Positions 1 through 56,935 of a stretch of DNA of 56,935 bases are shown one piece after another (the first letter of the stretch is position 1; every line of letters starts with the position of its first letter). The stretch comes from Pseudolabrys sp. (GTDB lineage: Bacteria; Pseudomonadota; Alphaproteobacteria; Rhizobiales; Xanthobacteraceae). Location of the stretch: assembly GCA_022841665.1 (NCBI GenBank), contig JALHRB010000018.1:1-56935 (forward strand), in the 5' to 3' direction. The notes beneath the pieces are model-generated. The model was not told the origin of the DNA, made no database searches, and saw nothing but the letters and a program-made list of their open reading frames with translations. The position numbers and the translations under genes were made by a program.

Positions 1-487
1 CGCGCAGCTCCAGCCGGCAGCCGCGCGGGCCGCGATAGGCGGCGACCAGCACCGACACGCCGCCGGCGCGCTCGACTTCGCCGCCGACCAGTTGCAGCCC
101 GGCATTGGCGAGATCCGGGATCACCGGGGCGTCCGGCAACGCCGCCAGCATCACCGAGGCGGCAATATCCGCCGCCGGCGAGAGCCGTTCGGACGGCGCC
201 GGATTCCACGCAAGCACGGTCAGCAGAACGGCGGCAGCGGCCGCGCCGGCGGCCAATACCCGCATGCGCCGGCGCGCGCGCGGAGGCCTTAGCGCTACCG
301 CGGGAACGGGCGTGCCCTCCGCGCTTTCGACGATGCAAGCCTTGAGCCGCGCCAGGGTCGCATGGGCCTGCGCGAGATCGCGCCCGGCCGCGATGCGGTC
401 GGCCAGCGCGGCATGCTCGGCCGGCGGCAACTCGCCGTCGATCAGCGCATTCAGCCGTTCGATGGTGGTCTTGCGATCAGCTTCCAT
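1..487 (-). CDS. Anti-sigma factor, membrane-anchored (partial, C-terminus outside window)
   Basis: The reading frame starts at the ATG at 487 and runs off the left edge, so about 162 residues are visible. The start overlaps the end of the upstream sigma-factor gene by 11 bases, which indicates translational coupling. The N-terminal ~50 residues are helical and charged (LNALIDGELPPAEHAALADR), typical of the sigma-binding part of anti-sigma factors. An Arg-rich stretch near 67-76 is followed by one hydrophobic segment at about 76-94 and a periplasmic tail. No H-x3-C-x2-C zinc motif is visible, so it is not a classical ZAS-type. The family role is to hold the cognate ECF sigma factor at the membrane until a signal releases it; the signal is unknown. 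Confidence 0.8.
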   Translation of the reverse strand, partial: MEADRKTTIERLNALIDGELPPAEHAALADRIAAGRDLAQAHATLARLKACIVESAEGTPVPAVALRPPRARRRMRVLAAGAAAAAVLLTVLAWNPAPSERLSPAADIAASVMLAALPDAPVIPDLANAGLQLVGGEVERAGGVSVLVAAYRGPRGCRLELR

Positions 488-980
488 GACGCGTCTTCAT
501 CGGCCTCAATGAGCTCGCCTCGATCGCCGCCAGCAGCGCCAGCCGGGCGCGCGTGACCCGGCTCATCACCGTGCCGATCGGCACGCCCAGAACTGCGGCG
601 GCCTCGGAGTAGCTGAATCCGGCGATGTCGATCAAGGCGATAATTTCGCGATGCTGGCCGGGCAGCGCCGCCAGGCCTTGCTCGACGGTAATCTTGGCGA
701 TGCAGGCATTGTCGAAACGCCACAGATCGACCGCCGGCTCCTCCTCCATCGCTTCCGGCCGCAGGCGGCGGATTTCGTCGAGCGCGGCGTTGCGCACGAT
801 CTTGAACATCCAGGCGCGGTAGGCGGCGGCATCCTCCGGCACGCGGCGGGCGCCGAGCGCGCGGGCCACCGCTTCCTGCACCAGGTCGCGCGCGGTATCG
901 ACGTTACCGACGATGGTGCGCGCGAAGGCCACCAGTCGCGGCAACAAGGCCGGCAAGGCCGCATGGATATCGAACGCCAT
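477..980 (-). CDS. ECF-family RNA polymerase sigma factor
   Basis: 167 residues, the normal size for an extracytoplasmic-function sigma factor. Sigma region 2 is seen near residues 9-70 (ARDLVQEAVARAL, then AYRAWMFKIVRNAALDEIRR, the -10-recognition helix). Region 4 lies near 103-150 (LPGQHREIIALIDIAGFSYSEAAAVLGVPIGTVMSR is its helix-turn-helix in two parts). The ATG at 980 is preferred over the far upstream ATG at 1073 because conserved sequence begins there. It is co-transcribed with the overlapping anti-sigma gene and is probably autoregulated, but I see no confident ECF promoter in the 238-base gap upstream. The regulon is unknown. Confidence 0.87.
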   Translation of the reverse strand: MAFDIHAALPALLPRLVAFARTIVGNVDTARDLVQEAVARALGARRVPEDAAAYRAWMFKIVRNAALDEIRRLRPEAMEEEPAVDLWRFDNACIAKITVEQGLAALPGQHREIIALIDIAGFSYSEAAAVLGVPIGTVMSRVTRARLALLAAIEASSLRPMKTRHGS

Positions 981-1218
981 CGGGCGATCCCGGAATGGCC
1001 CGCGCGGTCGCGGGGACCTTCCAACTATCCGTTCCGCGCGGCGCCAATGCAACGATTCGTTGATACCCGCCACACAAGCCCGAGGCCCTTGCCGCGAAAG
1101 CCTGTTTTTGACCTTATCATGGACAAATGCCTGTGATTCAGGCCTGTTGCGGCGAACCGAACACCGCTATTGTGCATTGCAGATTCCGGGGCCCCAACGG
1201 GCGAAGCTTGAGGACACC

Positions 1219-1578
1219 ATGCGCTTGAAAGTTGCCGCAATTGCCATCGCCGTCATCGGCGCCGTCGCCCTCTCGGCCATGCCGGCCGACGCCCAGACCA
1301 AGAAGAAGCGCACGGTCTACACCAACCGGGGCAACACCGTTTACGTCACCCGCGACGAGGACGGACGCACGCGCACGCGCATCATCGTGCAGCGCCGCTC
1401 CTATCTCGATCCGGGCACCGAGCGCTTCCCGGGCGAGCGCAGCGATTACGACTATGCCCAGATGCCGAACCAGCGCGCCACCAGCGTGCTCGACAACACG
1501 GTGTTCGGCGGCAGCCAGACGGCGCTGCCCAACCTGTGGACGCTGCCGAGCAAGAACAATCCGTTCCTGCAATACTGA
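1219..1578 (+). CDS. Small secreted protein of unknown function
   Basis: 119 residues. The N-terminus (MRLKVAAIAIAVIGAVALSA, then MPADAQ) is a standard signal peptide with probable cleavage after the AxA-type PADA. The mature part is basic and polar (TKKKRTVYTNRGNTVYVTRD) and ends in SKNNPFLQY, with no cysteines. No enzymatic motif is visible and I do not recognise the family; it resembles the small conserved periplasmic proteins common in Hyphomicrobiales. The ATG at 1219 is chosen because the signal peptide begins there; a longer in-frame extension upstream lacks any sign of coding. It is transcribed divergently from the sigma-factor gene and is followed directly by a strong terminator. Confidence 0.7.
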   Translation: MRLKVAAIAIAVIGAVALSAMPADAQTKKKRTVYTNRGNTVYVTRDEDGRTRTRIIVQRRSYLDPGTERFPGERSDYDYAQMPNQRATSVLDNTVFGGSQTALPNLWTLPSKNNPFLQY

Positions 1579-1599
1579 GCGCGAGCCGCACCTGAAACG

Positions 1600-1632
1600 A
1601 AAACGCGGGCCTTGAGGGCCCGCGTTTTTTTT
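1600..1632 (+). terminator. Rho-independent terminator after the secreted protein gene
   Basis: A perfect GC-rich hairpin (ACGCGGGCC, loop TTGA, GGCCCGCGT) is followed by eight T on the plus strand. The A-run on its other side would also let it end minus-strand nrdB transcripts. Confidence 0.88.
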
Positions 1633-1656
1633 GGAGACGCGGCCGTCCATTCGCCG

Positions 1657-2742
1657 TCAGCGAGCCCCGGCATGGTCAAAGTTCGCCCACACGCCGTCCT
1701 CTCCATCCCACGCGCCGCGGCTGGCGCCTTTCGAGTATTCCGTCGCGCGCTGCTCGAAGAAATTAGCGTGCTCGACGCCGTTGAGAATCTCGACCAGCCA
1801 GGGCAGCGGGTGCGGCTTGACCTGATTGTAGCCGCCCTCGGTCGCCTCGAAATAACCGAACGCCGTCGGCAATTTGAGCTGCGTTAACCGCCAGTCCGCG
1901 ACGTAGCGGACATAGGCGTGGATGTCCGCCGGCGTCATGCCGTCGATGCCGCCCAGGCCGAAGGCAAGATCGACGAAGCGCTCCTCCAATCCGACCATGG
2001 TCTTGGCGACGTCGATGATGTCGTCACGGACCCCGCGCGTGACGGCGCCGGTCTCGCGATTCCACTCATGGAAAAGCCTGATGACGCCCTCGCAGTGCAG
2101 GCTCTCGTCGCGCACCGACCAGCTCACGATCTGGCCCATGCCGTTCATCTTGTTGTGGCGCGGAAAATTGAGCAGCATGGCAAAGCTCGCGAACAGCGCC
2201 ATGCCCTCGGTGAAGGCGCCGAACATGGCGAGCGTGCGCGCGACGTCCGCCACGGTGTCGACGCCGAACTCGTGCATGTAGTCGGCCTTGGCGCGCATCT
2301 CGGCGTAGTCGCGGAACGCCTCGAATTCCGCCTTTGGCATGCCGAGCGTTTTCAAGAGAAGCGCATAAGCATCGATATGCACCGTCTCCATGTTGGTGAA
2401 GGCGGCCATCATCATCTGCACCGCAAGCGGCTGGAAGATCGGGATGTAGCGCTTGAGGTAGTTGTCGCCGACTTCGATGTCGGACTGCGTGAAGAAGCGG
2501 AAGATTTGCGTGAGCAAAGCACGCTCGCTCGGCGTGACGCGGTCGGAGGCCCAGTCCTTCAAGTCGGCGCCAAGCGGCACCTCCTCACCCATCCAGTGCG
2601 TCTGCTGCTGTCGCTTCCAGAACTCGTAAGCCCAGGCATAGCGATCGACGTCGTAGGTGCCGGTGGAATCCAGCAGGCCGACGCGGCCTTTGCCGATGAG
2701 CGCACGTGGATCGATGTCCGCCATGCCGGAAATCACTGACAT
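1657..2742 (-). CDS. nrdB: Ribonucleotide reductase, class I small (radical) subunit
   Basis: 361 residues. It generates the di-iron/tyrosyl radical used by the large subunit to reduce ribonucleotides. Aligning by eye with E. coli NrdB gives a constant offset: metal ligands D88, E119, H122, E179, E213 and H216, and the radical tyrosine Y126 in the motif ETVHIDAY. Because that tyrosine is kept, this is a conventional tyrosyl-radical enzyme. The start at 2742 overlaps the end of nrdA by 10 bases, so the two are translationally coupled. The much longer upstream frame is only the shadow of the nrdA end. There is no N-terminal ATP-cone. It lies in the same transcript as nrdA behind the cobalamin riboswitch and so should share its control. 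Confidence 0.95.
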   Translation of the reverse strand: MSVISGMADIDPRALIGKGRVGLLDSTGTYDVDRYAWAYEFWKRQQQTHWMGEEVPLGADLKDWASDRVTPSERALLTQIFRFFTQSDIEVGDNYLKRYIPIFQPLAVQMMMAAFTNMETVHIDAYALLLKTLGMPKAEFEAFRDYAEMRAKADYMHEFGVDTVADVARTLAMFGAFTEGMALFASFAMLLNFPRHNKMNGMGQIVSWSVRDESLHCEGVIRLFHEWNRETGAVTRGVRDDIIDVAKTMVGLEERFVDLAFGLGGIDGMTPADIHAYVRYVADWRLTQLKLPTAFGYFEATEGGYNQVKPHPLPWLVEILNGVEHANFFEQRATEYSKGASRGAWDGEDGVWANFDHAGAR

Positions 2743-4679
2743 GCCAGACACTCCTCGTAATCGACGCGTGCTACCGTCCCGAAGGTCCGCTCCCGCCCGC
2801 CTTTCTCGGCGAGCTTCCCGGCGAAGGCCGCCCGCGAGATCGACTTGGAGCGGCAGTAGTAGAGGCTCTTGATGCCGCGCTTCCATGCCGTCCAGTGCAA
2901 CATATGCAGATCCCACTTATCGATGTCGGCGGGAAGATAGATGTTGATGGACTGGCTCTGGCAGATGAACGGCGCACGGTCCGCGGCCAGCTCGACGACC
3001 CAGCGTTGATCGATCTCGAAGGCGGTGCGGAAAGTCGCCTTCTCGTGCTCGCTAAGCAAGTCGAGATGCGCGACCGAACCTTCATGCTCGATGATCGACT
3101 GCCAAATGTCGGGCGTGTCGGCGCCTTTTGCCGCGAGCAATTTGGCGAGGTGCGGGTTGCGGACCGAAATCGCGCCCGAAAGGGTCTTGTGGGTGTAGAT
3201 ATTGGCCGGTATCGGCTCGACGCAGGCGCTGGTCCCGCCGCAGATGATGCTGATCGAGGCGGTCGGCGCGATCGCGAGCTTGTGGCTGAAGCGCGCCGTC
3301 ACGCCGCGCTCCAAGGCGTCGGGACACGGTCCGCGCTCCTTCGCAAGGGCGACCGACGCTGCATCGGCATCGCGGCGGATCTTGCGAAACATCTTCAGGT
3401 TCCACGATTTCGCCAGCGCGCTTTCGAACGGAACGCCCTTGGCCTGCAGGAACGAATGGAAGCCCATGATGCCGAGGCCGACCGAGCGCTCGCGCAAGGC
3501 TGCGTAGCGCGCGCGCTTCATGCCGTCGGGCGCGACGGTGATGAAATGCGTCAGCACGTTGTCGAGGAAGCGCATGATGTCCTCGATGAGCCCGGGCTCG
3601 TCGCACCACTGGTCCCAGGTCTCGACATTGAGCGACGACAGGCAGCACACCGCCGTGCGCTCCTCGTCGCGGTGATCCTTGCCGGTCGGCAGCGTGATTT
3701 CGCTGCACAGATTCGAGGTGGACACCTTCAGTCCAAGCTCGCGCTGGTGTCGCGGCAAGGCCCGGTTCACCGCGTCGATGAACAACAAGTACGGTTCGCC
3801 GGTCTGCAACCGCGTCTCCAAAATGCGCTGCCAAAGCTGACGGGCATCCACCTCGCGCAGAACCTCATTGGTTTTCGGGCTCCGCAGGGGGAAACGCGTT
3901 CCATCCTTCACCGCCTGCATAAACGCGTCGGTGACGTTGATACCGTGATGCAGGTTCAAGCCCTTGCGGTTGAAGTCGCCGGAGGCCTTGCGTATTTCCA
4001 GAAACTCCTCGATCTCCGGATGGTGGATGTCGAGATAGACCGCCGCCGAACCGCGGCGCAGCGAGCCTTGGCTGATGGCGAGCGTCAGCCCGTCCATGAC
4101 ATGGATGAAGGGGATGATGCCCGAGGTCTCGCCGCCCCTCACGGACTCGCCGATCGACCGCACCCCGCCCCAATAGGTGCCGATGCCGCCGCCGTTGGAC
4201 GCGAGCCACACGTTTTCGTTCCAGGTCGCGACAATGCCCTCGAGCGAATCCGGCACGGCATTGAGGAAGCAGGAGATCGGCAGACCGCGCGTGGTGCCGC
4301 CGTTCGACAAAACCGGCGTCGCCGGCATGAACCACAGCCGCGATATCGCGTCGTAGAGCCGTTGCGCGTGCGGAATGTCGTCTGCGAAGGCGCAGGCCAC
4401 GCGCGCGAACATGTCCTGAAAGCTCTCACCGGGCATCAGGTAACGGTCGGTGAGCGTGAGCTTGCCGAAAGCGGTCAGGAGATCGTCACGCCTGCGATCG
4501 AGCGAGAGATCGGCCGGCTGTGGCCGCGGCGCAAGCGGTGCAGGGAGCGGCGCCGAACGCTCGGCCGCCCGCCGGACGACGCGCAGGTCCGGCGCAGGCC
4601 GTGACCCAGGAAGTCTTGTAGAAGCGATTCTCGGCGGAACCAACTGTCCGCTCTGATCGAAGTCGTAGCTGAAAGCCAT
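2733..4679 (-). CDS. nrdA: Ribonucleotide reductase, class I large (catalytic) subunit
   Basis: 648 residues, about 110 shorter than E. coli NrdA. It reduces NDPs to dNDPs. Visible are the active-site loop NLCSE (N323, C325, E327: the thiyl-radical Cys with its Asn and Glu), the redox cysteines C137 (PISCFL) and C345/C346 (AVCCLSSLN), the radical-transfer tyrosines in SLYYCRS, and the C-terminal shuttle pair ECLACQ. The conserved reductase N-domain begins only near residue 67. The residues before it are Pro/Arg-rich and do not resemble an ATP-cone, so the usual dATP activity switch appears absent. The ATG at 4679 is chosen because a GGGG ribosome-binding sequence precedes it. A cobalamin riboswitch lies 110 bases upstream. 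Confidence 0.95.
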   Translation of the reverse strand: MAFSYDFDQSGQLVPPRIASTRLPGSRPAPDLRVVRRAAERSAPLPAPLAPRPQPADLSLDRRRDDLLTAFGKLTLTDRYLMPGESFQDMFARVACAFADDIPHAQRLYDAISRLWFMPATPVLSNGGTTRGLPISCFLNAVPDSLEGIVATWNENVWLASNGGGIGTYWGGVRSIGESVRGGETSGIIPFIHVMDGLTLAISQGSLRRGSAAVYLDIHHPEIEEFLEIRKASGDFNRKGLNLHHGINVTDAFMQAVKDGTRFPLRSPKTNEVLREVDARQLWQRILETRLQTGEPYLLFIDAVNRALPRHQRELGLKVSTSNLCSEITLPTGKDHRDEERTAVCCLSSLNVETWDQWCDEPGLIEDIMRFLDNVLTHFITVAPDGMKRARYAALRERSVGLGIMGFHSFLQAKGVPFESALAKSWNLKMFRKIRRDADAASVALAKERGPCPDALERGVTARFSHKLAIAPTASISIICGGTSACVEPIPANIYTHKTLSGAISVRNPHLAKLLAAKGADTPDIWQSIIEHEGSVAHLDLLSEHEKATFRTAFEIDQRWVVELAADRAPFICQSQSINIYLPADIDKWDLHMLHWTAWKRGIKSLYYCRSKSISRAAFAGKLAEKGGRERTFGTVARVDYEECLACQ

Positions 4680-4790
4680 CGGCAACCCCGTGATGTTGGG
4701 GCTGAGGCCGAGCGGATGGCTTGTCAGGAGACCGAGGCGGTCGACCACAAGCGACCCACCGGGGCACCCCGCCCGAGGACGTCTCGTCGA

Positions 4791-4984
4791 TCACGGCAGG
4801 TCTCCTGGCTCGCGGGTCGTCGTGGTTGTCCTTGTCTTCCCGGTGCGTCCAGCACCAGTGACTCGTAATCTGACAACCACTCGCCGCTTACAGTTGCGGG
4901 GGCAGCCCCGGCTTTGTCGTCGCCGACTCACCGGGTTCCCTCTTAGCTCCCGTCCCTACAAGATGTAGAAGCGGGAGACCGTGA
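4791..4984 (-). promoter_or_regulatory. Cobalamin (adenosylcobalamin/B12) riboswitch in the nrdAB leader
   Basis: Read on the minus strand, the segment contains the ordered cobalamin-riboswitch landmarks: AGAGGGAACCCGGTGAG near 4925-4945, GCTGCCCCCGCAACTGTAA near 4889-4907, the GTCACTGGTGC stem near 4850-4865, GGGAAGAC near 4835-4842, and the B12 box GAGCCAGGAGACCTGCC at 4795-4811. The ends pair (TCACGG at 4979-4984 with CCGTGA at 4791-4796), extended by GTCTCC with GGAGAC, as expected for P1. The downstream gene is nrdA. In this class, ligand binding normally lowers expression. Just before the nrdA start a CCCC-loop-GGGG hairpin (4686-4701) could cover the ribosome-binding site, which would suit translational control; that part is inference. 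Confidence 0.93.
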
Positions 4985-5193
4985 CAATCTATATTTGGCG
5001 TCACGGTCCCTCGATTCGTCAAGTACCTTCTCGCCGCGCCGCAAGCCCCCTCGGCAAACAGCGGGGAAAACTAGCCCTTCGTTCCGGGGACGCGTGCGAA
5101 GCAGGCGGAGCCCGGAATCCAGGGCAAAGGGCGCGGAGCGTGGCGCTGGATTCCGGGTTGGCGGCCTTCGGCCGCGCCCCGAAATGACGGCGA
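4985..5193. other. Intergenic stretch between the nrdAB leader and leuB
   Basis: About 90 bases from 4985 to 5077 must hold the nrdAB promoter on the minus strand, but I cannot fix a -35/-10 pair. The remainder is a palindromic repeat listed separately. No gene is visible. Confidence 0.5.
5078..5188. repeat. Palindromic intergenic repeat (GGAATCCAG family)
   Basis: Two inverted arms: GTTCCGGGG and GAGCCCGGAATCCAG on the left, CTGGATTCCGGGTT and CCCCGAAATGACGG on the right, around a short centre. The same arms recur at 31886, 40079 and 52237, so this is a copy of an interspersed palindromic element. It lies just downstream of the leuB stop and could form a strong hairpin at the mRNA end. Confidence 0.8.
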
Positions 5194-6306
5194 CTACGCC
5201 GACAGCTTCTCCAGCTCGGCCAGGATCGCGTCGCCCATCTCGGCGGTGCCGACGGTCTTCGTGCCGGGCGAGGCGATGTCGCCGGTGCGCAAGCCCTTGT
5301 CGAGCGTGGCGGCGATCGCCTTGTCGATCTGGTCGGCTTCGCGCCCCATGTCGAACGAGTAGCGCAGCGCCATGCCGAAAGACGCGATCATGGCGATCGG
5401 ATTGGCCAGCCCCTTGCCGGCGATGTCGGGCGCCGAGCCGTGCACCGGCTCGTACAGCGCCTTGCGCTTCTTGGTCTTGGGATCGACCTCGCCGAGCGAG
5501 GCGGAGGCCAGCATGCCGAGCGAGCCGGTCAGCATCGCGGCGATGTCGGACAGAATATCGCCGAACAGATTGTCGGTGACGATGACGTCGAACTGCTTCG
5601 GGTTGCGCACGAGCTGCATGCCGCCGGAATCGGCGAGCTGGTGCTCGAGCTGGACGTCCTTGAACTCGCGGTCGTGCACCTGCGTGACAACTTCCTTCCA
5701 AAGCACGCCCGTCTTCATGACGTTGTTCTTTTCCATGGACGTGACCTTGTTGCGCCGCTTGCGCGCCAGCTCGAAGGCGACGCGCGAGATGCGCTCGATC
5801 TCGTAGGTGTCGTAGACCTGGGTATCGACGGCGCGCTTCTGGCCGTTGCCGAGATCGGTGATGGTCTTGGGCTCGCCGAAATAGACGCCGCCGGTGAGCT
5901 CGCGCAGGATCATGATGTCGAGGCCTTCGACCAATTCCCGCTTGAGCGAGGAGGCATCGGCCAGCGCCGGATAGGTCACGGCCGGGCGCAGGTTGGCGTA
6001 CAGCGCCAGGTCCTTGCGCAGGCGCAGGAGGCCGGCTTCCGGGCGCGCTTCATAGGGCACCTTGTCCCATTTCGGCCCGCCGACCGCGCCGAAGATCACG
6101 GCGTCGGCGGCCTTGGCCTTGTCCATGGTGGCGTCGGTGATGGCGACGTTATGCGCGTCGTAGCAGGCGCCGCCGACCAGCCCTTCCTCGGTGACGAACT
6201 TGTGCGGACCCTTTTTGTTGAAGAACGCAATGATGCGCTTCACCTCGCCCATCACTTCGGGGCCGATGCCGTCGCCGGGGAGCAGAAGGAGATTGTGGGT
6301 CGCCAT
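5194..6306 (-). CDS. leuB: 3-isopropylmalate dehydrogenase
   Basis: 370 residues, the usual length. It catalyses NAD-dependent oxidative decarboxylation of 3-isopropylmalate in leucine biosynthesis, as a cytosolic Mg2+-dependent homodimer. The N-terminus [13 protein letters not shown] is the family nucleotide/Mg fold. The signature [20 protein letters not shown] (metal-binding Asp residues) and [20 protein letters not shown] (NAD-specificity region) are intact. The ATG at 6306 sits directly at the conserved start. It stands alone, with a palindromic repeat behind it; leuC and leuD are not in the window. No leucine attenuator is evident in the short 79-base upstream gap, which it shares with the upstream DUF421 gene on the same strand. 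Confidence 0.97.
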
Positions 6307-6385
6307 GGACGCCTCGCCGTTACTGGATTGCGCGGATTGCTAGACGGCTGCGCCAGGCTTGGCAAGGTACAGGCCGGGCGGCCTG

Positions 6386-6901
6386 CTAGCCGGAACGCGA
6401 GACCGCAGCCTTCGGCAAAGTCGGCCGCTCGCCCATGGGGCCGCTTACGACGCTGAGCGAGCCGTCCGACTCGAGCACGACCGCGGTTACCGCCGCGAAG
6501 TCGCCAATTCCTTCGGACCGCACGGCGGCGCGAATGTCGTCTTCGGTGATCATCTCGGCCCGCATGGCGCCGTCGATAAGGCGGCCCTGAAAATACAGGA
6601 GCCGGGGCTCGGCCTTGGCCAGCCGCTCCGCGCGCGGTGAGCGCACGAATACGTAAGCGACGGCAAACTGCAGCGCGCACAACACCAGCAAGGCGAGCGC
6701 ACCGTCGGCGAGCTTGACCTCCTTGCTGACGATGATGCTGGACAGGGTCGAACCGAGCGCGACCGTCACCACGAGATCGAACGCACTCAGCTTCGACAGC
6801 GTGCGCTTGCCGAAGAGGCGCACGTAAAGGATCAGCAGCACGTAGGCCGCCGTTCCCAGAACAAGAATGCGAAGCAGGCTGAACCAGGTGTCGAAGAACA
6901 T
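6386..6901 (-). CDS. DUF421/YetF-type membrane protein
   Basis: 171 residues. Three hydrophobic segments occupy roughly residues 8-28, 38-55 and 60-80, followed by a soluble C-terminal domain. The motif RLFGKRTLSKLSAFDLVVTVALGS (shown as two overlapping stretches RLFGKRTLSKLS and SAFDLVVTVALGS) is the hallmark of DUF421, and RLLYFQGRLID with MITEDDIRAAVRSEG marks the cytosolic YetF-like domain. The molecular function of the family is not established. The start at 6901 is fixed by a good GGAGGG ribosome-binding site and by the family N-terminus; the longer frame to 7201 crosses the neighbouring divergent gene. It could share a transcript with leuB (79-base gap), but no functional link is apparent. 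Confidence 0.85.
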   Translation of the reverse strand: MFFDTWFSLLRILVLGTAAYVLLILYVRLFGKRTLSKLSAFDLVVTVALGSTLSSIIVSKEVKLADGALALLVLCALQFAVAYVFVRSPRAERLAKAEPRLLYFQGRLIDGAMRAEMITEDDIRAAVRSEGIGDFAAVTAVVLESDGSLSVVSGPMGERPTLPKAAVSRSG

Positions 6902-7103
6902 CCACGCCCTCCGCACAGGCAAGCGCCGGTGGCAGGATCGGTTCCCGCCGCCCGAAGGCGCGCGGGTGCGGCCAAGTGGCCCCTCGGGCCGCGCGAATGC
7001 AGCACAGGACGCCGCCATAGTTTCCCGTTGCTGGAAACTGGCGTAAGCCTCACGCCTCTGTGAGAATGCCGTGACCGGGCAGGATCGAGTGAAGGAGCGT
7101 TTC

Positions 7104-8168
7104 GTGAGCAGTTCGACGGCCGCCAAGAACAATCCTGGCAATTTCTTCGAGGATTTCCGCCTCGGCCAGCAGATCCGGCACGCCACCCCGCGCACGATCA
7201 CGACCGGCGACGTGGCGCTCTATCACGGGCTGTTCGGGCCGCGCTTTGCCGTGCAGTCGTCGGATGTTTTCGCGCAAACGATCGGTTATCCGCGTTCGCC
7301 GATCGACGACCTGCTCGTCTTCCACGTCGTGTTCGGCAAGACCGTGCCGGACATCTCGCTCAATGCGGTGGCCAATCTCGGCTATGCCGACTGCCGGTTT
7401 CTGAAAGCCGTCTATCCCGGCGACACGCTGACCGCGGTGTCGGAGGTGATCGGGCTGAAGGAGAACTCCAACAGGAAGACCGGCATCGTCTATGTGCGCT
7501 CGCGCGGCTTCGACCAGCACGGCGACACGGCGCTCGACTATGCGCGCTGGGTGATGGTGCGCAAGCGCGACGAGGCAGCGGCAGCGCCCGGCGACACGGT
7601 GCCCGAACTGCCGAAGGCAGTGGATCCGGCGCAACTCGGCGCCGCCTGCCCCGCGATCAATTCAGCCGCTTACGATTTCGCGCTGGCCGGCAGCCCGCAC
7701 CGCTTCGGCGACTATCAAGTGGGCGAGAAGATCGATCACGCCGATGGCATGGCGGTGGAGGAGGCCGAGCACCAGATCGCCACGCGGCTCTACCAGAACA
7801 CGGCCAAGGTGCACTTCAACCTGTTCGCGCAGAGCAAGGACCGCTTCGGCAAGCGGCTGATCTACGGCGGCCACGTTATTTCATTGGCGCGGGCGCTGTC
7901 GTTCAACGGCCTGGGCAACGCCTTCCATGTCGCGGCGATCAATGGCGGGCGGCACGTGGCGCCGCTATTTGCGGGCCTTACCGTGTTCGCCTGGTCGGAG
8001 GTGCTGGCCAAGGCCGACATTCCCGGCCGTAGCGACGTCGGCGCGCTGCGCCTACGCACCATCGCCACAAAGGACCAGCCGTGTGCCGACTTTCCGCTCA
8101 AAACCGGCGACGACTACGACCCGGCGGTGATTCTCGACCTCGATTACTGGGTGCTGATGCCGAAGTGA
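7104..8168 (+). CDS. mcd: Mesaconyl-CoA hydratase (beta-methylmalyl-CoA dehydratase), double MaoC-fold
   Basis: About 354 residues with two hot-dog/MaoC-type halves. The N-terminal half NPGNFFEDFRLGQQIRHATP and the stretch FHVVFGKTVPDISLNAVANL match, from memory, the Rhodobacter/Methylobacterium enzyme that interconverts mesaconyl-C1-CoA and beta-methylmalyl-CoA in the ethylmalonyl-CoA pathway of acetate assimilation. The second half has the catalytic-type segment DRFGKRLIYGGHVISLARAL. The GTG at 7104 is chosen because GAAGGAG lies 6 bases before it; an in-frame ATG at 7071 has no such site. The partner lyase (mcl) is not next to it. An ABM-domain gene follows after 15 bases. Confidence 0.82.
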   Translation: MSSSTAAKNNPGNFFEDFRLGQQIRHATPRTITTGDVALYHGLFGPRFAVQSSDVFAQTIGYPRSPIDDLLVFHVVFGKTVPDISLNAVANLGYADCRFLKAVYPGDTLTAVSEVIGLKENSNRKTGIVYVRSRGFDQHGDTALDYARWVMVRKRDEAAAAPGDTVPELPKAVDPAQLGAACPAINSAAYDFALAGSPHRFGDYQVGEKIDHADGMAVEEAEHQIATRLYQNTAKVHFNLFAQSKDRFGKRLIYGGHVISLARALSFNGLGNAFHVAAINGGRHVAPLFAGLTVFAWSEVLAKADIPGRSDVGALRLRTIATKDQPCADFPLKTGDDYDPAVILDLDYWVLMPK

Positions 8169-8183
8169 GAATGGATACTCGCC

Positions 8184-8531
8184 ATGATCGCCATCATTTT
8201 TGAAGTGACGCCGGCCGAGGGCCGCAAGGACGCCTATCTGTCCCTGGCGGGCGCGCTGCGCAGCGAACTCGAGCAGATGGATGGCTTCATCTCGGTCGAG
8301 CGTTTCCAGAGCATCACCGACCCCGGCAAGATGTTGTCGCTGTCCTTCTGGCGCGACGAGGAAGCGGTGACGCGCTGGCGAAACCACGCCAAGCATCGCA
8401 TGACCCAGGCCAAGGGGCGCGGCGGCATCTTCGCCGACTACAGGCTGCGTGTGGCGGTGGTCGTGCGCGACTATGGCCTCAGCGAACGAGACGAGGCGCC
8501 GCCGGATTCTCGCGCCGCACATTCTATGTAA
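8184..8531 (+). CDS. ABM-domain (antibiotic biosynthesis monooxygenase-like) protein
   Basis: 115 residues. A dimeric ferredoxin-like alpha+beta barrel fold is suggested by IIFEVTPAEGRKDAYLSLAG, then MDGFISVERFQS, LSLSFWRDEEAVTRWRNHAKH and the final beta strand. These are the usual marks of the ABM superfamily, whose members range from monooxygenases to heme-degrading enzymes, so the substrate cannot be told. It follows the mesaconyl-CoA hydratase gene by 15 bases and is probably in one transcript with it. It ends 8 bases inside the convergent LysR gene. The C-terminal 20 residues look poorly conserved (DEAPPDSRAAHSM). Confidence 0.75.
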   Translation: MIAIIFEVTPAEGRKDAYLSLAGALRSELEQMDGFISVERFQSITDPGKMLSLSFWRDEEAVTRWRNHAKHRMTQAKGRGGIFADYRLRVAVVVRDYGLSERDEAPPDSRAAHSM

Positions 8532-9423
8532 TCTCGCGCCGCTCTTCGCGCAGGTGATCGACGAGCTGCCGCGCGTAGGGCGGCAGCGCCTTCACGTCGC
8601 GCACGCAGATGGTCAGGTCGCGCAACGCCCAGGGGTCTGTGAGTCTGACCGCGCTGATGGCCATGCTGCGCGACGAGCGCTGCACCGTCGTCTCCGGCAC
8701 GATGCCGACGCCGACATTGGCCTCCACCATGCGGCAGACCGCGTCGAACGAGCGCAGTTGCACGCGCAGGCGGATGGCGCGGCCGAGGCGCGAAGCCTTG
8801 TCGGCGAGGAAGCGCTGGATGGCGCTGGCGCGGTCGAGGCCGACCATGTCGTAGTCGAGCACCTCGGCAAAGCCGATGCGCGCGCGGCCGGCGAGCGGGT
8901 GGGTCTTCGCCACCACCAGCACGAAGCGGTCGCTGCGGAACGGAAACGTCTGCAAACCCGCGTGATCGACGGTGCCGGCGACGATGCCGATGTCGCCGGT
9001 GCCGTCCGCGATCAGCCCGACGATCTCGTCGCTCAACCGCTCCTCCAGATCGACGCTGATGTCCGGGAAAGCCATTAGGAAGGAGCTCAGCGTCTCCGGC
9101 AGGAACTCGGTGAGCGCGTTGGTGTTGGACAAAACCCGCACCTGGCCGGCCAGCCCGCGTGCGTAGGGGGAGAGGTCCTCATGCATGCGCTCGGTCTGGG
9201 CCAGAATGCCGCGCGCGTGCTGCAGCAGCGTCCGCCCCGCTTGCGTCAGGGTCACGCCGGCGCGGCCGCGCACCAGCAGTTCGGTGCCGAAGGCGAGTTC
9301 CATCTTGCGGATGCGGGTGGAAGCGGCGGCCAGCGCCAGGTTCGAGCGCTGGGCGCCATGGGTGATGCTGCCGGCCTCCACGATATGGCGGAATAGATTC
9401 AGGTCGGTGAAGTCGAAGCGCAT
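8524..9423 (-). CDS. LysR-family transcriptional regulator
   Basis: 299 residues, the usual length. The N-terminal winged helix-turn-helix covers about residues 1-65 (DLNLFRHIVEAGSITHGAQR, then LALAAASTRIRKMELAFGTELLVRGRAGVTLT), followed by an effector-binding domain (residues ~90-290). The segment EERLSDEIVGLIADGTGDIGIV is typical of the LysR effector fold. It is transcribed away from sdhCDAB, sharing a 225-base upstream region, and convergent with the mcd-ABM genes. LysR proteins usually control a divergent neighbour, so sdhCDAB is the first candidate, but there is no direct evidence. The inducer is unknown. Confidence 0.88.
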   Translation of the reverse strand: MRFDFTDLNLFRHIVEAGSITHGAQRSNLALAAASTRIRKMELAFGTELLVRGRAGVTLTQAGRTLLQHARGILAQTERMHEDLSPYARGLAGQVRVLSNTNALTEFLPETLSSFLMAFPDISVDLEERLSDEIVGLIADGTGDIGIVAGTVDHAGLQTFPFRSDRFVLVVAKTHPLAGRARIGFAEVLDYDMVGLDRASAIQRFLADKASRLGRAIRLRVQLRSFDAVCRMVEANVGVGIVPETTVQRSSRSMAISAVRLTDPWALRDLTICVRDVKALPPYARQLVDHLREERREIT

Positions 9424-9648
9424 GGGCCGGCTTCCTTCTTATTTTGCGAAGGCAGACTATATAAAACAGAGATTGTAGAGGCTATTTTACACGGTCTAGT
9501 TTCGTATTTGAAGAAGTGAGAACTGATAGAGCTTGAGACCGGCGGCCGCCCCAACCCTTGAGTGCGTTGCGGGGGCTGCTTCCTTTGGCTACCAACCGCC
9601 CGCGACCGCCGACAGGGTTCCGGTGGTGCGGAGTGTGGGAGACGACGA

Positions 9649-10077
9649 ATGGCGGAGCTTGAGGCGAGCACCACGGCGGGAGCGCGCCGGGCGCGTCCGA
9701 TCTCGCCGCACCTGCAGATCTACCGGCCGATGCTGACGATGATGATGTCCATCGTCCATCGCATCACCGGCGCGGCGCTGTATTTCGGCTTCCTGCTGCT
9801 CGCCTGGTGGCTGATCGCCGCCGCTTCAGGCCCCAACGCCTACGCCAACTTCGAGTGGTTCATCGGCAGCTTCATCGGCCGGGTGGTGCTGTTCGGCTAC
9901 ACCTGGGCGCTGCTGCATCACATGCTGGGCGGCATCCGCCATCTGATCTGGGACACCCTGCACGGCTTCGAGCCGGCCGAGCGCGAGTGGCTCACCCTCG
10001 CCACGATCGTCGGCTCGATCACGCTCACGGTGCTGGTCTGGATCGTCGGCTATCTCGCCATGGGAGGCCCGCGATGA
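9649..10077 (+). CDS. sdhC: Succinate dehydrogenase cytochrome b556 subunit
   Basis: 142 residues. It is one of two membrane anchors of complex II, helping to bind heme b and ubiquinone. The motif RPISPHLQIYRP followed by MMSIVHRITGAALYFG is the SdhC signature (SxxHRxTG), and WALLHHMLGGIRHLIWD provides the candidate axial heme histidine. Three hydrophobic helices lie at about residues 35-57, 65-90 and 110-135. The ATG at 9649 is preferred to an upstream ATG at 9562 because family similarity begins a few residues after it. It overlaps sdhD by 4 bases (ATGA), the first of a tight sdhCDA series. Confidence 0.95.
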   Translation: MAELEASTTAGARRARPISPHLQIYRPMLTMMMSIVHRITGAALYFGFLLLAWWLIAAASGPNAYANFEWFIGSFIGRVVLFGYTWALLHHMLGGIRHLIWDTLHGFEPAEREWLTLATIVGSITLTVLVWIVGYLAMGGPR

Positions 10078-10472
10078 TCGGGCAGCACCCGAACGAGATG
10101 CGCACGCCGATGCGGCGCGTGCGCGGCCTCGGCCCCGCCCACACCGGCACCGGCCATTTCTGGCACCAGCGCGTGACCTCGGCGGCGGGCGTGCTGCTCT
10201 CCATCGCCCTCATCGTCATCGCGATCGCGCTGCTTGGGCGCAGCCACGCCGCGGCGGTGCAGATCCTCGCCTCCCCGCTCGTCGCAATTCTGATGCTGCT
10301 GTTCATCGTCAACAGCGCCTATCACATGTGGATCGGCATGCAGGAAATCATCCTCGACTACGTGCACGAGGACAAAGCGAAACTCTTTAGCCTGCTGGCG
10401 AACACCTTCTTCTGCTTCGCCGTGGCCTTCGCTTCCGCCTTCGCCATCCTGAAGCTCTCGTTCGGAGTCTGA
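10074..10472 (+). CDS. sdhD: Succinate dehydrogenase membrane anchor subunit
   Basis: 132 residues. Second anchor of complex [22 protein letters not shown] and [14 protein letters not shown] match the alphaproteobacterial SdhD pattern (GSAHxGxxHxWxQRxTA). Three transmembrane helices lie near residues 35-55, 62-82 and 105-128. The helix-2 region [20 protein letters not shown] carries a histidine at the usual heme-ligand position and the conserved Asp-Tyr of the quinone site. The ATG at 10074 overlaps the sdhC stop, and sdhA starts 4 bases after its stop. It is longer at the N-terminus than enterobacterial SdhD, as usual in this class. Confidence 0.94.
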
Positions 10473-10476
10473 CGTC

Positions 10477-12315
<1,839 letters not shown>

Positions 12316-12320
12316 TTTGT

Positions 12321-12410
12321 TGTCATTGCCGGGCTTGTCCCGGCAATCCCGATCAGGCGGGCACTATGCCTTCCTAAGCGAGATGGCCGGGTCAAGCCCG
12401 GCCATGACAG
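12321..12410. repeat. Palindromic intergenic repeat inside the sdh operon
   Basis: Two hairpins in tandem: TTGCCGGGCTTGTCCCGGCAA at the left and ATGGCCGGGTCAAGCCCGGCCAT at the right, flanked by GTCATT and ATGAC. The GC-rich arms resemble extragenic palindromes seen elsewhere in this window. The element fills the sdhA-sdhB gap and may set differential stability or partial termination of the distal sdhB message. Confidence 0.8.
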
Positions 12411-12432
12411 GCAAGAGAAAACGGAAGCCACC

Positions 12433-13212
12433 ATGGTCGAATTCACGCTGCCGAAGAACTCCAAGATCACCGAGGGCAAGACTTGGCCGCACGCCGAGAA
12501 GGCCGGTGAGGAGACCGCGTTCCGCATCTACCGCTGGAATCCGGACGATGGGCAGAACCCGCGCGTCGACACCTACTACGTCGACCGCAACGATTGCGGC
12601 CCGATGGTTCTCGACGCGCTGATCTGGATCAAGAACAACATCGACCCGACGCTCACCTTCCGTCGTTCCTGCCGCGAAGGGGTGTGCGGCTCCTGCGCGA
12701 TGAACATCGACGGCACCAACACGCTCGCCTGCACCAAGGCGATCGACGACAGCAAGGCGCCGGTGAAGATCTATCCGCTGCCGCACCAGCCGGTGGTAAA
12801 GGACCTGGTACCTGACCTGAAAAATTTCTACGCGCAATACGCCTCGATCGAGCCCTGGCTGCACACCACGACCGCCACGCCGGAGAAGGAGTGGAAGCAG
12901 AGCCACGAGGACCGCGCCAAGCTCGACGGCATGTACGAGTGCATCCTGTGCGCCTGCTGCTCGACCTCGTGCCCGAGCTACTGGTGGAATTCGGACCGCT
13001 ATCTGGGGCCCGCCGCGCTGTTGCAGGCGAACCGCTGGGTGCAGGACTCGCGCGACGAGGCGACCGGCGAGCGGCTCGACAATCTCGAGGACCCGTTCCG
13101 GCTCTACCGCTGCCACACCATTTTGAACTGCTCGAAGGCCTGCCCGAAGGGCCTCAACCCGGCCAAGGAAATCGCTCAGTTGAAGAAGGCGATGGTCGAT
13201 CGCCAGCTGTAA
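12433..13212 (+). CDS. sdhB: Succinate dehydrogenase iron-sulfur subunit
   Basis: 259 residues. It carries electrons from FAD to quinone through three clusters. The [2Fe-2S] domain has [16 protein letters not shown] with ACTK downstream. The C-terminal domain has [17 protein letters not shown] for [4Fe-4S], and [17 protein letters not shown] completes the [3Fe-4S] and [4Fe-4S] ligands. The tryptophans of SYWWN belong to the quinone site. The ATG at 12433 is directly preceded by a purine-rich AAACGGAAG sequence. It is separated from sdhA by a 117-base gap with a palindromic repeat, so it may also have its own processing or promoter. Confidence 0.97.
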
Positions 13213-13347
13213 GGCCCTATTTTCTTTAGGCTTTCCCTACGGCAGTGGGCTTAAAGCGCACGGGTGCCGAACCTTCCCTATACAACTTATACTTGATCCG
13301 GTTGTAGTCCCGTCGCAGTCTAGCGCGCCGGTTGGGGAGCCGTTGCG

Positions 13348-14460
13348 TTGCGTGGGGGTCGCCGGATTTTCGTGCTCGCGGGCGCGCTTTTCAGCGCCGC
13401 CTGCGCCATGCCGGACTCCCGGCTGCCGCCGCTGCCGCAGGACGAGGTCAACGCGGAGACGCGCCGCCAGCAAATCGCGCATATCCGCGACTACTACGGC
13501 CAGATCCATCGCCTCGACACCGTGGCCTTCCGGCTGCGCGTCGCCAACAAGGCGGACTGCAAGAAGTGGATCACGCCGCAGGTCGGCCTCTACGCGGCGA
13601 CGCCCGACAGCCTGCCGCGCAAGTACCGCTCCTATGCGCGCGAGGCGCTGGCCATCACCTGGGCGCGGCCGACCTTGATCTCCGTGGTCGAGGGCTCGCC
13701 GGCGGCCGCCGCGGGCCTGCGCATGGGCGACGAGATCACCGCGTTCAACGGCGAGCACATTCCGACCTCGGGCACGATGGGCTGGATCGCCGGCTGGCTG
13801 GTGCAGAACAAGCTTGCGCCGCTCCAGGTCGACTACCGGCGCGACGGCGAATACCTGACCACGACGATGACGCCGGTGATGGCCTGCGCGATCCCGATCG
13901 AGCTCAGGATCGCCGACGACGTGAACGCGGAGACGAACTTCAGGAAAATCACGATCAACAGCGGCATGATTGCGATCGCCAAGACGGACGCTCAGCTCGC
14001 CACCATCGTCGGTCACGAGATGGCGCACGTGTTCATGGGGCACGGCGAGAAGAAAGAGTTCAACATGACGCTCGGAAAGATCGGCGGCACGCTGGTCGAC
14101 GGCGGCTTCCTGCTGGCGGGAGTGTCGACGCGCGGCGCCTTCGGCAACCGGTTCGCGAGCGCCGGGGCGGCCGCCTACAGTCCCGCCTTCGAGCGCGAGG
14201 CCGACTATGTCGGGGCCTACTACACGGCGCGCGCCGGCTACGACATCGAAGGAACAGAAGAGATCTGGTTCACGTCGGGCATCATGCACCCCGATTCCAT
14301 CCGCTTCACGACCACGCATCCGGCCGCGCCGATCCGATTCGTGCAGATGAAGAAAGTCGCCGCCGAGATCGCCGAGAAGAAGCGGCGCGGGCTGCCGCTC
14401 GACCCCGAGCTGCGGCCGGTCGAGGAGACGCCGATCACGCCGGCCCAGGCGACCTATTAG
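13348..14460 (+). CDS. M48-family metalloprotease lipoprotein with PDZ domain
   Basis: 370 residues. The N-terminus FVLAGALFSAACA has a lipobox with Cys about residue 19, so it is probably an outer-membrane or periplasmic lipoprotein. A PDZ-like segment lies near 105-175 (VVEGSPAAAAGLRMGDEITAFNG). The zinc site is VGHEMAHVFMGH (HExxH) with the distal Glu in FEREADYVGAYY, both intact. The order PDZ-then-protease matches a group of BepA-like periplasmic M48 proteins, suggesting a role in outer-membrane protein quality control (inference). The start is a TTG at 13348 with GGGAG 8 bases before it; no ATG gives a full signal sequence. It follows sdhB by 135 bases and seems independent of it. Confidence 0.83.
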   Translation: MRGGRRIFVLAGALFSAACAMPDSRLPPLPQDEVNAETRRQQIAHIRDYYGQIHRLDTVAFRLRVANKADCKKWITPQVGLYAATPDSLPRKYRSYAREALAITWARPTLISVVEGSPAAAAGLRMGDEITAFNGEHIPTSGTMGWIAGWLVQNKLAPLQVDYRRDGEYLTTTMTPVMACAIPIELRIADDVNAETNFRKITINSGMIAIAKTDAQLATIVGHEMAHVFMGHGEKKEFNMTLGKIGGTLVDGGFLLAGVSTRGAFGNRFASAGAAAYSPAFEREADYVGAYYTARAGYDIEGTEEIWFTSGIMHPDSIRFTTTHPAAPIRFVQMKKVAAEIAEKKRRGLPLDPELRPVEETPITPAQATY

Positions 14461-14462
14461 CG

Positions 14463-14867
14463 CTAGGTGCACTTGTTGGCGAAGCAGATTTTTTCCGCTT
14501 CGGGGAACGGCTTGTAGGCCGCGTTGCCGCACTGCGCCGGCGTGGCGTCGACCAACTGGTTGAGCGTGCCGGCAAAGAAATAGGCGATGCGGTCCCTGGA
14601 GCCGACATAGCGGCGCGCCAGGTCGCGCGCGTTGTAGCGCACGCAAACGGCGTAGCGCTGCTCCCGGCCGACCGGCGCGAGGAAAGGCTCGGTTACGAAG
14701 GCGTCGCGCACGTTGGTCGGATCGTCGAGCGCCGTCGTCAAGGCGGTGACGATTTCCTTTCGGTAGTCCTTCGGAAAAACGTTCGGATCGGGCTCCGACT
14801 TGTCGCTGCCCGAACAGGCGGCGAGAGCGAGCGCGAGCAAGGGAAAGACGGCGGGGACGATCCACAA
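14463..14867 (-). CDS. Small lipoprotein of unknown function
   Basis: About 134 residues from a TTG at 14867. The signal LWIVPAVFPLLALALAACSG has a lipobox LAAC. The mature protein has five further cysteines' worth of signal only in part: CVRY, QCGN, ICFANKC are visible, and the family is not recognised. DPNVFPKDYRKEIVTALTTA and FVTEPFLAPVG suggest a conserved periplasmic domain. The start is uncertain: the frame stays open to an ATG at 14990, but that extension is translated palindromic repeat (SRFRGNE) and is unlikely to be real protein. It is convergent with the M48 lipoprotein gene (2-base gap) and lies downstream of argG on the same strand. Confidence 0.6.
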   Translation of the reverse strand: MWIVPAVFPLLALALAACSGSDKSEPDPNVFPKDYRKEIVTALTTALDDPTNVRDAFVTEPFLAPVGREQRYAVCVRYNARDLARRYVGSRDRIAYFFAGTLNQLVDATPAQCGNAAYKPFPEAEKICFANKCT

Positions 14868-14874
14868 TCTCCGT

Positions 14875-14960
14875 TCATTCCCGCGAAAGCGGGAATCCAG
14901 AACAACGCCGGACTTGGCGATGCGCCGCGCTGGGTCCCCGCTTTCGCGGGGACGAACGGG
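14875..14960. repeat. Palindromic intergenic repeat
   Basis: Left arm TTCCCGCGAAAGCGGGAATCCAG, shown here by its core CGCGAAAGCG, and right arm GGTCCCCGCTTTCGCGGGGA, inverted about a 35-base centre. The same arm type occurs at 27643 and 56205. It lies between argG and the small lipoprotein gene and partly overlaps an artefactual extension of that gene. Confidence 0.75.
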
Positions 14961-14986
14961 ACGGAGGGCTGTGCCACCCGCGCCGG

Positions 14987-16231
<1,245 letters not shown>

Positions 16232-17010
16232 TGGGGGGCTCGTGGATTGTCTCAAACCGTAGTGATTGTCTGTTGAAACGGGGATCGCGGGGCGGGTCAA
16301 GGGGCGTTCAGCCAACGCTTCGCCGCCCCTGTTCTTTGTCGCGGCCCCGCCTTCGCGCTGCGCGCTTCGGCGGGCAAGCCGGGCATAGCTCCGCCGCCCG
16401 TATTCTTTGGCAGGCGCCGGGTGCGCCCCTATTCCCTTTCCCTCTCGCCACAGGGGGCTCGGGGGAGTCGACCCCCGCATAAGCGAGGGGACCGGAGCGC
16501 CGCGAGGCGCTTCGTAACAGGATCACGCCCTTGCGGAGCGTGAGCGTCCTTCGGCGAAGGACGCGCGCCCCGCGGCGCTCCAGTGCGGTCGATTTTTTCG
16601 GCGCCGGGGCCGCGCTTTCGGGGGTTCGCGCGCCTCGCCCGTCGGTTTCCGCCTCGCGACCCCTTGCGGGTGGCCGCGCGCGCAAAACTCCCGGGCGGGC
16701 CTTACCGCGGCCCTCCGTCAGCGAGCTCCTCGCAGCGGGTCATATTGCCCGCGGGCGGGGTCCCGGCGCCGCCCGGGGACGTAGGGAGGTGCGTTCATCT
16801 CCCGTCCGCAGGCGCCGCATCCGATCCCACCATCAAGACGCCTCATGATGACGCCCCTCGATGGACCGGACAGAGGCAGGATTACATACCTTGGGAATAA
16901 GATCAAGTATCTGGGAAATTATTTTTTGATCCCCCGCCCGCTCTCTGCCCGCCTTCGCTAAAGCTTGGGCGGGTGAGCCTCTCCCTGGAAACCAGGGAGA
17001 GGCTCAAACG
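16232..17010. other. Long GC-rich intergenic region without a convincing gene
   Basis: About 780 bases between argG and the HU gene. Open frames exist on both strands but are Arg/Pro/Gly-rich, overlap one another and look like GC artefacts. The DNA holds many small perfect hairpins, for example CGTCCTTC-GGC-GAAGGACG near 16548-16566, a 14-base-arm hairpin GAGCCTCTCCCTGG-AAA-CCAGGGAGAGGCTC at 16974-17004, and a shift to AT-rich sequence at 16895-16930. I recall similar strings in other Hyphomicrobiales genomes, but cannot verify it. No tmRNA, RNase P or SRP hallmark is recognised. Confidence 0.5.
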
Positions 17011-17045
17011 AAAACCCCGCCGGCTTAAAGGCCGGCGGGGCTTTG
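17011..17045 (-). terminator. Rho-independent terminator of the HU gene
   Basis: Read on the minus strand, GCCCCGCCGGC, loop, GCCGGCGGGG then TTTTCG. A ten-pair GC stem around CTTTAA lies 20 bases after the HU stop codon. A run of CTTTG on the other side makes it weaker in the plus direction. Confidence 0.88.
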
Positions 17046-17065
17046 AAAGTCCGGAACGAAGGCGC

Positions 17066-17383
17066 CTAGAGGATCGCTTCCTTGAGGTCCTTGGAGGCGC
17101 GGAAGGCGACCTTCTTGGACGCCTTGATCTTGATGGCTTCGCCGGTGGCCGGGTTGCGGCCCATGCGGGCGGCGCGCTTGCGCACCTGCATGATGCCGAG
17201 GCCGGCGATCTTCACCCGCTCGCCCTTCTTGAGGTGCTTGGTGATCATCGCGACCAGCTGTTCCAGCATTTCCAGCCCCTGCTTCTTGGTGAGCTGATGC
17301 TGTTCCGAAAGCGTCGCGGCCAGGTGCCGTGTGGTCACCGGCTTGCTGGCTTTCGGCTTGGCCGGGGCGGCTGCTTTTGCCAT
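17066..17383 (-). CDS. hup: HU-family nucleoid DNA-binding protein
   Basis: 105 residues. It bends and compacts DNA as a dimer. After a basic Ala/Lys/Pro-rich N-terminal tail of about 17 residues (MAKAAAPAKPKASKPVTTRH) comes the HU fold: LTKKQGLEMLEQLVAMITKH helices and GERVKIAGLGIMQVRKRAAR with MGRNPATGEAIKIKASKKVAF, the DNA-contacting beta arm and RNPxTG tip. The tail makes it longer than the 90-residue E. coli HU; such tails are seen in some alphaproteobacterial HU-like proteins. The ATG at 17383 is preceded by AGGAGT. It is monocistronic, with a strong terminator, as expected of an abundant protein. Confidence 0.93.
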   Translation of the reverse strand: MAKAAAPAKPKASKPVTTRHLAATLSEQHQLTKKQGLEMLEQLVAMITKHLKKGERVKIAGLGIMQVRKRAARMGRNPATGEAIKIKASKKVAFRASKDLKEAIL

Positions 17384-17493
17384 TGAAAGTACTCCTTGGG
17401 CGCACCATGCGCGAAGCTTTAAGCACTAGAAGATTCGCGTAAGCGCGCAAGCCGGAGCGCGCCCGCGCGCCGGGTTAGTCACAGAAAGAAGCG

Positions 17494-17520
17494 AAAAAGG
17501 CCCGCCGCAAGGGCTTTTTT
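17494..17520. terminator. Bidirectional terminator-like hairpin
   Basis: AAAAAGGCCC-GCCGCAA-GGGCTTTTTT: a short GC stem extended by A-T pairs, with a T-run in both directions. On the minus strand it could end transcripts of the FAD-Rieske gene that cross the tRNA region. Confidence 0.6.
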
Positions 17521-17574
17521 GACGTTGCCCGCCGGTTGCCGGGTGCGGCGCTTTGGTCTATCTAGAGCCTCAAG

Positions 17575-17651
17575 GCGCCCGTAGCTCAGCTGGATAGAGC
17601 GTTGCCCTCCGAAGGCAAAGGTCGGACGTTCGAATCGTCTCGGGCGCGCCA
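17575..17651 (+). tRNA. tRNA-Arg (anticodon CCG)
   Basis: The 77-nt cloverleaf is complete. The acceptor stem GCGCCCG pairs with CGGGCGC, the D arm is GCTC-AGCTGGATA-GAGC, and the anticodon arm is TTGCC-CTCCGAA-GGCAA with anticodon CCG. The T arm is GGACG-TTCGAAT-CGTCT, and the 3' end carries G then CCA encoded in the DNA. It decodes the arginine codon CGG. It stands alone on the plus strand between two minus-strand genes; I see no integrase next to it. Confidence 0.97.
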
Positions 17652-17753
17652 TTCTCCGACAATGCGAGAGACGACGTGAGCGCGCACCGCGCGCCTACCG
17701 GCGTGGACCGTCCATTCGGGTAGATTCCGGGGATCCAACGCAGGCGTGCGCCG

Positions 17754-19283
17754 TCAATCGACCTTGGCGAGCGCGGCGAACGCAGGGCCATTGAGCACCT
17801 CGCCGTCGGTGCCGAAGTGCGAGCCGTGGCAGGGGCAGTCCCAGCAACGCTCGGTCGAATTCCAATGTACGTGGCAGCCGAGATGCGTGCAGGCTGCCGA
17901 GCGCTTGTGCAGCTTGCCGGATGCGTCGCGATAGGCGGCAACTTTGGTCAGGCCGTCGCGGATGATGGCGCCCTGCCCCCGTTTGAGATCGTCGTAAGAG
18001 GCCAGCTCGCCCGGCGCGACATATTCGGCGAAGTTCTTTACCGCCGTTGCGTTCTCACTGATGTAGCGCCCGGCCGCGACGAGCGTCTTGCGCGACGGCT
18101 CGTAGACTTCGGTCCAACGGTTGGCGGCGCCGAGGATAAGGTCGCGCAACAGCATGCCGGCCAAGGCGCCATGCGTCATGCCCTGCCCCGAATCGCCGGT
18201 GACCACGAAAACGCGCTCGTTGCCCGGGTTGCGCCCGATGTGCGCGCAGTAGTCGATGGTCTCGAGCACCTGACCGGACCAGCGGTGCAGCTCGCGGCCG
18301 ACATTCGGCACCAGCATGCGTATCCAGGCGGCCAATGCATCGAAGCGCACGGCACCGTCGTCGGCTTCGCCGCTCTTGTGATCGGCGCCGCCGACGATGA
18401 GGTAATCGACGCGGCCGGGACCGGGATGAATGCGCACGTAGTGATAGGGATCGGCGGTGTCCCAATAGAGCGCGTCGGGGAGCGTGCCGCGCGGCAGACT
18501 GAAGGCCATCGCGTAGCTGCGGTAGGGCGCCTGCTTGGAGTGGATCGCCAGCATGTCGTTGATCGGCGAATTGGTGGCGACGACCGCGGCACCCGCGCTC
18601 ACCACACGGCCTGCGGCGGTTTTCACTTTGACCGCGCCGTCTTCTTCCTTCACTTCGACGACGGGCGTGTCGCCATACAGTTGGCCCTTGCTGCCGGTTA
18701 CACACGCGGCCAGCGCGAACAGGTACTTCAGAGGATGGAAGGCGGCCTGACCGGGATATCGGTTGGCCGGCGCATCGCTCAGGCCGGCGAAAGGCACGCC
18801 GCGGACGCGCTCCGCCTTGCAGCCGACCTCGCCGGCCGCTTTCAATTCGTCGTCGAGGAGCTTGCGCCCCTCTTCCTCACTGCCTGGCGCGGGAAAGAGA
18901 AAACCGTCCAGACGGCGAAAATTGCAGCCGATGCGGTGCGCGGCGACGATTTCCTCGATGCGGTCGACCGCAGCGGCCTGGCTTTCTTGAAACAGCCGGC
19001 CGATCTCGACGCCGCGCACTTTGCCTAGTTCGGCGATTCCATCGTCGCAGATAGGCGCCAGATGGGCGGTTGTGCGCGCGGTCATGCCGTCGCCGATGCG
19101 GCCGCGCGTCAACACCACGACCGACTGGCCCTCCGCCGCCAATTCGTAGGCGCACGAAAGACCGGCGATGCCGGCGCCGATGACGACCGTGTCGCACGTC
19201 AGGTTCTTGGAGAGCTTGGCAGCCGGCGGCACGCGGGCGCCCGTCATCCACAGCGATTTCGTTTGTTCGTGCAGCGCGCTCAT
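17754..19283 (-). CDS. FAD-dependent oxidoreductase with C-terminal Rieske domain
   Basis: 509 residues. The N-terminal two thirds is a DAO-type flavoprotein: DTVVIGAGIAGLSCAYELAA is the FAD-binding Rossmann motif and VFVVTGDSGQGMTHGALAG the second FAD segment. Residues ~425-505 form a Rieske [2Fe-2S] domain with CTHLGCHVHW and CPCHGSHFG, all four ligands present. The fusion suggests internal electron transfer between FAD and the cluster. The substrate is unknown. The ATG at 19283 gives MSALHEQTKSLWM, the usual family start. It is divergent from a membrane/redox cassette across a 116-base gap, which suggests common regulation. Confidence 0.85.
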   Translation of the reverse strand: MSALHEQTKSLWMTGARVPPAAKLSKNLTCDTVVIGAGIAGLSCAYELAAEGQSVVVLTRGRIGDGMTARTTAHLAPICDDGIAELGKVRGVEIGRLFQESQAAAVDRIEEIVAAHRIGCNFRRLDGFLFPAPGSEEEGRKLLDDELKAAGEVGCKAERVRGVPFAGLSDAPANRYPGQAAFHPLKYLFALAACVTGSKGQLYGDTPVVEVKEEDGAVKVKTAAGRVVSAGAAVVATNSPINDMLAIHSKQAPYRSYAMAFSLPRGTLPDALYWDTADPYHYVRIHPGPGRVDYLIVGGADHKSGEADDGAVRFDALAAWIRMLVPNVGRELHRWSGQVLETIDYCAHIGRNPGNERVFVVTGDSGQGMTHGALAGMLLRDLILGAANRWTEVYEPSRKTLVAAGRYISENATAVKNFAEYVAPGELASYDDLKRGQGAIIRDGLTKVAAYRDASGKLHKRSAACTHLGCHVHWNSTERCWDCPCHGSHFGTDGEVLNGPAFAALAKVD

Positions 19284-19399
19284 GGTGGGGAACGCCTTTT
19301 TCTCCGGCTTTGTTCCTTGGGTCAGGCGCTCGCACGATGGAACCTTGCGCCCGCCGTACAGGTTGCCATGCGGACCTTCGCTTCCTGAGGCAATTCGGC

Positions 19400-19960
19400 A
19401 TGGATGTCGCCGAGCTCACCCGCAACACACTGATGTATTTCATCCTGCCGCTGTGGCTGGCGGCCGGCTTTGCCGACTATCTCTGCCACCGGGCATCGGA
19501 CATCGAACACACCAGCGGCTGGAAGGAATCGGTGCTGCACCTTCTGCAGTTCGGCGAGATGGCCGTGCCGATCCTTGCCGTCATGTTTCTGGAGATCAAT
19601 GCGCTGGTCATCCTGACGATGATCGTCTGCTTTCTGCTGCACGAGATCACCGCGCTGTGGGATGTCAGCTATGCCGTCTCGACGCGCGAGGTGACGCCGA
19701 TCGAGCAGCACGTGCACAGCTTCCTCGAAATGCTGCCGCTGATGGGCCTGGTGATGGTGGTCATCCTGCACTTCGACCAGTTCATCGCCTTGTTCGGCTT
19801 TGCGCCGGCCCGCTTCGACATTACGTTCAAGCAGCCGCCGCTGCATGTCGGCTATGTGGCGACGATCCTCACGTGTGTGTTGCTGTTCGAGGTGCTGCCA
19901 TATGTCGAGGAGCTCGTGCGCGGCTTGCGCGCCCGCCGTCGGCAACTGCGCGGGCGGTGA
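19400..19960 (+). CDS. Integral membrane protein of unknown function
   Basis: 186 residues, with about five hydrophobic segments (near 10-28, 48-65, 68-85, 108-128 and 150-168). Histidine and acidic residues lie in or next to the membrane parts (YLCHRASDIEHTSG, FLLHEITALWDVSYA, TPIEQHVHSFLEMLP), a pattern sometimes seen in metal- or heme-linked membrane proteins. I do not recognise the family. The ATG at 19400 has CTGAGG about 9 bases before it; the longer frame from 19310 overlaps the divergent promoter region. It is the first gene of a tight three-gene cassette (3-base gap to the next gene). Confidence 0.7.
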   Translation: MDVAELTRNTLMYFILPLWLAAGFADYLCHRASDIEHTSGWKESVLHLLQFGEMAVPILAVMFLEINALVILTMIVCFLLHEITALWDVSYAVSTREVTPIEQHVHSFLEMLPLMGLVMVVILHFDQFIALFGFAPARFDITFKQPPLHVGYVATILTCVLLFEVLPYVEELVRGLRARRRQLRGR

Positions 19961-19963
19961 ACC

Positions 19964-21250
19964 ATGCGCGTCATGCTGCTCGGCGCAACCGGACTGATCG
20001 GCTCGGCTGTCGCGGCCAGGCTGACGGCGCAAGGGCACGAGGTCGTCGCGGTGATCCGCACAAGCGCCGACTTCGGTTTGGTGCCGATACACACCGTTGT
20101 CAGGCTGGACATCGCCCGGACATGCGCGCCGGCCCAATGGCTGCCGCACCTTGCCGGCGTCGACGCCGTCATCAACTGCGCCGGCGTCCTGCAGGACAGC
20201 CCGCGCGATTCCACCGCAGTTCATGACCAGGGAATCGCTGCGCTGTTTTCCGCCTGCGAGCAGGCCGGGGTGCGCCGCGTGGTGCATCTATCGGCCGTTG
20301 GCGTCGACCGCGATACGCCGAGCGAATTTTCCCGTAGCAAGCTGGCAGGCGACCGCGCATTGATGGAGCGCGATCTCGATTGGGTCATCCTTCGGCCATC
20401 GGTCGTGATCGGAGCGCCGGCCTATGGCGCCAGCGCGTTGATGCGCGGTCTCGCGTCCCTGCCGGTGCGGCCTTCCATTCCCGGTACGGGTCCGCTGCAG
20501 ATCGTCCATCTCGACGATGTGGCGGCCGCCGTGCTGCTCTTCGTACAGCCCGATGCCCCGTCCCGGCATGTAATCGAGGTCGTCGGACCACGCGTCTTTT
20601 CGTTCGACGAGGCCGTGGCCTTGTTGCGGAGATGGCTGCGCTGGAAGCCGGCCCGCACCTGGACAATGCCCGCCGGGCTCGCGACCGTCCTCTATAAGCT
20701 CGGCGACCTGGCCGCGCTGCTCGGGTGGCGCCCGCCGGTGCGCGGCAACACCGCACGCGAGATCGGGCGCGGCGCGACCGGCGATCCGCAACCGCTCGGC
20801 CTGTTTGGCCTGCCGACGCGCGACGTCGAGGCTGCGCTCGCGGCGACGCCGGCGTCAGTGCAGGACCGCTGGTTCGCCCGCCTGTATATGCTTAAGCCGA
20901 TCATCTTTGTCGTGCTGCCCTTGTTCTGGATCGGCACCGGAATCGTTTCGCTCACCATAGGGTGGGACCACGGCATGGGCCTGATGCGCGAAGGCGGCGT
21001 CGGCGAGCGCATCGGCGCGCTCACGGTGATTGCGGGCGCATCCGCCGACATCGCCATCGGCGCGGCCATCGCAAGGCGGCGCACGGCGCGCTGGGGTCTA
21101 TGGGCGGCGATCGCGATTTCACTCGCTTACGCGGTGATCGGCACCGTGCTGGTGCCGCGGCTGTGGAGCGACCCGCTCGGGCCGATGCTGAAAATATGGC
21201 CGATCATTGTGCTGCATTTCACCGCGCTCGCGATTCTGGAAGACCGCTGA
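19964..21250 (+). CDS. SDR-type NAD(P)-binding protein fused to a DoxX-like membrane domain
   Basis: 428 residues. Residues 1 to ~290 are an atypical extended SDR/NAD(P)-binding domain (MRVMLLGATGLIGSAVAARL is the GxxGxxG motif; DWVILRPSVVIGA also fits the family). Residues ~305-425 contain four hydrophobic segments (PIIFVVLPLFWIGTGIVSLT, ADIAIGAAIA, WAAIAISLAYAVIGTVL, WPIIVLHFTALAI) that look like a DoxX-like module. The pair is a known but uncommon fusion. The classical SDR catalytic Tyr-x3-Lys is not evident, so it may bind nucleotide without standard dehydrogenase chemistry. It starts 3 bases after the upstream gene and its stop overlaps the next ATG by one base. Confidence 0.8.
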   Translation: MRVMLLGATGLIGSAVAARLTAQGHEVVAVIRTSADFGLVPIHTVVRLDIARTCAPAQWLPHLAGVDAVINCAGVLQDSPRDSTAVHDQGIAALFSACEQAGVRRVVHLSAVGVDRDTPSEFSRSKLAGDRALMERDLDWVILRPSVVIGAPAYGASALMRGLASLPVRPSIPGTGPLQIVHLDDVAAAVLLFVQPDAPSRHVIEVVGPRVFSFDEAVALLRRWLRWKPARTWTMPAGLATVLYKLGDLAALLGWRPPVRGNTAREIGRGATGDPQPLGLFGLPTRDVEAALAATPASVQDRWFARLYMLKPIIFVVLPLFWIGTGIVSLTIGWDHGMGLMREGGVGERIGALTVIAGASADIAIGAAIARRRTARWGLWAAIAISLAYAVIGTVLVPRLWSDPLGPMLKIWPIIVLHFTALAILEDR

Positions 21251-21717
21251 TGCTTTATCTCGTGCTCAAGTATCTGCACGTGGTCGGCGCCGCCGTGCTG
21301 CTCGGCACCGGCGCGGGCATCGCTTTCTTCATGCTGCTGGCGCACCTCGGCGGAAAACCGCAGGTGATCGCCGGCGTCGCACGCATCGTGGTGACAGCGG
21401 ATTTCCTGTTCACGGCGACCGCCGTTGTGCTTCAGCCCGTCACCGGCACGGCGCTGGCGCATATGATGGGCTATTCGCTGCTCGAGCCGTGGATTTTCTG
21501 GTCGATCGTGCTTTATCTCGTCACCGGTGCCTTCTGGCTCCCGGTGGTCTGGATGCAGATGCGCATGCGCAAGCTGGCGGAAAATGCCGTCGCCGAAGGG
21601 ACGGCGCTGCCGCCTGCCTATTTCAGGCTGTTCTGGACATGGTTCGCCTTTGGCTTCCCAGCCTTCGGCGCGGTGGCGGCGATCTTCTGGTTGATGATCG
21701 CCAAGCCAAGCTTCTAG
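21250..21717 (+). CDS. DUF2269-type integral membrane protein
   Basis: 155 residues with four hydrophobic helices (about 5-28, 45-65, 80-102 and 130-150). MLYLVLKYLHVVGAAVLLGT, PVTGTALAHMMGYSLLEPWI and the central Trp/Pro residues are typical of the DUF2269 group, often called predicted integral membrane proteins. The histidine in LKYLHVVG is the kind of residue that could ligate heme, but no biochemical role is established. The ATG overlaps the upstream stop (TGATG), so it is coupled to the SDR-DoxX gene. It ends one base before the convergent response-regulator gene. Confidence 0.75.
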   Translation: MLYLVLKYLHVVGAAVLLGTGAGIAFFMLLAHLGGKPQVIAGVARIVVTADFLFTATAVVLQPVTGTALAHMMGYSLLEPWIFWSIVLYLVTGAFWLPVVWMQMRMRKLAENAVAEGTALPPAYFRLFWTWFAFGFPAFGAVAAIFWLMIAKPSF

Positions 21718-21718
21718 C

Positions 21719-22225
21719 TCAGGCGTGCGCGCGCTTTTCGGTTTTCGCCACGTCGTAGGTCGACGCCTTGCGGCGCGGCTCCGGCACGTAGAATTCGCCG
21801 AGCTTCACCATCGCCCGCGGCTTGAGCACGATCGAGGTGAGCCGGTCGCGCAACGCCTTGGCCGATGTCGGCTTGACCAGATATTCGTGCGCGCCGGCGC
21901 GCAGCGCCTCCACCACCTGCGAGCGCTTGCCGCGCGCGGTTAGCATGATGATCGGCAGATTGGGGCGCGGGAAAACGCCAGGCGAGCGCACGATGCGCAT
22001 CACTTCCATGCCATCGAGCACCGGCATGTCCCAATCGAGCAGCATCACATCGGGGTCGCAGGTGCGGATCGCCTCCAGGCCGGCCAAGCCGTCGGAGGCC
22101 TCGATCACCTGCTTGGCGCCGAGATTCATCAGCATGGTCCGCGTCACGCGGCGCATGTAAGAATTGCTGTCGACGATCAGGATGTTGAGGCCCTGGATCA
22201 TCGCATCGACGGGCTTGTTCGGCAT
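21719..22225 (-). CDS. Receiver-domain response regulator
   Basis: 168 residues: one CheY-type receiver (about residues 12-130) and a short basic tail. Acceptor and acidic pocket are present: LNILIVDSNSYMRR gives the N-terminal Asp, DVMLLDWDMPVLDGMEV holds the phospho-acceptor Asp, and IIMLTARGKRSQV the conserved Thr. HEYLVKPTSAKALRDRL contains the conserved Lys. No DNA-binding domain follows, so it acts by protein contacts. The tail (EPRRKASTYDVAKTEKRAHA) is basic. The start at 22225 is chosen as the first Met before the conserved core. No histidine kinase is adjacent. Confidence 0.85.
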   Translation of the reverse strand: MPNKPVDAMIQGLNILIVDSNSYMRRVTRTMLMNLGAKQVIEASDGLAGLEAIRTCDPDVMLLDWDMPVLDGMEVMRIVRSPGVFPRPNLPIIMLTARGKRSQVVEALRAGAHEYLVKPTSAKALRDRLTSIVLKPRAMVKLGEFYVPEPRRKASTYDVAKTEKRAHA

Positions 22226-22408
22226 TACCGGAACGATCCTTGCGGCTCCCCTGGCCGGAAACGTAGTTCCAAACCGCTGCGTTTTTACTAAGATCGGCCG
22301 CGCAATTATTGACAATCGGACGGCGTAGAAAGCGAGCCGCGCCACCGTTACAAGTGACACGCGCATTTCATGCGACGCCGCGCGCCATTCGGAAAGGATT
22401 GAGTAACC

Positions 22409-22774
22409 ATAAAACAGCCAGGCCCCGATCATCCGATCACGGTGACGCCGAACGGCCGGCGTGTGCGCGTGCGCTTCAACGGCAAGATTATCGCCGACAC
22501 GACGCGATCGCTGACGCTGACGGAGGCGGGCTATCGCCCGGTGCACTACATTCCGCGCGCCGACGCCGACATGAGCGCGCTCGCGCGCACCGACCACCGC
22601 ACGCATTGCCCTTACAAAGGCGACGCCAGCTATTTCACGGTCGCGGCTGGCGGCAAGACGGCGGAAAACGCCGCATGGAGCTACGAGCAGCCGTTCCCGG
22701 CAATGGCCGAGATCAAGGACCATCTCGCCTTCTACCCCAGCCGCGTCGACGCCATCGAGGAGGCCGCGGCCTAG
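22409..22774 (+). CDS. DUF427-family protein, apparent ATA start
   Basis: 121 residues if it starts at the ATA at 22409, which gives the expected DUF427 opening KQPGPDHPITVTPNGRRVRV after the initiator. An in-frame TGA at 22400 closes the frame upstream, and no ATG, GTG or TTG lies between them and the conserved PDHPI motif; the first standard start is the GTG at 22442, which would delete it. A GGAAAGGA sequence lies about 10 bases before the ATA. The fold is the small DUF427 beta-barrel (RFNGKIIADTTRSLTLTE, THCPYKGDASYF), function unknown. A point mutation or assembly error of an original ATG is an alternative. Confidence 0.72.
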   Translation: MKQPGPDHPITVTPNGRRVRVRFNGKIIADTTRSLTLTEAGYRPVHYIPRADADMSALARTDHRTHCPYKGDASYFTVAAGGKTAENAAWSYEQPFPAMAEIKDHLAFYPSRVDAIEEAAA

Positions 22775-22848
22775 GGCGGCGCGCGCAACGGTTTGGCAAT
22801 CGCGCCGTGCCTAGAGTGACCCCCGTGCGATGCACGGGAGGCCCGCCC

Positions 22849-23361
22849 ATGTCCGACGTCACGTCACAAACGCCCAAGCGCGACACCATGCTGCTTGGCA
22901 TCGGCGCCCTGTGCGTCGCCGGCGGCCTCTATTTCGCACTGGTGGGCCTGGGCGTGCTCAAGCCGCCGAGCCGCACCAACGCGCCGGGCTGGGTCATCGT
23001 CGTCTGCGGGCTCGTGTTCTTTGCCGGCGGCATCGCCGTCACGGTGCGCGGCTGGCTCGGCATGGACGACAAAGTGCAAGACGTGCCGGCCGGCACGCCC
23101 ATCGCGTTGCGGATGGCGACGGCGCTCGCCGGGCTCGCGGTCGCCGTCGGGCTCGCTTTGGTCGGCACCTGGATCGCCTTCGGCGGCGGTCCGCGCCAAT
23201 TCTCGTTCTCGATGGGGTTCATCTCCGGCTCGGCCTCGGAGATCATCGGCCGCGTCGTGTTCGGTTTTGGCGCCGTCATCGTCTGGCTGTTCGTGATCGC
23301 GATGGCACGCAAGAACTTCAAGGAGCTCTTCGGCAACAAGGCCGATCCGACCTCACGCTAA
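22849..23361 (+). CDS. Four-helix membrane protein of unknown function
   Basis: 170 residues with hydrophobic segments near 13-35, 45-67, 85-108 and 132-152. The N-terminus is short and polar (MSDVTSQTPKRDTMLLG). The loop GGGPRQFSFSMGFISGSASE and the second helix GWVIVVCGLVFFAGGIAVTVRG (shown by its core VCGLVFFAGGIAV) are probably conserved, but I do not recognise the family. The ATG at 22849 is preceded by GGGAGG about 8 bases upstream. It is convergent with the HtrA-like gene. No functional context is evident beyond the preceding DUF427 gene on the same strand. Confidence 0.7.
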   Translation: MSDVTSQTPKRDTMLLGIGALCVAGGLYFALVGLGVLKPPSRTNAPGWVIVVCGLVFFAGGIAVTVRGWLGMDDKVQDVPAGTPIALRMATALAGLAVAVGLALVGTWIAFGGGPRQFSFSMGFISGSASEIIGRVVFGFGAVIVWLFVIAMARKNFKELFGNKADPTSR

Positions 23362-23374
23362 CGGGTCGGCGCGG

Positions 23375-24346
23375 CTAGTGCAGCCGCGGGCCTTTCAGGA
23401 ATTTGGCGCGGTCGGATGAATTCACGCGCACCTCGAAAGTGAGGCCCTCGCGATAGAGCGTGAGCGGCACCTCGACGCCGGCGTCGCCGAGCGCCCAGAC
23501 GCGGCGATAGAATCCGCCCAAAGTCGAGACGCGCTCGCCCTTCACCGCCAGCACGACGTCGCCGGTCTTGAGCTCGGCGCGCGCGGCCGGCCCCTTCGGC
23601 GCGATGCCGACGATGACGACCTTGTCCTCGACCTCGGTCGAATAGACGCCGAGCCACGGCCGCACCGGCTTGTTGACGCGGCCGAACTTGCGCATGTCGT
23701 CGAGGATCGGCTTCAACAGGTCGATCGGCACCACCATGTTGAGGTGCTCGCTCTTGCCGGCGCGCTCGCGCTCGAGCTGCAAGGAGCCGATGCCGATGAG
23801 CTCGCCCTTGTGCGAGATGAGCGCGGTGCCGCCCCAGTTTGGATGCGCCGGGAAGGTGAAGATCGCCTCGTCCAGCACGTATTCCCAGTAGCCGGCGAAT
23901 TCCTGCTTGGCCACGATGTGGCCGGCGAGCGAGCGCGTGCGGCCGCCGGCGCCGCCAAGCACGACGCGTTCGCCGATCTCGGCCGCCTTCGAGGAGCCGA
24001 GCGCGAGCGACGGCAACTCGACGCGGCCGAGCGCCTGCACCAGGCCGAAGCCGGTTTCGGAATCGAAGCCGAGCGCATGGCCCTCCACCACGCGGCCGTC
24101 GCCGGCGTGCAGCCAGACCGTCTGCGCCTCGGTGATCAGATAGCCGATGGTGAGCACCAGGCCGTCGCCGATCAGCACGCCGTTGCCGGCGCGCTCGACG
24201 CCCAGGGTCTCGGCGGTGAAGGCGTCGGGCGGGATGATGGTGTGCAGGCCGACGACGGAGGAGAGCGCGCGTTCCAGATCGTAAGGATAGTCCTCGGGGC
24301 GCGGCTGCGCCGCGGGCGGCACTTTCCATTCGGTCAGCGAGGCCAT
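23375..24346 (-). CDS. HtrA/DegP-like PDZ protein lacking the catalytic triad (pseudoprotease)
   Basis: 323 residues: a trypsin-fold domain (about 25-215) and one PDZ domain (about 225-310, RPWLGVYSTEV, PKGPAARAELKTGDVVLAVKG). Aligned by eye with DegP, the triad is replaced at all three sites: NNH becomes IGY69, SDIAL becomes TGFGL (G99), and GNSGG becomes PNWGG (W171). GNGVLIGDGLVLTI, GELIGIGS and MVVPIDLL confirm the fold. No signal peptide is visible, so it is probably cytosolic. The start at 24346 is the first Met of the conserved part. It probably works as a binding or scaffold protein, not as a protease (inference). Confidence 0.85.
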   Translation of the reverse strand: MASLTEWKVPPAAQPRPEDYPYDLERALSSVVGLHTIIPPDAFTAETLGVERAGNGVLIGDGLVLTIGYLITEAQTVWLHAGDGRVVEGHALGFDSETGFGLVQALGRVELPSLALGSSKAAEIGERVVLGGAGGRTRSLAGHIVAKQEFAGYWEYVLDEAIFTFPAHPNWGGTALISHKGELIGIGSLQLERERAGKSEHLNMVVPIDLLKPILDDMRKFGRVNKPVRPWLGVYSTEVEDKVVIVGIAPKGPAARAELKTGDVVLAVKGERVSTLGGFYRRVWALGDAGVEVPLTLYREGLTFEVRVNSSDRAKFLKGPRLH

Positions 24347-24426
24347 CGGTGTCGGTTCCCTCACGCGGCGGCCGATATCATATCGGCCCGCGCGGCGGCG
24401 ACAAACGGCAAATTGCTTTGCTTTCT

Positions 24427-24584
24427 TCCCTCTCCCCTTGTGGGAGAGGGTGCCGAGCGAATGCGACAGCATGAGCGAGGCGGGTGAGGGGTCGGAATTT
24501 CGTCACGCGCAGACCCCTCACCCGGCTCGCGCTCGGATTCCCTCCGCGCGAGCCACCCTCTCCCACAAGGGGAGAGGGGAAGAG
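24427..24584. repeat. Palindromic intergenic repeat (CTCTCCC family)
   Basis: Outer arms CCCTCTCCCCTTGTGGGAGAGGGTG at 24428 onward and their inverted copy ending 24579, with inner GAGCGAGGCGGGTGAGGGG and CCCCTCACCCGGCTCGC arms. It forms one long cruciform-like structure between the minus-strand GGDEF gene and the HtrA-like gene. Confidence 0.82.
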
Positions 24585-24604
24585 AGATCGCGGGGGCGCC
24601 TAAA

Positions 24605-25609
24605 TTACGTCACCACCAGCGCCAGACGCGGCGGTTCGTCGCTGACCAGGCGGTTGCGGCCAGCGGTCTTGGCGGCATAGAGCGCATCGTCGGCGCGGCG
24701 CAGCAGATCCTCGATGCCGGTGTCGCCGTGATGGAGGCTGGCGACGCCGAGGCTCACCGTGAGCTGCACCTCGCCGCCTGGCACCGCGATCGCGGCCTCC
24801 ATCGCCCGGTGGCGCAGGCGTTCGCCCACCTCGTGCGCCGCGGCGCGGCCGGCGCCCGGCATGATGACGGCGAATTCCTCGCCTCCGAGCCGTCCCAGGA
24901 AATCTTCGCCGCGCAGGTTGCCGCGCAGCAGCCCAGCCACCTCCTGCAACACGCGGTCGCCGACCAAGTGACCGTGGCTATCGTTGATGCCCTTGAAGTG
25001 ATCGACATCGAGCATGATGCAACTCAACTCGCGCGACTCGCGGCGCGACTCCGCGACATGACGCGCGGCGGCCTTGAGGAAGGCGCGCCGGTTGAGCGCG
25101 CCGGTAAGGCTGTCGGTGGTGGCGACGATCCGAAGCTCCATCTCGTCCATCACCATCATCGCGAGATCCTGGAGGATCGCGATGTCCTCGGGATCAGGCT
25201 GGCGCACTTCGGTGTCCATGACGCAGAGCGCACCGATGCGCAGGCCGGTGGGCGTGCGCAACGGCACGCCGACATAGCTGCGCACGAAGGGCGCGTCGGT
25301 CACCAGCGGCAGGTGCGCAAAGCGCGCATCGGCGCGCGCGTCCGGCACGATCAGCGGCGTATCGCCCTTGATGGTGTACGTGCAGAACGATTGCTCGCGC
25401 GGCATCTGCTGCGGCAGCGGCCCTTCGCTCGCCTTGAGCCATTGCCGGTCGCGGTCGATGAACGATATCTGGGCCATCGGCGCGCGCAGCACCTTGCGCG
25501 CAAGCCGCACGATGCGGTCGAACGGCTCCTCGTGCGGCGTATCGAGGATCTTGAAATTGTGCAGGGCGCCTAGGCGCAGGCGCTCCGTTTGCAATGCGAT
25601 ATTTTTCAT
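24605..25609 (-). CDS. GAF-GGDEF diguanylate cyclase
   Basis: 334 residues. A GAF-type sensor domain covers about residues 20-155 (FDRIVRLARKVLRAPMAQIS, then FIDRDRQWLKASEG), followed by a linker helix and a GGDEF domain about 165-325. The active motif is RLGGEEF, the accepted active form, preceded five residues earlier by an RxxD inhibitory site (RGED). The metal-binding Asp in LDVDHFKGINDSHGH is present. It should make cyclic di-GMP under product inhibition. The ATG at 25609 lies at the start of MKNIALQTERLRLGALHNFK, where GAF-linker similarity begins. No EAL domain. The ligand of the GAF domain is unknown. Confidence 0.92.
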   Translation of the reverse strand: MKNIALQTERLRLGALHNFKILDTPHEEPFDRIVRLARKVLRAPMAQISFIDRDRQWLKASEGPLPQQMPREQSFCTYTIKGDTPLIVPDARADARFAHLPLVTDAPFVRSYVGVPLRTPTGLRIGALCVMDTEVRQPDPEDIAILQDLAMMVMDEMELRIVATTDSLTGALNRRAFLKAAARHVAESRRESRELSCIMLDVDHFKGINDSHGHLVGDRVLQEVAGLLRGNLRGEDFLGRLGGEEFAVIMPGAGRAAAHEVGERLRHRAMEAAIAVPGGEVQLTVSLGVASLHHGDTGIEDLLRRADDALYAAKTAGRNRLVSDEPPRLALVVT

Positions 25610-25746
25610 CGGCGGCAGTCGTTTACGTCAGCGCGCGAAAATCTTCAAGGTCCGCACGATCGAATGACGCAAATGCGCTTCTTCGCCGTTAATGCAATAA
25701 TCGGTATTGTAGGCAGTGGAAACCCTACCGAAAACAGGACGTCGCA

Positions 25747-26745
25747 ATGCTGCCGCTTTCCGTTCTCGATCTGTCGCCGGTCCCGGCTGGCGGCACAGGC
25801 GCGCAGGCGCTGCGCAACTCGCTCGATCTGGCGCGGCTTTGCGACGCGCTTGGCTATGCGCGGTACTGGGTGGCCGAGCACCACAACATGCCGGCGATCG
25901 CGAGTTCGGCGCCCGACATCATGATTGGACAAATAGCCGCAACGACCGAGCGCATCCGCGTCGGCTCCGGTGGTGTGATGCTGCCGAACCACGCGCCGCT
26001 GATGGTGGCCGAGCGCTTCAAGGTGCTGGAGGCGCTGTTTCCCGGCCGCATCGATCTCGGCCTCGGCCGCGCGCCCGGCACCGACCCCGCCACCTCCTAT
26101 GCGCTGCGGCGGCGGCAGGGCGTGAGCGAGGAGGACGACTTCCTCGAGCGCTTCAACGAATTGATGATGCTGGAGACGCGCGCGTTTCCGCAGGGCCATC
26201 CGTTCCACAACGTGATGGCGATGCCGTCGGACGTTCCGCTGCCGCCGATCTATCTGCTCGGCTCGTCCGACTACAGCGCGCAGCTCGCCGGGCACATCGG
26301 CGCGGCCTTCGCCTTCGCGCACCACTTCGCCAACTTCGACGCGGCCGAGGCGATGCGGCTCTATCGCGAGAACTTCCGTCCCTCGCCGGCGCACAAGGAG
26401 CCCTACGCGATCCTGGCGACGCACGCGGTCTGCGCCGACAGCGACGCGGAGGCCGAGCGGATCGCCAAAACCGTCGACCTCAATTTCGTGCGCCGCGCCA
26501 AAGGCGAGTATCTGCCGCTCGCCTCGCCGGAGGACGCCGCGGCCTACGACTATTCGCCGGTCGATAAGGCGCGCATCGCGCAGAACCGGCAGCGCCTCGC
26601 GGTCGGCGCGCCGGCGACGGTGAAGGCGAAACTGATGCCGCTCCTCAATGCGACCGAGGCCGACGAATTGATGGTGACCACCATGATCTACAGCCACGAC
26701 GCGCGGAAGCGGTCGTACGAGTTGCTGGCGGAAGTTTTTGGGTAG
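25747..26745 (+). CDS. LLM-class flavin-dependent oxidoreductase (luciferase-like monooxygenase)
   Basis: 332 residues. [20 protein letters not shown] and [20 protein letters not shown] are the hallmarks of the MsnO8-like group of luciferase-like TIM-barrel flavoproteins. [20 protein letters not shown] with [11 protein letters not shown] lines the flavin/phosphate site. It should use FMN supplied by a separate reductase; the natural substrate is unknown. The ATG at 25747 is the first of the conserved N-terminus, 137 bases after the divergent GGDEF gene. There is no partner flavin reductase beside it. Confidence 0.9.
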
Positions 26746-26749
26746 GCAC

Positions 26750-26902
26750 CGTGTCCCGGGCGCGGCGCAACACGTCAGAGGTGCGCGACAGACCCGGCAC
26801 CCCGCAGGTTCTCCAAAGCTGGGCCCCGGATCTGCGATGCATCACTTCGTGCTGCATCGCGTCCGGGGCACGAGTCCGGCTGGCCGGATGCGCGTGCCCC
26901 AT
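26750..26902. repeat. Intergenic repeat element (GTGTCCCGGGCGC type)
   Basis: Arms GTCCCGGGCGCGGCGCAACACG and GATGCATCACTTCGTGCTGCATCGCGTCCGGGGCACG (given by cores GTCCCGGGCGCGGCGC and GCGTCCGGGGCACG) are imperfect inverted copies. The internal ATGCATCACTTCGTGCTGCAT is itself a hairpin. No coding signal; I recall the motif type from related genomes, unverified. Confidence 0.6.
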
Positions 26903-26953
26903 GCTAAAAACCGCCCGGTTTCGTGTCGTCTTTAGAAAATTCGGGAGGCTTCA

Positions 26954-27625
26954 TTGGGCAAGCAGTTCACCCTCACCACCACCGACAAGCACACGCTCGG
27001 CGCTTACCGGGCCGACCCGGCCGGCAAGCCGAAGGGCGGCATGGTCGTGGTGCAGGAGATTTTCGGCGTCAACCATCACATCCGCGCGGTGTGCGATCGC
27101 CTCGCCGCGCTCGGCTATGTCGCGGTGGCGCCGGCGGTGTTCGACCGCTTCGTGCGCGATTTCGAGAGCGGCTACACGCCGGATGAGATCGCGCACGCGC
27201 GCAGCTATCTCGGCAACCTGAACTGGGATCACATGATGGCCGACGTCGCGGCGGCGCAGGGCGACCTCAAGGGCGTCGGGCCGCTGGGCGTGATCGGCTT
27301 CTGCATGGGCGGCACCGCGGCCTTCCTGGCGGCCTGCCGGCTGCCGGGACTGTGGGCGGCGGTTTCCTACTACGGCGGCATGATCGCCAAGTTCGCCGAC
27401 GAGAAGCCGAAGTGCCCGCTGCAGATGCATTTCGGCGAGAAGGACGAAGGCATCCCGCTTTCGACCGTGGAGGAGATCAAGAAGAAGCAGCCGCAGGCGG
27501 AGACCTACATCTATCCGGGCGCGCCGCACGGCTTCTATTGCGACGAGCGCGCGAGCTACCGCAAGGAGGCCGGCGACCTGGCGTGGAGCCGGACGCAGGA
27601 GTTTTTGGCGAAGCACATGAAGTGA
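26954..27625 (+). CDS. Dienelactone hydrolase family protein
   Basis: 223 residues of the alpha/beta-hydrolase fold with a cysteine nucleophile. VVVQEIFGVNHHIRAVCDRL is the N-terminal signature, GVIGFCMGGTAAFL holds the nucleophile Cys (GxCxGG), GEKDEGIP the catalytic Asp, and YPGAPHGFYCDE the catalytic His. All three are intact. Family members open dienelactones in aromatic degradation, but many have other ester substrates, so the substrate is open. The start is a TTG at 26954 with GGGAGG 5 bases before it; no ATG or GTG precedes the conserved part. It is followed by a perfect terminator. Confidence 0.9.
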   Translation: MGKQFTLTTTDKHTLGAYRADPAGKPKGGMVVVQEIFGVNHHIRAVCDRLAALGYVAVAPAVFDRFVRDFESGYTPDEIAHARSYLGNLNWDHMMADVAAAQGDLKGVGPLGVIGFCMGGTAAFLAACRLPGLWAAVSYYGGMIAKFADEKPKCPLQMHFGEKDEGIPLSTVEEIKKKQPQAETYIYPGAPHGFYCDERASYRKEAGDLAWSRTQEFLAKHMK

Positions 27626-27642
27626 GCGGTCGAAGACCGCTC

Positions 27643-27801
27643 ACCCCCGCGAAAGCGGGGATCCAGCACGAAATGAAAAGCCCCGGTCCTGCCGGGGTTT
27701 TTTTTGTCTTGCCGCTGTCATCCTCCGCGAAAGCAGACGATCCAGTAATCACGGCACCGCCTGTGAGTACTGGGTCCCCCGCCTTCGCGGCGGACGACAG
27801 T
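27643..27801. repeat. Palindromic intergenic repeats flanking a terminator
   Basis: CCCGCGAAAGCGGGGATCCAG at 27644 (core CGCGAAAGCGGGGATCC) and a second inverted pair: CCGCGAAAGCAGACGATCCAG (core CGAAAGCAGACGATCCAG) and TACTGGGTCCCCCGCCTTCG at 27768 onward. They are related to the elements at 14875 and 56205. Confidence 0.7.
27681..27705 (+). terminator. Rho-independent terminator of the dienelactone hydrolase gene
   Basis: CCCCGG-TCCTG-CCGGGG followed by eight T. A perfect six-pair GC stem, 56 bases after the stop codon, on the plus strand. Confidence 0.92.
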
Positions 27802-27807
27802 CTGTGA

Positions 27808-28782
27808 CTAGAACCACCGCTCCTTCACCACCACGGTGTCGCCTGGGCGGAGCGGATAATTGAGCGGCACGTCGCCCTTGAACTGCTGGCCGGGCGCATT
27901 GCGCGTGAGCTCCACCGTGCGCTTGTTGGCGCGCGCGGAGAAGCCGCCGGCGATCGCGATCGCGGTCTCGGCCGTCATGCTGGCGACGTAAGGATACTGG
28001 CCGGGGGTGGTGACCTCGCCGAGAATGAAGAAGGGCCGGTAGGCCTCGACCTCGACGCTGACATGCGGCTCGCGCACATAGCCCTGCTTGAGCCGCTCGG
28101 AAATCATCTGCGAGAGCTGCTGTGTGGTGAAGCCTCGCGCCGGCACCGAGCCGACCAGCGGCAGGTTCACGCTGCCGTCGACGCCGACCGTGTAGCTGTT
28201 GGTGATGCCGTCCTGGCCGAACACGACGATGCGCAGCTTGTCGCCGGCGTCGAGCGTGTAGGCGGGCTGATAGGTCGCGGGCGCCGAAGCGTAGCCGTAA
28301 TTCGGCGCGGCGACGTAGGGCCCGCCGGTGCCGTATTGCGGCGCCGGCTGCACATAGGCGGGCGCGCTGCGCCGCATGTTGAACAGGCCGCGCTCGGCGC
28401 CGCGCGCGGATGGCTGTTGCGGGGCCGGCTGCTGATAGGTCTGCGGGTAAGCGGGCTGCTGATAGGTCTGCTGCGCGTAAGCCGGCGAGCGCGAATAAAG
28501 CCCGCGCGAGCCGGCCGCGGCGCGCGGCGCAGCGCGCGGCGCTGACGGCTGATAGACCGGCTGCGCGTATTGCACGGGCGGCTGCTGCGCATATTGCGGC
28601 TGGGCATATTGCGCCTGCGCCGGATCGGCATATTGCGGCTGCGCGACTTGCGGCTGCTGCACCACCGGCACCATCTGCCCGGTCTGCGGATCGACAATGT
28701 AATAGGTCTGCGGCTGGCGCGCGCAGCCGGCCACCGCGAGGGCGGCCAGCAGAGGCACGAGAAGAAGAACTCTCCGCATCAA
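27808..28782 (-). CDS. Polysaccharide export lipoprotein (Wza/KpsD-like) with Gln/Pro/Tyr-rich insert
   Basis: 324 residues. The signal MMRRVLLLVPLLAALAVAGC ends in a lipobox with Cys about 20. Residues ~30-175 are low-complexity QPQYAQ/YQQPAY-type repeats. The folded part is at the C-terminus: YTLDAGDKLRIVVFGQDGIT starts the poly-export domain, DGSVNLPLVGSVPARGFTTQQ follows (core VNLPLVGSVPARGFTT), and EVTTPGQYPYVASMTAETAI is an SLBB-like segment. The family forms the outer-membrane channel for capsule or exopolysaccharide. The repeat region is unusual for the family and may act as a spacer across the periplasm. No polysaccharide synthesis genes adjoin it. Confidence 0.85.
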   Translation of the reverse strand: MMRRVLLLVPLLAALAVAGCARQPQTYYIVDPQTGQMVPVVQQPQVAQPQYADPAQAQYAQPQYAQQPPVQYAQPVYQPSAPRAAPRAAAGSRGLYSRSPAYAQQTYQQPAYPQTYQQPAPQQPSARGAERGLFNMRRSAPAYVQPAPQYGTGGPYVAAPNYGYASAPATYQPAYTLDAGDKLRIVVFGQDGITNSYTVGVDGSVNLPLVGSVPARGFTTQQLSQMISERLKQGYVREPHVSVEVEAYRPFFILGEVTTPGQYPYVASMTAETAIAIAGGFSARANKRTVELTRNAPGQQFKGDVPLNYPLRPGDTVVVKERWF

Positions 28783-28831
28783 GCGAATCCGGGCCAGTCC
28801 AAACGGAAATTAAGCCCGATTAACGCTTTAT

Positions 28832-28839
28832 ATGGTTAA
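28832..28839 (-). promoter_or_regulatory. CtrA-type half-site (TTAACCAT) before the export lipoprotein gene
   Basis: On the minus strand TTAACCAT matches the classical CtrA half-site about 50 bases before the ATG at 28782, and two further TTAA elements six bases apart lie at 28810-28823. A candidate only; half-sites occur by chance. Confidence 0.35.
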
Positions 28840-28942
28840 GAAATCCTCACCGGCGGAGGTCTCCAGACGGCCGAAAGGACCGCTTCCGGCCGCCGTGGCG
28901 GCCCGTGTAGAGTCTGCGGCTACCGGACAGGGGCGACCCGCC

Positions 28943-30250
28943 ATGCTGAGCGCCGAACAGAACGATCTCATCACCCGCACCGGGCCGGGCACGCCGGCGG
29001 GCAGCCTGATGCGGCGCTACTGGCAACCGGCGGCGCTGGTGGACGAGCTTTCCGGCAACCGGCCAATCAAGCCGGTGCGGCTGTTCGGCGAGGACCTGGT
29101 GATCTTCAAGGACGAGCACGGCCGCTACGGCCTGGTCGGCCGCAACTGCCCGCACCGCGGCACCGACCTCGCCTACGGGCGGCTGGAGGACGGTGGCCTG
29201 CGCTGCCCGTTCCACGGCTGGCTGTTCGACGTGAACGGCAAGTGCCTGGAGACGCCGGCCGAGCCGCCGGAGAGCAACCTCTGCGCCAACATCAAGCAGA
29301 AGGCTTATCCGGTCGCCGAGAAGAACGGCATCCTGTTCGCTTACATGGGACCCGGCGCGCCGCCCGCCTTCCCCAAGTTCGACTGCTTCATCGCGCCCGA
29401 CAGCCACGCCTTCGCGTTCAAGGGCATGATCGAGTGCAACTGGCTGCAATCGCTCGAGGTGGGCGTCGACCCGGTGCACACCTCGTTCCTGCACCGCTTC
29501 TTCCACGACGACGATCCGTCGCAGAGCTACGGCAAGGTGTTCCGCGACGTCACGCGCGACTCGGACATGCCGATGTCGCGCATCATGCGCGAGTTCACGC
29601 GCCCGCGCATCGAAGTCGAGCCGACCGAATTCGGCTTCCGCCTGCTGACGCTGCGGCAGATCTCAGACAAGAGCACGCATGTGCGCGTGACCAATTTGAT
29701 GTTCCCGAACGGCTTCGTCATTCCGATGAGCCGCGAGATGACGATCTCGCAGTGGCACGTGCCGATCGACGACGAGAAGCACTATTGGTACGCGATCTTC
29801 ACCAGCTTCGGCGCGCCGGTCGACAAGGACGAGATGCGCCGCCAGCGGCTGGCGCTCTACCAGCTTCCCGACTACGTGCCGAACCGCAACAAGCGCAACG
29901 ACTACGGCTTCGATCCGCACGAGCAGGAGAGCGAGACCTTCACCGGCATGGGCGCCGACATCAACGTGCACGACCAGTGGGCCTGCGAGTCGATGGGCCT
30001 GATCCAGGACCGCACGCAGGAGCACCTCGGCACGTCCGACAAGGCGATCGTCGCCTATCGCAAGCTGTTGCGCGAGGCGATCACGCAGGCGGGCAAAGGC
30101 GAGACGCCGATCATGGTGCTGGACGAAAGCAAGGCCGCCGGCATCACCGGGCCGGCGGCGGTCGACGGCATCGGGCCGTCGGACGACTGGCAGGGCTACT
30201 GGCAGCGCTCGGAAGCCGACAAGCGCCAAGGCGCGAGCTGGATTTCATGA
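28943..30250 (+). CDS. Rieske-type aromatic ring-hydroxylating oxygenase, alpha subunit
   Basis: 435 residues. The Rieske [2Fe-2S] site is CPHRGTDLAYG with CPFHGW 17 residues later (C-x-H and C-x2-H complete). The mononuclear iron site is in EVGVDPVHTSFLHRF (two His) with a later acidic ligand. The overall pattern is that of the phthalate 4,5-dioxygenase group of oxygenases. The closing residues (RQGASWIS) are non-conserved. It needs a reductase that is not in the window. The ATG at 28943 precedes the family start MLSAEQNDLITRTGPGTPAG; the longer frame from 28832 runs into the repeat-free promoter zone. It heads a small catabolic group with a GS-like ligase and a hydrolase. Confidence 0.88.
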   Translation: MLSAEQNDLITRTGPGTPAGSLMRRYWQPAALVDELSGNRPIKPVRLFGEDLVIFKDEHGRYGLVGRNCPHRGTDLAYGRLEDGGLRCPFHGWLFDVNGKCLETPAEPPESNLCANIKQKAYPVAEKNGILFAYMGPGAPPAFPKFDCFIAPDSHAFAFKGMIECNWLQSLEVGVDPVHTSFLHRFFHDDDPSQSYGKVFRDVTRDSDMPMSRIMREFTRPRIEVEPTEFGFRLLTLRQISDKSTHVRVTNLMFPNGFVIPMSREMTISQWHVPIDDEKHYWYAIFTSFGAPVDKDEMRRQRLALYQLPDYVPNRNKRNDYGFDPHEQESETFTGMGADINVHDQWACESMGLIQDRTQEHLGTSDKAIVAYRKLLREAITQAGKGETPIMVLDESKAAGITGPAAVDGIGPSDDWQGYWQRSEADKRQGASWIS

Positions 30251-30264
30251 ACACTGATTTCCCT

Positions 30265-30401
30265 TACCTCCCCCTGAAAGGGGGAGGTCGCCCGCCGAAG
30301 CGCAGCGAAGGCGGGCGGGTGGGGGTCCACTTTACGCCTTCACAGCGACCCCCACCCGGCTCGCTACGCTCGCCGACCTCCCCCTTTCAGGGGGAGGTGA
30401 A
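30265..30401. repeat. Palindromic intergenic repeat (ACCTCCCCCT family)
   Basis: Arms TACCTCCCCCTGAAAGGGGG with AGGTCGCC at the left, and GGCGACCTCCCCCTTTCAGGGGGAGGT at the right (core GACCTCCCCCTTTCAGGG), with an inner GGGTGGGGGTC and GACCCCCACCC pair. Closely related to the element at 55414. It fills the gap between the oxygenase and the GS-like gene. Confidence 0.85.
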
Positions 30402-30409
30402 GGAAAAGC

Positions 30410-31885
30410 ATGTCCCCGCGTAAGCCCGCGAAGACATCCGCCACCTTCGTCGAGCGCCACGGCCTGTGGCCGGCCGAACAGGCGCGCCTGGCGGCCGAGG
30501 TCGAGCGCCAGATCAAGAAGAACAAGCTCGAGCTGGTGCGCTTTTCCTTTGCCGACCAGCATGGCGTGCTGCGCGGCAAGACCTTGCTCGCGGAAGACGC
30601 CATCGGCGCGTTGCGCTCGGGCGTCGCCATGACGACCACGCTGCTCGCCAAGGACACCGCGCACAAAAGCGTGTTTCCGGTGTTCACGCCGGGCGGCGGC
30701 TTCGGCATGGCGGAGATGCAGGGCGGCGCCGACTTCACCATGGTCGCCGACCCCGCCACCTTCCGCGTGCTGCCCTGGGCGAGCAACACCGGCTGGCTGC
30801 TGTGCGACATCTATTTCGGCAACGGCAAGCCGGTGCCGTTCTCGACGCGCGCGCGCTACCGCGACGCGCTGGCGAGCCTCGCCAAAGCCGGCTTCGATTT
30901 CCTCGCCGGGCTGGAGGTCGAATTCCACCTGTTCAGGATCGACAACCCGCGGCTTTCGCCGGCCGACGCCACCTGGCCGCCGGCGGCGCCAGAGGTGAGC
31001 CTGCTGACGCAGGGCTATCAGTATCTCACCGAAAGCCGCTACGACATGCTCGACGCCGCGCTCGAGCCGCTGCGCAAAGGAATTGCCGCGCTCGATCTGC
31101 CGCTGCGCTCGGTCGAGATCGAGCTGGGGCCGAGCCAGTGCGAGTTCACCTTCCGCCCGCAGACGGGACTGGCCGCGGCCGACACCATGATCCTGTTCCG
31201 CGCGGCTGTGAAGCAGATCGCGCGGCGCAACGGCTTGCTCGCAAGCTTCATGTGCCGGCCGGCGCTGCCCAACGCGATGTCGAGCGGCTGGCACCTGCAC
31301 CAATCGCTGATCGAGCGGCAGGGCAAGCGCAATGCGTTTGCCGACCCGGACGGGCTGTCCACCGTCGGCACCTATTTCCTCGGCGGGCTCTTGGCGCATG
31401 CGCGCGCCGGCGCCATCTTCGCGACGCCGACGATCAACGGCTACAAGCGCTACCGGCCCTATTCGCTGGCGCCGGACCGCGCCATCTGGGCGCGCGACAA
31501 CCGCGGCGTCATGATCCGCGTGCTGGGGGAGCCGGGCGAGGCATCGACGCATCTGGAGAACCGCATCGGCGAGCCGGCGGCTAACCCTTATCTCTACATG
31601 GCCTCGCAGATTTACGCGGGGCTCGACGGCATCGCGCGCCGGCTCGATCCAGGGCCGTCGGCCGACACCCCCTACGAGACGCCGGCGGCGCTGCTGCCGA
31701 AAAACTTAAGCGAAGCGACGACCGCGTTGCGCGCCGACGACTGTTTCCGTGCCGGTTTCGGCGGCGGCTTCGTCGATTACTATGCGCACATCAAGGAGGC
31801 CGAGCTCGCCCGCTTCCAGAAGGAACAAGGCGACAGCGCCGACGTGACGCCGTGGGAGCAGAAGGAGTATCTGGATTTCTTCTAG
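30410..31885 (+). CDS. Glutamine synthetase-like ligase (gamma-glutamylation type)
   Basis: 491 residues with the glutamine synthetase catalytic barrel. LAGLEVEFHLFRIDN gives the first metal-binding Glu pair, EIELGPSQCEFTF the next, SGWHLHQSLIE the ammonia/substrate His, and NRIGEPAANPYLYMASQIYAG (core RIGEPAANPYLYMASQ) the last Glu. The N-terminus is extended (~30 residues) and the adenylylation-site region is not typical. This fits the GlnA-like group that attaches glutamate to amines or polyamines, not the ammonia-assimilating GlnA; the substrate is unknown. The ATG at 30410 is 9 bases after the repeat element, with AGGTGAAGG before it. It neighbours a Rieske oxygenase, which suggests amine or aromatic-amine breakdown (inference). 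Confidence 0.87.
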   Translation: MSPRKPAKTSATFVERHGLWPAEQARLAAEVERQIKKNKLELVRFSFADQHGVLRGKTLLAEDAIGALRSGVAMTTTLLAKDTAHKSVFPVFTPGGGFGMAEMQGGADFTMVADPATFRVLPWASNTGWLLCDIYFGNGKPVPFSTRARYRDALASLAKAGFDFLAGLEVEFHLFRIDNPRLSPADATWPPAAPEVSLLTQGYQYLTESRYDMLDAALEPLRKGIAALDLPLRSVEIELGPSQCEFTFRPQTGLAAADTMILFRAAVKQIARRNGLLASFMCRPALPNAMSSGWHLHQSLIERQGKRNAFADPDGLSTVGTYFLGGLLAHARAGAIFATPTINGYKRYRPYSLAPDRAIWARDNRGVMIRVLGEPGEASTHLENRIGEPAANPYLYMASQIYAGLDGIARRLDPGPSADTPYETPAALLPKNLSEATTALRADDCFRAGFGGGFVDYYAHIKEAELARFQKEQGDSADVTPWEQKEYLDFF

Positions 31886-31990
31886 TCATTCCGGGGCGCA
31901 CCGAAGGTGCGAACCCGGAATCCAGAACCAAACACCGTGCTCGCGTCTGGATTCCGGATTCGCGAGCTTACGCTCGCGCCCCGGAATGAC
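31886..31990. repeat. Palindromic intergenic repeat (GGAATCCAG family)
   Basis: Arms TCATTCCGGGGCGC with GAACCCGGAATCCAG and, inverted, CTGGATTCCGGATTC with GCGCCCCGGAATGAC. The outer and inner arms pair almost perfectly about a 15-base centre. Same family as at 5078, 40079 and 52237. Confidence 0.85.
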
Positions 31991-31999
31991 GGAGTATCG

Positions 32000-32869
32000 A
32001 TGCCCTACGTCACCACGCCCGACAATGCCCGCCTCTATTACGAAGAAACCGGCTCCGGCACGCCGATTTTGTTCGTGCATGAGTTCGCGAGCGACCACCG
32101 CGGCTGGGAGCCGCAGATGCGCGCCTTCGGCCAGCGTTATCGCTGCATTACCTACTCGGCGCGCGGCTACACGCCGTCCGACGTGCCGGCCGACCCCAAC
32201 GCCTACACCTACAAGCACGTGATGCGCGACGCGGTCATCGTGCTCGACCATCTCGGAATCGACAAGGCGCACCTGATCGGCCTGTCGATGGGCGGCTACA
32301 CCTGTTTGCAGGTCGCGCTCAATCATCCGGAGCGCGTGCGCTCGCTGGTGCTGGCCGGCACCGGCTCGGGCTTCGAGCGCGACTTCGTCGAGGAATTCCA
32401 CCAACACTCGCGCGCGCTCGGCGACCAGTTCGAGCGCGAAGGCGCGGCGGCCGTCGCGCGCACCTACGGCATGGGGCCGAGCCGTGTGCCGTTCCTGCTC
32501 AAGGATCCGCGCGGCTTCGCCGAGTTCCAGCGCCAGCTCGCCGAGCACGACGCGCTGGGTTCCGCCAACATGTCGCGCGGCTTTCAAGGCGCGCGGCCCT
32601 CGCTGCTCGATTTCGAGGCGGAGATCGCGAAGCTGGCAACGCCGGCGCTGATCGTGGTCGGCGACGAGGACGAGCGCTGCATCGCGGCGAGCCTGTTCCT
32701 CAAGCGCACGCTCGCCGCTTCCGGCCTGGTGGTGTTTCCCAAGACCGGCCACGCGGTGAACCTGGAGGAGCCGGACCTGTTCAACCAAGCGGTCGCCGAC
32801 TTCCTCGCCCGCGTGGAGGCCGGCCGCTGGGCGCCGCGCGATCCGCGCACGGTGGCGCCACCGCGCTAG
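32000..32869 (+). CDS. Alpha/beta-hydrolase
   Basis: 289 residues. SGTPILFVHEFASDHRGWEP carries the oxyanion-type HE motif, HLIGLSMGGYTCLQVALNHP the nucleophile elbow (G-L-S-M-G, Ser), LIVVGDEDERC the acidic residue and VVFPKTGHAVNLEEPDLFNQ the His. The triad is complete. The closest-looking types are 3-oxoadipate enol-lactonase and haloperoxidase-like enzymes; the substrate is unknown. The start at 32000 is chosen because the ACGGAG sequence lies 4 bases before it and the conserved MPYVTTPDNARLYYEETGSG begins there; the frame upstream is repeat DNA. It follows the GS-like gene by 114 bases. Confidence 0.87.
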   Translation: MPYVTTPDNARLYYEETGSGTPILFVHEFASDHRGWEPQMRAFGQRYRCITYSARGYTPSDVPADPNAYTYKHVMRDAVIVLDHLGIDKAHLIGLSMGGYTCLQVALNHPERVRSLVLAGTGSGFERDFVEEFHQHSRALGDQFEREGAAAVARTYGMGPSRVPFLLKDPRGFAEFQRQLAEHDALGSANMSRGFQGARPSLLDFEAEIAKLATPALIVVGDEDERCIAASLFLKRTLAASGLVVFPKTGHAVNLEEPDLFNQAVADFLARVEAGRWAPRDPRTVAPPR

Positions 32870-32875
32870 ACCAAC

Positions 32876-32915
32876 TTTTGTTTCCCTCCCCCTAAAGGGG
32901 GGAGGCAGAAGGGGA
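32876..32915. repeat. Short palindromic repeat (CCCTCCCCCT type)
   Basis: TTTCCCTCCCCCTAAAGGGGGGAGGCAGAA: one short hairpin of the CCTCCCCCT family after the hydrolase gene. It may end or stabilise the hydrolase transcript. Confidence 0.55.
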
Positions 32916-32977
32916 GAAGTGGAACTCGGGCCGGCTTGCGCGATTAAAGGAGGGAGCCGAGTCGCGAGTATCCGCCG

Positions 32978-33154
32978 ATGCTGAAATGGGCCTTTGTCTT
33001 CCTGGTGATCGCCATCATTGCCGGCATTTTCGGCTTTACCGACGTGCAGGCGGCGTCCGCCACCATCGCCCAATGGCTGTTCGGGATTTTCCTGGTTCTG
33101 TTCCTCGGCGCGCTGGTCATCGGGCTGGCCATCGGCGCCAAGCTGACCCGCTAA
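32978..33154 (+). CDS. DUF1328-family small membrane protein
   Basis: 58 residues, read codon by codon from the ATG at 32978. MLKWAFVFLVIAIIAGIFGF and the following AASATIAQWLFGIFLVLFLG form two transmembrane helices separated by a short TDVQ loop, ending in GAKLTR. This matches the DUF1328 (YtjA-like) pattern closely. AGGAGGGAGCCG lies 21 bases upstream, rather far, so initiation strength is uncertain. The family is widespread and is often linked to general stress responses, but has no defined function. It stands alone between repeats and the Tyr-rich secreted protein. Confidence 0.85.
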   Translation: MLKWAFVFLVIAIIAGIFGFTDVQAASATIAQWLFGIFLVLFLGALVIGLAIGAKLTR

Positions 33155-33311
33155 AAGGCTTTAAGCCCCTCCGCCGGCTCAAATAAATCCGGTTTGGCGC
33201 GGCGCGCGGTACCGCCGAACCGTCGACCGTGCATTCATACCACTCGCGAAGGTTGTATCATCCTCCGCCCACGCGGTACTATTTTGTAAAATTTTAACGA
33301 TTGTGGCATGG

Positions 33312-33326
33312 TTAACGAACTCTTAA
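33312..33326 (+). promoter_or_regulatory. CtrA-type box upstream of the Tyr/Arg-repeat protein
   Basis: TTAA-N7-TTAA (TTAA CGAACTC TTAA), the full CtrA consensus geometry, lies 23 bases before the ATG at 33349. Its position over or just after the likely -10 would suit repression or a promoter with the box at about -35 of a very short leader. Confidence 0.6.
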
Positions 33327-33348
33327 GCGTGCAATTGGAGTCTGGCCC

Positions 33349-33855
33349 ATGCGTACGGCAATAGCAGTCCTCTGTTCGTGCGTGATCCTGTCCCTCGCCG
33401 CTCTCGCTCCGGCGCAAGCCGGCGACCACTACGGCGACGGCTATTACCGCAGCGGCTACGACGGCGGCGGTTATCATCGCAGCGGCTATGACCGCCCGCG
33501 CTACCGCAGCAACGTCTGGTACTCGTCGAGCTGCTGCTACAAGAAAGTCGTGCGCCACGTGCGCCAGGTGCACTACCAACGCATCCACCGCGAAGGTCAT
33601 TACGACCGGCCCTATCGCCATCGTCACGGCTATTACGACAGGCCGTATCGCTACGGCTACTCCGATCGACCTTATCGTGAGAGCTACTACGGGCGACCCT
33701 ACCGGCCGGCCAATTACGACGCTCCGCGTTATTACGACCGCGGCTACGACGCCTACAACAGCGCGTCCTACACCGAACGCTGCTATCGCAAGCGCGTGCC
33801 GCTCGGCGACGGGCGCGGCGGCTGGGTCTGGGGTCACAAGACGACCTGCTACTGA
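33349..33855 (+). CDS. Secreted Tyr/Arg-rich repeat protein
   Basis: 168 residues. MRTAIAVLCSCVILSLAALA with PAQA is a signal peptide cleaved near residue 24. The mature protein is extremely rich in Tyr, Arg and His, with repeats of YDRPYR (for example GHYDRPYRHRHGYYDRPYRY, then SDRPYRESYYGRPYRPA), and has four spaced Cys (SCCYKK, ERCYRK, TTCY). The end VPLGDGRGGWVWGHKTTCY seems the only folded part. Similar Tyr/Arg-rich small proteins occur in Hyphomicrobiales, without known function; metal binding or envelope adhesion is speculation. A CtrA-type box lies just upstream and a terminator follows. Confidence 0.8.
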   Translation: MRTAIAVLCSCVILSLAALAPAQAGDHYGDGYYRSGYDGGGYHRSGYDRPRYRSNVWYSSSCCYKKVVRHVRQVHYQRIHREGHYDRPYRHRHGYYDRPYRYGYSDRPYRESYYGRPYRPANYDAPRYYDRGYDAYNSASYTERCYRKRVPLGDGRGGWVWGHKTTCY

Positions 33856-33881
33856 GGCGGAAGCTTCGAAGCGATGCCAGA

Positions 33882-33906
33882 CGCCCGCGCCCGCCGCGGG
33901 CGTTTT
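33882..33906 (+). terminator. Rho-independent terminator after the Tyr/Arg-repeat gene
   Basis: CGCCCGCG-CCCGC-CGCGGGCG then TTTT. An eight-pair GC stem 27 bases after the stop. Confidence 0.88.
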
Positions 33907-33908
33907 GC

Positions 33909-34877
33909 TTACGAAGGCAGCGCGTCGCCCCAGTCGCAGCGTTTCGCGGCCTTGTAGGCCTCTTTCTGCCGGCGGTCGACGATGCGTCGCTCGGCAGTCT
34001 CCGGCGCGCACAAGGTCAGCGCCACGCTCGCCTTGCTCACCTTCGGCGTGGCGAGGATGCGAGAGCCGCGCGCGACGGCGCCGAAGCCTCTGCCGGCGGC
34101 CAGATAGATGAACTTCTCGTCTTCGTAGGGGACGCTCGCGCCCTTGGCGGCGAGATGGTCGCGCGAGCGCGGCAGGCGCGCGCCGAAGTGGCACCAACGG
34201 GCATCCTCGGCAAGCGGACAAACGCCCTCATGCGAACAGGGCGCGACGATCGCAGCGCCTTGCGCCAGAAGAAAATCGCGGCATGCGAGAATGCGCCGGA
34301 AGCCATCCGTCGTCCCGGGCTCGACGATCACCAGCAGCCGGCCGGCGAGAGCCCACAGTTTCGCCAACACGCGCTTCGCCACGGCCGGCTCGATCTCGGT
34401 GAGGGCGTAACTTGCCATCACCACATCCGCCGCAAGATCGTCGTCGAGCGCGCCGGCGGCATCGCCCGGCACCACCGACAGATCGATCTGCGGCGCCGAC
34501 GCATGAAGCTTGCGCGCCAATGCCAGCAAATGCGGGTTGCCGTCGATCAGCGCCGCCCGCTTGAGCGACGGCCAGGCGTCGAGGCCGGCCCAGCTCGCCG
34601 TGCCCGGACCGGCGCCGACGTCCAGCAGCGAGCGCGGCTTAAAATCCGGAATAAGCGCGGCCGTCTGCGCCAGCGCGGCGCGGACGGCCGCGTAAGTCGC
34701 CGGCATGCGCACGACCGCGTAAGCCAGCGCATCAAGTTCGGAAGCGACGATGCGGCTGCTGCCGCCGGCGCGGTAGGTTTCGGAGGTCGCCAGCGCGCGC
34801 TCGCGCAGGTCGCCGCGCGAGACGTGCTCAAGCTGGCGGTCGAGGGCGTGGCTTATCCAGGAAGACAGGCCGGTCAT
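33909..34877 (-). CDS. Rsm22-family small ribosomal subunit methyltransferase-like protein
   Basis: 322 residues. The SAM-binding motif is RSLLDVGAGPGTASWAGLDA, and VVMASYALTEIEP fits motif IV. The C-terminal part has clustered cysteines in the Rsm22 pattern: CSHEGVCPLAEDARWCHFGA, which can bind an Fe-S cluster or zinc in the family. It is related to the mitochondrial METTL17/Rsm22 small-subunit assembly factors. The ATG at 34877 lies at MTGLSSWISHALDRQ and overlaps the stop of the upstream AbiEii-like gene by 4 bases (ATGA). The operon with a toxin-type nucleotidyltransferase is unexpected for a ribosome-assembly gene. Confidence 0.83.
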   Translation of the reverse strand: MTGLSSWISHALDRQLEHVSRGDLRERALATSETYRAGGSSRIVASELDALAYAVVRMPATYAAVRAALAQTAALIPDFKPRSLLDVGAGPGTASWAGLDAWPSLKRAALIDGNPHLLALARKLHASAPQIDLSVVPGDAAGALDDDLAADVVMASYALTEIEPAVAKRVLAKLWALAGRLLVIVEPGTTDGFRRILACRDFLLAQGAAIVAPCSHEGVCPLAEDARWCHFGARLPRSRDHLAAKGASVPYEDEKFIYLAAGRGFGAVARGSRILATPKVSKASVALTLCAPETAERRIVDRRQKEAYKAAKRCDWGDALPS

Positions 34878-35542
34878 GGCGCGACAGCGAGAGAGCCGCG
34901 CACCAATGTCACCTTGGGTATATCGACGACGCAATCGCGCGCACGGCGTAAAGCATCCTGGTCTTTCGCCGGCAGACTCGGCAGATCGCCATCCTTGAAA
35001 TAACCGAGAGCCCGCAGGGGCAGAGCCGGGTCCTTTCCGAACATGACGCTGAATGCGCCCAGACCTTTTTCCAAGGAAACGCCGGCCGACAGCATGGCCG
35101 CGATGTCCTGATAATCCTTGGCCTCCGCGCGGTCCAGGATCGCTTTCAACTTTGTCGCCATCAGATCGTCAAGGGACGCGACAAGCAGGACCGCATCGGA
35201 CGTCAGAAGCGGCTCGCCGACCCGGCCAAATCCAAGATCGCCGAAGAATGAAACCTTCACCGGGGCGCCGGACGTTTGGGCCATGACGACCCATGTAGCT
35301 GGGTCCTCCTGGATCGTCTGCGCATCCGCCATGAAGGCAAACGAAGCCGCAATTCGAATCTTGTCGAGTGGCGAGGCGCTGAATAAATCGAAATCGAGCG
35401 AGCGGCGATGGCCGAGATGCAGCGCGACCGCGGTGCCGCCGTACAACACGAACGACAAACGTGGCGCCGGCGCGAGTTGCGGCCAAATTTCCCTTTGCGC
35501 CGGCGGCAGGATATCCGTCTTCGGATCAAAGCGTCGCAGCAT
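34874..35542 (-). CDS. AbiEii/AbiGii-type nucleotidyltransferase
   Basis: 222 residues. VLYGGTAVALHLGHRRSLDFDLFS (key residues GGT then S-x-D-x-D) is the MNT motif of the AbiEii toxin family, and DLMATKLKAILDRAEAKDYQ supplies the later K...KDxxD motif. The catalytic residues appear intact. AbiEii proteins modify tRNA or RNA ends and belong to type IV toxin-antitoxin or abortive-infection systems, though many homologues are domesticated. The start at 35542 overlaps the upstream 104-residue gene by 17 bases and the stop overlaps Rsm22 by 4, so the three are one tight unit. Confidence 0.85.
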   Translation of the reverse strand: MLRRFDPKTDILPPAQREIWPQLAPAPRLSFVLYGGTAVALHLGHRRSLDFDLFSASPLDKIRIAASFAFMADAQTIQEDPATWVVMAQTSGAPVKVSFFGDLGFGRVGEPLLTSDAVLLVASLDDLMATKLKAILDRAEAKDYQDIAAMLSAGVSLEKGLGAFSVMFGKDPALPLRALGYFKDGDLPSLPAKDQDALRRARDCVVDIPKVTLVRGSLAVAP

Positions 35543-35840
35543 GGAGCGATCTCCGGGGCGGCTCCTCCGGCAAAGCACGCCCGGTCGCGGCCGCCAGCCG
35601 GCCGCGCCAGAACTCCCAGGATCGCTCGCTGAACCAGCCGGGCTCGGCCCGCAACATCGCCTCGCTGAGCCGCGCCGGGCCAAGCGCGGTCTCAAGCATT
35701 CGGACGTCGGCGAAGGATGCCAAATCCATTGCCTGGGCAAGAATACGGGCACCGGAGCGCGGCTGTGCGCCGACCGGCTCCCACCAGAAATATTTCCGTT
35801 CCAAATCCGATGCCAGGTCCGGCGGCAAGCTGATGTCCAT
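35526..35840 (-). CDS. Small partner of the AbiEii-like protein (possible antitoxin)
   Basis: 104 residues. LPPDLASDLERKYFWWEPVG, then RILAQAMDLASFADVRMLET and WFSERSWEFWRGRLAAATGR match, from memory, the small proteins (DUF6922-like) encoded just before AbiEii-type nucleotidyltransferases. They are believed to act as antitoxins or regulators. There is no obvious helix-turn-helix. It overlaps the nucleotidyltransferase gene by 17 bases and lies 32 bases after the gyrB stop, on the same strand, so read-through from gyrB is possible. Confidence 0.7.
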   Translation of the reverse strand: MDISLPPDLASDLERKYFWWEPVGAQPRSGARILAQAMDLASFADVRMLETALGPARLSEAMLRAEPGWFSERSWEFWRGRLAAATGRALPEEPPRRSLHAATL

Positions 35841-35872
35841 CGATCTCAGCTCATTGAGAGCGGCACCGCGCC

Positions 35873-38506
<2,634 letters not shown>

Positions 38507-38562
38507 TCAAGCGGCCGAATTCGGGCACCAGCGACGCAATTTCGACCGTTTGCAGCGTGCGC

Positions 38563-38769
38563 TTAGTGCTGTTCAGTCGCGCCCAGCTCGTGCGCGCTGA
38601 GCTTAATCCGTTGCACGTGATGGAAGGCGGGCTCGTAGTCGGGAACCGGGCGGCTGAAGGCGCTGAGCGCGGCGGTGAGAATTTCCACGCGCGTCAGATC
38701 GCTGCGCATGCTGTCCACGGCGCGATGCAGTTCGCGTTTGATCTTTTCCATGCTTGCTTCCGTGGCCAT
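38563..38769 (-). CDS. Small hypothetical protein between recF and gyrB
   Basis: 68 residues from the ATG at 38769. MATEASMEKIKRELHRAVDS then MRSDLTRVEILTAALSAFSR look like two amphipathic helices, ending in AHELGATEQH. I do not recognise a family. It is acidic/basic balanced, soluble and has no cysteines. The ribosome-binding sequence GGGTGCG is weak. An alternative start is the Met of MEKIKRE at 38751. Helical content, codon use and a position inside the replication block support it as real, but the evidence is thin. Confidence 0.5.
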   Translation of the reverse strand: MATEASMEKIKRELHRAVDSMRSDLTRVEILTAALSAFSRPVPDYEPAFHHVQRIKLSAHELGATEQH

Positions 38770-38924
38770 GTCGCACCCAATCCGTTCGTCGCCGTGTCTG
38801 GCGCAGCCTCCGCTGATGCGTTGAACACTGCCGGCGCTGCCGGCATGCATGGGGTAAAGCAGACCGCGCCCAATGGTTCCTATCGCGGGTGCGGTCACGA
38901 TCTCTCGATCAATGGAACGTGGTC

Positions 38925-40070
38925 TCAGCGCTGCGGTTCCACGCGGCCCGAACTAACGACGAAAGTCTGCGCACGGCCGGCGATGTCGCCGAAGGCCAAG
39001 GGATCGGCGCCGGTCATCCAGACCTGCGCGCCGAGCGCGGCGAGCGCGTCGTAGAGCGCGGCGCGGCGGCCGGGATCGAGATGCGCCACGACTTCGTCGA
39101 GCAGAAGAAGCGGCGCGGAACCGGTCATCTCCTTGATCAGCCGCGCATGCGCGAGCACCAGCCGGATGAGCAGCGCCTTCTGCTCGCCGGTCGAGGCATC
39201 GGCGGCGGGGATGCCCTTGGCGGCGTGGGCGACGGCAAAATCGGAAAGATGCGGCCCGTCGAGCGTGCGGCCGGCGGCGGCGTCGCGCGCGCGATTGTCC
39301 TTGAGCAGCGCACGGTAGCGGTCCTCGATGTCGGTGGCGCTGTGGTTCGGCAGCAATTGCTCCATCCAGCCTTGCAGCGCGATCTCAGGCATCGGAAATT
39401 CCGGCGCCTGGTCGTGCGCGGCGGCGAGCGCGCCGGCAAGGCGGCCTACCGTTTCTGCGCGCGCGGCCGCGACGGCGACAGCGACCTCGGCGGTCTCGTG
39501 CTCGACCGCGTCGAGCCAGTGCGGATCGCTGTGCGGCTCTTCCAGCAGCCGGTTGCGCGAGCGCAAGGAACGCTCGAGCGCGGCGACGCGGCTGGAATGC
39601 TGCGCATCGACCGCCAGCACCAGGCGGTCGAGGAAACGGCGGCGCTCGGACGCCGGCCCGTTGAACAGCGGGTCCATCGCCGGCGTCAGCCACACGACGC
39701 GCAGGTGATCGGCAAAGGCGGCGGCCGACGACACCGGCTCGCGGTCGATGCGGCAGCGGCGCGTCGGCGAGGAGTCCTCGCCGACCGGCGGGTCGATGCC
39801 GGTGCCGAGCGTGGCCAGCCCCAGCATGCCTTCGATCTCGGCGCTCACCGCCCAGGCGCCGTCGCCTTCCGCGAAGGCAAGTTCCTCCATGGTGGCGCGG
39901 CGCAGGCCGCGGCCCGGCGCCAGCAGCGAAATCGCTTCGATCAGGTTGGTCTTGCCGGCGCCGTTGGCGCCGGTGAGCACCACCGGGCAGGCAGCGTCGA
40001 GCGTCACCTGCGCGGCGTGGTAGCTGCGGAAGTTGGTCAGCGTCAGGCGGCGGATGAAGGCGGCGGTCAT
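38925..40070 (-). CDS. recF: DNA replication/repair protein RecF
   Basis: 381 residues. It loads RecA onto gapped DNA with RecO and RecR. The SMC-like ATPase shows the Walker A GANGAGKTNLIEAISLLAPG, the signature/Q-loop region RRFLDRLVLAVDAQHSSRVA, and the C-terminal STGEQKALLIRLVLAHARLI with LLLLDEVVAHLD as Walker B. The ATG at 40070 gives MTAAFIRRLTLTNFRSYHAA, which is the usual start. It is separated from dnaN by a palindromic repeat of about 140 bases, so the two need not be one transcript. Confidence 0.96.
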   Translation of the reverse strand: MTAAFIRRLTLTNFRSYHAAQVTLDAACPVVLTGANGAGKTNLIEAISLLAPGRGLRRATMEELAFAEGDGAWAVSAEIEGMLGLATLGTGIDPPVGEDSSPTRRCRIDREPVSSAAAFADHLRVVWLTPAMDPLFNGPASERRRFLDRLVLAVDAQHSSRVAALERSLRSRNRLLEEPHSDPHWLDAVEHETAEVAVAVAAARAETVGRLAGALAAAHDQAPEFPMPEIALQGWMEQLLPNHSATDIEDRYRALLKDNRARDAAAGRTLDGPHLSDFAVAHAAKGIPAADASTGEQKALLIRLVLAHARLIKEMTGSAPLLLLDEVVAHLDPGRRAALYDALAALGAQVWMTGADPLAFGDIAGRAQTFVVSSGRVEPQR

Positions 40071-40078
40071 CTCGGTCT

Positions 40079-40217
40079 GTCATTCCGGCCGAGCGAGTGA
40101 AACGAGCGAGAGCCGGAATCCAGTAACCACTGCCCTCTCGATGGCCGCCGTGCAACAGCAGGAACGCCGGGGTTACTGGATTCCGGGTCCGGCGCTCCGC
40201 GCCGTCCCGGAATGACA
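40079..40217. repeat. Palindromic intergenic repeat between recF and dnaN
   Basis: Arms TGTCATTCCGGCCGAGCGAG with GAGAGCCGGAATCCAGTAAC and, inverted, GTTACTGGATTCCGGGTCCG with CGTCCCGGAATGACAG. The whole forms a near-perfect double hairpin and belongs to the family at 5078. Confidence 0.87.
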
Positions 40218-40222
40218 GAAAA

Positions 40223-41341
40223 TCACACCCGCATCGGCATCAGCACGTAGAGCGCGCCCTTGGCGTCCTTGTCCTGGATCAGCGTCGGCGAGCCGGGATC
40301 GGCGAGCTTGAGCACCGCCACCTCGCCCTCGATCTGCGCGGCGATGTCGAGCAGATAGCGCGAGTTGAAGCCGATATCGAGCGGGTCGGCTTCGTACTCG
40401 ACCTCGATCTCTTCGGTGGCGCTGCCGGAATCCGGGTTGGTCACCGACAGCACCAGCCGCCCGCCGGTGATCGACAGCTTGACGGCGCGGCCGCGCTCGC
40501 TCGACACGGTGGAGACGCGGTCGACGGCGGCCTCGAAGTCCTTCTTGTCGACGGTGAGCGTCTTGTCGTTGTTGACCGGAATGACGCGGCCGTAATCCGG
40601 GAAGGTGCCGTCGATCAGCTTCGAGGTGAGCACCACGTTGCCGATGGTGAAGCGGATCTTGCCGGTGGACAATTCGATGGCGACCTCGCCCTCGCCGCTC
40701 TCGATCAGCCGCTGCACTTCGCCCACGGTCTTGCGCGGCACAATGATGCCCGGCATGCCCGAAGCGCCCTCCGGCAGCGGCAATTCGACCTGCGCCAGGC
40801 GATGGCCGTCGGTCGCCACCGCGCGCAAGGTGGCATTCTTGGCCGCGCCCGCGCTGTGCAGATAGATGCCGTTGAGGTAGTAGCGCGTCTCTTCGGTCGA
40901 GATCGCGAACTGGGTCTTGTCGATCAGCCGCTTGAGGTCGCCGGCCGGCAGCTTGAACGAATGCGTCATGTCACCGGCGGCGAGATCGGGGAAGTCGCTT
41001 TCCGGCAGCGTCTGCAGCGTGAAGCGCGAGCGGCCGGCGCGGATGGACATCACGGCGCGGTCGCCGGAACCCTCGAGCACGATCTGCGCGCCGTCCGGCA
41101 ACTTGCGCACGATGTCGTAGAACATGTGCGCGGGCACGGTGGTGGCGCCGCCCGGCGTCACCTCGGCGGCGGTGGTGTCGGTGACTTCGAGGTCGAGGTC
41201 GGTCGCCTTCAGGCTGAGCGCGCCCTTGTCGGCCTTGATCAGCACGTTGGCGAGAATGGGAATGGTGTTGCGCCGTTCCACCACGCGGTGCACGTGGCCC
41301 AGCGATTTCAGGAGTTCGGCGCGCTCGACAGTAACCTTCAT
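40223..41341 (-). CDS. dnaN: DNA polymerase III sliding clamp (beta subunit)
   Basis: 372 residues, the usual length. It encircles DNA as a ring-shaped dimer and tethers the polymerase. The three repeated clamp domains are visible: MKVTVERAELLKSLGHVHRV starts the first, GDMTHSFKLPAGDLKRLIDK the second, and DKKDFEAAVDRVSTVSSERG the third. DTTAAEVTPGGATTVPAHMF and the C-terminal KGALYVLMPMRV (VLMPMRV) match the family. The ATG at 41341 begins MKVTVER and replaces the longer frame. It follows dnaA by 206 bases. Confidence 0.97.
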   Translation of the reverse strand: MKVTVERAELLKSLGHVHRVVERRNTIPILANVLIKADKGALSLKATDLDLEVTDTTAAEVTPGGATTVPAHMFYDIVRKLPDGAQIVLEGSGDRAVMSIRAGRSRFTLQTLPESDFPDLAAGDMTHSFKLPAGDLKRLIDKTQFAISTEETRYYLNGIYLHSAGAAKNATLRAVATDGHRLAQVELPLPEGASGMPGIIVPRKTVGEVQRLIESGEGEVAIELSTGKIRFTIGNVVLTSKLIDGTFPDYGRVIPVNNDKTLTVDKKDFEAAVDRVSTVSSERGRAVKLSITGGRLVLSVTNPDSGSATEEIEVEYEADPLDIGFNSRYLLDIAAQIEGEVAVLKLADPGSPTLIQDKDAKGALYVLMPMRV

Positions 41342-41547
41342 GGGAGACCCGCTTCGGCGCCGTAAAAAAGGGCCCGGAAACCGGGCGTTGCGCCTAGCCG
41401 GCGGCTCGCGGAATGCGAGGCCGGGGGAGAAAGGTGACAAGAGCGGGCGAAATGCGCAAGGGCGCGTTTTTGGCCCCCGATCATATCCCCAGGGCGTCCA
41501 CAGGGCTTCTTGCCTCTCCCCGCGTGCGGGGGAGAGGCGAAGAGGTC
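41342..41547 (-). other. dnaA-dnaN intergenic region with a short CTCTCCCC palindrome
   Basis: The 206-base gap includes TTGCCTCTCCCCGCGTGCGGGGGAGAGGCG (core CTCTCCCCGCGTGCGGGG) at 41510-41540, a hairpin repeat of the CCTCTCCC family. GGCGTCCACAGGG near 41495 is a weak DnaA-box-like string I do not accept. It should contain the dnaN promoter or ribosome-binding region. Confidence 0.5.
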
Positions 41548-42984
41548 TTACTCCTGCAAGTGACGCTTGAGGATCTCGATCTCCTCGGCGAGCGCCATGT
41601 CGGCGCCGACCAGGCCCTCGATCTTGCGCACGGCGTGCAAGACCGTCGTGTGGTCGCGGCCGCCGAACCGCCGGCCGATCTCCGGCAGCGAGCGCAAAGT
41701 CAGGGTCTTGGCCAGGTACATCGCCACCTGCCGGGGGCGGACGACATTGGCCGTGCGCCGCGAGGACAACAGGTCCGAGCGGCTGACATTGTAGTGGCGG
41801 GCGACGATGCGCTGGATGTCCTCGATCTTGACGCGCTTGGGTTCCTGCGGGCGGATCAGGTCGCGCACCTCGCGCTCGGCCATTTCCAGCGTCACCGGAT
41901 GGCCGGTGAGCTTGTTGTGGGCGAGCAGGCGGTTGAGCGCGCCTTCCAGGTCGCGGCCGTTATGGGTGACGGTCTTGGCGATATAGGCCAGCACCGGCGC
42001 CGGCACGTCGAAGCTCGGGTGATGCGCGCGCGCGGCCAGCGCGCGGGCCTTGAGAATCTCGAAGCGCAGTTCCTCGCCGAGCGAGCCCATCTCGACCACC
42101 AGGCCGCCGGCCAGCCGCGAGCGCACGCGGTCGTCCAGGCTTTCGAGGTCGGACGGCGGGCGATCGGACGCGATGACCACCTGGCGGCCGGCATCGATCA
42201 GCGCGTTGAGCGTGTGGCAGAACTCGGCCTGGGTCGACTTGCCCTGCAGGAACTGGAGGTCGTCGATCACCAGCACGCCGATGCCCCGCAGCGATTCCTT
42301 GAAGGCGAGCGCGGTCTGCGTGCGGATGGCCGACACGAAGCCGTACACGAACTTCTCGGCGGTGAGGTAGAGAACCTTGCGCTCGCCTGCGGCGTTTCCG
42401 GCCCAGGTGATGGCCTGCAGCAGATGCGTCTTGCCGAGGCCGACGCCGGCGTGGATGTAAAGCGGATTGAACATCACCGGGTCGGTGCGCTTGGCGATGG
42501 CGACCTGCTTGGCCGCCGCGTGCGCCAGCGTATTGGAACGGCCGACGACAAAACCCTCGAAAGTGAGACGCGGGTCGAGCGGCGAGCCGCCGAGCGCCTC
42601 ATGGCCGTTGCCGTCGCCGGCCTGGACCGGACGATAGCCGCCGTTGCCGTTGGGGAAGCGGCCGAACTCGTGCGCGGCCAGCGCGGGCTGCTCCGGCTTG
42701 ACGGGCTTGGCCGGCACCGCCGAGCGCAACACGGCCGAGCGCACGATCAGCTCGACACGGTTGACCTTGTCGTCCTGCGCCTGCCAGCAGGCCAGCACTT
42801 TCTCGGCATAGTGCGACTGGATCCAGCTCTTGAGGAAGCGGGTCGGCACCGACAGCCGCACGGCTCCTTCCTCGTTGGCTTCGAGGTCCATGCGCGCAAA
42901 CCAGCTCGAATAAACGTCGTCGCCGACTTCGATGCGCAGGCGCTCTTTGACTCGCGACCAGATTTCCTGATCCCCGTTCGACAT
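41548..42984 (-). CDS. dnaA: Chromosomal replication initiator protein DnaA
   Basis: 478 residues. Domain I is [20 protein letters not shown] (DnaB/helicase contact). A Gly/Asn-rich domain II linker lies near 95-130. Domain III, the AAA+ core, has Walker [21 protein letters not shown] and Walker [21 protein letters not shown]. Domain IV has the DNA-binding signature [20 protein letters not shown] at the C-terminus. The ATG at 42984 has a short AGAAGAAAAT leader. It is the upstream-most gene of the minus-strand dnaA-dnaN-recF-gyrB series and follows rpsT across a 1.2 kb gap. Confidence 0.98.
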
Positions 42985-44103
42985 TTTCTTCTTCTCTACC
43001 GATTGACTGATTAAACGAACTCGGTGGGTCGGCTTGGCGGCGGGAAACCGCGAACGCGCCGGAAAGCGAGACGCAACACGTGACTCGATTGGATTGTCGG
43101 AGGGGACGGCGGCGACTCTTCAAGAGGCCGAGCGTCCCGACACCGGCGAAGGTCGAGAGCGCTTGCGCCTTAGCCCGGAGGCGGCGACGCGGCTCTCAGA
43201 CGGCCGCTGGTGCGACCGGGCGGCGAAATGCGGGCGAGCGGAAACATGAGGAAAGCGGACGCACGCGCGAGGCCGGCAGAGGTCAGACGGGCACTGTCAT
43301 TGGAACTTTCTGATCCAACGCGATCGGCAATCATCCCCGAAAGTACCCCTGCTTCCGTCATAGCCATCCCCTCAATGTTCTACGGGCTTGCGCCCCAGAT
43401 GGATTGGTCCGTACACCGCGCTTCCCTCCCCAAGTCGACCCCCGCATCGCGACACTTGCCGAGATGCGAAACCCACGCGACCCGTTTTGGAATTGTTCGG
43501 CGCTGATTGGACTGGAATTTGACGCGAGCGGGCAAATTGCAGCCGTTCTCATCCGCCGATGAGCGCCTAGCCGGACCTTTTTTTGAACGCGGCCCGGTGA
43601 ATTCCGGCCGCGTTCTGAAGATACACGTCCGCACTTTCGCGGCAACGGTTTTGTAAGACGTTCGCGCCAGGCGCGGCGGAATCTGTCGTGACTGTGGCAA
43701 CCCGGTGCGCGCCTTTGCTGCACGGGTCGGAGAAGCAACACGTTGATGAGTCGCGCGGAATTTCATGCGTTAGAATTTTTACGTGATGGCAGGGCGCCCG
43801 AAAAAAATTTGTAGCGCCGCCTTCCAAGAAACGCCTGCCGCACAGCGTCTTCTAAACCCCCGGCCGCGCGTTCCCGTTAAGTCATTAAAGGCGCGGCCAG
43901 ATTCATGACCGATTTTTAAGGTAGCCGGTGCGGAAAAATCTTTGTTGCGCTTGGTTTCATCCGCCGGCGGCGTGCGAAAAGCACCGAGAAACCGAGGCGC
44001 GCAAATCTCTTTGACGCGGCGATGACGTTTTCGTAACGGCGCGCATGACCGTACCGCCGCTCAGGACGGCAGCACCTATTGTGACAGTTATTTCAGTTCG
44101 AAG
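42985..44103. other. 1.1 kb intergenic region upstream of dnaA
   Basis: I see no supported gene here. It holds the dnaA promoter region (minus strand). A perfect 10-base-arm inverted repeat, GAACGCGGCC-11 nt-GGCCGCGTTC, lies at 43585-43615, preceded on the plus strand by seven T, so it is not a standard terminator in either direction. Base composition is less GC-rich at 43900-44080. I find no TTATCCACA DnaA boxes, so I do not call an origin here. Confidence 0.5.
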
Positions 44104-44175
44104 CAAAACGCCTCGTACGCACACGAGGCTTCAATAGAACAGCCCCGTGCGCACACGAGGTTCAATAGAACAAAA
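44104..44175 (-). repeat. Tandem hairpin repeat behind rpsT, including its terminator
   Basis: Two near-identical ~31-base units: GCCTCGTACGCACACGAGGC with TTCAATAGAACA, and GCCCCGTGCGCACACGAGG with TTCAATAGAACA. On the minus strand the first unit is a perfect GCCTCGT-loop-ACGAGGC hairpin followed by GTTTTGC, a rho-independent terminator of rpsT. The second copy is closer to the gene and has one mismatch in its stem. Confidence 0.8.
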
Positions 44176-44195
44176 GAACAAATCGCAGACGGGAA

Positions 44196-44462
44196 TTACT
44201 TGCCGAGCTTGGCGACCCGATGCGCCAGGCGCGAGACTTTCCGGCTGGCGTTGTTCTTGTGCACCACGCCACGCTGCGCTGCACGCATGATCACCGGCTC
44301 GGCCGCCTTGAGCGCGGCGCTGGCGGCGGTCTTGTCGCCGGAAGCGATCGCCTCCTCGACCTTGCGCACCGAATTGCGCAGCACCGAGCGGCGCGCCTTG
44401 TTCACTTCGGTCCGGCGCGCGATCACGCGCGTCGCTTTGCGGGCGGACTTGGTATTGGCCAT
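44196..44462 (-). CDS. rpsT: 30S ribosomal protein S20
   Basis: 88 residues. A small basic primary-binding protein of the small ribosomal subunit, required for 16S rRNA folding. [20 protein letters not shown] and [20 protein letters not shown] are the S20 signature, and [20 protein letters not shown] the C-terminal helix. The ATG at 44462 is the family start; the frame upstream to 44561 is not conserved. It stands alone behind a double terminator. The gene order rpsT then dnaA is common in Hyphomicrobiales. Confidence 0.97.
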
Positions 44463-44619
44463 ATCAACTCTCGTTGGCGAGGCAGCGGCCTGGCGGAGAT
44501 CCGCCGGCGCGGCCTTCAATTGAGATGAAAATCGAGCGGCCGCGAGCAGTCTCGCGGCCAAGGCTGAGGCTTATAGTGAGGGGCCGGGCGGGCGTCAACG
44601 CCGGAAAATGTCAAGGATT

Positions 44620-45516
44620 TCAGGCCACCCGCTTGGCGCGGACCGCGTCATAACCCGAAACGACCGCGTTCCGGTCGGCCGCCGACAAGGGCGCCAGCGG
44701 CGGCTTCATGCGCGCGAAGACCGCATCGCCATGGATATGGGCGAGCAGCGCCTTGACGCCGGAGACCAGCGGCTTGCCCTCGAACAGCTTGCGGATGGTG
44801 ACCGCCTGATCGAGCGCGTTGGCGTCGCCCGTCGCCCAGGCGCGCTGGCAGAGATCGGCATTGAGGTTGGCGGTGGCCGAGATGCAGCCTGCGAAATCGC
44901 CGCGCTTGGCCTCGAGCAGGCACGCTTCGGTGGACGGAAAGACGGCGAAATCCTTCGAGATCGCCGCCGCCGAACGCGCATAAGCCATGTCGCCGGAGGA
45001 ATCCTTCAGGCCCACGATGCGGGACGGATGCGAATCCAGCAGCCGCTTGATGAGCGTGACGTTCCACGGCAGGCCCGACATCGCGGGATAATGATAGAGA
45101 TAGATCGGGATCGGCTTGTCGGCGGTGGCCTTCACCAAGGCGTCGATATAGGCGACCAGGCCGTCATCCGGCACGCCTTTGTAATAGAACGGCGGCAGCA
45201 CCAGCGCGCCGGCAAAGCCGAGCTCGGCCGCGTGACGCGTCAGCGCCACCGCGTCGGCAACGGCGGCGGCGCCGGTTCCGACCATCAGCCGGTCGAGCGG
45301 CAGGCCGTTCGCCTTGTAGGCGTCCATGACGGACTTGCGCTCGGCGAGCGAGAACGAGGTGGCCTCGCCGGTGGTGCCCAGCACGTTGAGGCCGTCGCAG
45401 CCGTTGTCGAGCAGGAAGCGGGCGAGTTTCATCGCGCGCTTGAGGTCGGGCGCGCCGTTCTCCTCGATCGGCGTGGCGATGGCGGCGATGACGCCGGACA
45501 GGGTGGTCTTGGACAT
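44620..45516 (-). CDS. Dihydrodipicolinate synthase-family (DapA-like) aldolase/lyase
   Basis: 298 residues of the Schiff-base-forming TIM-barrel family. GTTGEATSFSLAERKSVMDA is the pyruvate/carboxylate-binding loop (GTTGE), PIPIYLYHYPAMSG holds the catalytic Tyr, and IVGLKDSSGDMAYARS the Schiff-base Lys (GLKDSSGD). It lies before rpsT-dnaA on the same strand, an unusual partner. Sequence near the active site differs from true DapA, and family members include N-acetylneuraminate lyase, KDG aldolase and others, so the substrate stays open. The ATG at 45516 is the family start. Confidence 0.87.
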   Translation of the reverse strand: MSKTTLSGVIAAIATPIEENGAPDLKRAMKLARFLLDNGCDGLNVLGTTGEATSFSLAERKSVMDAYKANGLPLDRLMVGTGAAAVADAVALTRHAAELGFAGALVLPPFYYKGVPDDGLVAYIDALVKATADKPIPIYLYHYPAMSGLPWNVTLIKRLLDSHPSRIVGLKDSSGDMAYARSAAAISKDFAVFPSTEACLLEAKRGDFAGCISATANLNADLCQRAWATGDANALDQAVTIRKLFEGKPLVSGVKALLAHIHGDAVFARMKPPLAPLSAADRNAVVSGYDAVRAKRVA

Positions 45517-45550
45517 GCGTTTCCTCGTGAAGGCGGCGCGCAGCGAAGGA

Positions 45551-45630
45551 GCGAATAGCGAGTAGCGAGTAGCGAGTAGCGAGTAGATAGAATTTCTCTT
45601 ACTATTCGCTACTCGCTACCCACTATTCGC
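45551..45630. repeat. AGCGAGT tandem repeat with inverted partner
   Basis: Four consecutive copies of the 7-mer AGCGAGT (45558-45585, flanked by GCGAATAGCG) are followed after a TAGATAGAATTTCTCTTA spacer by the inverted ACTATTCGCTACTCGCTACCCACTATTCGC (core ACTATTCGCTACTCGCTA). The whole can fold into a long hairpin. It lies in the gap between maeB and the DapA-like gene. Confidence 0.85.
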
Positions 45631-45638
45631 CCCGTTTC

Positions 45639-47912
<2,274 letters not shown>

Positions 47913-47955
47913 TTCAACTCCGATACTAGGGGGTCCGGCGACCGCAGGGACGTTA

Positions 47956-48004
47956 GCGCATGATTCCTAAAGCCGGGAGGCCGTTTTATGAAATAATCAT
48001 GCGC
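47956..48004. repeat. GCGCATGATT palindromic repeat
   Basis: GCGCATGATT at 47956-47965 and AATCATGCGC at 47995-48004 are perfect 10-base inverted arms around a 29-base centre. It resembles the element at 49321 and lies upstream of maeB. Confidence 0.7.
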
Positions 48005-48171
48005 GGGCCGGCAAGGCGGATGGGTTTAGCGGAACATCAGGGCCCGACTCAAGGTTCAAATGCGCCCGGGCGGCTGCCATGCCCAAAAGCGGCCCGGTTG
48101 AACCCGAGCCCGCAAGGCGGTAATCGAAGCCGGGGCACGTGCTGGGGCGGCCTGTAACAAGTCCGGGTGCC

Positions 48172-48492
48172 ATGATCCGTTTTGCGCTGCGTTTTATCGG
48201 CCTGCTGCTGCTGGCCTTCGCCTTTATCCTGGTGATCTACGACGGCACCAAGTCGATTGCCGCCAATAACCTGTATTTCACCAGCGTGCGGACGCTGTGG
48301 GAGCTGATCAATGCCGGCAGCCTGCAAAGCCTGCGGCCGCTGCTCAGCGCCTATGCCGGCGGCGTGCTGTGGGATCCGGTGATGATCGGCGTGCTGGCCG
48401 CGCCGGCCTGCACGTTGCTCGGCGGCTTCGGCATCCTCTTCATCCTGCTCGGCCGCCGCAAGAAGCCGCTGATCGGCTACGCGCGGCCTTAA
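48172..48492 (+). CDS. Small inner-membrane protein of unknown function
   Basis: 106 residues with two or three hydrophobic segments (about 3-23 [20 protein letters not shown], and 75-100 [20 protein letters not shown]). The loop [20 protein letters not shown] then [20 protein letters not shown] is probably periplasmic. The C-terminus is basic ([13 protein letters not shown]). I do not recognise a family. The ATG at 48172 is the first Met after the upstream palindrome; the longer frame from 48139 is not conserved. It precedes msrA by about 98 bases on the same strand. Confidence 0.7.
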
Positions 48493-48589
48493 AGGCTCAC
48501 CTCGTTCCCGCGAAGTCGTGATCTGCGCCCGCGTTCCGGAAAGGGCCGCGCGCGCTTATATTCGGCGCATCGATTGGGGAGAAAAAATC

Positions 48590-49273
48590 ATGTTCGGCTT
48601 TAAAAAGGTTTCCATGCCAGGCGCCGCCGAGGCCCTGCCCGGGCGCGCAACCGCGATCCGCACCGCCAATGAGCATTTCGTCAATCACCGCGCGCTCAAG
48701 GGCCCCTATCCGGAGGGCTTCGAGAAGGCGATGTTCGGGCTGGGCTGCTTCTGGGGCGCCGAGCGCAAGTTCTGGGAATTGGGCAATGGGTCGGAAGATT
48801 CGGGCGTGCACGTGACCGCGGTCGGCTATGCCGGCGGACTGACGCCGAATCCGACCTATGAGGAGGTCTGTTCGGGACGCACCGGCCACAACGAAGTGGT
48901 GCTGGTGGTCTACGACCCGAAGAAGATTTCCTACGACGCGCTGCTCAAGACCTTCTGGGAAAGCCACGACCCGACGCAAGGCATGCGCCAGGGCAACGAC
49001 GTCGGCACGCAGTATCGCTCCGGCATCTACGCTTTCACGCCGGCGCAGAAACAAGCCGCGCAAGCGTCGAAGGCGATGTATGAGGCCGAGCTGGCGAAGA
49101 AGCGCTACGGCGCGATCACCACCGAAATCGTCGACGCGCCGGAATTCTATTTCGCCGAGGACTATCACCAGCAATATCTGGCGAAGAACCCGTTCGGCTA
49201 TTGCGGGCTGGGCGGCACCGGCGTGTCCTGCCCGATCGGCACCGGCGCCAAAATGCAAAGCGCGGCCTTGTAG
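48590..49273 (+). CDS. msrA: Peptide methionine-S-sulfoxide reductase
   Basis: 227 residues, within the longer class because of an N-terminal ~45-residue lead ([20 protein letters not shown]). It reduces methionine-S-sulfoxide in proteins. The catalytic motif [20 protein letters not shown] carries the nucleophile Cys (GCFWG). The C-terminal [21 protein letters not shown]-type stretch (core [15 protein letters not shown]) supplies the resolving cysteines. The ATG at 48590 follows AGAAAAAATC, and conserved sequence starts soon after. It is independent of neighbouring genes and is not fused to MsrB. Confidence 0.95.
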
Positions 49274-49320
49274 GCCGCGCGCCGTTAAGTCGAATAGCGT
49301 ACCCGCCTAACATTATATTT

Positions 49321-49369
49321 GCGCATGATCTTATCCGAAAACCGGTACCCACTTTTCGGGATCATGCGC
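49321..49369. repeat. GCGCATGATC palindromic repeat
   Basis: Perfect outer arms GCGCATGATC and GATCATGCGC, inner arms CCGAAAA and TTTTCGG around ACCGGTACCCAC-like centre. It matches a palindrome I recall as common in many Hyphomicrobiales genomes (unverified here). It lies behind msrA. Confidence 0.9.
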
Positions 49370-49407
49370 TAGGCCGCGCTCGCAAACTCGACGCAACTTT
49401 ACGAAAA

Positions 49408-49776
49408 TCAGCCGGCGGCGCGCGCCGCCCAGCCGGTATCCATGCGCCGGCGCCAGGCGGTCTGCCGCAGGCCGAGCAGCCGTTGCGCGGTGGTGCGCGC
49501 TTCGGCGCGGCTGCCGGCAGCGCAGGTGCGATACTCCAGGTCGGAGACGCGCGAAACCAGCGGCTCCTTGCGGAACAGCCGCGCGAAAGCGCCGACGCCG
49601 CCGTTCAGCTTGAGGTCGGTGAGCGCGTTGGCGACGTTCGGCGAATGGCCGAAGGCGACCACGCGGCCGGTCAAAGTATGCCTGACTTCATACACACCGG
49701 GGCCGATCGGCGCCTCGATGCTGTCGCCCGATTGGGCATCGGGAAACCGCTTCCATCCACTCCAGGTCTGCACCAT
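49408..49776 (-). CDS. Small conserved hypothetical protein, possibly GIY-YIG-like
   Basis: 122 residues. MVQTWSGWKRFPDAQSGDSI, GPGVYEVRHTLTGRVVAFGH and ALTDLKLNGGVGAFARLFRK suggest a small mixed fold. The GVYEVRHTLTGRVVAFG stretch recalls GIY-YIG or related small nuclease-like folds, but the key GIY and YVG tyrosines are not clearly both present, so I make no firm claim. The C-terminal end is basic (RTTAQRLLGLRQTAWRRRMD). It begins at 49776 with no strong ribosome-binding sequence that I see. No operon partners. Confidence 0.55.
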   Translation of the reverse strand: MVQTWSGWKRFPDAQSGDSIEAPIGPGVYEVRHTLTGRVVAFGHSPNVANALTDLKLNGGVGAFARLFRKEPLVSRVSDLEYRTCAAGSRAEARTTAQRLLGLRQTAWRRRMDTGWAARAAG

Positions 49777-49960
49777 GCGAAAAACCCTCGAATCGGAAAA
49801 ACCGCGCTTGAGAACGCGACAAGTACCGGTTGGTTCCGGGCGGTCAACGCGCCCTGTTGATAAGGGCGCGGCCGGACAAGAACTTGATCAGGCTCAACTT
49901 TAATCGGTTTTTCGCGGGTGCCAGCGGCATCATGCCACCGGCCGCTTGCGGACGGCCGTA

Positions 49961-50806
49961 TTAGCGGCCGGGCAGGACCGTTACTTTCGGCTTGGCCGGC
50001 AGGCTGGCCTTGGACACGACCAGGGAAGGCACCTCGGCGATCTCGACGTCCCATTCCTGGCGGATGCGGCTCAGGAAGCGGTCGAGCGTGTAGGCGCTGA
50101 AATAGTGCATCGGGATCATCAGCGGCGCCTTCAGCGCCTTGAGCACCTCGATCATGCCTTCGAGGTCGAGCGTATAGCTGCCGTCGACCGGCACGAACAC
50201 GACGTCGATGCGGCCGATCTCGTTGAGCTGCGCCTGCGTCAGCGTGTGGTGCAGATGGCCGAGATGGGCGACGCACATGTTCGCCATCTCGAAGATGAAG
50301 ATCGAATTGCCGTGCCGCTCGGTGCCGCCCGTGGTCCAGGAGCGGATGTTGGTCGGCACGTTGCGCACGCGCACGTCCTTGTAGTTGAGGTCGATGCGCG
50401 CGGGCTTCTCGCCCTCGGCCCAGCCGCGCAACACGTGCTTGATGCCGGGGTCGGGGCGGTCGGTGTAATGCGTCGAGTGCGCGTGGTTCATGGTGACGAT
50501 GTCGGGCAGCACCGGCGGCCGGACATAGTCGTTGTAGTCGGTGGCGATGCGCACCAGCTGCGGGCTTTCGATCAGGAAGGTCGAGTGGCCGCTGTAGCTG
50601 ATGCGAATCTGGTCGCGCGCGAGCGCGGCGAGTTGGAACGAGGCGGGGCGCACGAAAGGCGGGCGCAGCGCCACCAGGCCGGGGCAGTTCTCCATCATCT
50701 CGGGCTTGGGGGCGGCGGGCGCGGGCGCCGCACCCTGCGCCAGCGCCTCGCCCGCGCTGAGCGCGAGGCCCGCGGCCACGACCAATTTCAAGGAGAGAAT
50801 GCGCAT
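49961..50806 (-). CDS. Secreted metallo-beta-lactamase-fold hydrolase
   Basis: 281 residues. A signal peptide (MRILSLKLVVAAGLALSAGE, cleavage after ALA near residue 23) directs it to the periplasm. ISYSGHSTFLIESPQLVRIA is the MBL beta-strand start, and the metal motif is TMNHAHSTHYTD: His108, His110 and His113, but Thr112 where most MBL enzymes have Asp (HxHxDH). VAHLGHLHHTLTQAQLNEIG and IPMHYFSAYTLDRFLS provide the later His residues. So it is UlaG/ComEC-like in overall form with an unusual metal site. The ATG at 50806 is preceded by AAGGAGAGA. Confidence 0.8.
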   Translation of the reverse strand: MRILSLKLVVAAGLALSAGEALAQGAAPAPAAPKPEMMENCPGLVALRPPFVRPASFQLAALARDQIRISYSGHSTFLIESPQLVRIATDYNDYVRPPVLPDIVTMNHAHSTHYTDRPDPGIKHVLRGWAEGEKPARIDLNYKDVRVRNVPTNIRSWTTGGTERHGNSIFIFEMANMCVAHLGHLHHTLTQAQLNEIGRIDVVFVPVDGSYTLDLEGMIEVLKALKAPLMIPMHYFSAYTLDRFLSRIRQEWDVEIAEVPSLVVSKASLPAKPKVTVLPGR

Positions 50807-50884
50807 GAACACCACCCGCCTCACCCGGCGGGTGAAATCTGACACGCTTTTGCAGGGCTCGCCATCGCCCTCACGCACAAATGA

Positions 50885-51058
50885 AAGCGGCGCCCGTGCG
50901 CTCCCCTCCCCCGCGAGCGCTTGCGAGCGCGGGGAGGGGTTGGGGGGGGCAATCAGATGAAAAGACTTGCGCGGTGTTGAGAACGAATGTCCCCCACCCC
51001 GCTTCGCATCGCTCATGCGATGCGAAGCGACCCTCCCCGCGCTTCGCGGGGGAGGGTA
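50885..51058. repeat. Palindromic intergenic repeats (CCTCCCCCG type)
   Basis: CTCCCCTCCCCCGCGAGCGC with GCGCGGGGAGGGGTTGGGGG (inverted, 50899-50948) and, further on, GATGCGAAGCGACCCTCCCC with CGCGGGGGAGGGTAAG. The pieces are mixed and imperfect. They fill the gap between the MBL and Pro/Ala-rich protein genes. Confidence 0.65.
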
Positions 51059-51060
51059 AG

Positions 51061-52038
51061 TCAGTACGAGTCGAAGAAGCGGCGGTCGCGGCCTGCGACA
51101 ATGACGCCCTTGGGCGTCAGCACCGTCCAGCGGCCGTCCTGCCGCTTGATCGATTCGACCGGGCCGAGGCCGGGCAGCCGCGCGCCCGGCGTGACGCGAT
51201 AGATGTCGCCATAGCCCTGCACGTAGACATAGCCGTCGCGCACCTCGTGGATCGTCCAGCCCGGCACCACCGGCGGACGCTGCGGCTCGATCGCCGCGAC
51301 GCGCGTCGGACGCGGCTGCGGCAGCGGGGTCGCGACCGTCTGCGGCAGCGGGGGCGCGATCGTCTGCGGCAGCGGGGTCGCGACCGTCTCAGCGGGCGCA
51401 GCCGCCGGCGCGGCGGCGACCGTCTGCGGCGCAGAGATGGAGCCGGTGATTTCCGCGCTCTCGCGCTTGAGGCGTTCGCTGATCCTGGCAAGCTGGGTAT
51501 TCGCCGCCTGGTTGGCGGCTTCGAGATTGCCCTTGAGCGCGCCGATCTCGGTGGAGAGGCGCGCGATCGACTGCTGCATCGCCTTGCGCTCGTCCAGCGC
51601 GGCGACGTCGGGCTTGGGCGGCGTGGCGGGGCCGGTGGCGAGCGAACCAAAAATCGCGCCGAGCGCGGCGGCGAGCGTCACCGTGGCGGCCAGCAAGGCA
51701 TGGCGCTTCATGCGCGGGTTGAGCGCAAAGCGCCGCTGCGCGAATGGCGTCTCGGCCGCCGGCAGTGCGACGGCCTCGGGCGCCGGGGTTTCGGCCACTA
51801 CGGCCGGCTCGATCTTGACCTCGGCGTTCTCCGCCGGCGCGGGCTCGGCGGCCGCGGCTGGCGTCTCGATCTTGGCAGCTTCGGCGGGCGCCGGGTCGGC
51901 CGCGGGCGACAATGGCGGCGAGTCAACCACCGGCAGGTCGCTCTTGGCTTCCGCGGGCTTTGCTTCGGCGGCCGGCGTTTCCGGCTTGATCTCCGGGGTG
52001 GCGTCGCTGGCGGGCTTCTCGTTTTCGCTGTCGGCCAT
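51061..52038 (-). CDS. Pro/Ala-rich membrane protein with coiled coil
   Basis: 325 residues. The first ~105 are acidic Pro/Ala/Glu-rich (AAEAKPAEAKSDLPVVDS, PAPAEAAKIETPAAAAEP). One transmembrane helix lies near 114-134 (HALLAATVTLAAALGAIFGS). A coiled-coil-prone segment follows (ALDERKAMQQSIARLSTEIG, LKGNLEAANQAANTQLARIS), then a Pro-rich linker with three LPQT/LPQP repeats, and a compact C-terminal domain (GWTIHEVRDGYVYVQGYGDI, RRFFDSY). It is likely a bitopic inner-membrane protein with a periplasmic SH3-like end. No named family is recognised. The start at 52038 has GGAGCC 7 bases before it. Confidence 0.72.
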   Translation of the reverse strand: MADSENEKPASDATPEIKPETPAAEAKPAEAKSDLPVVDSPPLSPAADPAPAEAAKIETPAAAAEPAPAENAEVKIEPAVVAETPAPEAVALPAAETPFAQRRFALNPRMKRHALLAATVTLAAALGAIFGSLATGPATPPKPDVAALDERKAMQQSIARLSTEIGALKGNLEAANQAANTQLARISERLKRESAEITGSISAPQTVAAAPAAAPAETVATPLPQTIAPPLPQTVATPLPQPRPTRVAAIEPQRPPVVPGWTIHEVRDGYVYVQGYGDIYRVTPGARLPGLGPVESIKRQDGRWTVLTPKGVIVAGRDRRFFDSY

Positions 52039-52368
52039 GGCTGGCTCCGATTGGCTGTTCACCAATCGCTAACCACGTTCGGTTACCAACTCGTTACCAA
52101 TTGCTTGCCGGGCGGGCGAAGTTGCGGCAATGCAACGCGCAGGAGACCTTGCACCATCGGTTGCGCGTGAGATGCCAGGGGGCGGCAAGAACCCCGGCTC
52201 TCACGCCAAAGGCTCCCTCCCCTCCCAAAATTTCCAGTCATTCCGGACGCGCGAAGCGCGATCCGGAATCCAGCCACGACATCAAGTTTGGAGAACACTT
52301 CTGGATTCCGGGTTCGTCCGCCTGCGCCCTGGGGGCTTCGGCGGGACGCCCCGGAATGACGGCGATCG
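52039..52368. other. Intergenic region between two minus-strand genes
   Basis: 330 bases without a gene. The first ~195 hold nothing that I recognise beyond the ribosome-binding region of the Pro/Ala-rich gene. The rest is the palindromic repeat listed separately. Confidence 0.5.
52237..52362. repeat. Palindromic intergenic repeat (GGAATCCAG family)
   Basis: Left arms AGTCATTCCGGACGCGCG and GATCCGGAATCCAGCC, right arms TTCTGGATTCCGGGTTCG and GACGCCCCGGAATGACGG. Same family as at 5078, 31886 and 40079. Confidence 0.85.
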
Positions 52369-53370
52369 TCAGACCGCCAGGCCGTTCTCGGCCGCGCGCG
52401 CTTTCAACGACACCGCCGGGCGGGCGCCGATGTGCTGGATCACTTCCGCCGCCGCCAGGCCGCCGAGGCGGGCCGCCGTGCGGTGGTCCTTGCCGCGCGC
52501 CAGCCCGACCAAAAAGCCGGCGGCGAACAGGTCGCCAGCCCCGGTGACGTCGGCCACCTGCTCGACCCGCTCGGCCGGCACCGATTCCACCGCGTCCCGG
52601 CTGATGACAACGCAGCCTTTCTCGCTGCGGGTGACCACGCCCAGCTTGGCATCGAGGCGCAACGCCCGCGCGCCGCTGTCGAAATCCGCGGTCTGATACA
52701 GGCTGCGCAGTTCGTGCTCGTTGGCGAAGACAATGTCGACGGTGCCCTTGCGGATGAGATCGAGGAATTCGTCGCGATAGCGGTCGACGCAGAAGGCGTC
52801 CGACAGCGTGAGCGCGACGTCGCGGCCGTTTTTATGCGCGATGGTCGCCGCCTTCACGAAGGCTTCTTTGGCCTGCGGCGGATCCCAGAGATAGCCTTCC
52901 AGATAAACCACTTCCGCCGCCGCGATCTGCGCCTCGTCGATGTCGGCGGGCGTAAGGTCCTGCGCAGCGCCGAGATACGTGTTCATGGTGCGCTCGCCGT
53001 CGGGCGTGACCATGATGTAGCAGCGCGCGGTCGAGGGACCGCCGGTTGCCGGCTTGGTATCGAAGGCGACGCGGGCGGCGCGGATGTCGTGCGCGAAGGT
53101 TTTGCCCAACTCGTCGTCCTTGACCTTGCCGACGAAGGCCGCGCGGCCGCCGAAGCTCGCCACGCCGACGATGGTGTTGGCGGCCGAGCCGCCCGAGGCT
53201 TCCACCGCCGGGCCCATGGCCGCGTAGATCGCCTGCGCGCGCGCTTCGTCGATCAGCGCCATGCCGCCCTTGTGCATGCCCTGCGCCACCAGGAAGTCGT
53301 CCTCGGCGCGGGCGATGACGTCGACGATGGCGTTGCCGATGCCGAGCACGTCGTAACGGGAAGCGGTCAT
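52369..53370 (-). CDS. Adenosine kinase (PfkB family)
   Basis: 333 residues of the ribokinase/PfkB fold. GIGNAIVDVIARAEDDFLVA opens the lid, GGSAANTIVGVASFGGRAAF is the first PfkB signature, and VEQVADVTGAGDLFAAGFLV is the second, holding the anion hole and catalytic Asp (DVTGAGD). It is placed as adenosine kinase by overall pattern (GKVKDDELGKTFAHDIRAAR and the ending sequence); ribokinase or fructokinase activity cannot be excluded. The ATG at 53370 is the first of the fold. The 38-residue membrane peptide gene lies 110 bases upstream. Confidence 0.88.
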   Translation of the reverse strand: MTASRYDVLGIGNAIVDVIARAEDDFLVAQGMHKGGMALIDEARAQAIYAAMGPAVEASGGSAANTIVGVASFGGRAAFVGKVKDDELGKTFAHDIRAARVAFDTKPATGGPSTARCYIMVTPDGERTMNTYLGAAQDLTPADIDEAQIAAAEVVYLEGYLWDPPQAKEAFVKAATIAHKNGRDVALTLSDAFCVDRYRDEFLDLIRKGTVDIVFANEHELRSLYQTADFDSGARALRLDAKLGVVTRSEKGCVVISRDAVESVPAERVEQVADVTGAGDLFAAGFLVGLARGKDHRTAARLGGLAAAEVIQHIGARPAVSLKARAAENGLAV

Positions 53371-53480
53371 GCGAAATCCCCTAGGTCGAAAGCGCGCGCA
53401 CTATATCGGCTGGTTTTTCCGAAGCAATGTTGGGCACATGTCCGCCCGCCCGCCGGTCGCCAGCGGCGGCTTTGGGCGTG

Positions 53481-53597
53481 CTAGTGGGCGGGCGGAAGCC
53501 TGTTGAGCACTTCGAGACTCCACCAGAGAAAGTACCCGGCGATCAGAACGCCGAGCGCAATCTTCACGAGCTGAATGATGAGTTCGTCTTTGCTCAT
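53481..53597 (-). CDS. Very small membrane peptide (38 aa)
   Basis: 38 residues, read codon by codon: it starts MSKDELIIQLVKIALGVLIA, continues GYFLWWSLEVLNRL and ends PPAH at the TAG at 53481. One hydrophobic helix (about 9-29) with a Trp pair at the membrane edge. The ribosome-binding sequence GCAGG lies about 6 bases before the ATG at 53597. The amino-terminal charge (SKDE) and the Pro-Pro end are typical of small bitopic peptides. No similarity to a known family is recognised. It sits on the opposite strand to trpS and upstream of the adenosine kinase gene. Confidence 0.6.
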   Translation of the reverse strand: MSKDELIIQLVKIALGVLIAGYFLWWSLEVLNRLPPAH

Positions 53598-53777
53598 TTG
53601 AACCTGCCCGCCGCTCGCCCCCGCGATTCGGGCGCGCCTGCCTCAGCTATAATGGAACGGCAGCGCCTTTGATATTGTCACGCCCGTTCGTGCCCGGCCC
53701 AGGTTCGGGCGCGGCCGGGGTTGCGCTCCAAACGCCATCATGCGATGTGGCCGCCGCGGTCCCAGGGGAGCGAGGCT

Positions 53778-54812
53778 ATGGCCTTAAAACAGCGCGTGTT
53801 TTCCGGCGTGCAGCCGACCGGCAACCTGCACCTCGGCAACTATCTCGGCGCGATCACCAAGTTCGTGGCGCTGCAGGAGAGCTACGACTGCATCTATTGC
53901 GTCGTCGACATGCACGCCATCACCGTCTGGCAGGAACCGCACGAGCTGTCGCATGCGACGCGCGAGGTGACCGCGGCCTTCCTCGCCTGCGGCATCGACC
54001 CGAAGAAGCACATCGTGTTCAACCAGAGCCAGGTCGCCGAGCACGCCGAGCTCGCCTGGGTGTTCAACTGCGTCGCCCGCCTCGGCTGGCTCAACCGCAT
54101 GACCCAGTTCAAGGAGAAGGCCGGCAAGGACCGCGAGAACGTGTCGGTCGGCCTCTATGCCTATCCCAACCTGATGGCGGCCGACATTCTGGTCTATCGC
54201 GCCACGCACGTGCCGGTCGGCGAAGACCAGAAGCAGCATCTCGAGCTCTCGCGCGACATCGCGCAGAAGTTCAACATCGACTACGCCGCCTCGATCAACA
54301 ATCACGGCTATGGCGAAACCTTCTTCCCGCTGCCGGAGCCGATCATCCAGGGGCCGGCGACGCGCGTGATGAGCTTGCGCGACGGTTCCAAGAAAATGTC
54401 GAAGTCGGATGCGTCCGACCAGTCGCGCATCAACCTGACCGACGACGCCGACGCCATCGCGCTCAAAATCCGCCGCGCCAAGACCGACCCGCATGCGCTG
54501 CCGAGCGAGGAGAAGGGGCTGGAGACGCGGCCGGAAGCGGAGAACCTGGTCGGCATCTACGCCGCGCTCAATGACACCACCAAGGCCCAAGTGCTGAGCG
54601 AGTTCGGCGGCGGGCAGTTCTCGACCTTCAAGTCGGCGCTGGTCGATCTCGCGGTCGCCAAGCTCGGCCCGATCGGCGGCGAGATGAAGCGGCTGGTGCA
54701 GGATCCGGTCTACATCGATTCAATTTTGGCCGACGGTTCGCAGCGCGCGCAGGCGATCGCCGCCGAAACCATGAAGGCGGTCAAGGATATCGTCGGCTTC
54801 GTGCGCCGCTAG
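53778..54812 (+). CDS. trpS: Tryptophanyl-tRNA synthetase
   Basis: 344 residues, a class I synthetase. It charges tRNA-Trp. [20 protein letters not shown] contains the HIGH-type motif, [20 protein letters not shown] the KMSKS loop. [19 protein letters not shown]-like stretch (here [20 protein letters not shown]) and [20 protein letters not shown] are the amino acid and ATP pocket. The ATG at 53778 is preferred to the frame's first ATG at 53721 because similarity starts at [12 protein letters not shown] and GAGCGAGG precedes it. The universal stress protein and NifU-type genes follow in the same direction. Confidence 0.97.
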
Positions 54813-54912
54813 GTTAAATTTTCGCGCATTGTTCGGCTTGTCGGCGGCGCGCCCGCCGTGCCACCATTCCTCGCTTGTGCGTCCGTTATCGCGCATATGA
54901 TTGGGGACGACG

Positions 54913-55404
54913 ATGATCAAGCGCCGCAGCTACGAGGCCGGGCACAAGCGCAAGTATCTCGTCGTCATCGACGACACCGAGGAATGCGACCGCGCCGTGT
55001 TCTGGGCGGCCAAGCGCGCCGGCCGCACCAAGTCGCAGATCGTCATGCTGCGCGTGATCGAGCCGGGCGACCGCAATCAGCAATGGCTCGGCGTCGCCGA
55101 CATCATGAAGGCCGAGCAGCAGGAAGCGGCCAACGCCGCGCTCGACAAGTTCGCCGCGCGCACCAAGCAGATCGCCGACATCACGCCCGACCGCGTGATC
55201 CGCGAGGGCGACGCGCTGGCCGAAATCGTCAAGCTGATCGACGAGGACGCCGACATCGGCATCCTTGTCCTGGCCGCCGGAACCGGCAAGGAAGGCCCCG
55301 GCCCGCTGGTCTCCAGCGTGGCGAAGAACGCCGGCACGTTCCCGATCGCCTTCGCCATCGTGCCCGGGCACCTGAACGACGACGACCTCGAGGCCATGGC
55401 CTAG
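54913..55404 (+). CDS. Universal stress protein family
   Basis: 163 residues of the UspA-type Rossmann-like fold. RKYLVVIDDTEECDRAVFWA is the first beta strand with Asp residues, SQIVMLRVIEPG the second, and GILVLAAGTGKEGPGPLVSS the nucleotide loop region, though the classical G-x2-G-x9-G-S/T pattern is only partly matched (GTGKEGPGPLVSSVAKNAGT). Family proteins help survive stress, often by ATP-linked binding. The ATG at 54913 follows GGGGACGACG; a TTG at 54901 is an alternative. It is 101 bases after trpS and may be in one operon with it. Confidence 0.85.
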   Translation: MIKRRSYEAGHKRKYLVVIDDTEECDRAVFWAAKRAGRTKSQIVMLRVIEPGDRNQQWLGVADIMKAEQQEAANAALDKFAARTKQIADITPDRVIREGDALAEIVKLIDEDADIGILVLAAGTGKEGPGPLVSSVAKNAGTFPIAFAIVPGHLNDDDLEAMA

Positions 55405-55413
55405 TTTTTCCTT

Positions 55414-55530
55414 CTTACCTCCCCCTGCAAGGGGGAGGTCGGCGCGCACTGCGCGCCGGGTGGGGGTCAATTTTCAATGCTTTGGACAAAAGGAGCCCCC
55501 CTCCCTGACCCTCCCCCTTTCATGGGGAGG
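55414..55530. repeat. Palindromic intergenic repeat (ACCTCCCCCT family)
   Basis: TTACCTCCCCCTGCAAGGGG with AGGTCGGCGC is a hairpin, then GCGCGCCGGGTGGGGGTC, and further GACCCTCCCCCTTTCATGGGG completes the partner. It is related to the element at 30265, but its right arm has diverged. It fills part of the gap between the universal stress and NifU-type genes. Confidence 0.78.
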
Positions 55531-55629
55531 GAACTGACAGGCCGTTGGTTGACCGCGCCTGCCGGAAGGGCCATCTATTCGGGATCAATTCCAGCCATCC
55601 GCGGGCCTTGAACCCGCAAGGAGAGCTCC

Positions 55630-56190
55630 ATGTTCATCCAGACCGAAGCCACGCCCAACCCGGCGACGCTGAAATTCCTCCCTGGCCGCGCCGTGCTCGA
55701 GACCGGCACGCTCGACATGCCCAGCAAGGACGCCGCCGCGCAGTCGCCGCTGGCCAGCCGCCTGTTCGACATCCCGAACGTCGGCGGCGTGTTCTTCGGT
55801 TCCGACTTCATCTCGGTCACCAAGTCCGGCGGCGAATGGCAGCAGATGAAGCCCGCCATCCTCGGCGCCATCATGGAGCACTTCATGACCGGCGCGCCGC
55901 TGCTGGCGGCAGGCGCCGAAACGGCGGATGCGGCGGCCGACGAATTCTTCGAGGCCAAGGATGCCGACACGGTCGCCACCATCAAAGACCTGATCGAGAC
56001 GCGCGTGCGGCCCGCCGTGGCCGGCGACGGTGGCGACATCACCTTCAAGGGCTACAAGGAAGGCGTCGTCTATCTGCAGATGCAGGGCGCCTGCTCCGGC
56101 TGCCCGTCCTCGACCGCCACGCTGCAGCACGGCATCCAGAACCTGCTGCGCCACTTCGTGCCCGACGTGGTCGAGGTGCGGCCGATCTAG
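55630..56190 (+). CDS. Nfu-type Fe-S cluster scaffold/carrier
   Basis: 186 residues. MFIQTEATPNPATLKFLPGR is the Nfu N-terminal domain typical of alphaproteobacterial and mitochondrial NFU1 proteins. The C-terminal NifU-like domain has RPAVAGDGGDITFKGYKEGV and the cluster-binding CSGCPSST (CxxC). It carries a [4Fe-4S] cluster to client enzymes. The ATG at 55630 is the natural start, with AAGGAGAGC about 6 bases before it. The organism's TCA and reductase enzymes in the window (sdhB, Rieske proteins) are plausible clients in general. Confidence 0.93.
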   Translation: MFIQTEATPNPATLKFLPGRAVLETGTLDMPSKDAAAQSPLASRLFDIPNVGGVFFGSDFISVTKSGGEWQQMKPAILGAIMEHFMTGAPLLAAGAETADAAADEFFEAKDADTVATIKDLIETRVRPAVAGDGGDITFKGYKEGVVYLQMQGACSGCPSSTATLQHGIQNLLRHFVPDVVEVRPI

Positions 56191-56198
56191 CGCGGCTG

Positions 56199-56294
56199 TC
56201 ATGGCCGCGAAAGCGGGCATCCAGTATTCGCAAACGCTGCGCTATAGTCGAAGCATCGGTGATTACTGGATCACCCGCCTTCGCGGGTGATGAC
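56199..56294. repeat. Palindromic intergenic repeat upstream of tsaB
   Basis: TGTCATGGCCGCGAAAGCGG with GCATCCAGTATT, and inverted TACTGGATCACCCGCCTTCG with CGGGTGATGACGG. It belongs to the CGCGAAAGCGGG arm group (14875, 27643) and ends 10 bases before the tsaB start. Confidence 0.78.
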
Positions 56295-56303
56295 GGTCGA
56301 TAA

Positions 56304-56935
56304 ATGCTTGTCTTCGCCATCGATACCGCGCTGGAGGCCTGTGCGGCCGCCGTGCTCGACACCGGGCGCGGCCAGGTCGTCGCGCATGAGACGCTGGCGA
56401 TGGCGCGTGGGCATGCCGAGGCGCTGATGCCGCTCATCAAGCGCGTGCTCGACCGCAGCGGGCTCAACTTCTCGCAGATCGACCGCATCGCGGTCACCAC
56501 CGGGCCGGGCAGCTTCACCGGCCTGCGCGTCGGCATCGCGGCCGCGCGCGGCATCGCGCTCGCCGCCGATAAGCCCGCGGTCGGTCTCTCGACGCTGTCC
56601 GCCTTCGCCGCGCCGCTGATCGCAGCCGACGATTCGGCGGCGGTGGCGACGGTCGTCGACGCCCGCCACGACCACGTCTACCTCCAGATCTTCGGCGCCG
56701 GCGGCGCTACGCTGGTGGCGCCGAAGCTCGCACCCTTGCGCGAGGCGGCGCGTGCCGCCGCCAACAGTGGCGCTCCGCGCGTGATCGGCAATGCTGCCAA
56801 CCTCGTCGCCGCCGCCGGGCCGGCGGGCGAGCGCGCGCCGCATGCGGTCGAGCAGCGCGGCGCACCCGACATCGACTGGGTGGCGCGGTTAGGGGCCGCG
56901 GCGTCCGAAACCGGATCGCCGCCGAAACCGCTTTA
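56304..56935 (+). CDS. tsaB: tRNA N6-threonylcarbamoyladenosine biosynthesis protein TsaB (partial)
   Basis: At least 210 residues, cut by the right edge inside a codon. MLVFAIDTALEACAAAVLDT is the N-terminal ASKHA-type fold start (AIDTA), ARGHAEALMPLIKRVL and ITVTTGPGSFTGLRVGIAAA (here IAVTTGPGSFTGLRVGIAAA) are the family signature. TsaB pairs with TsaD and TsaE to make t6A37 of ANN-decoding tRNAs. The ATG at 56304 starts 10 bases after a palindromic repeat, and the ribosome-binding region GGTCGA is weak. The C-terminal end is outside the window. Confidence 0.93.
   Translation, partial: MLVFAIDTALEACAAAVLDTGRGQVVAHETLAMARGHAEALMPLIKRVLDRSGLNFSQIDRIAVTTGPGSFTGLRVGIAAARGIALAADKPAVGLSTLSAFAAPLIAADDSAAVATVVDARHDHVYLQIFGAGGATLVAPKLAPLREAARAAANSGAPRVIGNAANLVAAAGPAGERAPHAVEQRGAPDIDWVARLGAAASETGSPPKPL

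Follow-up and report, generated by a model that had tools for sequence, protein, structure and literature searches.

A cobalamin riboswitch ahead of the class I ribonucleotide reductase genes nrdA-nrdB in Pseudolabrys, a probable OFF switch in a genome that also encodes the B12-dependent enzyme

The window, the whole stretch of 56,935 nucleotides of Pseudolabrys sp. DNA analysed here (contig JALHRB010000018.1 of assembly GCA_022841665.1), contains a full-length cobalamin riboswitch directly ahead of nrdA-nrdB on the minus strand. The same genome encodes a class II, B12-dependent reductase, NrdJ, and in the class-wide sample that we examined every nrdA gene preceded by the riboswitch belonged to a genome with a class II enzyme. 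From the sequence and its predicted folds, we propose that the leader is an OFF switch that sequesters the start site of nrdA while NrdJ substitutes for NrdAB, a reading to which we give a probability of about 0.86. Control of a class I reductase by a B12 riboswitch is already known; here it is found in an alphaproteobacterium.

The aptamer occupies positions 4778-4998 of the minus strand. A cmscan search with Rfam matched the complete RF00174 model (1-189 of 189) to window positions 4998-4778 with 131.4 bits and an E-value of 7.4e-33, the gathering score being 31.5 bits. An earlier note, made from the letters alone, had recognised a cobalamin riboswitch on this strand, and the Rfam test bears it out; the span given there, 4680-4984, runs from the side of the start codon to a point 14 nt inside the Rfam match. 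The B12 box GAGCCAGGAGACCTGCC is located at 4795-4811, and the L5 motif GCTGCCCCCGCAACTG at 4906-4891. The stem-loop GC-UGCCCCC-GC (4896-4906), delimited by the Rfam structure line and the sequence, is the element that we take to be P5/L5, the expected kissing partner of L13. The aptamer lies between nrdA, whose ATG at 4679 is separated from the riboswitch match by 98 nt, and a same-strand open reading frame ending at 5194, which by its look is presumably 3-isopropylmalate dehydrogenase. The ligand is probably adenosylcobalamin. No other cobalamin match above the RF00174 gathering score was found in the Rfam scan of all 56,935 bases. An Rfam tRNA match identifies a tRNA-Arg with anticodon CCG at 17575-17651 of the plus strand.

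The nrdA gene (2733-4679, minus strand) encodes a 648-residue α subunit that scores 996.8 bits against NCBIfam NF006577 (cut-off 620) and contains the Pfam domains PF02867 and PF00317 only. Its start, ATG 4679, is placed a few codons ahead of a YDFD-like stretch, as in its relatives. The radical-generating β subunit is encoded by nrdB (1657-2742, minus strand), which begins at ATG 2742, overlapping nrdA, or at ATG 2724; it scores 497.9 bits against NF007186 (cut-off 237), matches PF00268 and has homologues in the PDB. NrdA bears the motif NLCSE and a C-terminal CLACQ, whereas NrdB bears ETVHIDAY at residue 120 of its translation (P0002), with a tyrosine at the position expected of the radical tyrosine; we assume the usual meaning of these motifs. 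Neither subunit has a Pfam match to an ATP-cone. Class I ribonucleotide reductases do not use B12, and by its profiles and motifs NrdAB is such a B12-independent enzyme, as the earlier note had stated. The closest relatives of NrdA among the matches listed for named genomes include proteins of Pseudolabrys and Bradyrhizobium, and the seven best are 82-87% identical to it.

The predicted nrdJ gene was found elsewhere in the genome (L009, 4437-649). It encodes a class II enzyme of 1262 residues that scores 2308.5 bits against NF005736, the cut-off of which is 1737. A search for genes of B12 synthesis and uptake, which had also been proposed, returned at least CobN, CobW and CbtA, all of which exceed their cut-offs and lie next to two divergent cobalamin riboswitches. 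The genome contains three cobalamin riboswitches besides the nrdA leader, and the fourth precedes a TonB-dependent receptor that scores below every curated cut-off listed. Other cob-like frames are visible in L010, and the genome likely encodes a complete B12 pathway. NrdR (169.6 bits) is present, as is the methionine synthase MetH (1771.8 bits). No match to MetE exceeded its cut-off in this genome, which is listed as 95.26% complete (best match 68.5 bits against 929.95). With MetH and no MetE over the cut-off, the making of methionine would continue to depend on B12, and the nrdAB switch would therefore not make the whole cell independent of B12. Since methionine synthesis would keep its need for B12, it is possible, although somewhat short of probable, that the switch saves cost or iron- and oxygen-dependent chemistry at normal B12 levels instead of rescuing the cell from B12 starvation. 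Against this purpose, metE may be located in sequence that the assembly lacks, or methionine may be taken up. Such a purpose is compatible with the OFF-switch mechanism, and its odds are not additive with those of the other readings.

We hypothesize that the leader works as follows. With the coenzyme bound, L5 (CCCCC) would kiss L13 (GGGG) of a hairpin just past the aptamer, and L13 would become unavailable to a C-rich arm further downstream. The freed arm, AGCCCC, would close on GGGGUU and hide the ribosome-binding site, so that no NrdAB would be made and B12-dependent NrdJ would supply the deoxynucleotides. When the coenzyme is scarce, free L13 would capture the C-rich arm and so open the start site, and B12-independent NrdAB would be produced. 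The L5-L13 kissing loop is described for the cobalamin riboswitch class in passages of PMC9600662.

The predicted expression platform is composed of three elements. The P13/L13 hairpin, CGGG-CGGGGUGC-CCCG (4760-4775, minus strand), is positioned 3' of the aptamer, and its L13 GGGG (4770-4767) is complementary to the L5 CCCCC (4902-4898). One fold of 4777-4665 replaces the P13 pairing by that of GGGC 4774-4771 with GCCC 4765-4762. A P14-like helix (4712-4759, minus strand) follows in the minimum-energy fold, in which 4759-4754 and 4752-4745 pair with partners in 4728-4712. The start-site sequestor (4679-4711, minus strand) is formed in the folds by AGCCCC 4703-4698 with GGGGUU 4689-4684 and by 4710-4707 with 4683-4680. 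The pair U4711-A4679, which involves the A of the AUG, is present in some folds and in the centroid of 4777-4665, but not in the minimum-energy fold of that segment, and the helix over the Shine-Dalgarno-like GGGG has 10 pairs (minimum energy) or 11. The hairpin of CCCC and GGGG at 4701-4686 that the earlier note had described thus exists, but its extent was drawn too short: it forms the inner part of a longer helix, and the P13/L13 hairpin after the aptamer is separate from it. A pairing of the sequestor loop AACAUCAC with GUGA, in the loop after the aptamer GGUG, was dropped as a candidate because the Rfam structure line gives L5 as UGCCCCC and the relatives show the GGGCGGG hairpin.

The folding of 4738-4665 was matched by one of 200 shuffled sequences (z -2.9), and that of the longer segment 4777-4665 by 13 of 200 (z -1.6). 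The paired probability of the GGGG in the window is 1.00, compared with a shuffle mean of 0.90, and was reached by one of 100 shuffles. We collected 61 leaders with start codons set by script; two without a start (L051 and L162) were left out, leaving 59. The GGGCGGG hairpin is found 3' of the aptamer in 58 of them, L138 having no recognised GGGCGGG. Four or five of the five L5-L13 pairs, with G-U allowed, can form in all 58 motif-bearing leaders, where there is hardly any variation (permutation over nine distinct combinations, p 0.15). Pairing of the Shine-Dalgarno-like stretch across the leaders averages 0.91 against 0.83 in shuffles, with 25 of 59 leaders in the top tenth. Among non-redundant leaders, 14 of 34 rank within the top tenth of their shuffles by start-site pairing (binomial 2e-6), whereas in 14 of the 59 the start site is paired below the shuffle mean. 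Pairing of L13 with the C-rich arm, or linker, is also stronger than in shuffles (18 of 58 leaders; top tenth in 9 of 33 non-redundant ones, binomial 0.004), as if L5 and the anti-Shine-Dalgarno arm had L13 in common as a partner; in the window this ON-state pairing is unexceptional (rank 0.32). The distance of GGGCGGG from the start of the B12 box is 164 nt in L078 and 104 nt in L044, whereas L076 and L043, which resemble them, have 40 nt and 41 nt: sequence has been inserted between the aptamer and P13, and the hairpin is retained.

Covariation was examined in eight close relatives. The leader helices are paired in 86.3% of alignment cells, against 86.4% with shuffled 3' letters, and their covariation score was reached by 211 of 500 shuffles; the helices surpass versions slid along the alignment (37-55% of cells). 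The P14-like helix is paired in 88.9% of cells, with one CG/UA pair changed on both sides. In the sequestor helix, the values are 71.8% for the outer part and 83.3% for the core, and changes on both sides occur in one of six core pairs and none of five outer pairs, totals equal to those of shuffles. The four P13 pairs are invariant among these relatives and therefore say nothing for or against P13. Translational control, which had been suggested from the start-site hairpin, is thus supported by that hairpin but not proven, the covariation being no better than in shuffles.

Given a working switch, we regard control at the level of translation as probable. The same riboswitch might instead act on transcription, B12 binding leading to premature termination within the leader, through Rho or by other means. 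This is the mode described for the Streptomyces nrdABS switch in parts of PMC4991794; in Propionibacterium acnes, much nrdAB transcription appears to end ahead of the first gene, according to sections of PMC3848588, and a review names transcriptional control as predominant for coenzyme B12 synthesis (PMC8123684, in part). We nevertheless consider it unlikely for the Pseudolabrys leader. The only two terminator-like sites found in 4500-5250 are on the plus strand, none being on the minus strand that carries nrdA, and the hairpin that covers the ribosome-binding site is above chance in part of the leaders. In addition, passages of PMC6538847 describe reduced output of translation reporters under the btuB and metE riboswitches of Caulobacter. 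A search of 4500-5250 for a sigma-70-like promoter found none.

In the best 80 named loci of at least 589 confirmed for NrdA relatives, which are mostly alphaproteobacterial with some from Wenzhouxiangella-type gammaproteobacteria, the B12 box, identical or nearly so, and the L5 motif occur within 900 nt upstream of nrdA at 44 loci. Rfam matched all 18 of the 44 that were submitted. A class II enzyme is encoded in each of the 44 motif-positive genomes, over the family cut-off in 40 and in pieces in four. It exceeds the NF005736 cut-off in 31 of the 35 genomes that are not of the Wenzhouxiangella type, the remaining four (G259, G282, G284 and G308) being those with pieces, and the TIGR02504 cut-off in all nine gammaproteobacterial ones. 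The other 36 loci were called negative by motif alone, and three of them (L035, L040 and L073) have less than 340 nt upstream and say little. Their genomes exceed the NF005736 cut-off in 25 cases and that of TIGR02504 in one more (G264), and nine others have weaker or partial NF005736 matches of at least 250 bits; G269 has neither, and its locus holds just 18 nt upstream. Because the motif-negative loci mostly belong to class II genomes as well, the dependence of the riboswitch on a class II enzyme cannot be tested in this set by itself.

An independent sample of 241 genomes was drawn from the class, 112 of which have NrdA over the cut-off. It yielded 112 upstream stretches of 1.1 to 1.5 kb, taken from 111 genomes, with that of the window excluded, and from a second nrdA copy of G196. 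For three fragmented genes (G190, G217 and G229), the stretch ahead of the most N-terminal listed piece was used. Class II status was read by hand from the best TIGR02504 E-value, with values below 1e-95 counted as presence; the genome nearest to this line is G162 (4.2e-100). In genomes with class II, 16 of 58 nrdA genes are preceded by the riboswitch, and in those without, none of 54 is (Fisher p 1e-5), the two copies of G196 both being counted among the 16. Rfam agrees for all 112 stretches, matching RF00174 in 16 of 16 motif-positive and 0 of 96 motif-negative ones. Counted by family, with the window genome added and G196 entered once, the riboswitch is present in 11 of 32 families with class II and in 0 of 37 without (p 7e-5). 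As the families themselves share ancestry, the p-values are only guides. Since 42 of the 58 genes in class II genomes have no riboswitch, possession of a class II enzyme does not suffice for its presence; it looks necessary. The remaining reading, in which the aptamer is a relic, unresponsive or serving another partner, would suit an organism that probably makes its own B12 (CobN, CobW) and whose leader could be permanently repressed, but it is very improbable for an aptamer that covers the whole model with a high score, keeps B12 box and L5 intact and is in the sense orientation to nrdA, a placement shared by distant relatives and absent from all 54 stretches of genomes lacking class II.

Several observations were made alongside. 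The two nrdA copies of G196 (L162 and L198) are of the same type and each has its own cobalamin riboswitch. Upstream of nrdA in G046 (L121), a manganese (yybP-ykoY) riboswitch matches the minus strand of the retrieved stretch with 63.7 bits. The locus L022, whose nrdA shares 78% identity with the query, lies on a contig titled Candidatus Kuenenia, a bin label that may be wrong. The genomes of L038, L043, L048 and L050 (G267, G272, G277 and G279) contain class II reductase frames of 1101-1137 residues with a two-part TIGR02504 match, broken at profile position 281/282 by a long unmatched stretch, the pattern expected of an intein.

The actinobacterial parallel drawn in the earlier note is in print. 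In Streptomyces, which also has a class II enzyme, adenosylcobalamin is reported to act on a B12 riboswitch upstream of nrdABS (parts of PMC4991794). The Pseudolabrys arrangement resembles that of Streptomyces coelicolor (Borovok et al. 2006, as related in PMC4991794) in having the riboswitch before a class I operon and the class II gene in the genome; it differs in that the actinobacterial control is reported to be transcriptional, whereas the alphaproteobacterial leader points to start-site sequestration. Sections of PMC3848588 place cobalamin riboswitches before nrdAB and nrdDG of P. acnes (now Cutibacterium). There too, B12-independent reductases stand under the riboswitch and the nrdJ operon does not; unlike in Pseudolabrys, two reductase operons carry the element and a large part of nrdAB transcription appears to end within the leader. 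Caulobacter crescentus offers an alphaproteobacterial likeness, its cobalamin riboswitches lowering translation of a B12-independent isozyme, MetE, and of the receptor BtuB, although these targets are a methionine synthase and a receptor, not nrd genes (passages of PMC6538847). The same passages call metE and btuB the only B12-riboswitch genes of this bacterium, which implies that its nrd genes have none. That cobalamin represses the B12-independent isozyme when both isozymes are encoded is given as a general rule in parts of PMC2211319. The nrd genes of Pseudomonas aeruginosa are said, in parts of PMC5962746, to have a B12 response that does not involve a riboswitch. In the main text of the riboswitch-regulon survey PMC3766115, nrdAB and ribonucleotide reductase are absent. 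Among the entries listed, full-text literature searches gave no title or abstract opening on an alphaproteobacterial riboswitch before nrdAB; Rodionov 2003, Vitreschak 2003, Nahvi 2004 and Borovok 2006 may name it.

We tentatively suggest, with the odds slightly against it, that the nrdAB leaders of alphaproteobacteria and some gammaproteobacteria use a common translational platform, in which L13 is claimed by either L5 or the C-rich arm. This three-way C/G/C competition would tie B12 to the dNTP supply in at least 11 alphaproteobacterial families and would be kept only together with a class II reductase.

In Pseudolabrys, an RNA sensor of B12 very likely turns NrdAB down when B12 is plentiful and NrdJ can work. 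The choice of reductase is thereby indicated to be wired to B12 in alphaproteobacteria, as it is in actinobacteria, and no nrdA gene was seen with this wiring in the absence of the B12-dependent enzyme (0 of 54). For relatives with the same leader, among them Bradyrhizobium (L015 and L018), we predict that limitation for cobalt or B12 raises NrdAB.
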